From NCBI GenBank assembly GCA_009664345.1, contig CP043547.1, positions 5,980,709 to 6,044,708 on the forward strand: 64,000 nt of DNA. The letters are read 5' to 3'. The notes under the pieces are model-generated. The model had not been told where the DNA came from and made no database searches. It was given only the letters and a program-made list of their open reading frames with translations. The stretch's first letter is position 1. Each line of letters opens with the position of its first letter. Positions 1 through 64,000 of the stretch are shown here, one piece after another. The position numbers were made by a program, and so were the translations under genes. The DNA is from Planctomycetales bacterium 10988 (GTDB lineage Bacteria > Planctomycetota > Planctomycetia > Pirellulales > Pb10988).

Positions 1-192
1 GGATAAGAAGGGAGGTCGTTGCCAATTATAAGGGTTCGTAGCGAGAATCCTTAAAACATTTCAATAAAAAGCTTTAGGCTCTCTTGGCGAACGGGTGGAA
101 GTGTGTTAAATTTGCATGGTTCGCTATGATATGAACAACGATAGGGCAATGCTTGGCAACTAAAGAGCAGCCCTCGCAAGAAATATGAAATG

Positions 193-237
193 CTCCTCTC
201 CTGCCGTCCTCTGCTGTCCCTCTGGAGAGGAGTTTTT
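193..237 (+). terminator. Candidate rho-independent terminator
   Basis: A perfect 9 bp inverted repeat (CTCCTCTCC at 193-201, GGAGAGGAG at 224-232) is followed directly by TTTTT. The loop is long, about 22 nt, which lowers confidence. No plus-strand gene lies between it and the window edge, so it would end a transcript entering from the left. The first 281 bases hold no gene I can support. Confidence 0.4.
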
Positions 238-281
238 CATTCCCCTACCTTGCAATTTCTCCAGAGATTTGCCGCTCCCGA

Positions 282-1016
282 CTATCGCGTGATGAGTTTC
301 ATCATCCAGCGGTTCGTCTCTTCCAAAGCCGTGGCCGCCAACGATTCATGGGCTTGGAATTCTCGTAAGCAATAAGAAAGTCCGGCATTGTGCATCAATT
401 GCAAATCTTGCTTGGCTCGATCTAAAGGATATTGCTGACTCTGATTGGTGCGACCGAAAAAGAGTGGCAGACTTCGTGCTTCTTTCCAACGAGCAAGCGG
501 GGCACCATCTTGGGGAAGACCCCCATCTAAGGAAATGACCCCGGCGAATTGGTCCGGGAAGGCCAGCCCGATTCGCATGGCCATTGTTCCGCCACAGCCA
601 TGTCCGGCGAGAAAGACACGGTCAGGATTGAGACGGAAGCGGCCGGCTCGTTCGGCTGCGGCAAAGACCGCATCGATCGCCGTCGAGAAATGATCGCCTT
701 GATCTCCCCAAGTGTAACCTCGCGTCCCTTCCGAAACTTGAGGGGCACGCGGAGCAACCGAGACAAAGTTCCGCAAACTGATCTGCGGCATGATTTGATT
801 GAGCTGACATTCGGTTTGGCCCGGGCCATGCAACCAGATGAACAGTGGATAAGCATAGTTGGGTTCGTAGTGCATCGGGCTGAAGACAGAGAGAATCCCG
901 CTGAACGCATACGATTCAATCCTCAGCGATGAGGCCGCCTCTGGCCATGATTGGCTCCGTGATTCCGCGTCCAGCGCATCCTTGATCGCTGTCCAACGGG
1001 ATTCCAATCGATTCAT
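282..1016 (-). CDS. Alpha/beta-hydrolase (phospholipase/carboxylesterase-like) with degraded catalytic triad
   Basis: The 244-residue protein has the layout of the bacterial carboxylesterase/phospholipase family: a strand plus LHGPG oxyanion-type loop near residue 62, an FLAGHGCGG elbow at 135-143, then FAGVISLDGGLP, and a late His at 223. In this family the elbow reads GxSxG. Here the nucleophile position is Gly140 followed by Cys141, and the usual acidic residue before the last helix is not seen (GRTNQSQQ). Only the His seems kept, so it may be a non-catalytic relative or use Cys141; both ideas are inference. The ATG at 1016 is chosen because an AGGAAGAGAGGAAG-type ribosome site sits just upstream; an ATG 33 bases earlier lacks one. 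No signal peptide is seen, so it is probably cytoplasmic. It stands alone before a long gene-poor stretch. Confidence 0.75.
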   Translation of the reverse strand: MNRLESRWTAIKDALDAESRSQSWPEAASSLRIESYAFSGILSVFSPMHYEPNYAYPLFIWLHGPGQTECQLNQIMPQISLRNFVSVAPRAPQVSEGTRGYTWGDQGDHFSTAIDAVFAAAERAGRFRLNPDRVFLAGHGCGGTMAMRIGLAFPDQFAGVISLDGGLPQDGAPLARWKEARSLPLFFGRTNQSQQYPLDRAKQDLQLMHNAGLSYCLREFQAHESLAATALEETNRWMMKLITR

Positions 1017-1398
1017 CACTTCCTCTCTTCCTTTCCAGCAGGCCGCCATCTCAACGAGTCAGCAGAACACTTTCAGCACAAACAGACTTCTTGCTCAGGT
1101 CTTCTTCTGCGACAGATTTGCAAAAGATGTCAATTTGTCCGTTTGAGTAAAAAATTTGCCCCAGGCATCAAAACATAAGCTACGTTGTAGTAGTGTCCAA
1201 AAATCGCGCTTACTTGCAGTTCGCAGACAGCAAATGCAATGCGTTAGGCGATTCAGTCTCATCCTACTTCGCGCCGGTCCTCTGCCTAGAGGGAAAGTGC
1301 CTCCGAAAAGCAACTCTTTTATTTTCTGAGACAACGCAATTCCTTCGTTCGATCGAAGTTATATAATCGCAATAACTTACGGACTGCATTGATAGCCC

Positions 1399-1426
1399 TG
1401 CTAGTAATACTGCTAGCATACTAGCA
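1399..1426. repeat. CTAG-rich inverted repeat
   Basis: TGCTAGTA at 1399-1406 and TACTAGCA at 1419-1426 form an 8 bp inverted repeat around a central palindrome TGCTAGCA at 1411-1418. Three CTAG tetramers fall in 28 bases. It lies in the gene-poor stretch. It could be an operator or chance; no gene start lies nearby. Confidence 0.4.
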
Positions 1427-2186
1427 TATCGCCTAAGACCATTTCGCAGCAAAATCCGGCGAGTTGTTGTAAGAAGATTCATCCTTACGGTCAATAGCAG
1501 AGTTCTGATCGCTCCAATCAGTGTGAAAAAATGGATAAACTTCAGTGAATTAATTAGCTGTATCATACATGGTTTTTATATCATTTTGGCTTTATCCTGA
1601 CTTCTCTCCTCATTGGGAAAGCGAGATTCTCACTCTGTGAACCGTTGAACTTTTCGCAAAAGGATCTGCCACCAACTCTCAACTTACAAAGCATTCCATT
1701 CGTAGCCCGTTCCTTATTCAATCAGGGGCTTAGGACGCTCAGAGGTGATAGAGGGAGACTCCATCCTATGAATCAAGGCAATAATCGGTCTTGCGGTTCT
1801 TGAGGAATCCGAAAGATAAAATTCCGAATGTTGATCAAAGGATTAAAATGGATTTCACCGCGAAGGATACTGCTGAAATAACAGCCCATTCTACGTCGAG
1901 AGAGTGATAATTATCTTATAAAAATCGACGGTGAATCACCCAAGAACGTAAAATGGTTCTTCGTTTCAAGAAGAGCTAGCGGCTGATAAATCCTACCTTG
2001 GCCCGATCGAATTCGTGGCAGGCGAGGTCGTGGATCAGGAAGCAAAACGATCGTTTTCGGCATCTTCAAACGCAACGGCCATCTATATCGAGATCGTTCC
2101 CAATACCAAGGAAACCACTCTTTAAATTGCAATTCGTGGGCGAGTCCGAATGGTAACGATATCTTGCTTGAAGGTATGTAGGGTTT

Positions 2187-2254
2187 GTGGTCAGAAAAAA
2201 GTTGGCAGTCACCTTTTTCCAGGTGTTTACCTGATTCTGAAGGGTTTTGACCAC
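2187..2254. repeat. Short element with GTGGTCA/TGACCAC ends
   Basis: GTGGTCA at 2187-2193 is mirrored by TGACCAC at 2248-2254, with A-rich and T-rich tracts just inside. The interior holds CACCTTTTTCCAGGTG, itself an inverted repeat. Read on the minus strand, the right half resembles the stretch at 10711-10750 (GTGGTCAAAA, CACCTGG, then an A-run and GTGAC). This suggests a small dispersed, REP-like repeat; the family is not identified. Confidence 0.4.
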
Positions 2255-2258
2255 GGAT

Positions 2259-2304
2259 TCTTAAAAATAAAAGGATCGGAAGTTTTTGACACTTCCGATC
2301 CTTT
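2259..2304 (-). terminator. Rho-independent terminator of clpX
   Basis: A perfect 14 bp stem (AAAGGATCGGAAGT at 2270-2283, ACTTCCGATCCTTT at 2291-2304) has a 7 nt loop. On the minus strand it runs into TTTTATTTTT. It begins 70 bases past the clpX stop codon, in the right direction. Confidence 0.85.
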
Positions 2305-2374
2305 GTTTATTTAAACTTTGTGTAAATTAAATATTTAACACCAAGTTTCAATTGAAATGTTTAAAACGTTCGCT

Positions 2375-3658
2375 TTAGGCACTCTTCGATTTCGGTTCGG
2401 TGACCGGGAAGAGTTTAGTGTGTCCACGCACGATGTTTTCATCAATGACGTAATGACCACCGGCTTCTTGATCCGGCAGCTCGAACATAATGTCCATCAT
2501 CACTTTTTCGATGATCGAGCGGAGTCCACGAGCCCCGGTTTCTCGTTCGCGGGCCATCGAGGCGATTTCCTTGAGGCCAAGTTCGGTGAACTGAAGCGAA
2601 GCGTTTTCCATTTCGAACAGTTTTTCGTACTGCTTGGTCAAGGCGTTCGCTGGTTCGGTCAAGACGCGAACCAAAGCGGATTCATCAAGCGGCAAAAGGG
2701 ACGAAAGGACCGGCAGACGACCGACGAGTTCAGGAATCAACCCGAATTCGAGAATGTCATCGCTGGTGATTTGGGCCAAGAGTTCGGCTTGTTCGGCCAC
2801 GGCTCCAGCTTCTTCGCCGGCATGGAAACCGATGGTCTTTTTGCCAAGCCGTTTGGCGACCAAGTCTTCGATCCCGACAAACGTTCCTCCGCAGATGAAG
2901 AGAATGTTCGTCGTATCGATTTGAATGTATTGCTGTTCGGGATGTTTGCGGCCACCCTGGGGAGGGACGTTGGCCACGGTTCCTTCGAGCATTTTCAATA
3001 AAGCTTGTTGAACCCCTTCGCCAGAGACATCTCGCGTGATCGAGACATTTTGGCTGGTCTTGCCGATCTTGTCGATTTCATCAATGTAAAGAACCCCGCG
3101 TTGGGCGGCTTCCACATCGAAGTCGGCGGCATGCAGAAGTTTCAACAAGAGGTTTTCCACATCTTCGCCGACATACCCTGCTTCGGTAAGCGTGGTCGCA
3201 TCCCCAATGGCGAACGGCACATTGAGAATTCGAGCCAACGTGCGAGCCAGGAGGGTTTTCCCACTCCCGGTCGGGCCAGCGAGGAGAATATTTGATTTAT
3301 CCACTTCGATCCCGGAGTCCCCTGCCCCGATCATCAAGCGTTTGTAATGGCTATGAACGGCCACGGCCAAGACGCGTTTGGCTTCTTCTTGACCAATGAC
3401 ATATTTATCCAATTTCCCGACAATCTCGCGAGGAGTCGGAACGTGGCTAAAGAGTGGCTTGCTCACTCCACGGCGTTTTCGTTCTTGATCCAAGATCGAG
3501 CCACATAATTCAATACATTCGCCACAGATGTAAACATCGCCAGGGCCCTCTACCAATGGACCGACGTCGCGATAGCTTTTGCGGCAAAAAGAACAGTAAG
3601 CGTTTTGCCGTGTCGTGCTATTTCCTCGGCGAGTGCCAGTCGAATCCCTACCGGGCAT
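2375..3658 (-). CDS. clpX: ATP-dependent Clp protease ATP-binding subunit ClpX
   Basis: ClpX is the AAA+ unfoldase that feeds substrates to the ClpP peptidase in the cytoplasm. The 427-residue product has the N-terminal four-cysteine zinc domain (Cys22, 25, 45, 48), Walker A GPTGSGKT at 128-135, and Walker [11 protein letters not shown]. It also has a sensor-2 arginine region ([12 protein letters not shown]) near the C terminus. Length matches typical ClpX. The ATG at 3658 is preferred over one 24 bases earlier because AAAGGAG lies about 7 nt before it. The gene is monocistronic at its 3' end, with a strong terminator 70 bases downstream. No clpP or trigger factor gene is next to it here; upstream is a small SHOCT-like gene. 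Confidence 0.97.
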
Positions 3659-3748
3659 AGTAGCTCCTTTCACTTGCGCCATTGATGCTATGCGAAATCA
3701 AGGCACAATCATTCCGGATGTTATGGGGATGGCCAAGGCAAAAAAAGC

Positions 3749-3865
3749 CTATGGGCGATCCTTCTTGTTTGTTGCTTCCCGTGTTTGAATCTTGACGCGG
3801 GAACCAAAAGACCTATCTCGGAAAGAGTCTCTTGCTTCTTCGGTCAAGTTTTCTTGCGTTGACAT
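3749..3865 (-). CDS. Possible 38-residue basic peptide
   Basis: A short frame between the SHOCT-like gene and clpX could encode 38 residues starting MSTQENLTEEARD and ending in a basic tail (TNKKDRP). The same frame stays open upstream to a TTG at 3967, only 14 bases past the preceding stop, so a longer 72-residue form is possible. The ribosome site is weak for either start, and I recognise no family. It is listed because position and strand fit a clpX-proximal operon; it may not be a gene. Confidence 0.25.
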   Translation of the reverse strand: MSTQENLTEEARDSFRDRSFGSRVKIQTREATNKKDRP

Positions 3866-3980
3866 TGTTTCTTCGGACGTGCTCGAATTCCCGTTGTTGA
3901 TCGAGCTTCCCGCTTGGCGGTGTCTAAAGAGGTTGCTTCCCGTTGCCTTCAAGTTAGAAATCGTCAAAGAACCGGTCGCC

Positions 3981-4274
3981 TTACTTTTCTTTCTTAGAGG
4001 CGTCCTGTGATTCTCCTGCTTCCGACTCTTCTAATTCATTCTGCAACTTCATTGTCAACGTGCTCTTTATAGTTCGGTATTCTTCGTCGCTAAGCTCACC
4101 TTGGTCGTATAGATGTCGGAAATTGGTTAACATACCGTGCGTATCAATTAAATCCGATTTGTCACTTGACCGGGTTTTGCGTAGGACGAAGTAGGCTAAG
4201 AGGATCAAAAAGAACAAAATACCGACGGATAATAGGATTTCTGCCGGATTCAAGGCTTGCCAGAGGGATTGCAT
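3981..4274 (-). CDS. Small membrane protein with SHOCT-like C terminus
   Basis: The 97-residue protein has one hydrophobic segment at about residues 11-30 (AEILLSVGILFFLILLAYFV). A soluble tail follows, containing YDQGELSDEEYRTIKSTL. That pattern (a short helix, then G-x-[IL]-[ST]-xxE[FY]) resembles the SHOCT motif found at the C termini of many small bacterial membrane proteins. The last 20 residues are charged. Function is unknown. It lies upstream of clpX on the same strand and may be co-transcribed. No strong ribosome site is visible before the ATG. Confidence 0.7.
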   Translation of the reverse strand: MQSLWQALNPAEILLSVGILFFLILLAYFVLRKTRSSDKSDLIDTHGMLTNFRHLYDQGELSDEEYRTIKSTLTMKLQNELEESEAGESQDASKKEK

Positions 4275-5072
4275 CGGAAAAGGCCACTTGGTGGAAATTA
4301 GTTGACTTATGCATCTAAAGTTGGGAGATTTTTGACTCCTTCTTTATTATGCAGTCTCGGTCAAGTAGGGTCCAGCCAAAGTGCTAAAAAGGAAATGCAA
4401 TCGAATTCCGGGATGAGCCAGGTGTCCTTGAGATCGCCAAGAACCTTCCAGATCGAACGTTGATTTGCCGTTTCTTTCATCAAGGATGATCGAAAACAAC
4501 TATCAGGGAACCAGCAGCATTTGGAGGCCATCCCGGCCAAGACGTGAATCGTCCATGAAAGGAGTGTTGCGGTTCGCTCAAACTTAAAGCATTCATCATA
4601 CCAAAACCACGTTCTTGAGAAACTCAAAGGTGAAAATCAAGCAGCCCTCAGTCGCCAATTCATTCTAAGTCTATGCCTTCAAGGGGTTTCCGTATTCTCT
4701 CTTCGAAAGAAACTTTTCCTGGGAAATTTTCCGGGCCACTTATAATGAACAAAGTAGGAAAGATAAAAGGAATTGTAAAAATCGGAAAGAGCAATTTTTT
4801 GTGATTTTTACAATTTTGAGTGAAGTTTTTGCAAGCATTCTCTGACAAATCCCTTCTTGAAAAGCAAAAGTGGTAGCAAGCTAGCTAATAGATACGACAT
4901 GCTATCAATCACTACAATCCCTAAAATTAATCTTTTCGATAAAACTATCTCAAGCGGTAAGAATCGAATGGACGATAGGGAGAATGCTCAAGAAGTCTGA
5001 CCGGCGAACACCGGCGGACACATGTCATCCATTGGCAAATTCGGCATTCCGCCCTTTCAAGGGAGTTTCGAC
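4275..5072. other. Intergenic stretch without a supported gene
   Basis: About 800 bases between two divergent genes. The two minus-strand frames here have no ribosome site and no recognisable sequence. The only structure seen is an AT-rich inverted repeat at 4771-4815. Promoters for both flanking genes must lie here, but none stands out. Confidence 0.5.
4771..4815. repeat. AT-rich 13 bp inverted repeat
   Basis: AATTGTAAAAATC at 4771-4783 and GATTTTTACAATT at 4803-4815 are perfect complements around a 19 nt loop. With no GC-rich stem it is a poor terminator; a protein-binding site is equally possible. Confidence 0.4.
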
Positions 5073-6809
5073 GTGACTCACTTCTTTCAAATCTCAGCTC
5101 AGAAAAGGAATCGTTCCCTCACTCGTTGGGTGATGCTTTCCTTGATGACGCTCGCTACTTTCCCAGCTTGGGGGCAAGACTCGGATTCCCCCAAACCTCT
5201 CTACACACGCTTGGGAGCGTTTCGGATTCCTTTTGAAATGGCTCCGCCAGTCGCCGGGGGTCCGCAACCGCAAAAGGTTGAACTGCATGTATCCGACAAT
5301 TACGGACAATTTTGGAGCCTTCAACAAGTTGCTCCTCCGAATGAAACGAATTTCTTCTTCCGTGCTACCGCGGATGGCGAATACTGGTTCGTAATCAAAA
5401 CAATTGATGAACAAGGTCGCCGCTTACCGGAAACGGCTGGGCCGACGGTTCCAAATATGAAAGTCGTCGTCGATACCGAACTTCCAGTATTGGGAATGGA
5501 ATTGTTGCCCGGACCCGCTGGAGAAATCGTCCTCCGCTGGCAAGCCTGGGATCGCAACCCCGCGACGGATCGCCCTTCGATTGAATTTCAAACACTGGAC
5601 GGTGGGGCTTCGCCTTGGCGAAAGATTGCCGTCAATCCCGGTCTGCAAGGCGAAACGGTCTTGCCCGGTTTGATTCCGCCGCTGGCTGTACGGGCACAGA
5701 TGAAAGACCGGGCCGGAAATGTGAGTGTCAAAACATTGCAACTTGAACCGGATGGACAAGTTTACTCGGTTCCTTCCGCCTCGATTCCGACGGAAGTGCG
5801 AGCCGAGCCACAAGCCGGCAATCCAAGCGAATCGACCGTTGGGGATCGTTATACCACGCCCCCCAGTCAATCGAATTATACTTCGCAACCGAATTACCCG
5901 GCGGGATTGATGCCCAATCAAAACCCGGCCGTACCCCCGATGACTAGCCCGCAAGGCAGCCTCGAGCCGCAAGAGACCTCCGCCGAAGATGCCTTGGCCG
6001 AAACGGAAACCAAGGTGGAACTCGCCTCCGTCGAACAAACATTGACGAAGGAAGAGTCGGGAGAATCCAAAACCCAAGACACCGAGGCCATCAAAAAAGC
6101 AGTCGCCGAAACGGAAACCGAACTTCCTGCCAAGCAAGAAATTGCCGCTCATGTGCCGGTTGAGGACCCCTTGACCGTCTCCTCGAAGCGTTTTTTTTTA
6201 GAGTATGAGGTCAACTCGGTCGGTCCTTCGGGAATCAAGCAAGTTTCCTTGTGGGGAACGACGAACGGGGGGAAAAACTGGCAACTTTACGGTGCCGACT
6301 CTGACAAACGAAGCCCGATTGAAGTGTCGGTTCCTGAAGAAGGTCTCTTCGGTTTTCGCATGGTTGTCGAGACGGGAAGTGGTTTCGGAGGCGAATCCCC
6401 TCGCGCGAACGACCCGCCGGAGATCTGGGTCCTTGTCGATACCACCAAGCCAACCGCGGAATTTGAAAGTCTGGAAACGAGCGAAGACAACAATCATTTA
6501 GTCGTGCGCTGGCAGGCAAATGATTTCAAATTGGCCGAACGACCGATTTCGCTCTTCTTTAGTGCTGCGCCGAATGGGCCTTGGTATCCGATTGCCGAGG
6601 GAATCGAAAATAGTGGGGAACACCGTTGGGCCCTTTCCGATCGCACCCCTCGGCAGTTACACTTACGGTTAGAAGTGATCGATGCTGCCGGCAATAAAAC
6701 GATTGTCCCTTCGACCGATGCCTTGCTTGCCGATCGCATTCAACCCCGTACGCGAATTCATACCGCTCGCCCGGTGAGTGGACGTTTCCGCAACCCTGGC
6801 CGTTATTAA
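5073..6809 (+). CDS. Secreted protein with duplicated Ig-like beta domains
   Basis: I do not recognise a named family. The GTG at 5073 is preferred because AAGGGAG lies 7 nt upstream. It gives a basic n-region, then the hydrophobic MLSLMTLATFPAWGQ with a likely cleavage after AWG, so the 578-residue product is exported. Two related modules are visible. The first is residues 20-220 and the second about 380-570. Each ends in a domain with a DTxxP start, VxRWQAxD, then DxAGN (KDRAGNVS and IDAAGNKT). The modules are joined by a Pro/Gln then Glu-rich linker at about 230-380. Such folds usually bind or scaffold other molecules at the cell surface, but that is inference. The next gene on the same strand is holA, 136 bases on. 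Confidence 0.7.
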   Translation: MTHFFQISAQKRNRSLTRWVMLSLMTLATFPAWGQDSDSPKPLYTRLGAFRIPFEMAPPVAGGPQPQKVELHVSDNYGQFWSLQQVAPPNETNFFFRATADGEYWFVIKTIDEQGRRLPETAGPTVPNMKVVVDTELPVLGMELLPGPAGEIVLRWQAWDRNPATDRPSIEFQTLDGGASPWRKIAVNPGLQGETVLPGLIPPLAVRAQMKDRAGNVSVKTLQLEPDGQVYSVPSASIPTEVRAEPQAGNPSESTVGDRYTTPPSQSNYTSQPNYPAGLMPNQNPAVPPMTSPQGSLEPQETSAEDALAETETKVELASVEQTLTKEESGESKTQDTEAIKKAVAETETELPAKQEIAAHVPVEDPLTVSSKRFFLEYEVNSVGPSGIKQVSLWGTTNGGKNWQLYGADSDKRSPIEVSVPEEGLFGFRMVVETGSGFGGESPRANDPPEIWVLVDTTKPTAEFESLETSEDNNHLVVRWQANDFKLAERPISLFFSAAPNGPWYPIAEGIENSGEHRWALSDRTPRQLHLRLEVIDAAGNKTIVPSTDALLADRIQPRTRIHTARPVSGRFRNPGRY

Positions 6810-6830
6810 ACAATGCTGTCGACCAAACAC

Positions 6831-6845
6831 AAAAAACACTTTTTG
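6831..6845. repeat. Variant A5-N2-ACTTTTTG motif
   Basis: AAAAAACACTTTTTG, in the gap between the secreted-protein gene and holA. It is a variant of the recurrent near-palindrome described at 20598. Confidence 0.5.
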
Positions 6846-6945
6846 ACTTTGATGCTTTCTGAAAAGACCCCGAGCGAACCTTCCCCCTGCCGCAACGATC
6901 CGTCGATGATGGTTGCCACTCTCCTATTGTTTGCCGAATGCTCCC

Positions 6946-7980
6946 GTGCATGCACTTGATTTTCTGAAACGCAAACGTCTCAGCAGCCAAACGCCGGTTT
7001 ATGGAATGATCGGCGACGAGGCCTTTTTGCAACGCGAAGCCCTCCAACGTATTCGCGAGCTAACCCTTCCTGATGCTGAAGATGAATTCTCCCGCACGGT
7101 CTTCCAAGGGGCTCAGCTTGATTGGCTTGACCTTCAAGATGAACTTTCTACCCGAGGACTCTTTGGCGATAGCCGCAAACTGGTGGAAGTCGAAAACGCC
7201 GATGATGCGATTAAGACTTATCGTAGTCATTTCGAAAAGTATCTCGACAATCCCTCGACCGCCGGGGTACTAGTTCTCCTCTTCAAGACCCTGCCGAAAA
7301 GCACGCGTCTATATAAAGGGATCGATCGCCACGGCATAATCATCGAATGCAAGGCCCCTTCGGTGAAGAAACTTCACGGCTGGCTCATCGAGCAGGCTCA
7401 AGAAAAATATCAAAAGCGAATTTCAGCGGAAGCGGCCGAGGCGTTTATCGAACGGATTGGCAATGAACTCGGCCTTCTCGATCAAGAGCTTCAAAAACTT
7501 TCCTCCATCGCTGGTGAGGAACCGGAACTTTCAACCGAACTCGTGTTGGAAGAAGCTGGCGGTTGGCGAACGAAATCCGCTTGGGAATTGTTGGATAAAG
7601 TTCTCGATGGTCAATCTTCCGAAGCTCTTGAAATATTAGATCGCCTTTTGGCCGCCGGGGATCACCCGATTGCGATCCTGGCACAAGTCGCCGCAACTCT
7701 GCGAAAATTGGCCGCGGCAACGCAATTGATTCTCGATTCCGAATCCCAATCGCAGCGAATGGCCGTCCGTCAGGCCTTGCTCGAAGCTGGCGTGAAACCT
7801 TTTGCCATGCAAAAAACAGAGAGACAACTTCGCCGCTTGGGTCGTCATCGTGGACAACAGCTTCATGGTTGGCTCTTGCAAGCGGATATGGATTTAAAAG
7901 GGGATAGTCCGCTGCCTCCGCGAGTCGTGCTGGAACAATTCTTACTTCGCTTGGCAAACGCCACGATGATTCCACGGTAA
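6946..7980 (+). CDS. holA: DNA polymerase III subunit delta
   Basis: HolA opens and loads the sliding clamp as part of the clamp-loader complex. The 344-residue product starts VHALDFL and has a weak N-terminal P-loop-like region (PVYGMIGDEAFLQREAL). A conserved fold follows with the LFGDSRKLVEVENAD segment near 75-90, LLFKTLPKSTRLYK, and helical middle and collar domains (GDHPIAILAQVAATLRKL). These are typical of the delta subunit, which lacks a working ATPase. The GTG at 6946 is chosen because planctomycete homologues I recall begin with MHALDF; a TTG 33 bases earlier also keeps the frame open. No strong ribosome site separates them. Confidence 0.88.
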   Translation: MHALDFLKRKRLSSQTPVYGMIGDEAFLQREALQRIRELTLPDAEDEFSRTVFQGAQLDWLDLQDELSTRGLFGDSRKLVEVENADDAIKTYRSHFEKYLDNPSTAGVLVLLFKTLPKSTRLYKGIDRHGIIIECKAPSVKKLHGWLIEQAQEKYQKRISAEAAEAFIERIGNELGLLDQELQKLSSIAGEEPELSTELVLEEAGGWRTKSAWELLDKVLDGQSSEALEILDRLLAAGDHPIAILAQVAATLRKLAAATQLILDSESQSQRMAVRQALLEAGVKPFAMQKTERQLRRLGRHRGQQLHGWLLQADMDLKGDSPLPPRVVLEQFLLRLANATMIPR

Positions 7981-8163
7981 AACCTTCTATCTTATCGATC
8001 GAGTTAGATCGTCATCCCTTTGCAGGAATCGACCTTGCTCTGGGAATCGTGATTTTCTAAACTACGCCCTCATTTCGATTCGGCACTCGATCCGAGCCGT
8101 TGTTCATATCTAATTGAGTTTTCAGGTTCTGGCGAATGCTAGTTTCCTGAGGAGGGAAACCTC

Positions 8164-9297
8164 TTGAAGTCGCGAAAACTCCCCGGTTTGGGAATGATTC
8201 TCGCTTGTTTATTGGTATCTGGCTGTGTTCAGGTCCCTTGGAATGCTACGCCTACGCTCAATCAACGGGTGGGTTGGCGTGTCGATCCCAAGGAGGAAGG
8301 CGAACCGGCCTTAGAACGAGTGACGGCACAATCGCCAGAGTGGCAAGACCCTGTTTTGCACCAAGTGAAAGCTTCTTCAACCGAAAAGTCTCTGCAACTT
8401 AGCAAGGTTCCGCAAATTGATTCTCTAGAAGAAGAGACTTCCGTGGAGAAAACCGTCGCGGTAGCGGAAGTTGAGGAAGCGCAACCATCGAAACTTTTGA
8501 CGGTTCCCCCGGCGGAACCTTTGATTTTTCCCAGGGAAACAGGGATTCGACAGGCTTCGTATGAAAGTCCTGTTACGGAAACCTCTGCGGAATTGGCGAT
8601 GCCGGAGAGCTTGCAACCCGTGGCAGCTACGGACCCGACGGCCTTATTAATCGATCAATTATCCAAAGCGAACGAACCCGATCGCATCGAGATCGCCAAA
8701 CGACTGGTGCAAATTATGCAAGGCGAACGCTGGCAGCCATTGGAGGAACCCACTTTTCGCTCGCCGGATGCTTGCCATTATTGGAATCGTTTGCTGAGCG
8801 GAATGGAAAACTCTTGGAAAGCGGGGCAACTCCAGGGCGATATTCTGCAAACCACGCTCTCTGCCAGAGAACTTGAAGAGGCCATCCGCCAACTTCGCAA
8901 GCACGCCGCTTTGACGGTTCCGCAAATCGTTTTTTGCCAAGCCATCCGTAGCTATGGAGACGTCGACCGTTTTCCAAGTTCTCAGTTTACCAGCAAGCAA
9001 GAAGTGTTGGTTTATGCCGAACTTGAAAATTTTTGCTCCTGCTCGCAAGCGGAATGCTTTGAGACGCGGCTGATTTCCCGCTATGAAATTCTCGACACGA
9101 ACGAAACGATTCTGCACCGGCAGCAGTTTCCCGCGACGTTCGATCGATGTCAGCATCAGCGAAGAGATTATTTTCAGAGCTACCGGCTGAGTTTGCCGCC
9201 ATTGAATCCCGGCCATTACCGCTTCCGTCTCTATATTCAAGACGAAACCAGTGGGAAACTTGCCCAAGCCGAACTTCCTTTCCAGATTATTCCTTGA
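8164..9297 (+). CDS. Lipoprotein of unknown function
   Basis: The 377-residue protein begins at a TTG preceded by GGAGGG about 8 nt upstream. The N terminus is basic, then hydrophobic (GMILACLLVSGC), and its Cys fits a lipobox, so it should be lipid-anchored after export. Residues 30-160 are low-complexity, Glu/Val/Pro-rich and probably disordered. The C-terminal half (about 165-377) looks folded, with ACHYWNRLLSGM, a CSCSQAEC cysteine cluster and a final beta-rich segment. I recognise no family. It sits between holA and an oxidase gene on the same strand; the gaps of 183 and 99 bases leave operon membership open. Confidence 0.75.
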   Translation: MKSRKLPGLGMILACLLVSGCVQVPWNATPTLNQRVGWRVDPKEEGEPALERVTAQSPEWQDPVLHQVKASSTEKSLQLSKVPQIDSLEEETSVEKTVAVAEVEEAQPSKLLTVPPAEPLIFPRETGIRQASYESPVTETSAELAMPESLQPVAATDPTALLIDQLSKANEPDRIEIAKRLVQIMQGERWQPLEEPTFRSPDACHYWNRLLSGMENSWKAGQLQGDILQTTLSARELEEAIRQLRKHAALTVPQIVFCQAIRSYGDVDRFPSSQFTSKQEVLVYAELENFCSCSQAECFETRLISRYEILDTNETILHRQQFPATFDRCQHQRRDYFQSYRLSLPPLNPGHYRFRLYIQDETSGKLAQAELPFQIIP

Positions 9298-9396
9298 CGG
9301 CGGGGGGAACCGATCCACTAAAATAGCAATCATTGCCTGTTCGTTTCATGCCCTCACCCATTCTCCTCTTCCTTGCTTAGAATATTGAGTGGCTCC

Positions 9397-10530
9397 ATGG
9401 AAACTTTTGATTGCATCGTGTGCGGCTGTGGCGGGGTGGGAAGCTCGGTTCTCTACCATCTTGCTCGCCAAAAAGTGAAAGTGTTGGGCCTGGATCCCTT
9501 TCCGCCAGGGCATCGTTTCGGCAGCACGCATGGCCATACCAGGGTGATCCGCTTGGCCTATATGGAGCATCCTGATTATGTGCCGCTCCTCAAGCGGGCG
9601 TACGACCTTTGGCACGAGTTCGAGGAAGAATCGGGAGCAAGTCTCTACGAAGAAACGGGCGTCTTGCAAGTCGGGCCAGCGGATGGATCGGTCATTCCCG
9701 GCATTTTGAAGAGTGCCGAAGAGCATGATCTTGAGGTCGAGCAAATTGACGCGGAAGGGCTTGTCGAACGCTTTCCCGGTTTTGTTTTAGAGCCAAAGAT
9801 GAAGGCGATTTTCGAACGCCGCGCCGGATTTCTGCATGCGAAACGAGCTTGGCAACTCCAGACCCAACTTGCCCAACAAGAGAAGGCTCAGCTCTCCATC
9901 GGCGAACATTTCAAGACATGGACCCAGGAAGGGAAAAACATCGTCGTTGAAACTTCGCAACGAAAAGTGGCGACTTCTCGACTGTTATTGTCTCTTGGTC
10001 CTTGGATTCCGCGTTGGGCACCGTCTCACTTTCCAAGGCTCACCATCACTCGGCAGACGAGTTTTTGGTACTGCGGCCATGGTCCTTATTATCACATGGA
10101 AGCGGAAGCCCCGGTCTTTCTCTATGAGACACCCGAGGGAGTTTTTTACGGGCTGCCGCATCAAGAACCGTGGGGAGTAAAGGTCGCCCGCCATTCGCTC
10201 GGAACGCCAATTCAACATCCCCAAGAAGCGGAGAACTCCGTCGATCCTGAGGAGGAGTCGCAGGTGCGAAGTTTTCTCAAGCGGTATCTTCCGAAGATGG
10301 ATCACACACTGCGGAGACACGAAGTCTGTCGGTACACCAATACGCCGGATGGGCATTTCGTCATTGATCAGCATCCAGAAGCCGCTGGGGTGTTTTTTCT
10401 GGCAGGGCTTTCCGGCCACGGCTTTAAATTCGCTCCGGTTCTTGGAGAGCAAATTTCTCTTTGGATGCTCGAAGGAAGGCCAAAACTCTCCCTCGATTTT
10501 CTTTCGCTCCGCCGCTTTTCGCAAGTTTAA
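9397..10530 (+). CDS. solA: FAD-dependent oxidase, sarcosine / N-methyl-L-tryptophan oxidase family
   Basis: The family oxidises N-methyl amino acids with release of H2O2 and carries covalently bound FAD. The 377-residue product opens with a Rossmann motif (CGCGGVGSSVLYHL), then GLDPF and the STHGHTRVIRLAY segment typical of monomeric sarcosine and N-methyltryptophan oxidases. Near the end it has CRYTNTPDGHFVID; Cys311 matches the covalent-flavin cysteine of this family. It is followed by FLAGLSGHGFKFAP, the usual C-terminal flavin contact. The ATG at 9397 is preferred to a TTG 24 bases earlier. Substrate cannot be told from sequence, so the symbol is by similarity. It is the last gene before a tRNA on the opposite strand. 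Confidence 0.85.
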   Translation: METFDCIVCGCGGVGSSVLYHLARQKVKVLGLDPFPPGHRFGSTHGHTRVIRLAYMEHPDYVPLLKRAYDLWHEFEEESGASLYEETGVLQVGPADGSVIPGILKSAEEHDLEVEQIDAEGLVERFPGFVLEPKMKAIFERRAGFLHAKRAWQLQTQLAQQEKAQLSIGEHFKTWTQEGKNIVVETSQRKVATSRLLLSLGPWIPRWAPSHFPRLTITRQTSFWYCGHGPYYHMEAEAPVFLYETPEGVFYGLPHQEPWGVKVARHSLGTPIQHPQEAENSVDPEEESQVRSFLKRYLPKMDHTLRRHEVCRYTNTPDGHFVIDQHPEAAGVFFLAGLSGHGFKFAPVLGEQISLWMLEGRPKLSLDFLSLRRFSQV

Positions 10531-10547
10531 TAGCGATTGCTATTCCA

Positions 10548-10594
10548 TAAAAAAAGCCACAACTACCATTTCTCGAAAGAAAGAAGTCGTGGCT
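10548..10594 (-). terminator. Terminator of tRNA-Ser
   Basis: On the minus strand AGCCACGACT pairs fully (one G-U) with AGTTGTGGCT across a 20 nt loop and runs into TTTTTTT. It starts 10 bases past the tRNA 3' end. Confidence 0.75.
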
Positions 10595-10603
10595 TGTTCA
10601 AAG

Positions 10604-10687
10604 CGGAGGGCACGGGATTCGAACCCGCAACCCCAAAAAGGGGCACCACATTTCCAGTGTGGCCGCTAGCCAGTTCGCATACCCTCC
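10604..10687 (-). tRNA. tRNA-Ser (anticodon GGA)
   Basis: The minus strand folds as a class II tRNA. The acceptor GGAGGGT pairs with GCCCTCC, and the anticodon stem-loop is CCACA-CTGGAAA-TGTGG, giving GGA for UCC codons. A long variable arm (GCCCCTTTTTGGGGT) is typical of serine tRNAs. The T-arm is GCGGGTTCGAATCCCGT. The discriminator is G and CCA is not encoded. A terminator follows at once, so it is a single-gene unit. Confidence 0.95.
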
Positions 10688-10710
10688 AGGCTATTTTTCA
10701 CCAAGAGTCA

Positions 10711-10750
10711 GTGGTCAAAAACCGACAGACACCTGGTAAAAGTGACACTC
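10711..10750. repeat. Copy of GTGGTCAAAA/CACCTGG repeat
   Basis: GTGGTCAAAA, CACCTGG, an A-run and GTGAC occur in the same order as on the minus strand of the 2187-2254 element, with gaps. It lies just upstream of tRNA-Ser. It is probably a partial copy of a small dispersed repeat. Confidence 0.35.
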
Positions 10751-10926
10751 ATAGACCTTTTATTCATAAACTCTAAAAGTGAGATAAAGAAGTATAACTT
10801 CCAAAGTCCGGCTCGTCTAGCGAGTGCTTGAAAGAACTTTCACTTCCTAAGTTGCTTTCATTTGGACAAGAATCAACGGAGTGAAGTTCGCATGATTCTG
10901 ATGCTGGATGACCATCCAATAAAGAA

Positions 10927-10987
10927 CCCCTCGCAGGTGGGGCAGGTACTTGCGAGGGGCTTTGGGGTGAGGGATAAAAATCCCTCA
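10927..10987 (-). terminator. Two tandem GC-rich hairpins, likely terminator
   Basis: CCCCTCGCA (10927-10935) pairs with TGCGAGGGG (10951-10959), and TGAGGGAT (10968-10975) pairs with ATCCCTCA (10980-10987) over an AAAA loop. On the minus strand the second hairpin met is followed by TTCTTTATT, so together they could end the minus-strand gene that stops at 11165. The flanks 10751-10926 and 10988-11164 hold no gene I can support. Confidence 0.45.
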
Positions 10988-11164
10988 GGGACACTCATAA
11001 TTTATACTGAAATAGAGCTGAATCAAGCATTTAGGAAAGAAAAATTAGAAAATTTTCCTTTTTTCTATCTGCAAAATCGTTTTTCATGCGTTTAATACTA
11101 TATCCCCAAATTGCAACTTCATTATCGGCCTGTTTGCTGAACCGCTCCAATAATTAAAATGATT

Positions 11165-11509
11165 TTAATTATCCGCGGAACCGGCGGCCATCAAAACTTC
11201 TCTGACCGCAAAAATTCGCTTGGCTTGCGTCTTATCCGGGTCCAGGACGATGTATTCCACCTCCGTTTGGGCCTGTTGGAGTAATTCCCGAAATTGGGGC
11301 TTACTCGGTTGCCAAAGCGACCATTCGGAATTCGAACCTTGCAGCTCACAAAACTCCTTCGCAGTCTCCTCGCTGGAGAAAATTGCAATAGAAGGAGCTT
11401 CCAACCCCTGGCTCTGAATATTCCACAAGGCAAACTCGACCGCTCCTTCTTCCTTTCGATAAAGAAGAAAAGGATCAAGTTCGACCGGGGAACCAGCAGG
11501 TGTTTCCAC
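11165..11509 (-). CDS. Small protein of unknown function
   Basis: The 114-residue product has sensible composition and alternating structure: a short acidic/hydrophobic N terminus (ELDPFLLYRKEEG), then a beta-alpha pattern (APSIAIFSSEETAKEFCEL) and a C-terminal VEYIVLDPD. The middle faintly recalls SseB-like folds, but I do not assign a family. The GTG at 11509 is chosen as the start of the well-formed part, with a weak CGGGAT upstream. The frame stays open to 11602, where 31 extra residues look less protein-like. Tandem hairpins downstream may end the transcript. It lies between two tRNA genes. Confidence 0.6.
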   Translation of the reverse strand: METPAGSPVELDPFLLYRKEEGAVEFALWNIQSQGLEAPSIAIFSSEETAKEFCELQGSNSEWSLWQPSKPQFRELLQQAQTEVEYIVLDPDKTQAKRIFAVREVLMAAGSADN

Positions 11510-11719
11510 AATTCTATCCCGAGACAGTAAAGAAAAGTTAAATACTGATGTTACTGTAACAAATGTTTCTGACCGATCAAGCAATTTTGAGATTATTCGC
11601 AATTTTCTCCATTGATCTAAGTAGAGATGCCGTGGACACCTCCGACGAGATGGCAGACGCTCCTCGGGGATTCCTGCTCAAGCTTTCCAAGAATTTTGGC
11701 CGAATTAACAGAGTACCCC

Positions 11720-11748
11720 TTACATACCCGAACGGTTTGGTGTATACT
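11720..11748 (+). promoter_or_regulatory. Sigma-70-like promoter for initiator tRNA
   Basis: TTACAT and TATACT are separated by 17 bases, close to the housekeeping consensus. The predicted start is about 90 bases before the tRNA, with no gene between. Confidence 0.5.
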
Positions 11749-11845
11749 GACCCATCCAATGGAAATCGAAATCAAACGGAACTTCAAACTTCCTTCACAC
11801 GATCTCCTTGGAAAACACAAGGCATTGAATGATGCCGATATTGGA

Positions 11846-11919
<74 letters not shown>

Positions 11920-11956
11920 CTTCGCTCTTTTGAGCATCAAAATTGAATCGATTTTG

Positions 11957-11992
11957 CAGCCAAGGTGATTTCATCTTGGCTGTTTTTCTTTT
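11957..11992 (+). terminator. Terminator of initiator tRNA
   Basis: CAGCCAAG (11957-11964) pairs with CTTGGCTG (11975-11982), with inner TGA/TCA pairing, and is followed by TTTTTCTTTT. It lies 38 bases after the tRNA. Confidence 0.85.
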
Positions 11993-12131
11993 CATCCTGC
12001 CAAAACTTCGGTGATCTTGCAGGAATTTCGCATCCACTATTGTTTATATGTTGCGATCTAGCCTGGGGGAGACTATGCTTGACGAAATTCGAGCGTAGAT
12101 CTAAGAACCTCCCTCTGTTCCCGGCAATGTG

Positions 12132-13643
12132 ATGGCAATGCAATTTCTCCGGCTCCTCCTTTTCCTGCTCGCCTTCCTCTTCGTCTTTTCCACGAATCCT
12201 CCCCTGTCCGCGGAAGAATCGAAGCCAAATATCCTCTTCATTCTGACAGATGACCAAGGGTGGACCACGCTGAGCTGTTATGGCAATCCCTTGATGAAAA
12301 CGCCCCATCTTGACCAACTTGCCGCGGAAGGGATGCGGTTTACGGATGCGTACGCGATCCCGCAATGTACGCCCACCCGAGCAACACTGCTGACGGGAAC
12401 TCATACCGCAACGAATGGGATGTGGCATGTGATTCCCTGGTATGGCTGGCCTTGGGCACGCGTGGAAGAACCGCCCTTCCGCGAACAACTTCTCCCAGAA
12501 CAATGCCGGTTGCCCCATGGATTAAAGCAAGCAGGGTATGTCACCGGAATGGCTGGCAAGTGGCATTTAACGTCGAATGAACATGGAGCCTATACCCACC
12601 TGAAAGCGGAATCCGGCCCCCTCTTCGGCTTTGATGAGGTTGCTCCTCCGGGGCCTGGAAGTCAAAATACCGGCGATAAATGGGTCGATCATCTGACGGA
12701 TGCTGCTTGTGAGTTTATGGAAGAAAACCGCGACCGCCCTTGGTTTTATTATCTTTCGCATCATACCCTTCATGGTGTTGTCTCCGCTCCCGAAGACCTT
12801 ATTCAAAAGCATTTAGATCAAGGAGCCCCCGAAGAAGGGCTGGGGAATGCAACTTATTTAGCAGCGATCGAACACCTCGACCATTCCATCGGACGGCTGA
12901 TGAAGAAACTCGATGACCTGGAACTTTCGGACAATACAATCGTCGTCTTCCTCAGTGATAACGGCGGCTTCGATACGGCCTATACAAATCCCAAAGAGAG
13001 CCTGCCCGTTTATCGCGGCGAGGAACCACTTCCGTTTCGCAGATATGAATTTGAAAACAACCCTCTCCGCGAGGGAAAAGGTTCTCTCTATGAAGGGGGG
13101 ACGCGGGTTCCTTGCATCGTCCGGTGGCCGGAGAAGATCGAAGCCGGTGCTGTCTCCGAGACACCCATTCACGTGGTCGATTGGTATCCGACGCTCTTGG
13201 ATGCGGCTGGCGTCGAGCTTGAGGAATCGCCCGCTGGGGAAAGTTTGGTCAGTGTTTTCCAAGGCGAATCGCTGCCAGAACGGCCCCTTTATTGGTATAC
13301 CCCGCTGTACGATACGAATTGGAAATTAACTCCATCGGCAGCTATCCGGGAAGGCCGTTGGAAGTTGATTCATTCGTTCGGGGACTGGTTTGATGACGAG
13401 GCGATCTATCACAAAGGGGCGAAGACGGAACTCTTCGATCTTGAAGAAGACCTGAGTGAGACAACGGACCTCTCCGCGGAACACCCCGAAATTGTCGACC
13501 GTTTGAAGCGAAAACTCTTCAAGTGGATTCGCAACTCCGGCAGCATCATCCCGCAAAAAAATCTCCACCTCGACCCTGCCAAAGCCTTTGACAAAACAAG
13601 AAATAAACAACCCTGGAATCAGAATAATCCTTTTGAAGGGTAA
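12132..13643 (+). CDS. Secreted arylsulfatase-type sulfatase
   Basis: Sulfatases hydrolyse sulfate esters using a formylglycine made from a Cys in C-x-P-x-R. The 503-residue product has a signal peptide (FLRLLLFLLAFLFVFS, cleavage near SAEE). It then has NILFILTDDQG with the metal-binding Asp pair at 40-41, and QCTPTRATLLTG with Cys79 as the formylglycine site. Later come GKWHL, HTLHG and FLSDNGGFD, all usual metal or substrate positions. The ATG at 12132 follows a GTG and precedes another ATG; no clear ribosome site decides between them. Its stop lies 7 bases before the next gene, a PVC-type cytochrome, so the pair is an operon. Planctomycetes use many such enzymes on sulfated polysaccharides; the substrate here is unknown. 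Confidence 0.92.
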   Translation: MAMQFLRLLLFLLAFLFVFSTNPPLSAEESKPNILFILTDDQGWTTLSCYGNPLMKTPHLDQLAAEGMRFTDAYAIPQCTPTRATLLTGTHTATNGMWHVIPWYGWPWARVEEPPFREQLLPEQCRLPHGLKQAGYVTGMAGKWHLTSNEHGAYTHLKAESGPLFGFDEVAPPGPGSQNTGDKWVDHLTDAACEFMEENRDRPWFYYLSHHTLHGVVSAPEDLIQKHLDQGAPEEGLGNATYLAAIEHLDHSIGRLMKKLDDLELSDNTIVVFLSDNGGFDTAYTNPKESLPVYRGEEPLPFRRYEFENNPLREGKGSLYEGGTRVPCIVRWPEKIEAGAVSETPIHVVDWYPTLLDAAGVELEESPAGESLVSVFQGESLPERPLYWYTPLYDTNWKLTPSAAIREGRWKLIHSFGDWFDDEAIYHKGAKTELFDLEEDLSETTDLSAEHPEIVDRLKRKLFKWIRNSGSIIPQKNLHLDPAKAFDKTRNKQPWNQNNPFEG

Positions 13644-13650
13644 GAAGAGA

Positions 13651-16572
13651 ATGGAAAATCTCCGGTATCAATTCATTTCGACGATCGTTTTGTGCTCGCT
13701 TCTCTTTCCTCACATGAGTTGGGGGGATGAGTTTCCGGCGATCTATAATAGTGAGACTTCCACGGAAGCGGTGATGATGCCTGCCGAGCAAGCCGCCGCC
13801 ACGATGCAAGTTCCTGAAGGTTTTCAGGTGCAACTTTATGCCGCCGAGCCTGAAGTACAGAATCCCATCGCGATGGCTTGGGATGATCGCGGTCGGATGT
13901 GGGTGGCGGAAAACTTCACCTATGCCGAAGGGACGAAGCATTTCGAGCTTGCTTTACGTGATCGGGTTTTGATCTTTGAGGATGAAGACAACGACGGAAA
14001 AGCGGATTCGCGAAAGGTCTTTACCGACAAAGTGCAAATGCTAACGAGTGTCGAAGTCGGTCGCGGCGGCGTGTGGCTGATGTGTCCTCCGCGATTGCTG
14101 TTTATTCCCGATGCGAACCAAGATGACATTCCCGACGGTCCCGCCCAAGTGATGCTGGATGGATTCAAAGTCGGGACGGATAGCTATCACAACTTTGCCA
14201 ATGGACTTCGGTGGGGGCCAGATGGCTGGCTTTATGGGCGTTGTGGGCATTCTTGCCCCGGCCTGCTCGGCACACCTGGCACTCCGCAAGAGGACCGCGT
14301 TCCGATCGAAGGGGGCATCTGGCGTTTTCATCCTGAACGAAAAACCGTCGAAGTTCTCTGCCATGGCACGGTCAATCCTTGGGGCCATGACTGGGATCAG
14401 CATGGCGAACTGTTCTTTATCAATACGGTCATTGGGCACTTGTGGCACATGCTGCCGGGTTCGCATTTCAAGGAATCTTTCGGCGAAAGCACCAACCCTG
14501 GCGTTTACGAACGCATGGATACCATCGCGGATCATTACCACTACGACAGGACAGGTTCTTGGCAAGATAGCCGCGACGGGGCAGCAAACAATTACGGCGG
14601 CGGACATGCCCACATCGGGATGATGATCTACCAAGCCCAGCAATGGCCAGAGCAATATCGTCATCAACTTTTCACGCTGAATATGCACGGGCGTCGGGCG
14701 AATGTTGAACGGCTGGACCGCGACGGTGCTGGTTATGTTGGATGCCATGAGCCGGATTTCTTCCTGGCCGAAGACCCCTATTTTCGTGGGCTAGAAATCA
14801 GCGTCGGACCTGATGGCAATGTCTTTGTGATCGACTGGAGTGACACCGGCGAATGTCATGAACGAAACGGCGTGCATCGCACTAGCGGCCGGATTTTCAA
14901 GATTTGTTATGGCAAAGAAAGTACCCCGCAGCCGTTGCCCAAGCCTTATTGTCTTCAGGGGGAAGGCAAGCTCCCCACGCTTTGGAAACAGTATCAGGCA
15001 GGAGAAACCACTCCTGAGATGCTGCGATCTTTGCTACAGGATGAAGACGAACACGTTCGCGTGTGGGCAATTCGATTGCTGACCGACTTTTGGCCGCTCG
15101 ATACCTTGATGGGGCCGAAGCCCAACGCCGTTTATCCGGACGATCCCGATACGCGAGCCGAGCTTGTTCGCTTGGCCCGGGAGGACGAATCCGGTCTTGT
15201 GCAACTTGTGCTGGCTTCGACTTTGCAACGGCTTCCGGTGGAACATCGGGCGGAACTCGCTCGCGAACTCGTTCAGCATAAAGCTTTTGCCCACGATAAA
15301 GACCTGCCGTTTTTGACCTGGTTTGGCTTGATTCCGGTGGGGGAAGATTTCCCGATGGAGCTTGTCGAGGTCGCCCAAAAATGCCAATGGCCAGCGACGA
15401 TGAAATGGATCGCTCGCAATCTGGCGGCGAATATTGAAACTTCTCCCGAGGCGATCGATGCCCTCTTGGCCTCTGCGGAATCGATGCCCCATGAGTTGCA
15501 AGAAAGTATTCTCTTCGGAATGAACGAAGCCTTTCAAGGTTGGCGTTCTGCCGCGAAGCCGAGCCATTGGGATCGCTTCACCAAGCAATCTTTCGTTGAA
15601 AATCATCCCGCCATCGTTCGAGATTTGAGCACGCTTTTTGGAGATGGTTTGGCATTGGAAGAAATCCGTCAAATCGCACTCGATCGAGATGCCGACCTCA
15701 AGATGCGGATGACGGCTCTTCAAACCTTAATCGATGCCCGGCCGGATGACCTGCGATCCATTTGTGAAAAGCTCTTATCGCAAAAGATGTTGAATACCGT
15801 TGCTCTCAAGGGATTGGCCCTCTATGACGATCCGAAAGTCGCCGAGAACCTGATTAAGAATTATCGCCGTTTTGAGCAGACCGATCGGCCGAGTGTTTTG
15901 GAAACGCTGGTCTCTCGGCCGAAGTTTGCTAAGGTGCTTCTTGATCAAGTTGAAGCCGGCAAGAGTCAAATCGGCCTCGAAGTGATCACCCCGTTTCATG
16001 CCCGACAGATTGCCAGCCTGAATGATGCGGAATTGACCAAGCGGCTCTCCGAGGTTTGGGGCGAACTCCGCGATACGCCCGCCGAGCGGCAAGCCCAGAT
16101 TGCCATGTTGCAGGAGCAATTGCAGCCGAATCGCCTTTCGCAGGCCGATTTGCGGGCCGGTCGCGGGCTCTTTCGCAAGACCTGTTCCCAATGTCACATG
16201 CTCTACGGCGATGGCTCGAAGATCGGGCCGGACCTCACCGGGGCACAGCGTTCGAGCTTGGATTATCTGCTTTCGAACATCCTCGACCCCAGCGGAATCG
16301 TCAGCAAAGATTATCGCATGACCATGCTGATGACTGAAGACGGCCGTGTAATCAACGGCTTGGTCGTTGCCAAGAATCAGAAAAGTCTCACCATTCAAAC
16401 CCCCAACGAACAGCAAACGATTCCGCTCGACGAAATCGAGGCGATGCAGGAAACCACCCTTTCGCCGATGCCCGAAGGTCTCCTCGATAAACTCTCCCCG
16501 GAAGAACTGGCGAACCTCTTCGGCTACCTCATGCACACTAACCAAGTGCCATTGCCGGAGGGATTTGAATAA
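13651..16572 (+). CDS. PVC-type membrane-bound dehydrogenase with C-terminal c-type heme domain
   Basis: The 973-residue protein starts at an ATG after GAAGGGTAAGAAG and has a signal peptide (FISTIVLCSLLFPHMSWG). Residues about 45-430 match the beta-propeller dehydrogenase-like domain common in planctomycetes and verrucomicrobia (TIGR02604 type), with VPEGFQVQLYAAEP, AMAWDDRGRMWVAE, NGLRWGPDGWLYG and SVGPDGNVFVIDWSDTGECH. A middle helical region about 450-820 looks like HEAT repeats. The C terminus (about 835-970) is the TIGR02603-type heme domain with CSQCH, DLTG, ILDPS and a QTIPLDEIEAM segment. It probably transfers electrons in the periplasm; its substrate is unknown. It is 7 bases after the sulfatase gene. 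Confidence 0.92.
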   Translation: MENLRYQFISTIVLCSLLFPHMSWGDEFPAIYNSETSTEAVMMPAEQAAATMQVPEGFQVQLYAAEPEVQNPIAMAWDDRGRMWVAENFTYAEGTKHFELALRDRVLIFEDEDNDGKADSRKVFTDKVQMLTSVEVGRGGVWLMCPPRLLFIPDANQDDIPDGPAQVMLDGFKVGTDSYHNFANGLRWGPDGWLYGRCGHSCPGLLGTPGTPQEDRVPIEGGIWRFHPERKTVEVLCHGTVNPWGHDWDQHGELFFINTVIGHLWHMLPGSHFKESFGESTNPGVYERMDTIADHYHYDRTGSWQDSRDGAANNYGGGHAHIGMMIYQAQQWPEQYRHQLFTLNMHGRRANVERLDRDGAGYVGCHEPDFFLAEDPYFRGLEISVGPDGNVFVIDWSDTGECHERNGVHRTSGRIFKICYGKESTPQPLPKPYCLQGEGKLPTLWKQYQAGETTPEMLRSLLQDEDEHVRVWAIRLLTDFWPLDTLMGPKPNAVYPDDPDTRAELVRLAREDESGLVQLVLASTLQRLPVEHRAELARELVQHKAFAHDKDLPFLTWFGLIPVGEDFPMELVEVAQKCQWPATMKWIARNLAANIETSPEAIDALLASAESMPHELQESILFGMNEAFQGWRSAAKPSHWDRFTKQSFVENHPAIVRDLSTLFGDGLALEEIRQIALDRDADLKMRMTALQTLIDARPDDLRSICEKLLSQKMLNTVALKGLALYDDPKVAENLIKNYRRFEQTDRPSVLETLVSRPKFAKVLLDQVEAGKSQIGLEVITPFHARQIASLNDAELTKRLSEVWGELRDTPAERQAQIAMLQEQLQPNRLSQADLRAGRGLFRKTCSQCHMLYGDGSKIGPDLTGAQRSSLDYLLSNILDPSGIVSKDYRMTMLMTEDGRVINGLVVAKNQKSLTIQTPNEQQTIPLDEIEAMQETTLSPMPEGLLDKLSPEELANLFGYLMHTNQVPLPEGFE

Positions 16573-16868
16573 ACAGAAACGATCTCAATCGCCTAGATTC
16601 TCTAATCCACCTGACTAAGGAACTCGAATGACAGGGCGGCGATTTCCGTTCAATCCTTCCCGGAATCGCTCAGCATAATCGGCAAAACGTGACGAATGAG
16701 TAGCTAGCTGACAAAATACTCCCAAATATTTGGCAAAATAGCTAACGTTGGTAGATTAGAGGGAATAATCCTGGGAGTGGAACTTGGGATGAGGCCGATT
16801 CCTTGCCAAGTCATAAACACTCACTGCCGACGTCACTCGTACGATGCTGCAAGGCGGAAGGATTCAGA

Positions 16869-17894
16869 ATGCTTCGCACTTTGAAGAAGATCACAGGTTG
16901 CACCGCGGTTCTACTCGGAATGTGTCTGGTCTCAGGCGACGCGGCGAACGGACAGTTGTTTCAAGCAGAAAAGCCGGACCTTGGCCCGCAACTGGCCGAT
17001 GAACAAGTCACGCAAATGCAATTGGGCATGGTCGTCCAAGCGAAAACCGCTTGCCGTGGTTTATTGGGAACGATTCCGGTGCCGCTCGATTGGCCTGAAC
17101 AGCAAGTTCGCTTGGTGAGCGAAGATGTCTCGCCGGGCGTCAACATCAGCTATCGCCAAATTACCCCGACGGTCAAACAAATGCTCGTGAGCATCCCCTA
17201 TCTTCCGACCGGAATGGAAGCAAAAGCCCTCGTCACCGTGGAGCTGACTCGGCATACCATGCTTCCCCCGGATGACCCGAGCAAATTGCAGGTTCCCAAG
17301 CGGCTGTCGATGGACCTTCGCAAGTACATCGGTTCCAGCCCAGGCATCAACCCCCGCCACAATCGAATCCGCACGATCTCACGACAAATCACCCGAGATA
17401 TTGATAACGATTACGAACAAATCAAAGCGATTTATGAATGGGTCCGCGAAAATGTCGAATATGTCAACGGACCGTTCAAAGGCGATGTCGCCGCTTTGGA
17501 AGATGGCGAAGGGGATTGCGAAGAGCTGAGTTCGCTTTTCATCTCGCTTTGCCGTGCCAACATGATTCCCGCCCGAACCGTTTGGGTGCCCGGTCACTGT
17601 TACCCTGAGTTTTACATGGAAGATGAACATGGCACTGGCTATTGGCTCCCTTGTCAGGCTGCCGGCGGCTATGCTTTCGGGGGGATTCCCGAGTACCGCC
17701 CGATCTTGCAAAAGGGGGATAACTTCAAAGTGCCCGAACGCCCCCGCGATGTTCAACGCTATGTCGCTGAATTCCTCACCGGAAAAGGCGGGCGTCCCTC
17801 GGTTGAATTCATTCGCGATATCCTCGGTTATGATGAAGCAGGTCGCGGCTTGAGTTCCAATACGAATAACAGCCCGTTTTCGCAAACCCAATAA
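16869..17894 (+). CDS. Exported transglutaminase-like protein
   Basis: The family uses a Cys-His-Asp triad for protease or transferase chemistry. The 341-residue product starts at an ATG with GGAAGGA 6 nt upstream and has a signal peptide (TGCTAVLLGMCLVSGDAANG). Residues about 80-130 are a beta-rich domain. The core domain follows: IYEWVRENVEY, GDCEELSSLFISLCR (candidate catalytic Cys), then GHCYPEFYMEDEHGTGYWLPC (candidate His and later acidic partner). The tail has a long helix-rich segment and ends with Asn/Ser-rich residues. Neighbours give no clear role. The preceding gap of about 300 bases (16573-16868) holds no gene. Confidence 0.85.
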   Translation: MLRTLKKITGCTAVLLGMCLVSGDAANGQLFQAEKPDLGPQLADEQVTQMQLGMVVQAKTACRGLLGTIPVPLDWPEQQVRLVSEDVSPGVNISYRQITPTVKQMLVSIPYLPTGMEAKALVTVELTRHTMLPPDDPSKLQVPKRLSMDLRKYIGSSPGINPRHNRIRTISRQITRDIDNDYEQIKAIYEWVRENVEYVNGPFKGDVAALEDGEGDCEELSSLFISLCRANMIPARTVWVPGHCYPEFYMEDEHGTGYWLPCQAAGGYAFGGIPEYRPILQKGDNFKVPERPRDVQRYVAEFLTGKGGRPSVEFIRDILGYDEAGRGLSSNTNNSPFSQTQ

Positions 17895-17999
17895 CTACCG
17901 AAGCGTCTCGTCTCTTTCAATAGAGGTGGCCTTCGCATCGTCCTCTCGTGTTGTTTGGTGTTCGTTTTTCCCTCCTTTTAGTTCAAGGAAGAGCAACCA

Positions 18000-18170
18000 A
18001 TGTCCCAAGAATCAAAGCAAGACCAACCTCAGCCCGGCCAACCTTCGCTGCAATCGATCTCGCCAGAAGACCTTCAGGTCTTGCGTGAGTTCGTCGCCAA
18101 GGTCGGTGGAGTCGATCAAGCTGCCGAACTCTTCGAGCAACTTTCCGATTCCGAACGCCGTGCTGCTTAG
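18000..18170 (+). CDS. 56-residue acidic helical protein
   Basis: A short but well-supported gene. AAGGAAGAG lies about 5 nt before the ATG, and a strong terminator begins 25 bases after the stop. The N terminus is Gln/Pro/Ser-rich (SKQDQPQPGQPSLQ). The rest is an amphipathic acidic helix pair (ISPEDLQVLREFVAKVGG and VDQAAELFEQLSDSE). I recognise no family. It follows the transglutaminase-like gene by 105 bases and may share its transcript. A small partner or regulator is plausible but unproven. Confidence 0.75.
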   Translation: MSQESKQDQPQPGQPSLQSISPEDLQVLREFVAKVGGVDQAAELFEQLSDSERRAA

Positions 18171-18195
18171 GAAACTTTTGTTATATTAATAGATG

Positions 18196-18230
18196 AAGCC
18201 GGCAGGGAGTTTTCCTTGTCGGCTTTTTTT
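18196..18230 (+). terminator. Strong rho-independent terminator
   Basis: A 13 bp stem (AAGCCGGCAGGGA with TCCTTGTCGGCTT, two G-U pairs) and a 4 nt loop run straight into TTTTT. It ends the 56-residue gene transcript. Confidence 0.93.
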
Positions 18231-18235
18231 ATTTC

Positions 18236-18250
18236 AAAAAACACTTTTTA
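18236..18250. repeat. Variant A5-N2-ACTTTTT motif
   Basis: AAAAAACACTTTTTA, just past the terminator and 22 bases beyond the rtcA stop. It is part of the 18.2-24.3 kb cluster. Confidence 0.5.
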
Positions 18251-18260
18251 ATATTTTGTC

Positions 18261-18275
18261 AAAAACTACTTTTTA
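18261..18275. repeat. Variant A5-N2-ACTTTTT motif
   Basis: AAAAACTACTTTTTA, 25 bases after the previous copy; it overlaps the rtcA stop codon. Confidence 0.5.
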
Positions 18276-19301
18276 GGAAATCTCATTCGCTTCGATGGTG
18301 ACCAAGGTTCCTTTTTTTCCTTTCTTCTTGAAGCCGATCTTTACCGGCAGGAATTTTTGGATCACCTTGGCATTCGTTTTCGTGTGCTGCGTGAGGTCAT
18401 GGGTGAGAAAGCTCCCTTTCCCAGCCAAGGCCATCGGCAGGAGCAACTGATCGGCCAAATGAATCCCGACAGGGACTTTGGCCCGTTGATACTGTTGAAT
18501 GGCATCCGCGACCGCATCGGCGACCCGCTCCGAGGAAACCCCTTTTTCGCCGAAGCCTGTAATCACCTCTTGATGCGAATCCACCGTCAAGGTCGCCACC
18601 AAAGCATTCCCAGGCCCGCGACTAGGAAGCTCTTCGATCGCAAGTTCTTCCGCTGACCAGTTGAGTCGGTCTTGTAATTGCTGAAGCTCTCGCTCTCCGA
18701 TGTGATGAGAAAGGTTCGCCAAGTACGCCACCGCGCGACGTTCGGCGATCGGCCCTCGTTCCAAAAACTCAACCGGATTGAGCCGCTCCACTCCTTGCAG
18801 TTCCAGTTCCCATTCGCCACCACCAGCAGGATAAAACCCAGCGGATTTCATTTCCAGTCGGCTGCGAATTCCCATTTTCTCTAAGACCGGAAGATAAGTT
18901 CGTTCCAGAAAATCAAGCGGCGGGGCCTGCGTGTTGTGCGTTCCCCCAGTGAAACTCAACCGGCTGACTTCGCCCGTCAACGCCAGCGGCAAAGCAACCG
19001 TTTGAAATACCAGCGTCGAACTTCCCGCTGTCTCCAACGGAAAGGTGTATTCTCCCGCTTTGCAAGACTTCGGCGCGAAGGTCAAGCTTTGGGAGTGAAG
19101 AGCATCGCCACTCACCTCTGCTTCCGAGATCGCCGCAGCCGCGCGGACCGCAGCCAAGTGCTGAGCCTTCAAACCCGGTGGTCTCCGTTTCGCTCTTAAA
19201 TTGTCAATGCGAATCGGTTGCTTGGTCAGGATCGACAAGCTCAGCGACGAACGGAGGATTTGCCCCCCTCCTTCTCCTTGCGAACCATCAATTTCAATCA
19301 T
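18273..19301 (-). CDS. rtcA: RNA 3'-terminal phosphate cyclase
   Basis: RtcA converts RNA 3'-phosphate ends to 2',3'-cyclic phosphates using ATP through a covalent enzyme-AMP. The 342-residue protein shows the family signature at the start (EIDGSQGEGGGQILRSSL), then RAKRRPPGLKAQHLAA, ETAGSSTLVFQT and a GFYPAGGGEWEL segment. Near the end, LTQHTKTN has His306, matching the nucleophile His of the E. coli enzyme at nearly the same position. Length agrees with the family. No rtcB ligase or RtcR regulator is beside it, unlike the enterobacterial operon. It is divergent from a potassium channel gene. Confidence 0.95.
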   Translation of the reverse strand: MIEIDGSQGEGGGQILRSSLSLSILTKQPIRIDNLRAKRRPPGLKAQHLAAVRAAAAISEAEVSGDALHSQSLTFAPKSCKAGEYTFPLETAGSSTLVFQTVALPLALTGEVSRLSFTGGTHNTQAPPLDFLERTYLPVLEKMGIRSRLEMKSAGFYPAGGGEWELELQGVERLNPVEFLERGPIAERRAVAYLANLSHHIGERELQQLQDRLNWSAEELAIEELPSRGPGNALVATLTVDSHQEVITGFGEKGVSSERVADAVADAIQQYQRAKVPVGIHLADQLLLPMALAGKGSFLTHDLTQHTKTNAKVIQKFLPVKIGFKKKGKKGTLVTIEANEIS

Positions 19302-19388
19302 TTCAATCTTTCTTATCAGATGTTTGTTTTTAGATCATCGTAACAAGACAATGTTTCTCACCAAAAAGTTCTGGAAAAAAACGCAGGG

Positions 19389-19416
19389 TTCGCATACAAG
19401 GTGACTTCCCTATAAT
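19389..19416 (+). promoter_or_regulatory. Candidate promoter for potassium channel gene
   Basis: A consensus TATAAT at 19411-19416 has a weak TTCGCA 16 bases upstream. The channel start codon is 60 bases past the -10 box. Confidence 0.4.
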
Positions 19417-19476
19417 GAACTACCTCGGAGGAACTAATTTTTTCGCGACTCCCCCCGATAACGCAAGGAAGCAATC

Positions 19477-20334
19477 ATGGCTTCAGACAACCAAGAACCT
19501 CAGGAATCGCCAGATCTATTAAAGCAAGTTGTCGACTTCTTTGATCGATTGGCAATTCCGTTAGTATGGTACAGTGTTTTGATGCTGGCGATCGAATGCC
19601 ATCTCTATCCTGGCCAGACGAGTTATGACAGTCATCCGTTTTTTCTTTGGTCGGAAAGGGTGGTTGCGTCCCTGTTTACTCTCGAATATCTTTTTCGATG
19701 CCTACGAAATTCAGGCAAAGGCTTTTATCCTTTCACCGTTTTTGGAATGATTGATCTGGTGTCGATCTTACCCTTTTGGCTGGGTTTTATTCCGGCGGTT
19801 CGTGCAGAGCTCGATCTCGTACGAACGCTGCGCGTGTTGCGAATGCTCAAGTTTTTTCGCTATAGCCGTGGCCTGCAAGTGATGACCCTCGGGTTTTATC
19901 GAGCGTTTTTCCACCTGAAGCCGCTTCTGTTGGCGACTTCGATGATTATCTTCTTTACGATGTTTGCACTTTATGAAGTCGAAGGGCCGCATCAAGAAGA
20001 GTTTCGAAGTCTGTTTTTGATCTTTTGGTTTTTGGAAGTGACAGGTACTACCGTGGGCTATGGGGACTTTGCGCCTCATACTTACTTTGGAAAAGCAATC
20101 GTAATGTTCTATATGGTAGCTGGTCTGGCGATTTTTATGGCTTGCTTCAGTGCGATCACGTCTTCCTTTGAACAAGTATTCGAAGACGCCAACGATCCCG
20201 AATTCAATCCACTTGATGAATTTGCGAAGGTAAGTCGAAAACAATCGCGGCTTGAAGAACTCTTTCGCGATACGGGAACTACCGATGATGAAGATGCCGC
20301 TGCCGAGGAAGAACATGAAGGCATTACCTTTTAA
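19477..20334 (+). CDS. Voltage-gated potassium channel
   Basis: The 285-residue membrane protein has six hydrophobic segments and a pore loop. S1 is at about 28-48 and S2 near 60-78. An S4-like helix with regularly spaced arginines is at about 108-130 (DLVRTLRVLRMLKFFRYSRG). The selectivity filter TGTTVGYGD is near 190-200, followed by the last helix (AIVMFYMVAGLAIFMACFSAI). The TVGYGD filter means K+ selectivity. The cytoplasmic tail is about 60 residues, acidic and without a recognisable regulatory domain. AAGGAAG precedes the ATG by 6 nt. It is divergent from rtcA. Confidence 0.93.
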   Translation: MASDNQEPQESPDLLKQVVDFFDRLAIPLVWYSVLMLAIECHLYPGQTSYDSHPFFLWSERVVASLFTLEYLFRCLRNSGKGFYPFTVFGMIDLVSILPFWLGFIPAVRAELDLVRTLRVLRMLKFFRYSRGLQVMTLGFYRAFFHLKPLLLATSMIIFFTMFALYEVEGPHQEEFRSLFLIFWFLEVTGTTVGYGDFAPHTYFGKAIVMFYMVAGLAIFMACFSAITSSFEQVFEDANDPEFNPLDEFAKVSRKQSRLEELFRDTGTTDDEDAAAEEEHEGITF

Positions 20335-20416
20335 GCAAGCTGGAAACTTTTTCTCAGACGACTCTGTCCTAGTTGCGGTCAGCAGCCTGAGCCTCCCTCG
20401 TAAGAGATGTAGTTGG

Positions 20417-22786
20417 ATGATACTAAAAAACACTTTTTGGTTCTTGATTTGGCTTGGGCTTTGTTGCTACTCCGCGTCAGGTTTCGCAGAACGACAAGAG
20501 ATTGGGAAATTCAACGCATTCTTTCTCGACGGAGAACGCATCAATGCCGCAGAGATCGAAGGCTGGAGCCAAGGAGAAGGCGAACCCTCAATCAATCAAA
20601 AAGCACTTTTTGATTCTGAAAACCCGGCCCGTTGGGTTTTGAATCGGCTCTTAGAGACAGGACATTCGCCGGAGGTTTTGGTTGAATTTTGGACCGGGGA
20701 TTGTCTGCCTGGCGAAGTCACGGGGTATCGCTATGGCCTCAATCATCCGATCGAGCAGCGATTCCCTCATGTCATCGTCGATTGTCCGCTGCCAGTTGGA
20801 TCGCCCGATCAGCCGTGGATGAGTGGACGAATTCGCGTGCGAACCGAAGCCATTCGCCGGGTCGTTTGGCAGCCGCGGGGCGGAAGTGGTTTTCAACCAG
20901 GAACGCTGTTTCTCCGCGATGGCTCGCAGATTGTATATCGAGCGTTACGCTGGACGGAGCGAGGGATCGAACTCTTACGCGAGGAAGGAACCGTCAGTGT
21001 TTCCTTTTCCCAGATTGCGGAATTGCACTTCTTGCGACCCCCTGCTTGGGAGCCGATGTGGGAGCAGTTGGCCTCCCTTTCACCCGATGGCAAGACGCGA
21101 CTCATACAACTGGAAACGGCCAGCGGACTCTTGGCGACGACCTCCCGAGATCGTCTTTCGCTTGAAGTAGGCACGACCATGAAAGCGGTTCGCTTCCATC
21201 GCATCCAACCAGCTTGGAGCCTCGACCCGCTCTGGGTTCCGCTATCCACCATCTCCTGCTGGCGTTTCTTTGCTCCGCATGAAGTGCTTCTCTCGAATCT
21301 TGAACCGCAGTTGATTGAGCAGACTCCGATCCTGGCCGGTTACTGGCAAGTGCAGAAAAATCGAAGCGTGCTCCAAATCTCGTTCTCTGAATTCTCACCA
21401 CAAGCTACTTGGGGGCTTGGGGTGCTGGGAAATGCACGGCTCACGTTTTCCTTGCCGCCGTTTTCGAAAAATTTCACTTGTCGAGGAAGACTCGATCCGT
21501 CTGTGGGAGCGGGAGGGTGTGTACAGTGCCGCATCCTGTGGAGACGCGAGCAAGAGGAAAAAGTACTTTTTGAAAGTCCGGTGCTTGTCGGATCGCAAGA
21601 GTCCTTCGAAACTCCGCAACTTTCTCTATCGAAGCCCGAGAAAAAAGTTCAACAGACCCAGCTTCTCTTGGAGGTGAATTCCACCCCGGAAGAACGTCCC
21701 CAAGGTGCGGACCCCTTTGATATTCGCGATGCCTTGAATTGGATCGAGCCTTTGCTGGTCCTTGACCCCAAGGCATTGCAAGCGATTCTCAAAGAACGGT
21801 ATTCCGAGCAAATCCCGGCCTGGAACCAATGGCAATCCCCGCAGTTTCTGAGTGGAAAGTTGTCGCTCAAAGCCGTTTGGGAAAAGGGTGGTCTTGAGGG
21901 GCCTAGCTATGATTGGCAAGTCCAGCCGACCGAGGAATCCTTGCAACTGGTCCGCGAGTTGATCCCGACCGAGGATCAAAAGTGGCTTGTCATCAACACG
22001 ACTCGACCGGAAGCATCGCCTCCGTGTCAGCTTCGCGTCGAGGCAAATGGGAAACCTTTGGTAGAAAAGTGGGAGATTCCAACTCCTGAAGCGACTTCTA
22101 GCGTTGACCCGTTGACGGTGCCATTGCAAGACTATCTTGATCAAAAAGTCACGCTACGACTGATCCAATCGAGCGAGGCATCGGACGCCGCCGCACAGTG
22201 GAAAGCGATCTCTTTTCTCGATCAACCTCTTGGATTGCGTCGTTTATTCGAAGATGATCCGATCTGGCTCAATCAGTTCGAAGGGGAGGAAAACCAACTC
22301 TCATTCATTGCAAAAAGCGCTTTTAGCGGTCAAGGATCGCTCCAACTCCAAGCGGGCTCCCTCGGGAACACGGCGATCCAAGACTGGAATTATTCGATCA
22401 ATAACCGACCGGACTTGGGCGAATTTCGCTATCTACGGTTTGCCTGGAAAACGACCGAAGGGGCGAACATCGAACTTCAGCTTGCGGCCTCGGGGAAGTG
22501 GGATCGGCAGCAAGGTTCGCAACGCCAAGAAGGAAATGAACGCGTTTTGCAATACCGAGCTGGGCCGGATCGTTCAGAAAATCGTTATGTGAAGCAGATC
22601 GGTTTCAGCAGTCCCACCGAATGGACAATCATCACAAGGGACCTAGCCAGCGACTTCGGAAGTTTTAAACTGACAGGGTTGCAGTTTCATCTCAGCGAAG
22701 GCAGCACCGGGTGGATCGATCATATCTATCTTGCTCGGAAAATGAGCGACTTCGAATATCTCGATCCAGAGCTGGTGAATCCTTAG
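20417..22786 (+). CDS. Large exported protein of unknown function
   Basis: The 789-residue product has a signal peptide (MILKNTFWFLIWLGLCCYSASGFA). Residues about 30-330 hold repeated short beta segments built around DG and W residues (LFLRDGSQIVYRALRW, VSVSFSQIAELHFLRP). They suggest an SH3- or Sm-like barrel repeated three or four times. The C-terminal 170 residues look like a carbohydrate-binding-type beta sandwich (GSLQLQAGS, FRYLRFAWKT, WTIITRDLASDFG, TGLQFHLSEG, WIDHIYLAR). I name no family. The ATG is the only standard start between the preceding stop and the signal peptide. It contains four copies of the AAAAAgyrCTTTT-type motif in its coding sequence and converges on the next gene with 4 bases between. 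Confidence 0.75.
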   Translation: MILKNTFWFLIWLGLCCYSASGFAERQEIGKFNAFFLDGERINAAEIEGWSQGEGEPSINQKALFDSENPARWVLNRLLETGHSPEVLVEFWTGDCLPGEVTGYRYGLNHPIEQRFPHVIVDCPLPVGSPDQPWMSGRIRVRTEAIRRVVWQPRGGSGFQPGTLFLRDGSQIVYRALRWTERGIELLREEGTVSVSFSQIAELHFLRPPAWEPMWEQLASLSPDGKTRLIQLETASGLLATTSRDRLSLEVGTTMKAVRFHRIQPAWSLDPLWVPLSTISCWRFFAPHEVLLSNLEPQLIEQTPILAGYWQVQKNRSVLQISFSEFSPQATWGLGVLGNARLTFSLPPFSKNFTCRGRLDPSVGAGGCVQCRILWRREQEEKVLFESPVLVGSQESFETPQLSLSKPEKKVQQTQLLLEVNSTPEERPQGADPFDIRDALNWIEPLLVLDPKALQAILKERYSEQIPAWNQWQSPQFLSGKLSLKAVWEKGGLEGPSYDWQVQPTEESLQLVRELIPTEDQKWLVINTTRPEASPPCQLRVEANGKPLVEKWEIPTPEATSSVDPLTVPLQDYLDQKVTLRLIQSSEASDAAAQWKAISFLDQPLGLRRLFEDDPIWLNQFEGEENQLSFIAKSAFSGQGSLQLQAGSLGNTAIQDWNYSINNRPDLGEFRYLRFAWKTTEGANIELQLAASGKWDRQQGSQRQEGNERVLQYRAGPDRSENRYVKQIGFSSPTEWTIITRDLASDFGSFKLTGLQFHLSEGSTGWIDHIYLARKMSDFEYLDPELVNP
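20425..20439. repeat. Variant A5-N2-ACTTTTTG motif
   Basis: AAAAAACACTTTTTG, identical to the copy at 6831. It falls in codons 4-7 of the large exported protein, reading KNTF. Confidence 0.5.
20598..20612. repeat. Recurrent near-palindrome AAAAAGCACTTTTTG
   Basis: A core copy of the motif AAAAG-[CT][AG]-CTTTT. Here it lies inside a gene, read as K-A-L-F. The other core copies are at 21558, 22312, 23986, 24229, 52141 and 63929; looser ones are at 6831, 18236, 18261 and 20425. Role unknown. Confidence 0.65.
21558..21572. repeat. Recurrent palindrome AAAAAGTACTTTTTG
   Basis: AAAAAGTACTTTTT is a perfect 14 bp palindrome, inside the large exported protein gene and read as K-V-L-F. Confidence 0.65.
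22312..22324. repeat. Recurrent palindrome AAAAAGCGCTTTT
   Basis: AAAAGCGCTTTT is a perfect 12 bp palindrome in the same gene. It is read in another frame relative to the motif (K-S-A-F), so protein sequence does not explain its recurrence. Confidence 0.6.
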
Positions 22787-22790
22787 AACT

Positions 22791-23945
22791 TTATTTTTCA
22801 GGAACTTGCCAACAACAAATCTGCTGATCGTTGGAGCCTGAGAGCAACCACTTGCCATCCGGCGAAAAGGACAGAGCATTTACATAGTCAGTATGATGCT
22901 TCAACTCGTTGATCGGTTGTTTCGTGGTCGTATCGAAAACACGCACGATTCCGTCTCCGCCTCCTACGGCTAACCAAGGCTGTTTCGGAGAAAAGGCCAA
23001 CGCGGTGATGCTTTGGTCATTGCCTACCCATTGAGCTTCCGGCGTCATCGTCGAAAGGTTCCACAAACGAAGAAGGATCTCGCCACCGCCGGAAGCCAAC
23101 TGTTTATCATCGGAGGAAAACGCCACCGGGCCAGCCCATTTTTGTAATCCGCGAAAGACATGCCTGACTTTTTCCGACTGCCAATCCCACACTGCAACCT
23201 TCTGATCCCCGGAGCCGGAGGCCAAATAATTTCCCGATGGCGAAAAAGAGACGCCATGGATCGGGCCTTCATGACCACGCAAAGGAATCGAGCGGGGCGG
23301 CTTGGTCTGAACTTCCAGGTCCCAAACTTCGACCAGCGAATTCAACGCACCGGTTGCCAACCAGCGACCTTGAGGATGGATGGAAAGAGCCGAAATTTGG
23401 CCGTTGTAACCTTCCAGCCACGGCAAAACCATCTTCGGTTTCCAATGAATAATGTGGCTGCGACTCTTGGCCAAATCATTCTGGATGAGATAGGCCTCCT
23501 CAGAATTGGGCGAAATGGCAAGCGAACTGAAATCCCCTTCGAGTGGGCTGGGCGTACTTTCTGGATCTTCTTCGTTGCGGTTCCAGAGATAAATTTCCGC
23601 ACTCCCACCACAAGACAAAAAACGTTCGCTATCGGGGAAAAACTCCAGATCACTGACGAAGGTCGGTTGTTTCCAAGTGGAAACCAACTTCCAAGAGGGA
23701 GGAAGCGGCGGCAGAGCCGGCTTCTTCAGTTCCGGAAGCGGTGGCGGACTGACAGGGGGAGGAGGAATGACGGACTCTTCGTCTTCAGGAGTTTTCGCAA
23801 TCGGATCGTTGGCTTCCTCGGGGACCGATGTCGGTTCCACTTCGGGAATTTCCACCAACGGCTGTTCTTTTTCCGAGGTGCAACCTATCAGGAAGCCTGA
23901 AAGGAGGAGGCCGAGCATCCACCTTTGTTTTGAAAACTGAATCAT
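22791..23945 (-). CDS. WD40-repeat lipoprotein
   Basis: The 384-residue product has a lipoprotein signal (WMLGLLLSGFLIGC) and then a Pro/Glu-rich linker at about 25-85 (PPPPVSPPPLPE). About seven WD40 repeats follow, with clear blade ends such as LASGSGDQKVAVWDW, LAVGGGDGIVRVFD and LLSGSNDQQICCW. It should form a beta-propeller at the outer face of a membrane and bind other proteins. The ATG at 23945 with AAAGGA upstream is preferred to a GTG 21 bases earlier. A copy of the recurrent motif (23986-24000) lies 40 bases before it. Another lipoprotein gene lies just upstream on the same strand. Confidence 0.85.
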   Translation of the reverse strand: MIQFSKQRWMLGLLLSGFLIGCTSEKEQPLVEIPEVEPTSVPEEANDPIAKTPEDEESVIPPPPVSPPPLPELKKPALPPLPPSWKLVSTWKQPTFVSDLEFFPDSERFLSCGGSAEIYLWNRNEEDPESTPSPLEGDFSSLAISPNSEEAYLIQNDLAKSRSHIIHWKPKMVLPWLEGYNGQISALSIHPQGRWLATGALNSLVEVWDLEVQTKPPRSIPLRGHEGPIHGVSFSPSGNYLASGSGDQKVAVWDWQSEKVRHVFRGLQKWAGPVAFSSDDKQLASGGGEILLRLWNLSTMTPEAQWVGNDQSITALAFSPKQPWLAVGGGDGIVRVFDTTTKQPINELKHHTDYVNALSFSPDGKWLLSGSNDQQICCWQVPEK

Positions 23946-23985
23946 GCGACGAGAAATCCTTTTCACGAGTTACCGCTGAGTTTCG

Positions 23986-24000
23986 AAAAGCACTTTTTGC
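23986..24000. repeat. Recurrent near-palindrome AAAAGCACTTTTTGC
   Basis: Lies in the 73-base gap between the two lipoprotein genes, 40 bases before the WD40 gene start. This is the copy best placed to act as an operator. Confidence 0.65.
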
Positions 24001-24018
24001 TTTTGTGTCACTGTCAGT

Positions 24019-24939
24019 TTAGTTCGCTTGCCGAACTCGTTGAATTTGTTCAAGAAGGCCGTTTTTGATTCCCATATCTTGAATCGTGTCGGTGATTTCC
24101 TCCGCTTGTTCGAAGGCATCTTCCCAACGAGAATCCCCAAGCTTTTTCAATCGCTCTGCAAGGCTCAGATAGGCATACGCTTGGCTTTCGGGCTCTTCGA
24201 TGTTTTCCGCGGTTGCGAATCCTTGGTCAAAAGTACTTTTTGCATCGTCTTCAAGACCTAGGACTTGCTGAATCGCGGCGACTTCGGCGAGTGCTTCCGT
24301 CTTTTGGCGAGGATCGTTGAGCGACAAGGCTCCATTGTTTGCTTCGCCAATCAAGTCCGGCGTGCGTTGCGACAAGGGATCAGCTTCCGCATATCCTTTG
24401 GCAACCGCAAGTTGAGCCAATACCTGAGAGTAAGGATCGGCAATTTGCGGGAAAAGCCCTTCCGCTTCCTCCAAGGTTTCGAGGGCCTCGGTGACTTTCC
24501 CTGCCGCCGTTTGTAATTCGGCGATTTTGGAAAGGACGACCACCCGACGTTCAAGATCGTCGATCTCGACTACCGCCAGTTCGGCGGATTCAACCGACTT
24601 CACACTATCGGAACGCTGATCGCCTTCTCGCTGAATGCGGGCGGTTTCAACCAAAAGGTCGGCCTTTTCGGCAGGATTTTCAATTCTTAAGCAAGCATCG
24701 TAAGCTTTTCGCAAAGTTGATCGCACGTCGAATAAAGCTCCGGCGGCAATTTGATCTTCCGCAATCCGGTGCAACGCAATCGCTTGCGAGGTCGGATTGC
24801 CGAGTTTTTCAGCATCCGCAACACGCACCGCAAACGACGCCGAAGGACCACTCGACGAAGAGCCGCCCCCTGAACATCCCCAAGTTCCCACCAGCGTGAG
24901 CAAACAAATTCCGAGCCAAACATTCCGCCATACTTTCAT
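24019..24939 (-). CDS. Helical-repeat (TPR-like) lipoprotein
   Basis: The 306-residue product has a lipoprotein signal ending LVGTWGC, followed by a Gly/Ser-rich stretch. The rest is repeated helix pairs of about 35-40 residues. Each carries a variant of xAIALHRIAEDQIAAG, ALETLEEAEGLFPQI or AYAYLSLAERLKKLG, a TPR-like solenoid with acidic residues. AAGGGA precedes the ATG by 6 nt. It lies 53 bases downstream of the aminotransferase gene and upstream of the WD40 lipoprotein, so all three may be co-transcribed. A scaffold role is inferred only from fold. Confidence 0.8.
   Translation of the reverse strand: MKVWRNVWLGICLLTLVGTWGCSGGGSSSSGPSASFAVRVADAEKLGNPTSQAIALHRIAEDQIAAGALFDVRSTLRKAYDACLRIENPAEKADLLVETARIQREGDQRSDSVKSVESAELAVVEIDDLERRVVVLSKIAELQTAAGKVTEALETLEEAEGLFPQIADPYSQVLAQLAVAKGYAEADPLSQRTPDLIGEANNGALSLNDPRQKTEALAEVAAIQQVLGLEDDAKSTFDQGFATAENIEEPESQAYAYLSLAERLKKLGDSRWEDAFEQAEEITDTIQDMGIKNGLLEQIQRVRQAN
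24229..24242. repeat. Recurrent palindrome AAAAGTACTTTTTG
   Basis: Inside the TPR-like lipoprotein gene, on its template strand, read on the minus strand as K-S-T-F. Confidence 0.65.
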
Positions 24940-24992
24940 CGTGTTCCCTTACGCCGATAGATGTTGGTCTATTCTCAGTAGTTCTTGAGTTT

Positions 24993-26228
24993 TTACTCAA
25001 AGACAAATTGAACTTGTTTCAACCGATCCTCAGCCGCCGCCATCAGATCGTCTTCCGCCTGTTCGTCTTGGGCCACGTAAGTTGCCGAGAATCGGAGGAA
25101 CGAACCGGCATCATCCCAAGGCACCGTGCAGATCGATTGCTCGGTAATCAGGTATTGGCTCGCTTCTTCCGCATTTTGGAAGGTGGTCCCGTCGGCCAAT
25201 CCCGTTGGCGATTTTGTATAGAGGAAATAAGTCCCGCCAGGCATCTCGCATTGGAAACCGCAGCGTTTCAGCATGGCGACCAACTTTTCCAGGCGTCGTT
25301 TGTATTTATCGCGAATTTGATTGGGAATCGAGTCCTCTTCCAAGGCGGCACAAGCTGCCTTTTGAATGGCGATGAACTGCCCCGAATCGCTGTTATCCTT
25401 GACATCAGAAAAGGCTTGAACAATGGTAGGATTCCCGCAAACCCAACCGATTCGCCAACCGATCATGTCAAAACCTTTGGAGAGCGAATGCACTTCGACC
25501 CCGACATCTTTCGCACCTGGGATCGACAAGAAACTGAGCGGTTCCGCCCCGAAACTCAGGCAAAGATGAGCCGCATCTTGCACTACTACGATATTGTTCG
25601 TTTTGGCGAAGTCGACCACTTTACGGTAGAACTCCTCCGTGGCCAGCTTCCCGGTGGGACTATTGGGATAGTTGAGGACCAAGATTTTGGCTTTATCCAA
25701 GACGTCTGACGGAATCGAATCGAGATCGGGAAGGAAATCGTTTTCCGCCAAAAGTGGGAGTTTATGAACTTCGCCACCGTAGTACTTCGTATGCGTGCCG
25801 GCGACCGGATAGCCAGGAACGGTCATCAGGGTGATATCACCGGGGTTGATGAAGACCGCCGGGAGCATCGCCAGGGCCGGTTTGGAACCGATGCAGTGAT
25901 TGACTTCCGTCGCCAGATCGAGCTCGACGCCATAGCGACGGAGCATGAACGCGGCCGCGGCATCCTTGAAGGCTTGCACGCCGTTGTCGGCGTAACCGCG
26001 ATTTTCCGGCTGATTGATCTCTCGCTCCATGACTTGACGGACCCGCTCGTCGGCCATCTCATCATTTTCGCCAATGCCAAAATCAAGCAACGCCCGCTCA
26101 GGATGTTCGGCGAGGGCCTTTCGCTTGGCCCGCTTGATTTTCTCGAATTTATAGATTTCGGTCCCTTTTCCGTATTGGGCTCCCCCAATGCGTTCGGCAA
26201 AAAGCGTTTGGAAATATGGATCACTCAT
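24993..26228 (-). CDS. dapL: LL-diaminopimelate aminotransferase-type PLP enzyme
   Basis: DapL makes LL-diaminopimelate from tetrahydrodipicolinate and glutamate in one step of lysine and peptidoglycan-precursor synthesis. The 411-residue fold-type I aminotransferase has the segment RGYADNGVQAFKDAAA, NYPNSPTG at 186-193, and the cofactor Asp218 (VVVQDAAH). The Schiff-base Lys251 lies in SLSKGFDMIGWRIGW, with a late FLRFSATYVA segment for the substrate carboxylate arginine. Planctomycete proteins of this kind are, as I recall, labelled DapL. Specificity cannot be proved from motifs, and a broader aspartate-family aminotransferase is the alternative. It begins 168 bases after the radical SAM gene. 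Confidence 0.8.
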   Translation of the reverse strand: MSDPYFQTLFAERIGGAQYGKGTEIYKFEKIKRAKRKALAEHPERALLDFGIGENDEMADERVRQVMEREINQPENRGYADNGVQAFKDAAAAFMLRRYGVELDLATEVNHCIGSKPALAMLPAVFINPGDITLMTVPGYPVAGTHTKYYGGEVHKLPLLAENDFLPDLDSIPSDVLDKAKILVLNYPNSPTGKLATEEFYRKVVDFAKTNNIVVVQDAAHLCLSFGAEPLSFLSIPGAKDVGVEVHSLSKGFDMIGWRIGWVCGNPTIVQAFSDVKDNSDSGQFIAIQKAACAALEEDSIPNQIRDKYKRRLEKLVAMLKRCGFQCEMPGGTYFLYTKSPTGLADGTTFQNAEEASQYLITEQSICTVPWDDAGSFLRFSATYVAQDEQAEDDLMAAAEDRLKQVQFVFE

Positions 26229-26396
26229 CGGAAGTATTTCTTTAGGATCAGGAAGGAAAGAATCGGGTGTCCGGCCTTTGAAGTTCGGCGATTTACTGCC
26301 ATCGAAGACCGTTGAAAATCATCGCAAATTAGTAATCGCTCAACCTACCCGAACCGTTCTCATCTCGCAACCGGGGGCGGGTTTAGCAGAGAGGGC

Positions 26397-27293
26397 TCAA
26401 TCGGTTTTGCGGCCGTAAAAGGTTTCGACTTGGAGGGAAGTTCGCTCTTGGACCAAAGTGGCGAAGCGGTCTAATTCGTCATCCTCCAGCGGAGAGACAA
26501 ACGACTCTGCCGGACGACGGGCCACGGTATAGAGTTGCACGTACTTGATTTGCCCGCCTTCATTTTGAATTTCGTTTAAGCGATCGCAATAGGCGTGCTG
26601 TTCCGCCAAGCTCGGAGGTTCGTTTTCCACTTTCATAAAAAGCGATTGAATGACGAGGGGACGTTCCTTCGCGACATTGGTAATGTTGTTCAAGATGCGA
26701 TCGAAAGGAATCCGCGTGCGGTCGATGAAGTGATAATAGTCGGAAGTCCCGGCATCGAGCTTCGCCCAAATCTCTCCTTGATTCTCTGCCAGAACTTCAA
26801 GTCCTCGTTGAACTTGCGGACGATGGAACATGCTGGCATTCGTAATAAGTACCATTTTGACCTCATCCAGCCCAAACTGTCGCTTCAGCGCGGCACAGGC
26901 CGAAACAATGTCATCAAAGTTACGATAGGTGGTTGGTTCTCCATCGCCACTGAAGGCCATATCATTCAACCGTCGAAGCTCCGGCGGCGTCGCCTGAAAT
27001 TTTTCCGTTTGATAAAGCTGCCCACTGGTTGTAAGTTCCAGCATCCCTTCAAGTTCCGCTAACATCGATTCGGTTTCGACGAACTTCGTTTCGCTTTCAC
27101 TCCGGCGATCGACTTGGCAGTAAATACAATCAAAGTTGCAAACCTTATTCGGATTCAAATTGATTCCGATCGAGATTCCTTGCGAACGCCGGCTGAGCAC
27201 CGGATAGACGAATCGGTTCTGATCGAACGAGCGTTCGTGCTGCGTGTGCAGTGAATGGGTTCTGGGAAGCGAAGGTTGGGATGGGGGCATCAA
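26397..27293 (-). CDS. Radical SAM protein
   Basis: The 298-residue protein has the radical SAM cluster motif CNFDCIYC (CxxxCxxC) preceded by GINLNPNKV. Other core signs are FSGDGEPTTYRNFDDIV (the GE/GGEP region), LITNASM and WAKLDAGTSDYYH. These resemble the subset of small radical SAM enzymes with an N-terminal LSRRSQGISIGIN segment; the reaction is unknown. It lacks extra cluster-binding cysteines at the C terminus. Two Met codons open the frame; the first is used. It lies downstream of rplU, past a terminator, so it probably has its own promoter. Confidence 0.85.
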   Translation of the reverse strand: MMPPSQPSLPRTHSLHTQHERSFDQNRFVYPVLSRRSQGISIGINLNPNKVCNFDCIYCQVDRRSESETKFVETESMLAELEGMLELTTSGQLYQTEKFQATPPELRRLNDMAFSGDGEPTTYRNFDDIVSACAALKRQFGLDEVKMVLITNASMFHRPQVQRGLEVLAENQGEIWAKLDAGTSDYYHFIDRTRIPFDRILNNITNVAKERPLVIQSLFMKVENEPPSLAEQHAYCDRLNEIQNEGGQIKYVQLYTVARRPAESFVSPLEDDELDRFATLVQERTSLQVETFYGRKTD

Positions 27294-27320
27294 TCTGATT
27301 GGGGTGGAAGTTGCGAATGG

Positions 27321-27362
27321 TCAAATAAAAAATGGCAGAGGAAGAAAGTCCCCTGCCATTTT
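27321..27362 (-). terminator. Terminator of the rplU transcript
   Basis: AAAATGGCAG (27329-27338) pairs with CTGCCATTTT (27353-27362). On the minus strand the hairpin runs into TTTTTTATTT. It lies about 90 bases past the rplU stop. Confidence 0.85.
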
Positions 27363-27451
27363 AAGCATTATCCGCTGTAAAGTGAATCAACTTTCTGAGA
27401 TCGAGAGGGTAGATATTCTCTAAACCCTTCTTCTCTCAATAGTTAGGAAGA

Positions 27452-27769
27452 CTAACCCAAGCTGATTGCACCGATTTTAACCAAGGTATATTTTTGGCGA
27501 TGACCTTGTTTCTTGCGATAGGTTTTACGACGACGGAACTTTTGGACCAAGATTTTCTTGTCACGAAAGGTTCCCAAAACGGTCGCGGTCACCGTGGCAC
27601 CAGAAAGATGCGGGGCGCCGAACTGAGGACCATCGTCACCAACGACGGTTAAAATTTTGTCGAAGGTCACTTCGTCGCCTTCGTTGGCATCGCTACGCAA
27701 ATCGATTGCAACTTCTTGTCCTTCTTCGACTTTCAGTTGCGTTCCACTGTCTTCAATAATGGCATACAT
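27452..27769 (-). CDS. rplU: 50S ribosomal protein L21
   Basis: L21 binds 23S rRNA in the large subunit. The 105-residue product starts MYAIIEDSGTQLKVEEG, as L21 does. It carries the VLGTFRDKKILVQKFRRRKTYRKKQGHRQ signature in two halves, with the basic RNA-binding stretch near 75-95, and ends LVKIGAISLG. A GGAG ribosome site lies 8 nt before the ATG. The leader (27770-27882) has a possible hairpin with TCTCCC and GGGAGA arms, which could be a regulatory structure. The rpmA gene (L27), which usually follows rplU, is not downstream: a terminator and a radical SAM gene come next. Confidence 0.97.
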   Translation of the reverse strand: MYAIIEDSGTQLKVEEGQEVAIDLRSDANEGDEVTFDKILTVVGDDGPQFGAPHLSGATVTATVLGTFRDKKILVQKFRRRKTYRKKQGHRQKYTLVKIGAISLG

Positions 27770-27882
27770 AAGAATTACTCCGTCACGAACCAGAGTCTCC
27801 CTTGGCCCTGGCAACGGCGGACGGGAGAGTTAGGGTAAAAAATTGTTGATCGAACCAAGTTAAAGCGACTCAGTGTACTCAT

Positions 27883-29511
27883 TTAAACCTTGGTTGTCGA
27901 GGGTTCAGAGGCATGAAATTTAATTTCTCTTGCCATCGCATCCCAGGCTTTGAGGACGAAATGCTCAGGCCAGACATTTGCTTTGCCGACGATTTCGACC
28001 CACATATTGCCTTGTTGTTCGAGCGTAGCCAAATCTTGCCGTTTGCGATTATTGAGATAGCTGGCTACTTCTTCATGAACTTCGATCACAACACGATCGA
28101 CGTTCTCATGGGCCAGGCCACTCATCAGAATTCGCAAGACATCCACGCCCATGCTTTCGGGGGTTTTCACGACGCCGGTACCACGGCAGCAGGGACATTC
28201 GCGATAAAGCGAGCTTTTCAAGCTGGGACGAATCCGCTGCCGGGTCATTTCGACCAAGCCAAATGGGCTGGTGCGGAGAATCTTCGTTCTTGCCCTATCT
28301 CGTTTGACTGCTTCACGTAAGGACTTTTCGACCGAGCGGCGATGTTTCTCTTTCCGCATGTCGATAAAGTCATTGACGACGACCCCGCCCAGGTCACGCA
28401 ATCGCAGTTGTCGGGCGATTTCCTTCGCGGCAGCCATATTCAAATGGTAAGCGGTTTCCTCGGCGTTTCCGTTTTCGCTGCGGAAATTTCCACTGTTCAC
28501 ATCGATTGCGACAAGGGCTTCGGTCTGATCAATAACAATCGAACCGCCGTGCTTGAGGGGAACTTCGCGTTGATTGATCCGGGCGATTTCTTCCTCGATC
28601 GAATACTTGTGATAAAGCGGGTCTTTGCCATCATAAAGATGGAGCCGATTCACATAACGGGGCATGACGAGTTGGAGAAATTCCTTGGCTCGATTGTAGG
28701 CACCCTCTTCATCGACTTGGATCGAATCAACCTCCGCAGTGAAAACATCCCGAATCGTGCGAATGATCATATCGCTCTCTTCGTAGATATCGACCGGGGC
28801 GGATTGCGTTTTGATTCGCCGAACAATGACTCGCCACAAACGGAGCAAGTAGGCCATATCGCGGGCGAGTTCTTTCCGAGAACGATCCGCGCCGGCCGTT
28901 CGGACAATGAACCCAAGTCCTTTAGGAGGATCGAGTTCCAGCATGATCTCCCGCATTTTTTTACGGACGTCTTCGTCTTCGATTTTACGAGAAACGCCGA
29001 CGCGGCCGAGAGCAGGCATCAGAACGAGATAGCGGCCGGGGATGCTGATATAGGTCGAAAGGGTCGGGCCTTTGGTTCCGATTCCTTCCTTAATGACTTG
29101 TACTAAAACTTCATCGCCACGGCGGAAGATCTCTTGGATCGGGGGTTTGAAGCGAGGACGAATTCCTCCACGCATGGGACGACCTCGTTGTGGGCGTTCG
29201 TCCCCATCATCCGAATCGTCATCATTCTGATTCGCATGGGCTTGAATCTCTTCAAGTGGGTAACCCCCTTGGCGGAAATATCTAGGTTCAACATCGCTAA
29301 TATGCAAGAATCCATTCCGCCCGACGCCGAAATCGACGAAGGCCGCTTGGATACTTGGTTCAAGATTAACGATCTTTCCTTTATAGATATTACCGACGTA
29401 ATTTTCTTGACCGATTCGCTCGGTATACAGTTCTTCGAGGACATGATCCTCGACAATCGCTACACGGATCTCTTCAGGTTGCCGTGCATTGATGAGCATT
29501 TCGCATTTCAT
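27883..29511 (-). CDS. rng: Ribonuclease E/G family endoribonuclease
   Basis: RNase E/G enzymes cleave single-stranded AU-rich RNA and process rRNA and mRNA. The 542-residue protein has an N-terminal S1-like domain (GNIYKGKIVNLEPSIQAAFVDFGVGRNGFLH). A low-complexity Asp-rich then Arg/Gly-rich insert lies within that domain at about 92-125. The catalytic core contains VAIDVNSGNF and NDFIDMRKEKHR, whose aspartates bind Mg2+. The Zn-link CPCCRGTG follows in the last third. It lacks the long C-terminal degradosome scaffold of RNase E. GGAGGAG precedes the ATG by 7 nt. It lies between the DUF2344 gene and rplU, a common arrangement in many bacteria. Confidence 0.93.
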   Translation of the reverse strand: MKCEMLINARQPEEIRVAIVEDHVLEELYTERIGQENYVGNIYKGKIVNLEPSIQAAFVDFGVGRNGFLHISDVEPRYFRQGGYPLEEIQAHANQNDDDSDDGDERPQRGRPMRGGIRPRFKPPIQEIFRRGDEVLVQVIKEGIGTKGPTLSTYISIPGRYLVLMPALGRVGVSRKIEDEDVRKKMREIMLELDPPKGLGFIVRTAGADRSRKELARDMAYLLRLWRVIVRRIKTQSAPVDIYEESDMIIRTIRDVFTAEVDSIQVDEEGAYNRAKEFLQLVMPRYVNRLHLYDGKDPLYHKYSIEEEIARINQREVPLKHGGSIVIDQTEALVAIDVNSGNFRSENGNAEETAYHLNMAAAKEIARQLRLRDLGGVVVNDFIDMRKEKHRRSVEKSLREAVKRDRARTKILRTSPFGLVEMTRQRIRPSLKSSLYRECPCCRGTGVVKTPESMGVDVLRILMSGLAHENVDRVVIEVHEEVASYLNNRKRQDLATLEQQGNMWVEIVGKANVWPEHFVLKAWDAMAREIKFHASEPSTTKV

Positions 29512-29621
29512 AGGCGTACTCCTCCAACGGAAGAGTCGTTAAGAAACGCATCGTTTGCATCAGAGGCCTCCGCTTGCTTCGCACAAGTCGGGAGGGAGGC
29601 GAGATATTTCGGAAGGAATGA

Positions 29622-30260
29622 CTAGGCATGAGCTTTTTCCAACTCCACTTCGGTTCGGGTCAAGAAGATCCCGGTTTGTTCCAAAGAATCCAAGCCGATC
29701 GCGGCGAGAATTTCTCGGGGACGTGCGGTTCCTTGACGAGACACCTTGAAGATCATTTTTAACATGGAATCTTCAAGGCCTAGAGACTGCACGGGAGCGC
29801 GAAGATCGACTTTTTTCTGATTATCTTCACGCACGATCCAATATTCCGATTCCTTTAAAAATCGTTCAATGGCCGCTTGCAGCTCAGCCTGCGGGATGCT
29901 GGAGGCATCAATTTCATAAGTCACCCGAACTACTTGTGCCTTGGCTTCTTGGGGAGCAATTGTTTCGACGGACGTAAATTCCAAACCTGGCGGAGCATGT
30001 TTCTCCAGGGTGCGGGCAAGTTGCTCGTCTTCCCAAGTGTCTGCCAGTTCCAATTCCATTACCTCGTCTCGACCGGCGACTCCAACAGCAAGCGCAAGTG
30101 GGAAACTGATCTTTGGCTTCGGACGGAATCCTTGACTCATCGCCAATTGGATTTCCGCCCGACGGAATAGCCGATCCATGGACCGCATAAGGTCCCGGTG
30201 GCTGATCAGTCGTAGATCACCCTCTTTTCGAAAACGGATGCGTACTCTTTGTCGACTCAT
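29622..30260 (-). CDS. TIGR03936/DUF2344 radical SAM-associated protein
   Basis: The 212-residue protein opens RQRVRIRFRKEGDLRLISHRDLMR, followed by FRRAEIQLAMSQGFRPKPKISFP and ALAVGVAGRDEVMELEL. This is the conserved core of the DUF2344 (TIGR03936) family. Members are normally fused to or next to a TIGR03960 radical SAM protein; none is upstream here. The biochemical role is not established. It is 110 bases upstream of the RNase E/G gene on the same strand, matching the usual gene order. Confidence 0.85.
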   Translation of the reverse strand: MSRQRVRIRFRKEGDLRLISHRDLMRSMDRLFRRAEIQLAMSQGFRPKPKISFPLALAVGVAGRDEVMELELADTWEDEQLARTLEKHAPPGLEFTSVETIAPQEAKAQVVRVTYEIDASSIPQAELQAAIERFLKESEYWIVREDNQKKVDLRAPVQSLGLEDSMLKMIFKVSRQGTARPREILAAIGLDSLEQTGIFLTRTEVELEKAHA

Positions 30261-30974
30261 AGATGATTTTGTCGGTCTTCCCCAGGGAGGAAACCGTCAA
30301 GACAACACAAACTTGTATGCTTAAATAAACGACTGATGACTTCAGAAACGTTGGCATCGGCTGCCGCTTTCTAAAATCACACAGTTCGCAACGACCTCGC
30401 GTAGAGCTGGCGGACAATGCTGCGAGCGGAAAGTACACCCATGACGGTGCAGGCCAACTCGACTTGTCCGAGCCACTACAATATGTTTCTGCCCAAAATT
30501 TTCATTTTGATACCCGGAATCCATTTCATGATTCATCATGAACCTTTACCATTCATGATGCGACTTATCCTCATGACGTGAGGAAGTTCGCCTGGATATC
30601 TTGATTGTTCGCCATCGTCGGGCGAACGGAGCGATTCTCTTTCAAGCCGCTCTCGCGATTGCGTTGCTAACGAACGAACTCGTTTTGTTTCCGGTTCTCT
30701 TTAGGATAACCTAGCAGGGCTGGTTTCCGGTAGACCGAAACGAAGCCGAGTTCTCAATCTCTTTCATTTTCTTTTCGTTCTAGTTTGATCTTTTTAATAT
30801 AACTATCACTTATATCATATCTTAGGTCAATGGAGTAAAGCCAAATAGTCGCAAGAAAAATTCGTCGTCAGCGGAAAATTCTTGCCTTGATGGCCGGCGA
30901 GAGGAAAACCCGTCTCTCTTCGAGAAATTTCGGGTCACTTCTTGCTCTCCAGTCCATGAAAGGGGCCGCTTTTC
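30261..30974. other. Divergent intergenic region
   Basis: About 710 bases between the DUF2344 gene and pncB, which point away from each other. I see no gene; a minus-strand frame at the left has no ribosome site and odd composition. Several CATGAT/ATCATG-type short repeats occur at about 30525-30560. Promoters for both flanking genes must lie here, but none stands out. Confidence 0.5.
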
Positions 30975-32405
30975 ATGAGTATTCTATCTCAACTCTACCA
31001 TTCATCCCAGAAGCAGTCGCTTAGTCTTTTAACCGATTTTTATCAGATCACGATGGCTTATGCGTATTGGAAGCAACAACGCCAGCAACAAGAGGTCGTT
31101 TTCCATCTTTTCTTCCGTACGTGTCCCTTCCAAGGGGGGTATGTCTTGGCTTGTGGAATGGAAGAAGTCATTGAATATATCACCAATTGGGAATTTTTAC
31201 CGGAGGACCTCGGTTATTTGCGATCGCTTCGTGGCAATAACGGGGCCGCACTCTTCGAAGAGGACTTTTTGAAAGATTTGGGGAAAGTTCGTTTCACTGG
31301 ACAGTTGGCGATGGTCCCCGAAGGGACGCCGATTTTCCCTAATGAACCGATCTTGCGAATCCAAGGGCCGTTATGGCAATGCCAGCTTCTTGAAACGCCA
31401 CTTTTGAATATGGTGAATTTTCAATCCTTGATTGCAACGAAAGCGGCCCGGATCTGCCAAGCAGCCGAAGGGGATGCCGTGATCGATTTCGGTTTGCGGC
31501 GGGCACAAGGTTTTGACGGGGGACTTTCCGCGTCAAGGGCTGCCTTCATTGGAGGATGCCAAGGAACTTCGAATGTCCTGGCCGGGAAATTTTTGGACAT
31601 TCCCGTCAAAGGAACGCACGCCCATAGCTGGATCATGTCTTTTGAAGATGAACTAGAAGCCTTCCGGAACTATGCGGAAGCGATGCCTCAGCAAAGCCTT
31701 TTTCTTGTCGATACTTATGACACCATCGAAGGGGTTCGCAAAGCAATTCGCGTGGGTCAAGAACTCAGCGAAAAGGGACATGAATTGATGGGGATTCGCC
31801 TCGATTCCGGCGACCTGGTTGAGCTTAGCAAGGAATCGCGGAAACTCCTAGATGAAGCCGGTTTTCCTGAGGCGAAAATCTTGGCAAGTAATGATCTGGA
31901 CGAATATCGAATCCAAGGGATCAAGCAAGCCGGTGGAAAGATCGATCTCTGGGGGGTCGGCACCCGGCTCGTCACGGCTTATGATCAACCTGCCCTCGGT
32001 GGGGTTTACAAACTTGGTAGCATCCGCAAAGGGGAACATGACTGGCACGACTGCCTCAAACTCTCCGCGGATAGCATCAAATCCACCAATCCCGGTATGC
32101 AACAAGTCCGCCGCTTCGTCGAGAATGGCCAATTTCAAAAAGATGTCCTCTACGATATTCGCGACGAAGAGACGTGGCCGGAATCAAGCTTCGACCTCTT
32201 GCAGCCGGTCCTTCAAGATGGTGCCCAGGTCTATCAATCGTCTAGCATACGGGAAGTCCAGGAATACGCACGTGAACAACTGGGGCAACTTCCCCAAGAT
32301 GTGAAAGCGTTCAAAGTAGAGAACGATTATCCCGTGGAGCTTTCCTCTTCTCTCCTCGAACGCAAACGGAAACTGACCGAAGCACTGCTCGCCAAATCTC
32401 CTTAA
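30975..32405 (+). CDS. pncB: Nicotinate phosphoribosyltransferase
   Basis: The enzyme joins nicotinate to PRPP to form nicotinate mononucleotide in NAD salvage. The 476-residue protein begins with SLLTDFYQITMAYAYWK, the family start that includes the DxYQ(I/L)TM substrate-site motif. It continues with FHLFFRTCPFQGGYVLACG, then DFGLRRAQGFDGGLSASRAAFIGGC in the PRPP region. Next come GTHAHSWIM and IRLDSGDL, typical of the longer bacterial type. GAAAGGGG lies about 10 nt before the ATG. It appears to be a single-gene unit with 200 bases before the next gene. Confidence 0.95.
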   Translation: MSILSQLYHSSQKQSLSLLTDFYQITMAYAYWKQQRQQQEVVFHLFFRTCPFQGGYVLACGMEEVIEYITNWEFLPEDLGYLRSLRGNNGAALFEEDFLKDLGKVRFTGQLAMVPEGTPIFPNEPILRIQGPLWQCQLLETPLLNMVNFQSLIATKAARICQAAEGDAVIDFGLRRAQGFDGGLSASRAAFIGGCQGTSNVLAGKFLDIPVKGTHAHSWIMSFEDELEAFRNYAEAMPQQSLFLVDTYDTIEGVRKAIRVGQELSEKGHELMGIRLDSGDLVELSKESRKLLDEAGFPEAKILASNDLDEYRIQGIKQAGGKIDLWGVGTRLVTAYDQPALGGVYKLGSIRKGEHDWHDCLKLSADSIKSTNPGMQQVRRFVENGQFQKDVLYDIRDEETWPESSFDLLQPVLQDGAQVYQSSSIREVQEYAREQLGQLPQDVKAFKVENDYPVELSSSLLERKRKLTEALLAKSP

Positions 32406-32609
32406 CGGGAGGTTTCCCTGCTTTCACGGCAAAAAGTCGAAGAAAACAAAAGCTTTTCGTTGGAAACTGCTGCGCTACTAGTTTCCCTTGATAGCATGGA
32501 TTACACTATCCGATCGTATATCGCATCAAGAGTTGTTTGCGCGTAAGACCTTTGTCGAGCGTCTGCGTTTTGCTATCATTTTCCCCCACCTGATTTGAGT
32601 GCCCACCCC

Positions 32610-32840
32610 ATGAATAAAGTGGTTTGGGGTTTAATCCTTCTCCTGGTGATTATCCGGAACGACTACTGGTTCTGGGGTGATTCCACCTTGGTGTTTGGAT
32701 TTATACCCATCGGACTTTTTTATCAAGCATGCATTTCTCTCGCGGCCGGCGTCCTCTGGTATATGGCGACCATCTATTGTTGGCCCACTGATTTAGTGGA
32801 AGAAACGAAAGAAGCCATTCAGGAGGAACCAGCTCAATGA
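32610..32840 (+). CDS. DUF3311-like small membrane subunit of symporter
   Basis: The 76-residue protein has two hydrophobic helices (VVWGLILLLVIIRNDYW and LFYQACISLAAGVLWYMATI) and an acidic tail. It is like the small DUF3311 proteins encoded just before sodium:solute symporters. The PHDFW-like patch of that family reads NDYWFWGD here. The start is the ATG at 32610; an earlier GTG at 32595 lacks support. Its stop overlaps the symporter start by 4 bases (ATGA), so translation is coupled and the two probably form one complex. Confidence 0.75.
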   Translation: MNKVVWGLILLLVIIRNDYWFWGDSTLVFGFIPIGLFYQACISLAAGVLWYMATIYCWPTDLVEETKEAIQEEPAQ

Positions 32841-34855
32841 CACAACTTTATATTATTGGGGGTTATCTTGTCCTCCTCTTAATGTTAGGTCTGTTTTCGA
32901 ACCGGCTGTTTAAGGGAACGAGTAAAGACTATATGTTGGCCAGTCACTCGATTGGTCCGTTTCTCTTGTTGATGTCGCTCTTTGGAACGACCATGACGGC
33001 CTTCGCCCTGGTTGGTTCTACGGGGGAAGCCTTCACCGAAGGGATCGGCGTCTATGGGATGTTGGCCTCTTCTAGCGGGATCATTCACTCACTGTGTTTC
33101 TTCCTGATCGGGATTCGTTTGTGGAGTTTTGGCCGTCGCTATGGCTATACCACGCAAATTCAATTCTTCCGCGATCGATTGGAGAACGAAGGGATCGGTC
33201 TGTTGCTCTTTCCGATTCTTGTCGGGTTGGTCATTCCTTATCTTTTGATTGGTGTTCTCGCCGCTGGAGCAGTGATCAATGGCGTAACGATCGGGGCCTT
33301 CGATACGGCTTTTGCACGATATGACTTTGGGGTTCCGCCGTGGTTGGGTTCCCTGGTCATTAGCGTAATCGTTTTGCTTTATGTGTTCTTCGGAGGGATG
33401 CGGGGAACCGCCTGGGCGAATGCCTTCCAAACGATGGTCTTCATGGTTTTGGGGATTGTTACCTTCTTCATTATCTCCAATCAAATCGGTGGCGTCCAAG
33501 CCGCGAGCGAAGCCGTTCTCGAAAAGCATCCGAGTAAAATGATGCGGGAGGTTCCTCCCGAGGAACATGCCACCTACGAAGAAGAATTTGAGCGGTGGGA
33601 AGTTGTTGCCAAATACAACTGGGCCAAGAATCAACCAGAGTTCGCCCCGGAGATTAAAGCGGCCCTCACGGAAGAGAAAGAAAAAGAGTTCGCGGATGAG
33701 GCGGCTTCCCGCCCGGGTCCTCCTTTCATGCGGCCCTTCATTCAAGAGGCCCTCGAAGCGGAATATGCGAAAGAACAAGGCTTGTTGAATCTTTCGCCCG
33801 AACAAACGCAGATCGCGAAGATCGAGCAAGACGACCGGATTCTTCCTCCGGAAGGTCAACGTGCTGCAGATTGGGTCAACCTGCCACTGGCTCACTTTGC
33901 CCAAAGCGATGATTGGGTCAAAGAGGCCTTGACTACGTATGCCGACGAGATCGGTCATGTCCGTTTGGAGGAGAACAAGATCACACGCAATGCGGCCTTG
34001 GGTCGCTATCGTGTCACGCACTGGGCTCCACAAGAACCGGAACGAATGAGTTTCCTTTTGTTTGTGACCTACTTGCTGATTCCGTTTTCAGTGGGGATGT
34101 TCCCTCACTTGTTCCAACACTGGCTGACCGCGAAGAGTGCAGGTTCTTTCAAACTCCCGGTGGTGGCCCATCCGATCTTTATCATGATTGTATGGGTGCC
34201 GTGTGTGCTCCTTGGGGTTTGGGCGACGTCCGCGACTTATCCAGGAACAGAACGACTCATCATTCCCCCACATTTTCCCGCCAATGCCGTGCTTGCTCGG
34301 ATGGTGAGTGAGTTGACGGATGATGTTCTGGCCGGATTCCTCACCGCTGGCGTCTTGGCAGCGATTATGTCTTCGCTCGATAGTCAGTTCCTCGCGATCG
34401 GGACGATGTTCACAACGGACATTGTGACCCACTACACCGGAGAAGACCGCTTCACGGATCGGCAAAAAGTTTGGCTCGCCCGCGGCTTTGTCATCCTGAT
34501 CGTGGCGGTGACCTATGGTTGCAGCCTTTTTGAACCTCGCCGCGTCTTCATTCTCGGGGTGTGGTGCTTCAGTGGCTTTTCCAGTTTATTTCCGCTGGTA
34601 TTTGCGGCGGTTTATTGGAAAAGGCTGACGGCAGCCGGGGCCTATGCAGGTGCCTTGGCGGCGATCATCAGTTGGTTATGGCTCTTTGCCGATTCCAACT
34701 TTGGTCTGGATGCCGAATACACTTTCTTTGGCATGATGCCGGTCGTTCCGATGGTCGCAGCCGCCATTGTCGCGATGGTCTTGGTGTCCTTAGTCACCAA
34801 ACCGCCGAGCCAAGCCACGATTGATAAGTTCTTTGCCCTGGAAGCAGAAAAATAG
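32837..34855 (+). CDS. Sodium:solute symporter family protein with large soluble insert
   Basis: The 672-residue protein has the SSS-family N-terminal half: about six membrane segments with LASHSIGPFLLLMSLFGTTMTAFALVGSTGEA, which holds the sodium-site helix. It also has GGMRGTAWANAFQT near 185. A hydrophilic insert of about 175 residues follows (225-400), rich in Glu/Lys/Pro (for example PEFAPEIKAALTEEKEKEF). The remaining helices, with AGVLAAIMSSLDSQFLAIGTM, then resume. The substrate is unknown. Normal family members run near 480-550 residues, so the insert accounts for the extra length. It is translationally coupled to the DUF3311-like gene. Confidence 0.88.
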   Translation: MTQLYIIGGYLVLLLMLGLFSNRLFKGTSKDYMLASHSIGPFLLLMSLFGTTMTAFALVGSTGEAFTEGIGVYGMLASSSGIIHSLCFFLIGIRLWSFGRRYGYTTQIQFFRDRLENEGIGLLLFPILVGLVIPYLLIGVLAAGAVINGVTIGAFDTAFARYDFGVPPWLGSLVISVIVLLYVFFGGMRGTAWANAFQTMVFMVLGIVTFFIISNQIGGVQAASEAVLEKHPSKMMREVPPEEHATYEEEFERWEVVAKYNWAKNQPEFAPEIKAALTEEKEKEFADEAASRPGPPFMRPFIQEALEAEYAKEQGLLNLSPEQTQIAKIEQDDRILPPEGQRAADWVNLPLAHFAQSDDWVKEALTTYADEIGHVRLEENKITRNAALGRYRVTHWAPQEPERMSFLLFVTYLLIPFSVGMFPHLFQHWLTAKSAGSFKLPVVAHPIFIMIVWVPCVLLGVWATSATYPGTERLIIPPHFPANAVLARMVSELTDDVLAGFLTAGVLAAIMSSLDSQFLAIGTMFTTDIVTHYTGEDRFTDRQKVWLARGFVILIVAVTYGCSLFEPRRVFILGVWCFSGFSSLFPLVFAAVYWKRLTAAGAYAGALAAIISWLWLFADSNFGLDAEYTFFGMMPVVPMVAAAIVAMVLVSLVTKPPSQATIDKFFALEAEK

Positions 34856-34952
34856 CGTCCGGAAAAGTTACGCTCTCTACGTCTTCTCCCAGCCTCTCCT
34901 TTTCGGTTTCGCCAGGAGTCAAGCAAAGGAGTCATCAGCGATAAGCTCTGTG

Positions 34953-34993
34953 CCCGACTCACTTCGTCTCTATAATAGGATGAAGTGAGCGGG
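34953..34993. promoter_or_regulatory. Inverted repeat enclosing a TATAAT box
   Basis: CCCG-A-CTCACTTC (34953-34965) pairs with GAAGTGAG-CGGG (34982-34993), leaving one bulged base. The 16 nt between them hold TATAAT at 34971-34976. It lies 60-100 bases before the glycosyltransferase start, so it may be a promoter within an operator. No good -35 box is seen and no T-run follows. Confidence 0.45.
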
Positions 34994-35054
34994 TATCGGT
35001 GTGTTGGAAAAACCGAGATCGAAACGAATCTCCTGCAAAGAAGAGTGACAATCC

Positions 35055-36389
35055 ATGAAAATTGCCTACATTTCGGCAGGAGCAGGCGGGATGATCTGCG
35101 GGAATTGCCTGCATGACAATGCTTTGGCGAGCGCCCTCCTCCAACTTGGGCAAGATGTGATCTTGGTTCCGATCTATACCCCGCTACGAACCGATGAGGT
35201 CAATGTCAGCCTCAATCGCGTTTTCTTCGGCGGAATCAATGTCTTCTTGCAACAGAAGTCTTCTTTTTTCCGGCATACGCCTTGGTTTCTGGATCGGATT
35301 CTCGATTCGCCGGCACTGATCCGCTCGATGATGTCTCGCAGTGTCAGCGTCGATGCGGAAGACCTCGGGGCCTTGGCGGTTTCTGTTTTAAAGGCCGAAG
35401 ATGGCAATCAACGCAAAGAAGTGTTGAAACTTTGTGCTTGGTTGCGGAATGACGTTCGCCCTGACATTGTGCATCTTTCGAATATTCTGCTCTCCGGCTT
35501 TGCTCGCGAAATTAAACGGGAATTAAATGTCCCGGTCGTTTCCACCCTCTCTGGCGAAGAATTGTTCCTCAAAAATCTCAAGGAGCCCCACACCTCGCAA
35601 GCAGAAAATCTCCTGAAAGATCGAACCCAGGACCTGGATGCGTTGGTTTCGCTCAGCCATTTTTATGCGCATCACATGGAAGATCTGTTGGGGATACCCG
35701 ATGAAAAAGTCGTGGTCATTGAACATGGAATCAACCTCGATGGACATCACATCAACCGTTCTGAAAGCACGAAAGAAACCCACCGTATCGGCTACTTAGC
35801 CCGGATTTCCCCGGAGAAAGGTTTGCATCTGTTGCTGGAGGCTTTAAAAATTCTCAGCAAGCAAGCGGACCTGCCCCGCGTTGAAGTCCGGGTGGCGGGG
35901 TACTTGGGCAAGTCCGATCAGCCTTATATGGATGAAATCCAACAACATGCCGACGAGGCGGGACTGGGCGATCATTTTGTTTACGAAGGCGAGCTGACTT
36001 TGGAAGAGAAGATTCGCTTCTATCAATCGTTGGATAGTTTCTGTCTGCCGACGGTTTTTCCTTCGAGCAAAGGGCTTTCAGTCATTGAAGCGTGGGCCAA
36101 TGGCATTCCGGCGGTGGTGCCCGATCACGGTTCTTTCTCCGAAATGATCGCGGATACCGGAGGCGGATTGCTTTTCGAGCCACATAACGCCGAGAGTCTT
36201 GCGAGTAAATTGCGAGAATTGATTCTCGATCCTGACTCTGCCCGATCGCTTGGAGAAAAGGGGCACGAAGCCGTTCATGATCGTTACACTGCCGCGGAAA
36301 TGGGTAAGCGGACGCTTCAACTTTATGAAAGCCTTTTGGATCAACAACAAGCTGCCCGAACGGAATCCAAGCTGCCTACCTCCTCTTAA
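35055..36389 (+). CDS. Glycosyltransferase family 4
   Basis: GT4 enzymes move a sugar from a nucleotide donor with retention, usually to cell-envelope lipids or polysaccharides. The 444-residue GT-B protein has an N-terminal acceptor half (KIAYISAGAGGMICGNCLHDNALA) and a linker VVVIEHGINLDGHH. Its donor half contains RIGYLARISPEKGLHLLLEAL and SSKGLSVIEAWANGIPAVVPDHG. In the family E-x7-E motif the second Glu is present, but the first position is Ser (SSKGLSVIE), a small departure. AAGAAGAG lies about 9 nt before the ATG. It heads a run of three closely spaced genes with a thioesterase and a prenyltransferase-like gene. Confidence 0.88.
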   Translation: MKIAYISAGAGGMICGNCLHDNALASALLQLGQDVILVPIYTPLRTDEVNVSLNRVFFGGINVFLQQKSSFFRHTPWFLDRILDSPALIRSMMSRSVSVDAEDLGALAVSVLKAEDGNQRKEVLKLCAWLRNDVRPDIVHLSNILLSGFAREIKRELNVPVVSTLSGEELFLKNLKEPHTSQAENLLKDRTQDLDALVSLSHFYAHHMEDLLGIPDEKVVVIEHGINLDGHHINRSESTKETHRIGYLARISPEKGLHLLLEALKILSKQADLPRVEVRVAGYLGKSDQPYMDEIQQHADEAGLGDHFVYEGELTLEEKIRFYQSLDSFCLPTVFPSSKGLSVIEAWANGIPAVVPDHGSFSEMIADTGGGLLFEPHNAESLASKLRELILDPDSARSLGEKGHEAVHDRYTAAEMGKRTLQLYESLLDQQQAARTESKLPTSS

Positions 36390-36428
36390 CCAACTGACTT
36401 CCCTTAAGAAATCTAAAGGAATATCTGC

Positions 36429-36878
36429 ATGAGTTCCGCGTACCATGCCACCCGGCGTGTGGAATTTTCGGATACCGATATGGCGGGGATTGTTCACTTC
36501 TCCAGCTTTTTCCATTACATGGAAGAGGCGGAGCATGCCCTGTTGCGGTCTTTTGGCATGAGCGTGGTGCAGTTCGAAGGGGAAGAAAAAATCAGTTGGC
36601 CCCGCGTCAAAGCGAGTTGTCAATACACCCGGCCTGTTCGCTTCGAAGATATGTTGGACATCGAAGTTCGCATCCGAAAGCTTGGCCGCAGCAGTGTTGA
36701 ATATGAATTTCTTTTCTTTCAGGATGGCCACCCGATTGCGACCGGCGAGATCACCGCTGTTTGTTGCCGGTTTTCCAAAGGCGAACCGCCGAAGCCGATC
36801 CCTCTTTCAGAAAGCTACCGCGAGCAGGCCCAGCAGTATTTGAAAGAATATGTCGATGATCCACCGAGTCCTTCCTAA
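36429..36878 (+). CDS. Acyl-CoA thioesterase, hotdog fold (YbgC/4HBT type)
   Basis: The 149-residue protein has the 4-hydroxybenzoyl-CoA thioesterase layout: VEFSDTDMAGIVHFSSFFHYMEEAEHALL, where Asp17 in DTDMAGIVHF is the catalytic acid position. The long hotdog helix follows, then ASCQYTRPVRFEDMLDIEVRI. Such enzymes hydrolyse acyl- or aroyl-CoA thioesters; the substrate is not predictable. AAAGGA lies 9 nt before the ATG. It begins 39 bases after the glycosyltransferase and 51 bases before the prenyltransferase-like gene. Confidence 0.9.
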   Translation: MSSAYHATRRVEFSDTDMAGIVHFSSFFHYMEEAEHALLRSFGMSVVQFEGEEKISWPRVKASCQYTRPVRFEDMLDIEVRIRKLGRSSVEYEFLFFQDGHPIATGEITAVCCRFSKGEPPKPIPLSESYREQAQQYLKEYVDDPPSPS

Positions 36879-36929
36879 TCTCCTTGCTTTCCTTCCTCAT
36901 TCAGCATCCCAAGTTAGGTCCTTCCTTGC

Positions 36930-37868
36930 ATGTCCTCTGTTTATTTGGAATCCTTAACGGCCCGGCTTACTGATTCCGCCATGGAAATCCCCCAGGCCAC
37001 ACGGGAGCTTCATGCCGGTTATTTGCTTCGTTTGCAACAGCCCGATGGCGGCTTTCCGGGACGAGAGGGCGAAAGCGATCTCTATTACACAGGTTTTGCC
37101 TTGCGGAGTTTGGTTCTGTTGCAAGCCTTAACGCCGGAAGTCGGAGAGCAAGCCGCGAACTATTTGAAGTCTCAACTGAGTGGCCAGGCGGTGATCATTG
37201 ATTTTCTTTCCCTACTCTATAGTGCGATGCTGCTGCAGGTCGCCTGTGGGATTGATCTCTTTGAAGGGGCCGACGACTCGTGGAACGAGCGGGTGTTGGA
37301 AACGCTGGAGACCTTTCGTCGTCCCGATGGTGGATACGCGAAGACTGCCGAAAGCGGGATGGGGAGCACGTACAATTCGTTTCTTGTTGTGCTTTGTCAG
37401 CAGTTGCTTGGCAGTATGCCGCCGGAGGCTGATAAGTTAGCGAGCTTCATTCAATCCCGGCAACGGGACGATGGCGGCTTTGTCGAAATTGAAGCCATGA
37501 AGCGATCCGGCACGAATCCAACCAGTGCCGCGATTGCCCTCTTGCGGATACTTGATGCTCTTGAAGAAGACTCTGCGGATGCTGCCATCGATTATCTGTT
37601 GGATCGTCAATCCACCGAAGGCGGGATTTGTGCCAATACAAGAATCCCGATTGCCGATCTGCTGAGCACTTTCACCGGGCTATTGACGCTGAGCGATCTC
37701 GGGGCAGCCGACGAATTGAATGTCGAACCGCTGTTGCAATTCGTTCGATCTATGCAAGCAAAAGAAGGTGGCTTCCGCGGGGCCATCCTCGATGACGGCT
37801 ATGATGCGGAATACACCTTTTATGGAATCGGAGCGTGGGCGTTAATTCAACCTTTGCTGAAGCAGTAG
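36930..37868 (+). CDS. Prenyltransferase beta-subunit / squalene-cyclase-repeat protein
   Basis: The 312-residue protein is an alpha-alpha barrel of repeated units, each ending in a QxxDGGF turn: LLRLQQPDGGFPG, FRRPDGGYAK, IQSRQRDDGGFVE, LLDRQSTEGGIC, RSMQAKEGGFRG. That repeat is shared by protein prenyltransferase beta subunits and squalene cyclases. The Asp-x-Cys and His zinc ligands of eukaryotic beta subunits are not evident (IADLLSTFTGL, YTFYGIGAW), and no DxDD cyclase motif is seen. A binding role or unusual chemistry is therefore possible. It closes the three-gene run and converges on the fusion gene with a 4-base gap. Confidence 0.78.
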   Translation: MSSVYLESLTARLTDSAMEIPQATRELHAGYLLRLQQPDGGFPGREGESDLYYTGFALRSLVLLQALTPEVGEQAANYLKSQLSGQAVIIDFLSLLYSAMLLQVACGIDLFEGADDSWNERVLETLETFRRPDGGYAKTAESGMGSTYNSFLVVLCQQLLGSMPPEADKLASFIQSRQRDDGGFVEIEAMKRSGTNPTSAAIALLRILDALEEDSADAAIDYLLDRQSTEGGICANTRIPIADLLSTFTGLLTLSDLGAADELNVEPLLQFVRSMQAKEGGFRGAILDDGYDAEYTFYGIGAWALIQPLLKQ

Positions 37869-37872
37869 GCGA

Positions 37873-39966
37873 CTAACCCGCTTTGCGTTGCGGCGAATCG
37901 GTGGTTTTCTCAGCGGCCGCACTTATCACTTCTTCTCCTTTTTCGGAAGTCGCTTGTTCCTCAGATGCGGACGAAGTAGGTTGCGTCCGAGGTCGATAGC
38001 CCCACTTCTCATAGAAATGTCGCCAACGATTCCAAAGCAGCGATTGCGTCTTGGGGGCCATCGGGCGATGCTTGTTCTTCTGATACCCTTCCAAGCTTGC
38101 CAAATAATCGTCCAACGCGGTCTGCATCTGCTCAGTCATCGGGATTTGCAAATGATCGTAGATCGCCTCGATTACCTCTTTCGGATGCTGATCCAGTTCT
38201 TCGTAGGCAATTTCAATCACATCTTCGCGGGGAAGCTGAGCGGCGTCCCGTTCAAAGGCCGATTCGATTTCGACAAAGGAATTGACAAAGCGGGTCGTGT
38301 AGTTTTCCGACTCGGGTTGATCTTGGACTTGTGTCACCACATGGCATTCGCGGGCGAGATGGGCATTCGACCGATAAACATCTTCGGGATGCCGGTGAAT
38401 GTGGACGAACTTCGCCCCGGAATAAAGCTCACTCAAGAGCCCCACCCTGGCAGTATTGTACGGGTTTTTCAAGAGCAAGCGGCGATTCGGATATTGCCAA
38501 CAGACTTTCTGTAAGAAGAAGTGCAGCTGTTTCTTCCAGGTCTCCTGATCCTTCTCCGAAAGCTGATCGACGAAGATATATTGATCGTAATGCTCACGAT
38601 TTTGCGGAAAGGTCATGCCCCAGTACGGCGAAAGCCCACATTGATTCGAGAGGGCGAACTCCTCTTCCTGGGGATGAAACGGCCCGATTTTGACATTATC
38701 CATCGGCCTCTTCCAAGGCGAAAATGCCGCCAGGACCGGTTGGACGAGCCAGCCAGAAATCAGAAAACCGACCGGATTGAACACCTGAAAGGTCATCGGG
38801 GCGACGAAGCGTTTATCTAAAGACAGCAGATTATGCAGATGCGTTGTGCCACTGCGGTGAATCCCGACGACAAAGAGCGGCGGTGCCACTTCTTGATTTT
38901 TCACCAACCAAGGGAGAATAAACCGTTCTGGTAACGAAAGGATCGTGTTAATCGTCGAAGCAACCAAACTAAAAGCCAAGCGGGGTAAGTAAGCCGAACC
39001 GATGGCAAAGCGATTTCGTATTAATTCTCTCAACCAAACATCAAGCGGGGCTTGAAGCTGCATGCCGGTGAGCGGAAAAACTTTCTTGAAATTTCCCGAA
39101 ATCGGCGGTGCGGCCGTGGTTGGTTCGATGGTCTCGCGATGAGCCATCTTCCACGTCAACCAAGCCGTACCCAAAATCAAAAAGGACCACAAAAACGGAG
39201 AAAGTCGCGGATCACCCAGCGGCGCAATCCATTCGTAAACCGGTGTTTCCGGTATTTCGAAGAGAGGAATCTTGCGACCAATCCGGCGAACGAAAAGCCA
39301 ACCGGCCAAAATCCCCGCAGGCAGAAGAAGCGTTCCTGTATACAGCCGCAGCGTCGCGAGGAACATTGCGACAAGAAACAACCCCATGAAGAGAGAGCAT
39401 TGATGAAAATCTTGAAAGGCGTTGGGATTGCCCAGTTCGTGCATGCCGGCAAACAGGAGCGACACGCCGCCAACTGCCGCGAACGTAGGGAGTTTTTGCT
39501 TGAAAAGCCAAAGCAGATAGCCACTAACGATGATTTGTTGAATGATCGCCACGGGGAAAGAAGTCAAGCCGCTCAAGAGGCCTTTTCCTACTTCCTCGAT
39601 TTCAGGAACGGCGGCAAGTTGCACCGAGCCTGCGGAAATCGCCAGGAGGTAATAGGTTCCAAAGGTGACGATCCCCAGCAGAATTCCGCCGAACCATTGT
39701 CGTTTCCAATCCTCGGCGACAACGAAACCATAGAGGCTCGCTGGCCGACCTTCCGCCCGCATCATCGTCAAAAAGCAAATGAGTGCAGCCGCCAACAGGA
39801 GCGAGCGGCCTTTATGGGAAAGAATGTCAAAATCCCAACCTACCAACCAGGTGAAAGCTTGGCATAAGAGGCTAAAAACAAGCAAGGCACCAAGCCAAAC
39901 CGTGATCTTCAGCCAAGGAGACCACTCGGCAAATGGAAGCCGTGTCGGGGAGTTTTCCGAATCCAT
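37873..39966 (-). CDS. CPBP-like membrane domain fused to sulfotransferase
   Basis: The 697-residue protein joins two parts. Residues 20-275 hold about eight membrane helices resembling the CPBP (CAAX-protease-like) family. The core EExxxR motif is replaced by Gln143-Gln144-x3-Ser148 (IIQQIIVSGYLL). The later FAGMH His176 is kept, but the last family motif is not, so it is probably not a protease. Residues 360-650 are a sulfotransferase. The 5' PAPS loop is VVGIHRSGTTHLHNLL at about 367-382, the 3'-phosphate motif is HIHRHPEDVYRSN, and an IEIAYEELDQHP segment follows. It would transfer sulfate from PAPS at the inner membrane face. The ATG at 39966 with GGAG upstream is preferred to a TTG 12 bases earlier. 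The last 40 residues are Ser/Glu/Thr-rich. Confidence 0.85.
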   Translation of the reverse strand: MDSENSPTRLPFAEWSPWLKITVWLGALLVFSLLCQAFTWLVGWDFDILSHKGRSLLLAAALICFLTMMRAEGRPASLYGFVVAEDWKRQWFGGILLGIVTFGTYYLLAISAGSVQLAAVPEIEEVGKGLLSGLTSFPVAIIQQIIVSGYLLWLFKQKLPTFAAVGGVSLLFAGMHELGNPNAFQDFHQCSLFMGLFLVAMFLATLRLYTGTLLLPAGILAGWLFVRRIGRKIPLFEIPETPVYEWIAPLGDPRLSPFLWSFLILGTAWLTWKMAHRETIEPTTAAPPISGNFKKVFPLTGMQLQAPLDVWLRELIRNRFAIGSAYLPRLAFSLVASTINTILSLPERFILPWLVKNQEVAPPLFVVGIHRSGTTHLHNLLSLDKRFVAPMTFQVFNPVGFLISGWLVQPVLAAFSPWKRPMDNVKIGPFHPQEEEFALSNQCGLSPYWGMTFPQNREHYDQYIFVDQLSEKDQETWKKQLHFFLQKVCWQYPNRRLLLKNPYNTARVGLLSELYSGAKFVHIHRHPEDVYRSNAHLARECHVVTQVQDQPESENYTTRFVNSFVEIESAFERDAAQLPREDVIEIAYEELDQHPKEVIEAIYDHLQIPMTEQMQTALDDYLASLEGYQKNKHRPMAPKTQSLLWNRWRHFYEKWGYRPRTQPTSSASEEQATSEKGEEVISAAAEKTTDSPQRKAG

Positions 39967-40291
39967 GGATCGCTCCAACTAGGAAGAGACAAATAAAAGT
40001 GGCTATAAATATATTATTACTGCATAGGTTCGATTAGGTTCGCCTCATACGCAAAAGGATGAAAAGACGATTTCCGGCAACAATGGGAAGGAATCCCTTC
40101 CGCGATTTCGAAGAAAAGTTATTTGAACTTATGCCATTTATCCTACAATGAAGGCAAGAGTGTAAAAAAAGGACCGCTTTAGGAAAATGGCAATCAGGGA
40201 AAAGTTTCCAATTATTCCGTTCAGCTTTTTCAATTCCTACGGTAAAGTAAAGATAGAGTATATCTAACTCTTCTAGTTTAAAACGGGAATC
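39967..40291. other. Divergent intergenic region
   Basis: 325 bases between the fusion gene and the surface-protein gene. It is AT-rich near 40000-40020 and 40240-40275, where promoters are likely. No gene, hairpin or clear promoter pair is supported. Confidence 0.5.
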
Positions 40292-43200
40292 GTGTCCTTT
40301 GCACTTTCCCCCACCTTCGCTTCGGCTACTCTCTTCCCCTTAGAAATCTCGACGAAGAAAGTACCGCACTATTCCATGAACGACCTTGCCCTCAAATACC
40401 TCGGCCTGTTCCAACGGAATGGTCGGACAGTTCGATTTTTAAAGGGGCTCCATATTAGTTCCTTTCGAATGATGCTTGCGCGGGCAAAAGCATCGATTGT
40501 TCCTTTCTTCAAACCTTCCCGCCATTGCCTTCCGACCACGATTCTGGTGGTAGAGGTATTAGAGAGCCGTTCGTTGTTGGCCGGACAAGGCGTTCTCGAT
40601 GGGACTATCTATCGAGATGATAACGGAAATGGCTTAGATGCCGCAGACCCAGGTATGGCCGGGGTGAATGTTCAGCTCTATTTGGATAATGGGGATTTCA
40701 GCTTCGATAGCGGCACCGACAGCCTTGTCGATCAGACGACCTCAAATGCCCAAGGAGAATATCAGTTTGCAAGTCTGAATGCCGGCACCTATTTTGTCCT
40801 CCAAACGGTTCCTAGTGGGTATATTCAAATTGCCCCAGCGACAACCGTCCAGCAGATCGATTTAGGTGAAGACCAAACTCTGGCGGCCGATCCCCTTGTC
40901 AATCGTGGAGCCGGAGTCATTTCGGGGACCTTTTATATTGATGCCAATGCCAATGGGAACTTCGACAGCGGAGAACTCCCCCGAGTCGGCTATCAGGTTT
41001 ATCTTGATGGGAATGGAAATGCTCTGCTCGATGCGGACGAGCCTGTTGTTGAAACGGAAAGCAATGGTCAATATCGCATCCATGTCGCTCCCGGAACCTA
41101 CACGGTGCGGGCCAATCCCCCAAGTGGAGAGATTCTCCTTGAAGGAAGTTTGGGGTATTTGGCGACGACGAGTTCCGAAGATTTGTTCGTTCTGGATGAC
41201 GGCAGTGGCAATGTGTTGAGAATTTCACCTGAAGGACAAGTTTCGATCGAAGTCACTAGGGCGGAGATTCTTGCTCTCACCGGAAGGCCGCAGGTGGATT
41301 TCCGTGATTCGGGACTCGTGGCCGATGATCAAGGCCGAATCTTCTTTGTGGATCACTTCTCGGATACGCTCCTCCGGTACGCATCGGGAACCTTGTCCAT
41401 TTTGGCATCCGAGGCGGCTCTAACTGCCGAAACAGGACGGCCGAACGCTTTTCCTGAAGGGCTGACCTTCGGAACCGATGGGAATTTGTATTTAACCGAT
41501 ACATTCTCCAACGATATCCTACAAATTGATCCCGATACTGGGGCTGTCGATACGTTTGTCACTTCCGCCCAGATCAATGGGCAAACAGGATTGAATCCGG
41601 TGATGGTTGGGTCTTCCATCGTCGGAAATCCCGACGGGGGAATCTATCTCAGTTTAGAAAACCCTCACCATGTGGTGCTCTCGATCACGTTCGATGGAAC
41701 CGTTACCGAGATCGCCGGCTCGACTTCTTTTTCTCGGCTCGATAATTATTTCGCGATCCTTCCCAACGGGTTGCTTTATGTCAGCGATGGCTCTGGAACC
41801 GCGACGATCTATGAAATCACTCCGGAGGGGACGGTTTCTGTTTTTCTTTCGGAAGCTCAACTCGATGCGGCGACAGGCGGGAATACGAGTCTCGATGGTG
41901 GAATTGCGTTTGACAATGCCGGGAATTTTTATCTTGCCGACAATAATTCGGACGGCTTATATCGCTTCGCCTATGACGGAGCCGGCAGTGGAAGCCAGTT
42001 CGTAAGTGCAGCTACCATCCAGGCCGCCACCGGTTCGGGAGCCAATCTTGAAGGCGGAATCGCCTTTGTCTCGTTCCCTCAACAATACAATTTTGGAACC
42101 GTTGCGGCCAATTCAATCGTGGGGCAGATTGTCGAAGACCTCACGGCGGATGGCCCTTCGCTAACCGATCCCGGGTTTTTCGGGGTGACAGTGGAACTTT
42201 ATCAAGACCTTAACTCCGATGGCTTGTTAGATTCCGGGGACTCCTTGCTGCAAACGACAATGTCAGATGCGACGGGTGACTATTCCTTCGAAGGTCTCGG
42301 AAGCGGCTCTTATCTTGTTCGCGTGGTTCCTAATACGAATGAAGTCGTCGCCACTTCTGCGAACTTGGTCCAAGCGTTTACCTTTTCCATGCTGAGTGAA
42401 ACGGCAACCGCTGGGGATGTTTCTCTTTTCCGCTTGGCCGAAGTTCAAAGGACGGTTTTCAAAGACTTGACAGGCGACGGCTCAAGCGGAGACGATCTGC
42501 CCTTCGGTTCGGTACTCGTTCAGATTTATTCTGATGCCAACTTGAATGGCCTGTTGGATGCTGCGGATGTTTCCCTGGCGGAGATGGTGACCGGTGCGGA
42601 TGGAACCGCGACGTTTGGGAACTTGGTCCCAGGTAATTATATGTTCGAAGTCGTCATCCCCACTTATTATCAAGCTTCAGAAGGAAGCTCGATCAGCACC
42701 TTTGTCGTGCAAAATTCCGGCGAGACACTCACCCTTTCTGCCTTGGGACTCTTCAATCCGCCCCCTCAAGCAGTGCTTGATCCCGTCGCGACGATCAGCG
42801 AAGGAGATGGAATAACTCTCCAAGGTGGGAATTCTTCCGATCCGCTCCAAGAACCGTTGCTCTACGAATGGGTAATCAATGGAGTCTCGTTGGGACAAGG
42901 CTCTGCTAGTCAATCACTGAGCTGGTCTGACCTCATCGCTTTAGGCATCGACGATCAAGGAACCTATCCCGTCACCCTGGTAGTTACCGATGCAGAGGGA
43001 AAATCAGACGAAGCGAATGTTTCCTTGACGGTTCTGGATGTCCTCCCGACGTTTGATTTGGATTATGATCCAGAGACGATGATGCTCAAAATCATCAACC
43101 TCTTCGACCCCAGTCCGGCGGACCTGCGAGGGGGATATCTCTACGAAATCGACTTTGATGGAGATCAACAAACGGACCTTGCGACGCGAAGTTCCGAATT

Positions 43201-44044
43201 CCCAATACCGGTGGATTTTTTTGACCAAGAGGACTTTATGATCAGCGTGGCGGCCATAGATAAGGATGGCTTCCAAGCTCTGCAAACGGGAGTTCTACCA
43301 GGTGTTGGCTTTCCGACCATCCCGACGCCGACGCCTCCGACCAACCCCGGAAATCCTGGTTCGCCGTCGATGCCGACGCCTGAGCGTCCTCAGACTCCGG
43401 GTTCTCCACAGATCCCAACCACAGACACCGAACGTCAACAAGCGAATCTCAACCCCGCGGCCACGATTCGTTGGGGCCTTAGTACCGATGATCCCTTCAG
43501 TTTTTTAGGAGATCTTGGCTTCGCGACCGCTTCGATTTATTCGGCAGGCGGTCGGTTTCAAAACGAATTACTGTTTGAGTTTGAGCCAAACAATGAACCG
43601 ATTGAAATCAATTCCGGTTCCCCGGCAGTCTTTCTCTTGCGGTTGTACCAAATGACCGATGGAGGCTCTTCGGTGGTTTGGCAGATGACGATTCACTCCG
43701 GGAATCTCTCGTCGATCGGCGGAGACACGGGGTTTCTGGATCGGATTTTCGGAGGCCGACCCGCGGCAGTCTATCGTATGACGCTTGTCCGGAGTGGAAC
43801 GGAGAATGCTTTATGGCAAGGAAAACTCCCTCTCGGCGATGGAGAGACCTTTGCAGGACTCGAAGAGAAGCTCAAGGAAGAGGTCATCGATATGCTTCGA
43901 GGTGCCAGGAGACTTCCCGAAGATGAAGCCGCTTGGATTTCCCCAGAGGAGGAGCCTCAGCCCTCTGATTTTGAAAACCCAGAAATGTTGCAACAGCTCC
44001 AAGCTTGGCTGGTCTACTCAAAATGGAAGCACCGTTCTTCTTAG
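40292..44044 (+). CDS. Large SdrD-like surface protein
   Basis: Up to 1250 residues. The N terminus holds VVEVLESRSLLAGQ, a form of the LExRxLL motif found at the start of many planctomycete giant surface proteins and thought to mark export. SdrD B-like domains follow (GTIYRDDNGNGLDAADPG, GTFYIDANANGNFDSGE), then NHL/propeller-like repeats at about 285-600 (ADDQGRIFFVDHF, FGTDGNLYLTDTFS). Two more B-like domains (DLNSDGLLDSGD, DANLNGLLDAAD) precede a PKD-like domain at about 825-920. After that come a Pro/Thr linker and a C-terminal domain. Asp/Asn-rich loops suggest calcium binding. The start is unsure: GTG 40292, ATG 40376 and ATG 40469/40472 all keep the motif, and none has a strong ribosome site. 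It probably acts at the cell surface. Confidence 0.8.
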   Translation: MSFALSPTFASATLFPLEISTKKVPHYSMNDLALKYLGLFQRNGRTVRFLKGLHISSFRMMLARAKASIVPFFKPSRHCLPTTILVVEVLESRSLLAGQGVLDGTIYRDDNGNGLDAADPGMAGVNVQLYLDNGDFSFDSGTDSLVDQTTSNAQGEYQFASLNAGTYFVLQTVPSGYIQIAPATTVQQIDLGEDQTLAADPLVNRGAGVISGTFYIDANANGNFDSGELPRVGYQVYLDGNGNALLDADEPVVETESNGQYRIHVAPGTYTVRANPPSGEILLEGSLGYLATTSSEDLFVLDDGSGNVLRISPEGQVSIEVTRAEILALTGRPQVDFRDSGLVADDQGRIFFVDHFSDTLLRYASGTLSILASEAALTAETGRPNAFPEGLTFGTDGNLYLTDTFSNDILQIDPDTGAVDTFVTSAQINGQTGLNPVMVGSSIVGNPDGGIYLSLENPHHVVLSITFDGTVTEIAGSTSFSRLDNYFAILPNGLLYVSDGSGTATIYEITPEGTVSVFLSEAQLDAATGGNTSLDGGIAFDNAGNFYLADNNSDGLYRFAYDGAGSGSQFVSAATIQAATGSGANLEGGIAFVSFPQQYNFGTVAANSIVGQIVEDLTADGPSLTDPGFFGVTVELYQDLNSDGLLDSGDSLLQTTMSDATGDYSFEGLGSGSYLVRVVPNTNEVVATSANLVQAFTFSMLSETATAGDVSLFRLAEVQRTVFKDLTGDGSSGDDLPFGSVLVQIYSDANLNGLLDAADVSLAEMVTGADGTATFGNLVPGNYMFEVVIPTYYQASEGSSISTFVVQNSGETLTLSALGLFNPPPQAVLDPVATISEGDGITLQGGNSSDPLQEPLLYEWVINGVSLGQGSASQSLSWSDLIALGIDDQGTYPVTLVVTDAEGKSDEANVSLTVLDVLPTFDLDYDPETMMLKIINLFDPSPADLRGGYLYEIDFDGDQQTDLATRSSEFPIPVDFFDQEDFMISVAAIDKDGFQALQTGVLPGVGFPTIPTPTPPTNPGNPGSPSMPTPERPQTPGSPQIPTTDTERQQANLNPAATIRWGLSTDDPFSFLGDLGFATASIYSAGGRFQNELLFEFEPNNEPIEINSGSPAVFLLRLYQMTDGGSSVVWQMTIHSGNLSSIGGDTGFLDRIFGGRPAAVYRMTLVRSGTENALWQGKLPLGDGETFAGLEEKLKEEVIDMLRGARRLPEDEAAWISPEEEPQPSDFENPEMLQQLQAWLVYSKWKHRSS

Positions 44045-44254
44045 GTAGCTTCGGAGGTTCTCAAGACCGGAAGTCTAGGAACTTTCCCTACTTTCAGGCT
44101 TCGAAAGCTTTGACAAACGCTGTCTTTCCTGCTACCTCTAAAGATAGGAAATTGATACGCAACGTCATTGAATCTCTGACATCAATTTTTTTGCCTTTCT
44201 TGCTTCTGGAAGTTTCTTCTTTTACTTCCTCTTTCCTTTAGGAAAGCTTTGTCC

Positions 44255-47200
44255 ATGTCTCGCATGAAGATATGTCCATTTTGCCGTTCTCCTTTGGCAC
44301 CGAGCGAAATTCAGGAGAAGCTGTGTCTTTCTTGCGGCAAGCTATTAAATTCCGCCGAAGCGCCGACGGAACTGGGAAAGACGAAGCTTAGCCCTTCCTC
44401 GATGGATATCGTGACTGAGGAAGAAGAGAGTCCCGAGCAAGCCTCCTCCGTTACCGCCCCGACGAAACTTCGTCCTCCCAAAAAGTCAAATCGCCAGAAC
44501 GCTCCGAGCGGAAAAGCTCGCCCAAAGGAATCTCCGGAAAAAAACGTCGATGAAGCAAAACTTCGCGCCTCGATTCAAGAGATTTGGTCCGAGGTGGTTC
44601 AACCTGAGACGGCCGATTCCGACACGCTTCGAAGTCGCGGGACAGGTTTTTCCGGAGATGTCCCCCCTTCGGCTTCTCTGTTGATCAAGCCACGAAGTTT
44701 GGGAAATCGTAAGATCGATAAAGACGATACGGCGACCCACGAACTTCTGGACTATGAACTGCTGGAAACCCTGGGCGAAGGCGGGATGGGGGTTGTCTAT
44801 CGAGCCCGGCAAACGGCCGTCAATCGGACGATCGCGTTGAAAATGCTCAAGCCGGGGATGGAAGCCGATTCGGAGCTTCGCAGTCAATTCCTGTTAGAAG
44901 CAGCGGTTACGGGCAAGTTGGACCATCCTAACATCATCCCGATCTATGATCTCGGCTCGCATGATTCCGGTGGCGTTTTCTATGCGATGAAATGTGTGCA
45001 TGGAGAACTCTGGTCGAACTCGATACGGGACAAACACGTTCCTGAAAATCTCGATATCTTAATGCGAGTATCGGATGCCATCGCTTTTGCCCATTCGCGA
45101 GGCGTCATCCATCGCGATCTTAAACCTGGCAATATCATGTTAGGGCCCTTCGGGGAAGTCCTCGTGGTTGACTGGGGATTGGCGATGATTCCGAAGGATG
45201 CTCAACGCTTGCAGGAATCCAGCCGGAATTTGGGGGGAACGCCTGCTTATATGGCTCCGGAGATGGCCAGCGGAAACCTCAGCGAGATAGGGTTACAAAC
45301 CGATGTTTATCTTTTGGGGGCGATTCTTTTCGAGATCATTGCCGGGTATCCGCCTCACCGCTCCGGCTCGACGATGGAGACCCTCTTTTCAGTCGCCCTC
45401 AACCGAATCCGTCCGACGGATGCCCAAGGGGAATTGCTGGATATCGCTTATAAAGCAATGGAGACGGCCCCTTCGAATCGATACGAATCGGTGCTGGAAT
45501 TCCAAAACGCCATTCGTTCCTATCAACAGCATTCCGAGAGTATGCGGCTGCTTGCCCAAGCGCAAGATGACTTTTTCCATGCGAATCAGGCCAAAGATTA
45601 CGACCTCTTTTCGCAAGCCATCTTCGCTTACCGCGAGGCGATCAAACTTTGGAGCGAAAATGAAACGGCCCACCGAGCGCTTGAAGATGCGGAATTTGCC
45701 TTGGCGAAGCTCGCCTTCAAACAAGGCGATTATGACCTGGCCCTCTCTTGGCTGGATAAGGAGAAGCCCGAACACTGCACGCTCTATGACGAGGTCCATC
45801 AACAAAAGGAAGAGCGAGACCTTCGCCAACTTCGCTACATGGCAACCAAGCGAATCACTCAAGCCCTCGGGGTGATCCTTATTATCGTGTTGATGATTGC
45901 CACGTTTTTAATTCGTCAGGAGCAAGTAGCGGCTAGGAACGCGGCAACCTTAGCGGAAGTTCAGCGGCAGAAGGCCGAAGATACCGCCCAAGATTTATCC
46001 CTCAGCAACGCCCAACTGGAAGAGGCCAACAATCAGCTAGAGGATGCCAATCAGCAGCTAGCTCGCACGAATGAACAACTTGCAACGAAGACCGAAGAAG
46101 CTCAATCGAATGCCATGCGGGCCGAACGGAATGCCGAACGAGCGGAACGAAATGCCACGCAAGCCGAAAAGAATGCCCTCATTGCTGAGGAAAACGAAGA
46201 AAAAGCCCAGCTGGAAGCCTATACCGCGAAGATGAGCTTGGCCGATTCGCAGATTCAGTCACAAGCCTTTGGCCAAGCCCGTCGTCAATTGGCGACCTTG
46301 CGTCCGGAAGATCGCGGTTGGGAATACTACCGGCTGGATTATCTGACGCACCTCTCCGAACGCGTCTGGAATGCCGGCAGTGCTCCCTTACAAGCATTGA
46401 ATTATTCGGAGAGGCTCAAGGTCTTTGTCACGACAGGTCAAGAAGAAACGGCCTCCCTTTGGTCTCTTACTTCCAAAGACCCTGTCCATTCTTTCCAAAG
46501 CAAAGGGGGCACGATTTGGACGGCGGCTTTTCATCCTGAGCAACCCGTGTTGGCTTTGGGACAAGCGAATGGGTCCGTCTCGTTTTGGTCTCCTCAATCA
46601 GGAAGGTACCTCGGCGAACTCCCACAACAGTCCGGCGAAGTCCTTTCGCTTTGCTTCAATCGAAAAGGGGACCAGTTAGTCACGGGAAGTTCTACCGGGG
46701 ATTTGCGGTTGTGGATGCTGCCGGAAAATCCGCCACTTTCGGACAAGTTTCCCGATTCGATTCCTCGTATCTCCTTTGGCATTCACCACGACGGGATTTG
46801 GTCGGTTGCCTTCAGTCCGGACGGAAAGAATTTTGTCAGTGCCAGCCAAGATGGCGAGATCCGTCTTTGGGACATTCAACCGCCTTCGGCTGAGAAAAGC
46901 TTTCCTCAGTTCCGTCCTCAAGTTACTAAAAAAGCGAATACACAAGCCGTGTATCGTGCGGTTTACTCGGCTTCCGGCGAATGGATTGCCACCGCAGGCG
47001 GCGTGAACGAAGTTAAAATTTGGCCCAGTAACCTCAGCACTCCAGCCAAGGTTATCAAAACGAATTCCGGCAAGATCGATGCTCTCTCCTTTTCTTTCGA
47101 TGGCTCTCAAGTCATCACTGGAGGCCGCAACAATGTCCTTCAAATTTGGGATCGCGTGAGCGGAAAACTTCTCAAAACGCTCCGAGGGCATGCCGAACCG

Positions 47201-49093
47201 ATTACCGATTTACAGATCATTTCGACAGAAGAAGGGGAGAAAATCCTGTCCGCCAGCCGTGACCGAACGGCCCGACTTTGGAATCCCGAGACTTATTCCG
47301 AAGAAGTCTCCCACGACACCGATCACTCGGAAGTTCTCTCCGTCGATTTCCAAAAAGACGAAGCGATCATGGCGACCGGAGGGCAAGACCGCGCGGCGAA
47401 ATTGTGGGCGATGGAAAGCGGCGAGCTGCTCGCGACCCTTCGACAAGGACATCAAGGAAAGGTCATCAATACCTGTGTTTCTCCCCATCAAGACTATGTT
47501 GCAACTTGTGGGGAGGATGGAACTGTTCGCTTGTGGGACCGTGATAAAGGGACGGAACTCTATGTCTTTCAGGGACATGATCAACCAGTGCATGGCCTCG
47601 ATTTCAACCCAGAAGGTTCTCAACTTGTCTCCGCAGGAGAGGATGGCCGCATCATTGTGTGGGATATTCTCCAAGGAACCAAGGTCAAAGAATGGACGCT
47701 TCCTCCTCGGCGAATCCTCTGCTTGAAAGTTTCTCCCGATGGAAAGCAGCTTTTGACAGGGGATCATCAGGGCGAGGTCGTCCTTTGGGAGCTTGCAACC
47801 GGAAAAGAATTGCTCCGCTTTACGAAACATGTCGAAGCTGTGGTCCAGGTCGACTTCTCGAAGGATCAAACGCGGGCTCACTCCGCCAGCGAAGATCATG
47901 TCGTCTCCGAATGGAAACTCGCGGATGGGAAAGAGATTCAGACCTTCTCGCATCCTTGTGGGGTGCTGGCTTTCGCCTTTTCCGAAGATGCCTCGCAACT
48001 CGTCACCGGGGCAGAAGACGGAATGGTGCGTGTCTGGGATACGAAGAAGGGACAACAAATCAAGGAATGGAAAGCCCATTCCGAATCGATCGTCGATTTG
48101 GACTTCGCGTCGGATTCTGGTCGGATCGTGACCGCAAGCCCGGATGCGACCGTCCGAGAATGGTCCATTGAGACCAAAAAACAACTTGCCGAATATCGGG
48201 GATATCAGAGCTTTGTTTGGTCGGTCCAATACCTAAAGGACTCCGACTTGGTGCTGACCTGCGGCGATCAACAGGCGCAGCTTTGGAAAGCCGGAGAGAA
48301 GACTCCTTCACAACGATTTTCCTCACAAGGGGCCATCAGTGGAGTCGCCTTCGGCCCCGGTTCTCTCTTGGCAACGGCTAGCTGGGATGGTTCGATTTTG
48401 CTTTGGGACCGACAAAGCGAACGCCCGATTCGACGACTTCCGCAAAACCGAGATCATCAGCCATTGCCGGATTATCGCTGGAACAAAGTCAATTGGGACC
48501 TCGATAACAATCGACTTGCTGCCGTTTGCGATCAGGGACGTCTTTTGGTCTGGGATGCCGGTGATGGCAGTCTGATCCTTGATGAGAAGCTTTCCAACGA
48601 TCGGCTTCGCGAAGTGATTTTCTCTCCGGATGGAGAATCTCTTCTGATTGCCGGAAATGAGCGATCGCTGATTGCTTGGGATTTGAGGGCGAATCGCTCG
48701 ATTCGAATCCCATCCGCCCATCGCGGACCGATTATTCATTTACGTTTTTCCAAGTCTGGCGAGGAAGTTCTTTCCGCAGGGTTGGATAACGTCGCCAAAC
48801 GATGGAGCTTTCCGAGTTTAGAACTTCAGCAGCAATATTTGGGACATTCCGCCGGACTTACGTCGGCTTCGTTTTTAGAATCTCCGACAAATCCCATCTC
48901 CAGGGTTTTGACCGCCAGCGCGGATCGAACTGTTAAAATTTGGGAGATCGACTCCGGCAATGAACTGTTAACACTTCGGGGACATCGCGGGGAAGTTTTG
49001 GGAGCCTCGTTGTTGCGAACCTCTGGCGGGCTTGTCACGATCGACCAGAGTGGAGAATGGATCGCTTGGCCCATCGCAGTCCCGGCGGAATGA
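44255..49093 (+). CDS. Membrane Ser/Thr protein kinase with WD40 sensor
   Basis: The 1612-residue protein has an N-terminal zinc-ribbon-like pair (CPFC, CLSC) and a disordered linker. The Hanks-type kinase domain starts near 166: LGEGGMGVVYRA, Lys in ALKML, HRDLKPGN at about 286-293, then VVDWGLAM. DWG in place of DFG is common in planctomycete kinases. One membrane helix lies near 535-555 (VILIIVLMIATFLI). A coiled coil follows at about 560-660 with near-repeats (AERNAERAERNATQAEKNA). About 15 or more WD40 repeats then form probably two propellers (VTGSSTGDLRLWM, VSASQDGEIRLWD, LTASADRTVKIWE). AGGAAAG precedes the ATG by 8 nt. The propellers should lie outside the cytoplasm and signal inward; ligand and targets are unknown. 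Confidence 0.92.
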   Translation: MSRMKICPFCRSPLAPSEIQEKLCLSCGKLLNSAEAPTELGKTKLSPSSMDIVTEEEESPEQASSVTAPTKLRPPKKSNRQNAPSGKARPKESPEKNVDEAKLRASIQEIWSEVVQPETADSDTLRSRGTGFSGDVPPSASLLIKPRSLGNRKIDKDDTATHELLDYELLETLGEGGMGVVYRARQTAVNRTIALKMLKPGMEADSELRSQFLLEAAVTGKLDHPNIIPIYDLGSHDSGGVFYAMKCVHGELWSNSIRDKHVPENLDILMRVSDAIAFAHSRGVIHRDLKPGNIMLGPFGEVLVVDWGLAMIPKDAQRLQESSRNLGGTPAYMAPEMASGNLSEIGLQTDVYLLGAILFEIIAGYPPHRSGSTMETLFSVALNRIRPTDAQGELLDIAYKAMETAPSNRYESVLEFQNAIRSYQQHSESMRLLAQAQDDFFHANQAKDYDLFSQAIFAYREAIKLWSENETAHRALEDAEFALAKLAFKQGDYDLALSWLDKEKPEHCTLYDEVHQQKEERDLRQLRYMATKRITQALGVILIIVLMIATFLIRQEQVAARNAATLAEVQRQKAEDTAQDLSLSNAQLEEANNQLEDANQQLARTNEQLATKTEEAQSNAMRAERNAERAERNATQAEKNALIAEENEEKAQLEAYTAKMSLADSQIQSQAFGQARRQLATLRPEDRGWEYYRLDYLTHLSERVWNAGSAPLQALNYSERLKVFVTTGQEETASLWSLTSKDPVHSFQSKGGTIWTAAFHPEQPVLALGQANGSVSFWSPQSGRYLGELPQQSGEVLSLCFNRKGDQLVTGSSTGDLRLWMLPENPPLSDKFPDSIPRISFGIHHDGIWSVAFSPDGKNFVSASQDGEIRLWDIQPPSAEKSFPQFRPQVTKKANTQAVYRAVYSASGEWIATAGGVNEVKIWPSNLSTPAKVIKTNSGKIDALSFSFDGSQVITGGRNNVLQIWDRVSGKLLKTLRGHAEPITDLQIISTEEGEKILSASRDRTARLWNPETYSEEVSHDTDHSEVLSVDFQKDEAIMATGGQDRAAKLWAMESGELLATLRQGHQGKVINTCVSPHQDYVATCGEDGTVRLWDRDKGTELYVFQGHDQPVHGLDFNPEGSQLVSAGEDGRIIVWDILQGTKVKEWTLPPRRILCLKVSPDGKQLLTGDHQGEVVLWELATGKELLRFTKHVEAVVQVDFSKDQTRAHSASEDHVVSEWKLADGKEIQTFSHPCGVLAFAFSEDASQLVTGAEDGMVRVWDTKKGQQIKEWKAHSESIVDLDFASDSGRIVTASPDATVREWSIETKKQLAEYRGYQSFVWSVQYLKDSDLVLTCGDQQAQLWKAGEKTPSQRFSSQGAISGVAFGPGSLLATASWDGSILLWDRQSERPIRRLPQNRDHQPLPDYRWNKVNWDLDNNRLAAVCDQGRLLVWDAGDGSLILDEKLSNDRLREVIFSPDGESLLIAGNERSLIAWDLRANRSIRIPSAHRGPIIHLRFSKSGEEVLSAGLDNVAKRWSFPSLELQQQYLGHSAGLTSASFLESPTNPISRVLTASADRTVKIWEIDSGNELLTLRGHRGEVLGASLLRTSGGLVTIDQSGEWIAWPIAVPAE

Positions 49094-49319
49094 TCTTGCC
49101 CCAAGCTTTCATTCGCTGAGTGGGAAAGAACAAGGCACCCTAAGGAGGGCATTTCCTGTTTTTCGAGTGGTTCTATAGAAATTACACACTACGGCTGTAG
49201 TCAATTACTGGTCGACTTCCTACACTATGAGACCCGCCTTTCGTTTTTCCAAGGATGTCGGATCGAATTGCTTCCGTATTCCTACTTGATGACTTTCTTT
49301 CTAACTTCGCCAAACTCAG

Positions 49320-50843
49320 ATGGATGGAACACTTCCCGACGAGGTACTCGCTCAGTGTGCCGATGAGCCAATTCATTGCCCCGACCACATCCAGCCGCAC
49401 GGGGTATTACTTGTTTTTGACCCCGAAACGCTGTTGATTGAACAGGCAAGTGAAACCGTTCTTACTCTCCTTCGAGTGGAGGTTTCCGCACTATTAGGGA
49501 GTTCGATCGAGCAGCTCATTGGCCCTCAGCGAACTCATTACCTTCGGCACTGGAAGCGAGAATCCAAACCCTCCGATGGCGAGTTGCTCGACTTCTCGTT
49601 CGAATATCCTTTGACGGGAAGATGGTTTCAGGCCATCGTTCACTTTCATCAAGGGGTCGGCTTTTTCGAAATCGAACAGGCGATCCATCTGCAAGGGTCC
49701 AAGCAATTTTCTCGTTTCTTGGCAACGCAACGGGAAGTGCTTCGAACTTTGGTTCAGTTGGAACGGACCTGTAATCAACTTCCAGAGCTGCTTGAAAACT
49801 TAGCCCAACTCGTCCGTGAAACTACCTATTATGATCGGGTGATGATCTATCGCTTTGATTCTGATGGGAGTGGCAAGGTCGTAGCCGAAAATCGCTCCGC
49901 AGAGTTGGAGCCTTATCTCGGTTTGCAATATCCTGCGACCGATATTCCCGCTCAAGCAAGAGTATTGTACCTGAAGAATCGTACGCGGCTGTTGGAAAAT
50001 GTGGGGGCCAAGCAAGTCAAGGTCCTTCCAACCCTCAATCCGCGGACCAACCAGCAGGCGGATATGAGCTACTGTCAGCTACGCAGCATGTCGCCTGTGC
50101 ATGTGGAATATCTTCAAAATATGGGCGTGGCGGCAACGTTGGTACTCTCCATTGTGGTGGATCATCAGCTTTGGGGCCTGGTTGCCTGTCACCATTCCAA
50201 GCCCAAATGGATCAGTTACGATCGACGCTTCATCTGTGAAGTGTTGGCGGAATATTGTTCGAAATTGATCGTGGCTCAAGAATTTCGCGATCGAAAAGCT
50301 GCTCAACAATTGAGTTTGGAATTCTCTTCACGACTTCTCACCCTCAGACAAAAGAGTGAGGACAAAATCGCCGCCCTCTTCGAATCCCCTGATTTATTGC
50401 TGGCTCCCTTTAAAGCCCAAGGGATGGCCTATTGGAATGGACGGATCGAACGGCAAATCGGCGAGGTTCCCACCGAGGAGAATTTGAAGAAAGTCGTTGC
50501 CTTTCTCCAAGAGCAAGAATCTGTGGAAAATCCCTTCCAAACAGATCGGATCACCTTCCTACTGCCAGAAGTGGAAGAGATGCGAGAGCAGGCAAGCGGC
50601 CTCTTTGCTTTCCGACTTCCCAATGCGAAGAACGAGTATTTGCTCTGGTTCCGCCCTGAAAAAACGCAAACCGTCAATTGGGCCGGCGATCCGCGAAAAG
50701 GGCTGATCGAAGAAGAGGGCGGATTTCGCCTTAGCCCCCGCAAGTCCTTTGAAACTTGGATCGAAGAAGCCCGAGGCATTTCAGATCCGTGGGGCGTCAA
50801 CGAACTATTTCTCGTGCAGTCCCTCTTTCCTTACTTTTTGTAA
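49320..50843 (+). CDS. Bacteriophytochrome photosensory core (PAS-GAF-PHY) without output domain
   Basis: Bacteriophytochromes bind biliverdin and switch between red and far-red forms. The 507-residue protein has a PAS domain with LAQCADEPIHCPDHIQPHG, where Cys13 matches the biliverdin-linking cysteine. The GAF domain has YPATDIPAQARVLYLKNR (Asp208), QLRSMSPVHVEYLQNMGV (Arg254, His261) and LWGLVACHHS (His291), all key chromophore contacts. In the PHY domain, ASGLFAFRL, YLLWFRPE, TVNWAGDP and SPRKSFETW match the tongue region. The protein ends right after PHY, where a histidine kinase normally follows. No heme oxygenase or response regulator gene is nearby. It begins 226 bases after the WD40 kinase on the same strand. 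The ribosome site is weak. Confidence 0.92.
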   Translation: MDGTLPDEVLAQCADEPIHCPDHIQPHGVLLVFDPETLLIEQASETVLTLLRVEVSALLGSSIEQLIGPQRTHYLRHWKRESKPSDGELLDFSFEYPLTGRWFQAIVHFHQGVGFFEIEQAIHLQGSKQFSRFLATQREVLRTLVQLERTCNQLPELLENLAQLVRETTYYDRVMIYRFDSDGSGKVVAENRSAELEPYLGLQYPATDIPAQARVLYLKNRTRLLENVGAKQVKVLPTLNPRTNQQADMSYCQLRSMSPVHVEYLQNMGVAATLVLSIVVDHQLWGLVACHHSKPKWISYDRRFICEVLAEYCSKLIVAQEFRDRKAAQQLSLEFSSRLLTLRQKSEDKIAALFESPDLLLAPFKAQGMAYWNGRIERQIGEVPTEENLKKVVAFLQEQESVENPFQTDRITFLLPEVEEMREQASGLFAFRLPNAKNEYLLWFRPEKTQTVNWAGDPRKGLIEEEGGFRLSPRKSFETWIEEARGISDPWGVNELFLVQSLFPYFL

Positions 50844-50847
50844 AAAT

Positions 50848-52107
50848 TTACACCCAACGTCGAGGGGTAAGATTCCTGGCAGGATCAAAGAATTGGGTCT
50901 CGGATTCTTGCTCAAGATGAGCGTCCACTTCACACCCCCAGACACACCGCTTCTTGAGCATTTTCAAGAACGGAGAATTCGAAATCTCATTTGCCCTTAA
51001 GGAAATTCGAGTCAAGTGCGGAAAACGAAGGGTTTTGGCTAGGTACTCAATCGAACGATCCGTCAGGCAATTATCATTCAAGAACAACGTCTGTAAAACG
51101 GGAAAATCCTCCGATTGAGTTAAATCGATCAAACCATCATCTCCGATACCCACTCCGCCTAAATCCAGCTTTCTCAAATGTGGCCAACGCGTTGCATATA
51201 AAATCCCACGAGCATACCATGACAAATCCGTCTGGCTTAGGTCAAGAACCTCCAGTTGGTGCCCCAATCCTTCGCCGAGTAGCCGCGCAAATTCGGAGTC
51301 GTGAGGGTTTTCCTCTTTGCCGAAGAAGTTGCAACCAAGCCTAAGAACTTTGAGCTTTTCGAGATGGGGAAAATCAAGAAGGAAAGGGAATTGATCCCAG
51401 CGAAGCCCGTTGGCACTGACATCCAAGAGCTGAAGCGGAGAGGCGTTGATCCCTTTCAAAAAAGAGGACCAAGTTCGAGTCAGGTCCATATTCACCGCGA
51501 TCAATTCACGCAACTTCGACGCCCAGGAAGTTTTGCCGAACTGTTCCCACTCATGGGCTTGCAACAGATGATTCGAAAGGTCCAACGAACGGAGACTGGT
51601 AAGCTTTTGACATTTCCACAGCCAACTGCGAGTCGCCCTGGCCTGCCGATCGGAGGTGTAGAGCTTGAGATTTTCAATCCGTTCTAACGGGGAAAAATGT
51701 TGTAAATCGTGGGTATGCTCCGGGAGGATTTCCCAGAGATGCAGCCGTTTCAGCAAGGGAGCCGCTTCAAAGAGGCGGTCGGCATGTTCCAAAAAGGAAG
51801 CAGCATTCGTATGGATACCAGCTAAAAATCCCCGCTCAAAATTGGCTTCATGGAGATCGAGCAATCGGACTTCGTACAGCCACTGGTTGGCGGAACCGCG
51901 CAGCAGCTCACTCTCTCTCGCTTCCAAAGGAGGCCGGTCGGGGTGACCGATAGGCAAACGATCCAACGCACATTGCACACGAATGAAGTCCGCCCTGGGT
52001 TCATCCACTTCTTCCAGCCAATCAGCATAAATCAATCGCGGCCCATCCGCTTCGGGATCGTTGCGAATGGCCTCGATAAACGTCTTTTCCGTGGAAGAGT
52101 ATTGCAC
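50848..52107 (-). CDS. TIGR02996-type repeat-companion protein with LRRs
   Basis: The 419-residue protein opens with a domain of the TIGR02996 type: FIEAIRNDPEADGPRLIYADWLEEVDEPRADFIRVQ. It is known mainly from planctomycetes and is typically found before leucine-rich repeats. From about residue 125 there are ribonuclease-inhibitor-like LRRs: LRSLDLSNHLLQ, LEVLDLSQTDLS, LRKLDLGGVGIGDDGL, LQTLFLNDNCLTDRSI, LTRISLRANEIS. There is no signal peptide, so it is likely cytoplasmic. It starts at a GTG. The neighbour at 52158 is a paralogue 50 bases upstream on the same strand. Function is unknown. Confidence 0.85.
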   Translation of the reverse strand: MQYSSTEKTFIEAIRNDPEADGPRLIYADWLEEVDEPRADFIRVQCALDRLPIGHPDRPPLEARESELLRGSANQWLYEVRLLDLHEANFERGFLAGIHTNAASFLEHADRLFEAAPLLKRLHLWEILPEHTHDLQHFSPLERIENLKLYTSDRQARATRSWLWKCQKLTSLRSLDLSNHLLQAHEWEQFGKTSWASKLRELIAVNMDLTRTWSSFLKGINASPLQLLDVSANGLRWDQFPFLLDFPHLEKLKVLRLGCNFFGKEENPHDSEFARLLGEGLGHQLEVLDLSQTDLSWYARGILYATRWPHLRKLDLGGVGIGDDGLIDLTQSEDFPVLQTLFLNDNCLTDRSIEYLAKTLRFPHLTRISLRANEISNSPFLKMLKKRCVWGCEVDAHLEQESETQFFDPARNLTPRRWV

Positions 52108-52140
52108 TAGAGAGTCAAAGTCCTCAGGAGGGTTAAATTC

Positions 52141-52153
52141 AAAAAGTGCTTTT
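52141..52153. repeat. Recurrent near-palindrome AAAAAGTGCTTTT
   Basis: In the 50-base gap between the two LRR genes. Read on the minus strand with its flanks it is GAAAAGCACTTTTTG, the same as the copy before the WD40 lipoprotein at 23986. Confidence 0.65.
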
Positions 52154-52157
52154 CGAT

Positions 52158-53360
52158 TTATCCGTAGGAATTGACAACGACTTCATCCCCGAAGCGGTCT
52201 TTGAGGATTTGCGTTCCTTCCGAGGAAAGTTCGTTGAAATCCACTCGCAGGGCAACCAGATTGTCAAAGTGTTTACAATCGGCCAGTTGTTTGGCCCCTT
52301 CGTCAGTAATTCCATTGCCAATTAAGTCCAGCACGCGGAGATTCTCGAAGTTCTTCGATTTGACCAAACGCAGAACCCCTTCATCCAGCAAGCGATTCCG
52401 AGAAAGTTGCAACACTTTGAGTTGCGGGGCAAACGGGGCTTGGGCCAACATTTCGATATCCGCCGGCCAGAGCCCGCACTCTTGCAGTCCCAGAGAAACG
52501 AGATGGTTCAGCGACTTGGCCCCGGCAAGTGATTCGATTCCCTTGCGTCCCAAGCTATTGTTTCGAGAAAGCTTCAGTTGTTGCAAACTGGTCCAATGCG
52601 GCGATTCCGCCAGAGCGGCCAACCCTTCGGCCCCGATATGGTTATGCTCCAAGAGAAGCCGCTCTAAATTACTGGACTGCGAAGATTGTGAAAGCCATTG
52701 CAGGCCTTCGCTGCCGATGCGGTTCTCGGCGAGGTTGAGAACTTTCAAACGGCTCAGCAAAGACGAACACGCCAAAGAGGACATCCCTTGGGCTTCGATA
52801 CGATTCCAAATCAAATAGAGTTCTTGCACCTGATCGAGACAAGACGACATGGCAATCGTCGGAATATCCGTATCGCGAAGGAACGTGACATCCGTCCGCA
52901 TACTTAAATCGAGGGTGACAAGCTTCCGCAAATGCTCGGAGTTCATCAACTCGAAGAGGGATTCGGACACCATCAAAAAGCTCACGCGGCGAATGGTGGG
53001 GACTTCCAAGAAAAGCTGATCCGCGTGTTGTAAAAACATCGCAGCACTGACGCGGCACTCTTCCGCAAACCCACGGCGAAAGCGATAAACAAAGGCATTC
53101 GCCAAGGTAGGATCGAGCGGTTCAGGAAGCCACTCTTTATAGTACTGTGCCCATAGTTCCTCTTCCCGGAGTTTTAAACGGCTCCAGGCCGGGAGAAAGA
53201 CCCCTTCAGGCATCTGTTCCAAGCGCGCTAACTCCACCTGGATGCGAATCCATTCGCCTCGCGGGTCTTCCTGATCCTCAAGCCAGTCGGCATAGACCAA
53301 GCGGGGGTTATCTTCGTCAGGTGCTGCTAGAATTGCATCCATCAAGGCTTGAGCAGCCAT
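52158..53360 (-). CDS. TIGR02996-type repeat-companion protein with LRRs (paralogue)
   Basis: The 400-residue protein has the same plan as its downstream neighbour. The N-terminal domain has MDAILAAPDEDNPRLVYADWLEDQEDPRGEWIRIQ. Leucine-rich repeats follow from about residue 120: LVTLDLSMRT, LKVLNLAENRIGSEGL, LERLLLEHNHIGAEGL, LQQLKLSRNNSLGRKGI, LKVLQLSRNRLLDEGV, LRVLDLIGNGITDEGAKQL. The two proteins are clearly related but diverged, suggesting an old tandem duplication. It ends DRFGDEVVVNSYG. AAGGACC lies about 7 nt before the ATG. Role unknown. Confidence 0.85.
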   Translation of the reverse strand: MAAQALMDAILAAPDEDNPRLVYADWLEDQEDPRGEWIRIQVELARLEQMPEGVFLPAWSRLKLREEELWAQYYKEWLPEPLDPTLANAFVYRFRRGFAEECRVSAAMFLQHADQLFLEVPTIRRVSFLMVSESLFELMNSEHLRKLVTLDLSMRTDVTFLRDTDIPTIAMSSCLDQVQELYLIWNRIEAQGMSSLACSSLLSRLKVLNLAENRIGSEGLQWLSQSSQSSNLERLLLEHNHIGAEGLAALAESPHWTSLQQLKLSRNNSLGRKGIESLAGAKSLNHLVSLGLQECGLWPADIEMLAQAPFAPQLKVLQLSRNRLLDEGVLRLVKSKNFENLRVLDLIGNGITDEGAKQLADCKHFDNLVALRVDFNELSSEGTQILKDRFGDEVVVNSYG

Positions 53361-53571
53361 ATCTTGGTCCTTCTCAGAGAGAACGAAAGTTGGTATCGAT
53401 GCGAAGTGGGGGCCTTATCACGATGGCATTAGCATAGCGTCACTCGTTCCACCCATCATCCATTGTAAGGTCCCCCTACGAAAAATGGCAAAATTTCTTA
53501 TGGTGGAAAGGATTGCCTCCCACGATTCCTACCTTGTATAGGATGGGGCTGTTTCTTTGAAGGAACCGAAC

Positions 53572-54240
53572 ATGGAACCAACAACCAGCGAACGCATTTT
53601 CGAACAACTTCTGGAACGAATCCGTTCGCAGGAATGGAAAATCGGCGAAACGATTCCGAGCGAGCGGATTTTGGTGCAAGAGTTGGGGGTCAGCCGCATC
53701 GTCCTCCGGGAGGCACTTTCCCAGCTCCGCGCTTTGGGATTGTTGGAAACCAGCCATGGACGTGGCTCGCAAATTCAAGCGATCGATCCTAGTTTAGTGG
53801 GACAACTTGTGCCTCTGATGGTTCGCACTTCTGACAGTTCGCTGTTTTCTGAAGTGGCCCAAGTGCGACTTACCTTGGAGCCGACGATTGCCGAAGTCGC
53901 TGCACTTCATCGAACGGAAGAAGACCTAGAAAAGCTCCATCAGGCGGCCCTTCAATTTCAGGAAGAAAGTTTCCTGGAACATCAAACACCTGAGAAAATC
54001 CGAACTTTGGATCACCGCTTTCATCGCTGTTTGGCCGAGTCGGCCCATCATCAACTATTCGGGCTCTTCTCCCGAATCCTGCTCGATTTGGAGCCGATCC
54101 CTGAGGAAAATTCGCCCCGGTCTCCCAAACAGTTGCGTCGTGCCTGCGAAGATCATTTCGCAATCGTGAACGCCTTGGAATCAAAAAACGCCCCGCTGGC
54201 GAAAAGCCTTCTGCTTACCCATCTCTTGCAACAGCAGTGA
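53572..54240 (+). CDS. FadR-family (GntR/FCD) transcriptional regulator
   Basis: The 222-residue protein has an N-terminal winged helix (GETIPSERILVQELGVSRIVLREALSQLRALGLLETSHGRGSQI) typical of GntR proteins. The C-terminal FCD helical domain carries likely metal/ligand-binding residues: Asp and His in TLDHRFHRC, His in CEDHFAIVNAL, and a late LLTHL His. Such regulators usually respond to sugar acids or other carboxylates. AAGGAA precedes the ATG at 53572; a TTG 15 bases earlier is less likely. It converges with the oxidoreductase gene 6 bases away. A regulatory link is plausible, but no operator was identified. Confidence 0.9.
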   Translation: MEPTTSERIFEQLLERIRSQEWKIGETIPSERILVQELGVSRIVLREALSQLRALGLLETSHGRGSQIQAIDPSLVGQLVPLMVRTSDSSLFSEVAQVRLTLEPTIAEVAALHRTEEDLEKLHQAALQFQEESFLEHQTPEKIRTLDHRFHRCLAESAHHQLFGLFSRILLDLEPIPEENSPRSPKQLRRACEDHFAIVNALESKNAPLAKSLLLTHLLQQQ

Positions 54241-54246
54241 ACTCGG

Positions 54247-55287
54247 CTAAATCACAGGAATGTGAAACGGTAAACTGACCTCACTCCCAAGATGGGCGGA
54301 TTGCCGACCGGCATCCAAGATCTCTTGGGCATCCCGACAATTTCGAGGTTGGCAGAGGGGATAGAAGCTTTCACCAGAGGCTATACAGTGCAGGAAGTGC
54401 GAAGCCGGGTCTTTCATGTGGTCAGGAGAATCCGTCAGTGGGACCTTCTCACCCAGCGGGCTTGTCTTCGTCGCCAGCATTACTTTTCCATCTTCGTAGG
54501 GTTGAACGATGAGGGTGCCATCGGTCCCATAGATCATCGTCTCATAGCTGGTCAGGTCCCCGATTTGAGTCCAAGAGGCTTCGGCAATCGCCAAACCTTG
54601 CGGATAGGTCATGGCGATCAAGGCATTATCTTCCACCATGATGTTTTCTTTACAGAACCGACCGGCCACCCCTGTCACGCGGCTGGGGACTCCCAAAAGC
54701 GTTCGAGCGAGATTCACCCCGTAACCACAGTAATCGATCATGGCCCCGCCGCCGTTTTTTTGAGCATCAAAGAGCCAAGAACAAAAATCTGGACTACAGC
54801 CCAACTCTTCCGGACCGGCATGAGCGGCACGGTATTTCACCTGCCAAATGCGTCCGATTTTCCCCTCGAAAGCCATTTGCAGGGCACTTTGTAAAGGCGA
54901 CCACCAGACATAAGGCCAGTTGACCATCAAACGCAACCCATGCCGATCCGCCGCCATCAGCATGCGATCCGCCTGCTGTAACGTGGCCGCCATCGGCTTT
55001 TCCAGCATTACATGGAGATTGCGTTCCAAGGCCCAGATGGCCCAAGCGGCTCCTTCAGCATTGCTGCCAAAGACCCAAACGGCATCTATTTTTTCCCGAG
55101 TTCCCAAATCTTGGGCGGAAACATAGGTCTTGCAATCGGTTTCGTTGCGAATTTTCTCCCGTAAATGGGCATGTGAGTCGACGGCTGCGACCAATTCCGC
55201 CTGAGGGTGATTGAGCAAATGAGGAAGATTGTCCCAGACATGATCGTGACTTAGGCCCAAAATTGCGATACGTAGTTTTTCTGCCAT
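54247..55287 (-). CDS. Gfo/Idh/MocA family oxidoreductase
   Basis: The 346-residue protein has an N-terminal Rossmann domain (LRIAILGLSHDHVWDNLPHLLNHPQAELVAAVDS) and the family EKPMA motif (LHVMLEKPMAATLQQADRML), whose Lys is at the active site. The beta-sheet C-terminal domain contains GGGAMIDYCGYGVNLARTLLG, with the usual GG...D..xH region carrying Gly and Asn in place of the common His. NAD(P)-dependent oxidation of a sugar or inositol derivative is the family role; the substrate is unknown. The nucleotide loop is GLSHDH rather than GxGxxG, as in some subfamilies. AAAGGGAA precedes the ATG at 55287; a GTG 21 bases earlier is less likely. Confidence 0.88.
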   Translation of the reverse strand: MAEKLRIAILGLSHDHVWDNLPHLLNHPQAELVAAVDSHAHLREKIRNETDCKTYVSAQDLGTREKIDAVWVFGSNAEGAAWAIWALERNLHVMLEKPMAATLQQADRMLMAADRHGLRLMVNWPYVWWSPLQSALQMAFEGKIGRIWQVKYRAAHAGPEELGCSPDFCSWLFDAQKNGGGAMIDYCGYGVNLARTLLGVPSRVTGVAGRFCKENIMVEDNALIAMTYPQGLAIAEASWTQIGDLTSYETMIYGTDGTLIVQPYEDGKVMLATKTSPLGEKVPLTDSPDHMKDPASHFLHCIASGESFYPLCQPRNCRDAQEILDAGRQSAHLGSEVSLPFHIPVI

Positions 55288-55875
55288 GCCAGTTCCCTTT
55301 CGTTTCACTCGCCTGCTGCCAATGGATAGCTTTCAACCAGCGGCCATCATCCCTTACATTTTCCCGGCCCGCAACCCTCGATGGGGAAACTCATCGGGGA
55401 ATAAAAATGGGCAAAATTCCATTCCGGGGTATAATCCCCAAGTAAGATAAAAAGTAGGCGGTATCTATCCACCTGATGGATTTAGTCGAGTTTTTCCTCG
55501 TTTTCTGAAATTGATCTATCCTTCCCAAGCTAACGAATGTAAAAGGACAAGGAATTCCCATTTCGGATTCGACGGAAGCAGCGCTCCCTGGGTTCTCCGG
55601 GGACTGGCTTCAGAGACCTCCCAGGCCCATCAACTAGGAAGAGAGCAGATCGGAAGCCATAGCACATTTTTCGTAAGTGTGCATGTTGAAAACTTCGGAA
55701 ATGAGCTATTTTTCACCTAAAATTCTCTCCTGAACCTTTTCATCTCCTCTAGGCTTTTCAAGTAATTTTCCCTGCATAGACCGCCAGACTGATATCGTTC
55801 TTGTTATCCCCAGGATTCCCGCGTCAAAGAGAATAAAACTAGAATAGGCAACCTGGGTAAGCTATAGTTAAATGA
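55288..55875. other. Intergenic stretch before GH3 gene
   Basis: About 590 bases. No gene is supported; one 69-codon plus-strand frame lacks a ribosome site. The only notable structure is GGGG-TATAAT-CCCC at 55426-55439. Confidence 0.5.
55426..55439. promoter_or_regulatory. TATAAT box flanked by GGGG/CCCC
   Basis: GGGGTATAATCCCC is a 4 bp inverted repeat exactly framing a -10 consensus. It lies 437 bases before the GH3 start with no clear -35 box, so its role is doubtful. Confidence 0.25.
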
Positions 55876-57681
55876 ATGGAGTCGTCGATAAACATGGACA
55901 GTAAAGCTTCGCAAGGATGCAAGCAGGTATCCCAACGGAATGCGATTGGTCAGAAACTAACAGACCTCGCCTGGCAGGGGGAACGTATGTATGCCGGATT
56001 GGCCGGTGGCGTCCTAGTCAACGCTTACCTGAAAATCAGACAGAGACGAATCCAACGTTTTTTAAATGCAACCGCGAACTCGCCCGCTGTTCAAAAAGAC
56101 GTTTTATTGAAAAAAATCAGAAGAAATATTGAGAGCGATTTCGGACAAGAGCACGGATTTGGACAAATTCGAACCATTGCCGACTTTCGTAATCAAGTCC
56201 CGATCGGGGATTATGAACATTATCGCCCTTTCATCGATCGTGTGAAACAAGGTGAAGTCCAGGCGATGTTTGGACCGAACACGAAGGTTCTCATGTTCGC
56301 GCTCAGTTCGGGCACGACGCAAGAAGCCAAACATCTGCCCATCACCAGGGAATTTTTCCAAGAATATCGCCGAGGCTGGGACCTGTGGGGAGTGCAAGCG
56401 TACTGGGATCACCCGACGATTCGCACTTCGAATATGGTCCAACTGACAAGCGATTGGCAGCAATATCAGACACCGGGTCAAATTCCTTGTGGAAATATTA
56501 GCGGCTTTGCGCGAGATTCCGCTTCGTTTGTGGCACGATGGCTGTATGCGTTGCCTGGGATTCTGATGAAGATCCGAGACCCAGAGGCCAAGCTCTATAC
56601 GGCTTTACGGCTCACGATTGATGGCATGCGGATTGGCCTTTTGATCACGGCGAATCCCAGCACTTTGGTCAATTTGGCTAAACTGGCCGATCAACACCGT
56701 GAAACCTTGGTGCGAGATATTCATAACGGAACCTTAGCTTCCAGCTTTGATATTCCGCAAGAAATTCGACAAGCCCTCCAGTGGCGAACGCGGCGCCCGC
56801 TGCCTTGGCGAGCGAAGCAATTGGAGCGGGAAATCGAAAGCACCGGCCATCTCTATCCAAGAGATTTTTGGAAAGACCTCGGCGTGATCGGAGTCTGGAG
56901 CGGCGGAACGGTCGGGGCCTACCATGAGCAACTCCGCAATTATTACGGGAATGTCGCTTTCCGCGATCATGGCTTGCATGCCAGTGAAGGCCGCATGACA
57001 ATCCCGCTCGAAGACGGGACCTCCAGCGGAATTCTCGACATTTTGAATAACTACTTCGAGTTCATTCCCGAAGAGGAATATGGCAGTCGTCAGCCGACGG
57101 TCTTGGAAGGGCATGAGCTGGAAGTCGGGAAGAATTATTATATTCTGCTATCAACTTCCGGTGGTCTCTATCGTTACGATATCCAAGATGTCGTCCGGTG
57201 CGATGGTTTCCAAGGTCAGGCTCCGATGCTCAGCTTCTTAAATAAGGGAGCCTATATCTCCAGCATTACTGGGGAAAAATTGAGTGGTTTCCAGATTGTC
57301 GAAGCGATTCGAAAAGGGTTCAAGGAGTTTAACTTCCCCTTGGAACTCTTTACGATGGCGCCCGAATGGGGTGATCCTCCTGGATATGTCTTGCTCCTGG
57401 AACCAGGATTTCCGCAATCGAGCTATTCGCATTTAGCCGAAACGATTGATCAGCATTTGAGCAAGCTCAATGTTGAATATGAAGATCGATTAAACACGAA
57501 TCGGTTGCGACCACTCCGTATTGAAGAGGTTCCCGAGGGGACCTGGAACTCGATGCGAGAAGGAAAGCTTCGTCAAAAAGGAGGAAGTTTGGAACAATAC
57601 AAACATCCATGCTTAGCGACGAGTCTCGACTTCTTAGACTCCATCCAAGGGCAGTCGCTCTCAACGCAAACGTATCAATAA
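55876..57681 (+). CDS. GH3 auxin-responsive promoter family protein
   Basis: GH3 proteins are acyl-adenylate-forming enzymes; plant members conjugate amino acids to hormones, while bacterial ones are poorly studied. The 601-residue protein has VLMFALSSGTTQEAKHLPIT, the family's phosphate-binding loop. It also has GVWSGGTVGAYHEQLRNYYG, DHGLHASEGRMTIPL and YYILLSTSGGLYRYDIQDVVRC, the YRYD/GD-type region, then GEKLSGFQIVEAI. Length fits the family. No acyl carrier or condensation partner is adjacent. The start is the ATG at 55876; another ATG lies 18 bases on. Confidence 0.88.
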   Translation: MESSINMDSKASQGCKQVSQRNAIGQKLTDLAWQGERMYAGLAGGVLVNAYLKIRQRRIQRFLNATANSPAVQKDVLLKKIRRNIESDFGQEHGFGQIRTIADFRNQVPIGDYEHYRPFIDRVKQGEVQAMFGPNTKVLMFALSSGTTQEAKHLPITREFFQEYRRGWDLWGVQAYWDHPTIRTSNMVQLTSDWQQYQTPGQIPCGNISGFARDSASFVARWLYALPGILMKIRDPEAKLYTALRLTIDGMRIGLLITANPSTLVNLAKLADQHRETLVRDIHNGTLASSFDIPQEIRQALQWRTRRPLPWRAKQLEREIESTGHLYPRDFWKDLGVIGVWSGGTVGAYHEQLRNYYGNVAFRDHGLHASEGRMTIPLEDGTSSGILDILNNYFEFIPEEEYGSRQPTVLEGHELEVGKNYYILLSTSGGLYRYDIQDVVRCDGFQGQAPMLSFLNKGAYISSITGEKLSGFQIVEAIRKGFKEFNFPLELFTMAPEWGDPPGYVLLLEPGFPQSSYSHLAETIDQHLSKLNVEYEDRLNTNRLRPLRIEEVPEGTWNSMREGKLRQKGGSLEQYKHPCLATSLDFLDSIQGQSLSTQTYQ

Positions 57682-57710
57682 AAGAACGACATTTACAAAC
57701 CGACTCAATA

Positions 57711-57750
57711 AAAACACCCGATGCCTTCGTTCAAGGATCGGGTGTTTTTT
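57711..57750. terminator. Bidirectional terminator
   Basis: AAAACACCCGAT (57711-57722) pairs with ATCGGGTGTTTT (57737-57748), a 12 bp stem with T-runs on both strands. It separates the convergent GH3 and TPR genes. Confidence 0.93.
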
Positions 57751-57769
57751 AGTTGGTCGACTGTCTTTA

Positions 57770-58711
57770 CTAATTCGTACTCAGATCGCGGCGGGCTTCT
57801 TCCAATTGCACTCGCAATCGACCTTGAACGCGACTGATTGCCTGATCAATGCTTTTTCGGGCAGGCTTTCCGGCAACTTCCAGCTGTAATGCTCTGCCAA
57901 AAGATTGCGTGGCAGAGTCATTTTCTCCCAGCCCGGCTTCCGCCAATCCTTTGAAATACCAGATCCTTGCATCTTCAGGGTAATACTTTACCGCTGTTTC
58001 AAAACATTCGAAGGCTGCCGAGAAATCCCCGCTCCAAAACGCATGGCATCCACGGCCGTAGTGAACCATGGCGGAGTTGGGATCGAACTTCGAAGAAGGA
58101 TTCACCTCAAAGGAGGCAAGTTGAATTTTTGATTCTTGACGCGGAGTTTGAGCCGCCGCCACAAGCTGAGTCGAAGGAATCTCCGCTTGAAGAGCTACCG
58201 CACTGGGAGCGACTCGCTCCGAAACACCTTCCGCTCCGCTACTTTGGCCATAATAGTAAAGGCCGGCACTCGGGGCCCAGTAATAATAGGGATAGTATCC
58301 ATAGCCATATCCATAAAACGGGTAGGAATACCCATAGTAGCCGTAATAGGGCCATGAGTAGGCTGCATAGTATGGATAGCTATAGTAAAGCCCGTAGTTA
58401 TAGGCGTACGAAGTATAAAATGGGTAGTATGGATAGCTCCAAGCATAATAGGAGGGATAGGCCCACGGACCGTACCCAACGTAGCCAGCGGTTTGAAAAG
58501 GATTCTTTTGCGAATTTTCTTGGGCTTGTGAAGTGGATTTCGATAAAATAGCGGTCGAGACCGGTGGGCTTTGATTCCCAGAAGACTTCAAGACAAAGTT
58601 TTGAGCCGGTGGCTCTGGGGAAAGCTGTTGGGCTTGTCCCGGTACGGTGAAGACAAGCAAGCCGAGGAATGCTCCTAAGCCTAGCCATTGATTCCAGATA
58701 GATCGATTCAT
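57770..58711 (-). CDS. Exported Tyr/Gly/Pro-rich protein with C-terminal TPR
   Basis: The 313-residue protein has a signal peptide (GLGAFLGLLVFTVPGQAQ). A low-complexity region at about 75-160 is dominated by Tyr, with Ser/Pro/Ala/Gly (short units like YPYYPFYTSYAYNYG). The C-terminal TPR-like domain is at about 210-300 (AMVHYGRGCHAFWSGDFSAAFECFETAVKYYP, IWYFKGLAEAGLGENDSA). The Tyr-rich part could be an adhesive or aggregation-prone segment at the cell surface. I know no named family. GGGAG lies 8 nt before the ATG at 58711. It is divergent from the sigma-factor gene. Confidence 0.82.
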   Translation of the reverse strand: MNRSIWNQWLGLGAFLGLLVFTVPGQAQQLSPEPPAQNFVLKSSGNQSPPVSTAILSKSTSQAQENSQKNPFQTAGYVGYGPWAYPSYYAWSYPYYPFYTSYAYNYGLYYSYPYYAAYSWPYYGYYGYSYPFYGYGYGYYPYYYWAPSAGLYYYGQSSGAEGVSERVAPSAVALQAEIPSTQLVAAAQTPRQESKIQLASFEVNPSSKFDPNSAMVHYGRGCHAFWSGDFSAAFECFETAVKYYPEDARIWYFKGLAEAGLGENDSATQSFGRALQLEVAGKPARKSIDQAISRVQGRLRVQLEEARRDLSTN

Positions 58712-59180
58712 CGCGGTTTCTCCCAAGGATACGAATGGCGATTCTAACGTTGTAACAACTCAAACGAAGCTGGAATGAAAGATTCCAGGCAAAGTAAAGA
58801 GAAGAGTTTCGGGCCTGCTCAGGTGAACTTCTCAAAGCCGTCTTTCAGAGAAGCTTGCTCACTTTCCCTTGTAAGCAACAAGATAGAAAGTATAGCTGAC
58901 CCATCTTATCTAGATTAACAACTTGCGTCAACTAACGATTCTGGTATCATTAATCATGCTAGGCTGATTCCTAATGCCGGACATTGTTTCAGGTAGATAG
59001 ATGTCTTTTCAAAGAAATCCGGTTGTCCGATGAAGTTTATTCCGACGGCTTTATTTGGTCACAAAAATTATTCGAATTTCTGAAAAACATCGTTTATTCT
59101 CCAACAAATGGAATGGTTCTTCAGTAATGAGGTCTTTAGGTTGAAAGGTGAATTCCTAAGAAGGAGGGGATGAAAAACGG
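58712..59180. other. Divergent promoter region
   Basis: About 470 bases between the TPR gene and the sigma-factor gene. No gene is supported. A weak promoter-like pair, TTGCGT and TATCAT spaced 16 bases (58923-58950), points to the sigma-factor gene. Confidence 0.35.
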
Positions 59181-59744
59181 ATGTCAGAGAAGGAAGCAGA
59201 TTTCAACCGCTTCATGGTTCTGCTCAAAGAGGGAGATCCCGATACGATCGCTCACTTTTTGGAAGAGTTCGAACCTTTCCTTCAACGTGAAATCCGAGTC
59301 GCCCGCCGATATTCTCGATATCCCCATCTTTTGGATAGCCAAGACCTTTGCCAGTCGACCTTGGTCCGCTTTGTTCAAGCCCTTCCTCAGCTCAGCGAAA
59401 ATCACCCCAAGTCATTAGACCAACTCAAAGGGTATCTCGCTAAAATTCTAAGAAATCGATTTATTGACGAGTTGCGAAAGATCCAGGTACGTCAAACCGC
59501 GCTTGACCGCTGGTTACAAGAAGATTCCAACACCCCCTTTACTCAAGAGCCAACGCCTTCTGAAACCCTTCAGGTCCAAGACAATTTAGATCAGCTAGCA
59601 CAAGTTCTTTCCGCGGAGGACCTCAGCGCTCTCGAACAACGCTTGCAGGGGAAGTCATGGAGAGAGATTGGTGAATCAATGGATGGTTGCGGCGATACGA
59701 TTCGAAAACGGATTCAACGTCTTTCCCGAAAACTTTTCGAATAA
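59181..59744 (+). CDS. ECF-type RNA polymerase sigma factor
   Basis: ECF sigma factors direct RNA polymerase to specific promoters. The 187-residue protein has region 2 (FEPFLQREIRVARRYSRYPHLLDSQDLCQSTLVRFVQAL, then LKGYLAKILRNRFIDELRK). After a linker comes region 4 (LSAEDLSALEQRLQGKSWREIGESMDGCGDTIRKRIQRLSRKL), a helix-turn-helix for the -35 box. No anti-sigma gene is adjacent. Instead a kinase-ATPase gene follows 133 bases later, an arrangement common in planctomycetes, where the kinase is thought to control the sigma factor. AAGGAGGGG lies 11 nt before the ATG; an out-of-frame ATG overlaps that site. Confidence 0.9.
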   Translation: MSEKEADFNRFMVLLKEGDPDTIAHFLEEFEPFLQREIRVARRYSRYPHLLDSQDLCQSTLVRFVQALPQLSENHPKSLDQLKGYLAKILRNRFIDELRKIQVRQTALDRWLQEDSNTPFTQEPTPSETLQVQDNLDQLAQVLSAEDLSALEQRLQGKSWREIGESMDGCGDTIRKRIQRLSRKLFE

Positions 59745-59877
59745 TGCTTGGTTAGGGAACTTGGAGCGACTTTTATTTGCCGTTTATGGTAAAATGCGAT
59801 AACCCCCTGAATGATCCCTTTTTGTTCTTGTCCTTCTTTTCCTGTGATCTCACCACTTCTCCTTCAGTGTGATCTGT

Positions 59878-62800
59878 ATGTCCTCTCCTGATGAAAGTAC
59901 GAAACTCCGTTTTCAAGCTGAAGAAGGTTGGCTGGGAGAGATACTCGCCAACCAATATCAACGTTGGCATGCCCGGGTTGGAATTCCCGCCGAAAAAATT
60001 CTGGCAACGGAACCTCGATTGCTCGATCACCGCGAAGCGGCCCTCGATGTGATTTATGGCGAGTATTGGATTCGCAAGGAACTCGGGGAAACTCTTGACG
60101 TTGCCCGGTTTGTCGATCGATTCCCCGACTTTCGCCAAGAGCTGGAACAACAGTTTCGGCTTCACTTTCATCTTCACGATCAGCTCGATTTTCAGTCGAC
60201 GGATACCCTTCCGATGGAGAAACTCCCGGACTATCTCCGAGGAACTTCCCATCCTGCGGAGGAAACGCCGCCTCTTCACTCGTTTGGAATCTTTGAAGCC
60301 GCAAGTCCAAAACGGGTTGAAACGCGTACGGAATTGCCTTGTCCTTTTGGTCCTCTTTGGGATGGAGCACCGCAATTCGTCTTCGAAAAACGACTTGGAC
60401 AAGGGGCGCTGGGCTGCGTCTTTTCGGCGTGGGATCGGCGTTGGCAGCGGACCGTTGCTATCAAAGTCCTGCGGAGAATTGACCCTCAGGGAATTGAACT
60501 GCTCAAGCGGGAGTTCCGTTCGTTAGTGGCACTCCCACCGCATGAAAATGTCGTCCGGTTCTATGAACTCTTCGAATTTCAGGGAAATTGGTTCTTTACC
60601 ATGGAATTGGTCGAGGGAACGGATTTTCTTGAGTTCGTTCGGCCAAAGCATAGCGAGGTCCGCTGGTCACGCCTATTACAAGCAACAAGGCAACTTGTTT
60701 CCGGCATCCAACAACTTCATCAAGCCGAGTTGCTTCACCGTGATATCAAACCGGCCAATGTCATGGTTTGCCGGCGAACGGCTCAAGTGAAGCTTCTCGA
60801 CTTCGGCTTGATTGGCAAAAAGTCCCTTCAAGAAAACCCTTATTTTTGCCGGGAATACTTTGTGGGCACCGCGGCATTTGTCGCTCCCGAGCAACTCCGT
60901 TTTGAGGGGGCTTCCCCGGCGAGTGATTGGTTTAGTCTGGGCGTGATGCTCTTTCAAGCCATGGTGGGGCAGCTTCCGCATATCGGCAGAAGAGAGCGGC
61001 TGGGCCTTCTTCAACAGGAGTCCTCCGCAGCGTTGCTTTCCGAGATCCCCCCGCTTTGGAAATCTCTCTGCTTGCAATTGATCGACCCCAACCGGAAGAA
61101 CCGTCCTACGGCAGAAGCGATTCAACAAGTCTTGCAAACCATTTCTGAAGATCAAAAGAGAGAGCGGAACGAATCTACCCCGCTCCCGATGACCGATTGG
61201 ACGCCCAGGCAAATTTCTTTGATTGACGAAGCGGATTTCTCCGAAGCGGCCGAACCATCTACTTTGCCGTTTGTGGGACGAGCGAAGTTAAGAACTGAGA
61301 TTCGAGAGCTGGTCAACAAGATTCAACAAGGAGAGTCCGCCCTCTTTTGGTTGGAAGGAGAATCCGGGCTGGGCAAGTCTTCCTTGTTGAGAGTTCTTCG
61401 AGAAGACCTCTTGCAAGGCGAGGACCTTTGGGTGTTCCGCGGGGCCTGCAATCCGTTGGAATCACTCTCTTTTAAAGCCTTGGAAGGCCCGATCGAGGAC
61501 TTGACCGAGCAGCTTAGCCGGAAGTCGCAAGCCGAGCAGTCCGCCATCTTTCCAGAATCACCGACGCTCTTGGCACAGATGTTTCCTGCTTTGCATCGAC
61601 TGAATGTCTTTCAGGATGCGGTCCCTCTTGCGGAGTCTGATCCTAGCGAAGATCGTCGCCGTTGGGCCAATCAACATCTACTCAATCTGTTGCGTCAATT
61701 GGTCAAGCAAAAGCCGGTCGTTTTGCTGTTGGATGATTTTCAGTGGGTCGATGCGGATAGCATTCGACTTCTTCAAGCTATTTTTGATTCCTCGGATACA
61801 TTGCCCCTGCTGCTGATTCTCAGCTATCGTCCAGAAGGTGGGGCCGTTAACTCTCTGCAAAACTATCTCAAAAAAACAAACCTCTCTACTTGGCAGGAAT
61901 GGTCCGCCATTCATCGTGTCTTGACTCCTCTCACGTTGGCTGAAGCTGAAGAGCTAGCAGGTTCCTTGCTTGAAAGAAAAGGAATCTCGCCGGATCTGCT
62001 TGCCAAGACAATTGCTCAGGCTTCAGGGGGCCATCCGTATTTCATTCAAGAGTTGGCAAGGTCCGTTAATCCAGCTAAGGACCAACAAGAGGATAAATTT
62101 TCAGCGACGGTCAGTCCTTCAGCATCTCGTTCCGTGGAGCCGACTACACGCACCTCAGGGGAACTTCGATCGTTGGATGCGGTACTTTGGCAAAAGATTT
62201 GTCAACTCGATCTCCCAACGCGGCGAGTTTTGGAATTTGTTACCGTTTCTGGCAGAGGGATGGAATCCGAAACCATTCGCCAAGCGATCCGTCATCAGCG
62301 GCGGTGGACTTCTCAACTCCAAACATTGCATGATGCCCAACTGATCCGGTTTCGCTTTCCCTCGGGTGGAGGCTCCCCTTCTTCCTCTTGGATTGAGCCT
62401 TATCACGACCGGGTTCGAGAAACCGTCCTGGAGCAACTTCCTCCGAGCCGTCGCCGTCATGCCCATTGGAGAATCGCCAAGGTTCTGGAAAAGGGAGGCC
62501 GCTCCACGCCGAGTACCTTGCTCGAACATTTCCGCCACGCTGGCGAGACCAAAAAGGCAGCCCATCAAGCCTTGCTGGCAGCGGAAAGTGCCAAAGACCA
62601 ACTGGCCTATGAACATGCCGGCCATCTCTATGCCTTGGCCTCGGAGTTCGGTGACTTTCCGCGACAACGGCGAATCGAGCTTCAAAAGCTCAGTGCCGCC
62701 ACGTATTCAATCGCGGAACAGGGGGTTCTCGCCGCGAAGCAAATGTTGAAAGCGGCGGAAGAAAGCGACGGGCTCGATCGAAAAAGCTTGGAACTCAAGG

Positions 62801-64000
62801 CTTCCGTACAATATGCCGCTGTTGGACAAACTCAGAAGTCGATCGCCATTCTTCAACGTCACTTGCACGCCTTGGGGTTGAAACTTCCTTCAACAACGCA
62901 GGAGATCAAGCGTCACTTCTTTGTGGTTCAGTTAAAATTTCTCTTGACCTCTATTCCAAGTTATCGCTCGTTACGACAGCTGGATGACACGAAATCAGAC
63001 CCGGAACTTGTGTATCTGGCGGACCTTTTCTGGTCGATTCATATCAGTTCGATACAGACACAGTTTTCGGTGGGGGTGCTTTATATCTTTGAATTTCTTC
63101 TGGCCGCCCTCAAGGCAAAGGAACGATTTCGGCTTTCCATTGCGATTGCCATTCTCGCGGTCGCGATGATCTGTCGAGGAAAAGACAAAAAGGCGAGAAG
63201 ATATTTACTCACGGCTGTCCACTTGCGTCATCACCACACACGTTGGTATTTCCGAGCATTGTTATGGCATTACCTCGGTTTCTATCATTTGTTGCTAGGT
63301 AGATATCGACGTTCGGCCAAACTCTTTCTTTATTCTCAATATTGTGCCAAACGGGTCTTCTTCGCCAGGAATTTTTCTGAAAGCTCCAGCTTCTTCAATG
63401 GTTCCTATCCCCGTTTGATGCTAGGCCGCTTTCGCGAGATTCTCCCAGCCCGTGAACTCTTTCAAGACGCCCAGCGGAGGGAAGATCGATTAGGCATGAT
63501 CTACTTTTCTTCCGGTCCTTGCGTTCAAGCCTGGCTCGCTCCCCATCGGTCCGAAGAGATTCGAACAATCCTTGAGAATCTATGGAATTCCATCGCTCCA
63601 AAAAATGTTGAATTTTTAGCAGCCGCCATCCTGTGGGGACACGTCCAGACCGATCTTTACTGTCAACAGCCAGGCCTTGCCCGTCAACGGTTACAAAACA
63701 ATCGCTGGATTGTGAAACATTATCTAAGCCATTCCCCGGCTTTCGGAGCGGTGTTTCGAGAGATGGATGCCCAGATTGCCTTGGCCGAGGCTAGGCAAAA
63801 GCCCCATCCTCAAGCATTCCGCACGGTTCTCCGAAAAGCCAAGCTTCTCAAACGCATTCGCTATTCTCCCGTGATCGCACAAGCAAACCTCATCGAGTCG
63901 CAAGTAGCGATGCTTCAATCACAAAAGCAAAAAGCACTTTTGATGATCCAGCAGGCCACGCAATCCGCCCGGCAAACGGAAGCGGAATATCTTCTCGATT
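59878..64000 (+). CDS. Ser/Thr protein kinase fused to AAA-type ATPase (3' end outside window)
   Basis: The frame is open from the ATG at 59878 to the window edge, at least 1374 residues. Residues 1-160 are an N-terminal region typical of planctomycete kinases. The kinase domain follows: LGQGALGCVF near 172, Lys in VAIKVL near 195, LHRDIKPANVM near 286 and LLDFGLIG near 307. A predicted P-loop ATPase of the STAND/PknK kind begins near 465, with Walker A GESGLGKSSL at about 495 and Walker B VVLLLDDFQWVD at about 613. The rest is helical and TPR-like (ALLAAESAKDQLAYEHAGHLYALA). It should be cytoplasmic. The ECF sigma gene just upstream is a likely partner; this is inferred from context. Confidence 0.9.
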   Translation, partial: MSSPDESTKLRFQAEEGWLGEILANQYQRWHARVGIPAEKILATEPRLLDHREAALDVIYGEYWIRKELGETLDVARFVDRFPDFRQELEQQFRLHFHLHDQLDFQSTDTLPMEKLPDYLRGTSHPAEETPPLHSFGIFEAASPKRVETRTELPCPFGPLWDGAPQFVFEKRLGQGALGCVFSAWDRRWQRTVAIKVLRRIDPQGIELLKREFRSLVALPPHENVVRFYELFEFQGNWFFTMELVEGTDFLEFVRPKHSEVRWSRLLQATRQLVSGIQQLHQAELLHRDIKPANVMVCRRTAQVKLLDFGLIGKKSLQENPYFCREYFVGTAAFVAPEQLRFEGASPASDWFSLGVMLFQAMVGQLPHIGRRERLGLLQQESSAALLSEIPPLWKSLCLQLIDPNRKNRPTAEAIQQVLQTISEDQKRERNESTPLPMTDWTPRQISLIDEADFSEAAEPSTLPFVGRAKLRTEIRELVNKIQQGESALFWLEGESGLGKSSLLRVLREDLLQGEDLWVFRGACNPLESLSFKALEGPIEDLTEQLSRKSQAEQSAIFPESPTLLAQMFPALHRLNVFQDAVPLAESDPSEDRRRWANQHLLNLLRQLVKQKPVVLLLDDFQWVDADSIRLLQAIFDSSDTLPLLLILSYRPEGGAVNSLQNYLKKTNLSTWQEWSAIHRVLTPLTLAEAEELAGSLLERKGISPDLLAKTIAQASGGHPYFIQELARSVNPAKDQQEDKFSATVSPSASRSVEPTTRTSGELRSLDAVLWQKICQLDLPTRRVLEFVTVSGRGMESETIRQAIRHQRRWTSQLQTLHDAQLIRFRFPSGGGSPSSSWIEPYHDRVRETVLEQLPPSRRRHAHWRIAKVLEKGGRSTPSTLLEHFRHAGETKKAAHQALLAAESAKDQLAYEHAGHLYALASEFGDFPRQRRIELQKLSAATYSIAEQGVLAAKQMLKAAEESDGLDRKSLELKASVQYAAVGQTQKSIAILQRHLHALGLKLPSTTQEIKRHFFVVQLKFLLTSIPSYRSLRQLDDTKSDPELVYLADLFWSIHISSIQTQFSVGVLYIFEFLLAALKAKERFRLSIAIAILAVAMICRGKDKKARRYLLTAVHLRHHHTRWYFRALLWHYLGFYHLLLGRYRRSAKLFLYSQYCAKRVFFARNFSESSSFFNGSYPRLMLGRFREILPARELFQDAQRREDRLGMIYFSSGPCVQAWLAPHRSEEIRTILENLWNSIAPKNVEFLAAAILWGHVQTDLYCQQPGLARQRLQNNRWIVKHYLSHSPAFGAVFREMDAQIALAEARQKPHPQAFRTVLRKAKLLKRIRYSPVIAQANLIESQVAMLQSQKQKALLMIQQATQSARQTEAEYLLD
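63929..63942. repeat. Recurrent near-palindrome AAAAAGCACTTTTG
   Basis: Inside the kinase-ATPase gene near the window end, read as K-A-L-L. A core copy of the motif described at 20598. Confidence 0.6.

Follow-up and report, generated by a model that had tools for sequence, protein, structure and literature searches.

What is the AAAAG-YR-CTTTT near-palindrome that recurs in the 64-kb window (the whole stretch of Planctomycetales bacterium 10988 DNA that was analysed), and is it peculiar to this locus? All seven strict copies (AAAAGYRCTTTT) claimed in an earlier note are present, at 20599, 21559, 22313, 23986, 24229, 52142 and 63930 (two of the coordinates had been given exactly, and five were off by one base), as are the four looser copies at 6831, 18236, 18261 and 20425; the looser pattern also matches the strict sites at 20598 and 21558. 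The strict motif occurred on average 0.04 times and at most once in 100 dinucleotide shuffles of the window, and 0.04-0.06 occurrences are predicted by Markov models (orders 1-5) trained on the window. A profile derived from 2.04 Mb of the genome and run on the window returned the same 11 sites and no more. The sites, which have no strand, and an adjoining gene are as follows:

6826..6849: palindromic site, 24-bp core (AAAAAACACTTTTT), intergenic by home-made gene calls
18231..18254: palindromic site, first of a 25-bp pair, 3' of the stop codon of the RNA 3'-phosphate cyclase gene
18256..18279: palindromic site, the other member of this 25-bp pair, overlapping the end of the cyclase gene at its edge
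18273-19301, minus strand: RNA 3'-phosphate cyclase gene (Pfam RTC)
20420..20443: palindromic site in the gap ahead of gene 20444-22786, the start codon of which is uncertain
20593..20616: strict palindromic site within gene 20444-22786 (QKALF)
21553..21576: strict palindromic site within gene 20444-22786 (EKVLF)
22307..22330: strict palindromic site within gene 20444-22786 (KSAF), with no gap against the single aligned paralogue
23980..24003: strict palindromic site between the minus-strand genes 22791-23918 (open frame 22791-23966) and 24019-24828 (starts uncertain), just 3' of the stop of the latter
24223..24246: strict palindromic site within the minus-strand gene 24019-24828/24939 (KSTF)
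52136..52159: strict palindromic site, intergenic by gene calls
63924..63947: strict palindromic site within called gene 59878-63999 (QKALL)

Five of the 11 sites are in called genes, where they are read as KALF, KVLF, KSAF, KSTF and KALL, so that the copies do differ in reading frame and do occur both inside and outside coding DNA. Eight of the 11 lie within 18236-24242, as had been claimed, but such clustering is nothing unusual in this genome: clumping is found throughout, with a mean of 3.5 sites per 20 kb and a variance of 11.4, and goes beyond all 2000 randomisations for coding and non-coding sites alike (for this randomisation test, and for no other count, 17 multi-copy repeat sites were removed, reducing 355 sites to 338). 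There are also 20-kb stretches of native codon use that contain no site at all.

Abundance and lineage restriction

Across the 6.65-Mb genome there are 396 copies of the strict motif and 5 of a reversed-pattern control. The profile, trained and counted on one and the same 2.04-Mb sample (31% of the genome, in 100 sampled stretches with the window's own stretch substituted for one), finds 350 sites of at least 15 bits, against 9 in a third-order Markov control, 11 in a fifth-order control and 15 in the reversed sequence; its scores are bimodal, with few sites at 10-15 bits. Extrapolation from the sample gives approximately 1,100 sites genome-wide. The motif is therefore far above the third-order Markov expectation, and the conjecture of a genome-wide iterated palindrome, one of several in the earlier note, is borne out. 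Among 523 other genomes of the phylum, the strict motif was counted 0-38 times, in step with the control count and nowhere close to 396. The source genome is the sole member of its family, and the motif is restricted to this one genome among those searched; because its signal is missing from all 145 order-mates surveyed, how about a thousand binding sites arise within one lineage becomes a testable question. Site density neither rises nor falls with distance from the contig start, which may not be the origin (rho -0.03, p 0.77), and a marker of origin or terminus was rejected on this measure.

Anatomy of the site and position relative to genes

In the 2.04-Mb sample the full site is a 24-26-bp palindrome, AAWTNYAAAAAG-YR-CTTTTTRNAWTT, with no sequence conservation found beyond about 14 bp on either side of the centre. 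The A/T tracts are conserved at 93-100%, the G/C of the GYRC centre at 68%, and the central step is YR in 103 of 120 AAAAG-NN-CTTTT sites (CA 34, TA 33, TG 21, CG 15). Complementary pairs between the arms are not in excess: 163 were counted at position 2 from the centre (183 expected), 171 at position 7 (183), 155 at position 8 (168) and 78 at position 9 (94), a pattern of independent half-sites. When tandem intergenic sites are oriented by transcription (n=145), the runs of A and T measure 4.41 and 4.48; the two runs of coding sites are slightly unequal (4.12 versus 3.79). Arms without covariation, together with symmetry about transcription, indicate that the site acts as DNA and not as an RNA hairpin. 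Adjacent sites are spaced at exactly 25 bp in 18 pairs, at 24 bp in one and at 26 bp in four, and the 25-bp pairs have the common linker RNATTSAATNY. Grouped by the similarity of their flanks, 355 sites fall into 336 groups, among which are only three multi-copy repeats (9, 5 and 6 copies).

Site density is 1.9-3.7 per kb in the first 40 nt past stop codons and 0.08 per kb in genes. Of the intergenic regions of at least 30 bp, a site is present in 30 of the 157 between convergent genes, 108 of the 817 between tandem genes and 8 of the 210 between divergent genes. A resident prophage of approximately 44 kb has 20 sites. A pure 3'-end role leaves unexplained the 138 of 355 sites that lie in called genes (genes were called with a home-made hexamer-based finder, which places start codons unreliably). 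These coding sites use all three phases (61, 42 and 35), and intergenic sites mostly follow stops; hence protein repetition is not the explanation, in agreement with the earlier note. Alignment with homologues could be tested for 43 coding sites: 38 show no gap against one homologue or more, only 23 against the majority, and the site in FabI has no indel relative to the two solved homologues compared; judging by alignment, the coding copies appear to have arisen by substitution.

A putative DNA-binding protein and alternative explanations

The palindrome is very likely to be a protein-binding DNA site, and we consider it probable, with moderate confidence, that it serves as the operator of a single DNA-binding protein (putative), abundant, homodimeric, sequence-specific and peculiar to this lineage, and is selected at approximately 1,100 places; chance, a methylase, a mobile repeat and an intrinsic terminator are disfavoured. 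Maintenance of the sites by selection is suggested by the score distribution, not by conservation. Each protomer would span 12-13 bp and contact the narrow minor groove of the A-tract and the outer WWTNY, the DNA would bend at the central YR step, and dimers would pack side by side in the 25-bp register, the bound protein organising the nucleoid or fencing neighbouring genes. Its sites may lie after stop codons because a protein bound there would least disturb promoters, ribosome-binding sites and codons. Provided that the site does bind protein, a chromosome-wide structural or insulating role is fairly likely. A more tentative proposal is that the chromosome is fenced by one lineage-specific protein at some 1,100 operators, in a 25-bp register behind stop codons, and that the resident prophage has adapted too; such a fence, working over the whole chromosome and in both directions, might, in an analogy that we regard as speculative, correspond to phage stoperators or to eukaryotic insulator or Reb1-type roadblock sites.

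The earlier note suggested a protein of the nucleoid, of segregation or of replication; the site's anatomy is compatible with this, but no protein was found, and density had no trend from the contig start. The search for a cognate by family counts gave serine recombinase 8, HTH_7 3, HU/IHF 2, LacI 3 and ParB_N 1, all within the range of order-mates, and HU/IHF, LacI and ParB were rejected because their counts are ordinary by comparison with the order-mates searched. Inspection by eye of the list of promoter-proximal sites revealed no clear candidate for an autoregulated DNA-binding gene. Literature searches with exact 12-16-mers of the site returned no bacterial repeat, and searches on planctomycete palindromes nothing relevant, both as judged by title.

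Noc, SlmA and MatP bind as dimers to palindromic core sites of 12-16 bp, tens of which are spread over the chromosome. The present sites resemble theirs in being palindromic cores spread over the chromosome, with dimer binding putative here, and differ in sequence and in number (approximately 1,100). To our knowledge, few bacterial DNA-binding proteins have high-information sites (roughly 20 bits) in numbers near a thousand, and we know of none described as preferring the first 40 nt past stop codons. Cell division in Planctomycetota proceeds without FtsZ and their nucleoids are condensed; the motif may bear on how their chromosomes are organised, and its discrete consensus and 25-bp arrays are a ready bait for isolating the protein.

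One alternative, which we judge unlikely, is that the sites are chromosomal stoperators or roadblocks, at which a protein past the stop codon halts RNA polymerase, whether reading through or antisense, the palindrome allowing a block from either side. The sharp peak 0-40 nt past stop codons and the share of gaps with sites, highest where genes converge and low where they diverge, are as expected of such a function, and in the early region of the resident prophage a site follows 7 of 12 genes. The repressors of mycobacteriophages act in this way at dispersed intergenic sites, and the stoperators of cluster A phages are 13-bp, asymmetric and oriented, some 20-30 per phage genome (PMC9283540, PMC6550527). 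The likeness lies in many dispersed sites in short intergenic gaps served by one protein (putative here) and in the sites after early genes of the prophage, whereas the sites here are palindromic, symmetric and unoriented, and number approximately 1,100 on a host chromosome. Nor do the sites stand in for classical terminators: among tandem gene ends, a terminator-like hairpin is present in 10 of the 76 that have a site and in 74 of the 741 that lack one, and among convergent ends in 11 of 44 and 74 of 270, respectively. Tandem gaps of 30-60 bp (0.137 of 95) are as rich in sites as longer gaps, although a block there would be polar, and the sites within genes also argue against this function. 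The prophage has two relatives by major head protein (contigs at 44-47% identity), neither with any site, and none was found by terminase. A search of viral contigs for tandem pairs gave a single match, on a phage contig of 41% GC (L211), which was set aside as coincidence: its two matches form an inverted repeat, with no further site of at least 14.5 bits in 4.4 kb.

It is quite improbable that the palindrome is HIP-like, made or kept by an orphan methyltransferase, which the earlier note had offered as a possibility, and a biased repair process. A palindrome far above chance throughout the genome of one lineage, in coding and non-coding DNA, does recall cyanobacterial HIP1 and alternate HIPs (GCGATCGC), which are short, GC-rich and linked to methyltransferases (PMC4390886). 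Unlike an 8-mer, the present site has 24-26 bp of A/T tracts and graded flanks, a YR centre, a 25-bp register and, between genes, a strong bias to 3' ends. Its conservation is highest in the A/T tracts and not in any methylatable core, and outside sites the submotifs are near their maximum-order expectation (observed/expected AGTACT 141/188, AGCGCT 120/121, AGCACT 224/244, AGTGCT 273/261); the orphan methylase is disfavoured on this anatomy and these counts.

The hix site, a 26-bp crossover site with an A-tract in each half-site and a 2-bp centre, is paired at one locus. The palindrome could likewise be the target of a Hin/resolvase-type serine recombinase (26 bp, two 12-bp half-sites, 2-bp core), and the anatomy is near that of hix, with the A-tract one base closer to the centre; this reading too has very little probability. 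There are approximately 1,100 sites here and no unusual recombinase was found in the genome: matches to PF00239 number 8, against 0-12 across 57 order-mates, and to HTH_7 3, against 0-4 across 38. A serine invertase (Hin) system was rejected since this recombinase set does not distinguish the genome from motif-free relatives, and the best small serine recombinase (4150405) adjoins a site-free stretch with poor codon scores.

Still less probable is a dispersed small mobile element (REP/MITE-like) inserted past stop codons. The post-stop location and clumping are REP-like and copies do stand in tandem at 25 bp, but conservation ends about 14 bp from the centre, flanks are almost all different, linkers vary between 25-bp pairs, and the mostly ungapped coding copies, that in FabI included, reveal no insertion unit relative to homologues. 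An intrinsic terminator or other RNA hairpin, which the A-tract, short centre, T-tract and proximity to gene ends bring to mind, is dismissed as extremely improbable: covariation and strand asymmetry are absent, the T run is not longer than the A run, sites are independent of classical terminators, and many lie within genes.

Composition of site-bearing genes

Coding sites prefer genes of lower codon score and the prophage is rich in sites, on which grounds a 'self' label was rejected. Genes with a 3' site are higher in G+C (median 0.540 versus 0.518).

Abundance and anatomy of the palindrome

The earlier note had listed 11 copies of a near-palindrome in the window, seven of AAAAGYRCTTTT and four looser ones, and had placed eight of the eleven within 6 kb; all are present and so clustered, with five of the seven strict coordinates off by one, and the list is exactly that returned by a profile derived from 2.044 Mb. 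The chance expectation for the strict motif, AAAAG[CT][AG]CTTTT, is 0.04-0.06 per window. The window is G000:C1:5980709-6044708 of a single-contig, 6.65-Mb genome, in which the genome-wide count proposed in the note gives 396 strict copies versus 5 for the reversed control (the pattern read backwards). An RNA 3'-phosphate cyclase gene adjoins the site cluster of the window. The genome belongs to Planctomycetota: relatives of the aminotransferase encoded at 24993-26228, at 70-78% identity, occur in at least 80 loci, with titles nearly all of Planctomycetota, Pirellulales or similar.

This genome is the sole representative of its family among the genomes compared. The 145 other genomes of the order have 0-14 strict copies, the genome with 14 having a control count of 20; a phylum-level sample of 392 genomes, which shares 14 with the order set, reaches at most 38 (control 22), 26 (39), 19 (14) and 15 (5) outside this genome, and none of the 523 other genomes of the phylum has a comparable abundance. 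Profile matches number three in eighty loci of relatives (1.23 Mb) and none in 38 further loci of order-mates and phage relatives (140 kb). A literature search with the exact motif strings found no bacterial paper, judged by titles.

The sample of 100 evenly spaced 20-kb stretches covers about a third of the genome, and its 2.0 Mb contain 103 strict sites. The centres of AAAAG-NN-CTTTT in these stretches are CA (34), TA (33), TG (21) and CG (15), with 17 for the remaining centres combined, and spacers of other than two bases occur 4-21 times. An iterated, symmetrised profile built on these stretches plus the window (2.044 Mb) has the consensus A A W T N Y A AAAA G Y R C TTTT T R N A W T T, with conservation of 93-100% at the A-tract positions and 68% at the inner G/C. 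Its scores are bimodally distributed, with 350 sites at ≥15 bits versus 9 at Markov order 3 (the test named in the note), 11 at order 5 and 15 in reversed sequence; the genome total is about 1,100 sites after background subtraction. The scarcity of CG centres may be due to a roughly 4-fold depletion of GCGC in this genome (1,576 versus 6,796 expected in the 2.04-Mb sample, ratio 0.23; the other 15 palindromic tetramers, 0.81-0.95), which suggests avoidance of a restriction target. A 15-base run, GAGGAAGAAGTCGCC, with its shifts occurs about 40 times in the sampled stretches, above any palindrome 12-mer, and is probably a repeated protein segment.

Position relative to genes and putative role

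The 355 sites at ≥14.5 bits comprise 145 in co-directional intergenic regions, 51 convergent, 8 divergent, 138 inside called genes and 13 at stretch edges. Site density from the stop codon is 2.5 per kb at 0-10 nt, 3.7 at 10-20, 2.1 at 20-30, 1.9 at 30-40 and 0.7 at 40-60, then 0-0.6; it is 0.08-0.7 near start codons and about 0.08 inside genes. The sites show no association with classical terminators, and are as frequent in gaps of 30-60 bp as in longer ones. G+C does not account for the stop-codon preference, A+T content being 56-57% in all three intergenic classes. Genes with a site behind have higher G+C (0.540 versus 0.518, p 7e-14) and better codon scores. Codon scores are poorer in genes that contain a site (p 9e-6); the two kinds co-occur beyond chance (odds ratio 3.2).

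The palindrome works as DNA. Along transcription, the A and T runs are of equal length at the 145 tandem intergenic sites (4.41 and 4.48), and arm complementarity is no higher than independence predicts and lower at several positions, as for two half-sites of which either can be weak. A YR step on the dyad axis typically signals indirect readout through a bend. Adjacent sites are spaced by 25 bp in 18 pairs, 24 in one and 26 in four, and three-site runs were read by eye in five stretches or loci. The linker between 25-bp pairs follows a consensus of its own, RNATTSAATNY, with its centre 12.5 bp away; half of this consensus is visible at isolated sites. A dimer would cover about 25 bp and pack side by side with its neighbours.

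The palindrome is read as a putative operator, bound by a single abundant dimeric DNA-binding protein and kept under selection across the whole chromosome; its role would most likely be structural or insulating. The main rival is a roadblock role, as for phage stoperators; stoperator sites are asymmetric and oriented (PMC9283540, PMC6550527), whereas the palindrome sites are neither. HIP sequences (PMC4390886) share the genome-wide scale of the palindrome but differ in anatomy. A cognate protein was sought among serine recombinases, HTH_7, HU/IHF, LacI and ParB_N, and none unusual was found in this genome.

Sites inside genes

Eight genes contain at least three sites, versus 0.46 expected (maximum 4 in 2000 randomisations); the annotated ones include a TPR protein, two Ser/Thr kinases, a PD-(D/E)XK nuclease/helicase-like protein and the following:

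Locus L181:13179-16040, minus strand, RNA polymerase beta'-like protein, 953 aa, aligning with E. coli beta' residues ~414-1293

The match to E. coli beta' has an E value of 4e-63 (best match overall, 2e-74), and no NADFDGD-type catalytic motif was found in the protein. Its gene shares 4 bases with a Ser/Thr kinase-WD40 gene, and each of the two contains three palindrome sites. Canonical rpoC was not seen within the sampled third or so of the genome.

An alignable homologue, either an own paralogue or from relatives' loci, exists for 43 of the 138 coding sites; at least one alignment is ungapped over the site in 38 of the 43, most are ungapped in 23, and all are gapped in five, several alignments being of poorly conserved stretches or near-identical repeat copies. 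In FabI, for example, the site codes for KSAF in place of the REGF of solved homologues, ungapped in both alignments shown. The ungapped alignments support an origin by substitution, short of proof; taken with the flanks, by which the 355 sites form 336 independent groups, they argue that the sites arose mainly by substitution, not insertion.

Prophage and neighbouring segments

G000:C1 about 3,629,825-3,673,725 (L245, L242 and L166), prophage of ~44 kb, recognised by integrase, terminase, portal, head protease, major head, tape-measure, RusA and primase genes

The prophage has 20 sites. Among its 54 called genes, 11 are directly followed by a site, and in the early region this holds for 7 of 12; the adjoining 29-kb segment has 2, with a 3' site at none of 22 genes. 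Two distant prophage relatives (IMG/VR) have no sites. The prophage has either adapted to the host's putative factor or uses that factor. Also adjoining it is a CRISPR-Cas-like cluster (Cas2-like and others, by eye; offsets about 62379-72196 from G000:C1:3617226, L243), the gene ends of which are without sites. RNA-repair-like genes (a kinase and a Thg1-like gene, by eye) lie at offsets 93751-100000 from the same position (L244), and the 14-kb stretch around them has 13 sites, 10 inside genes.
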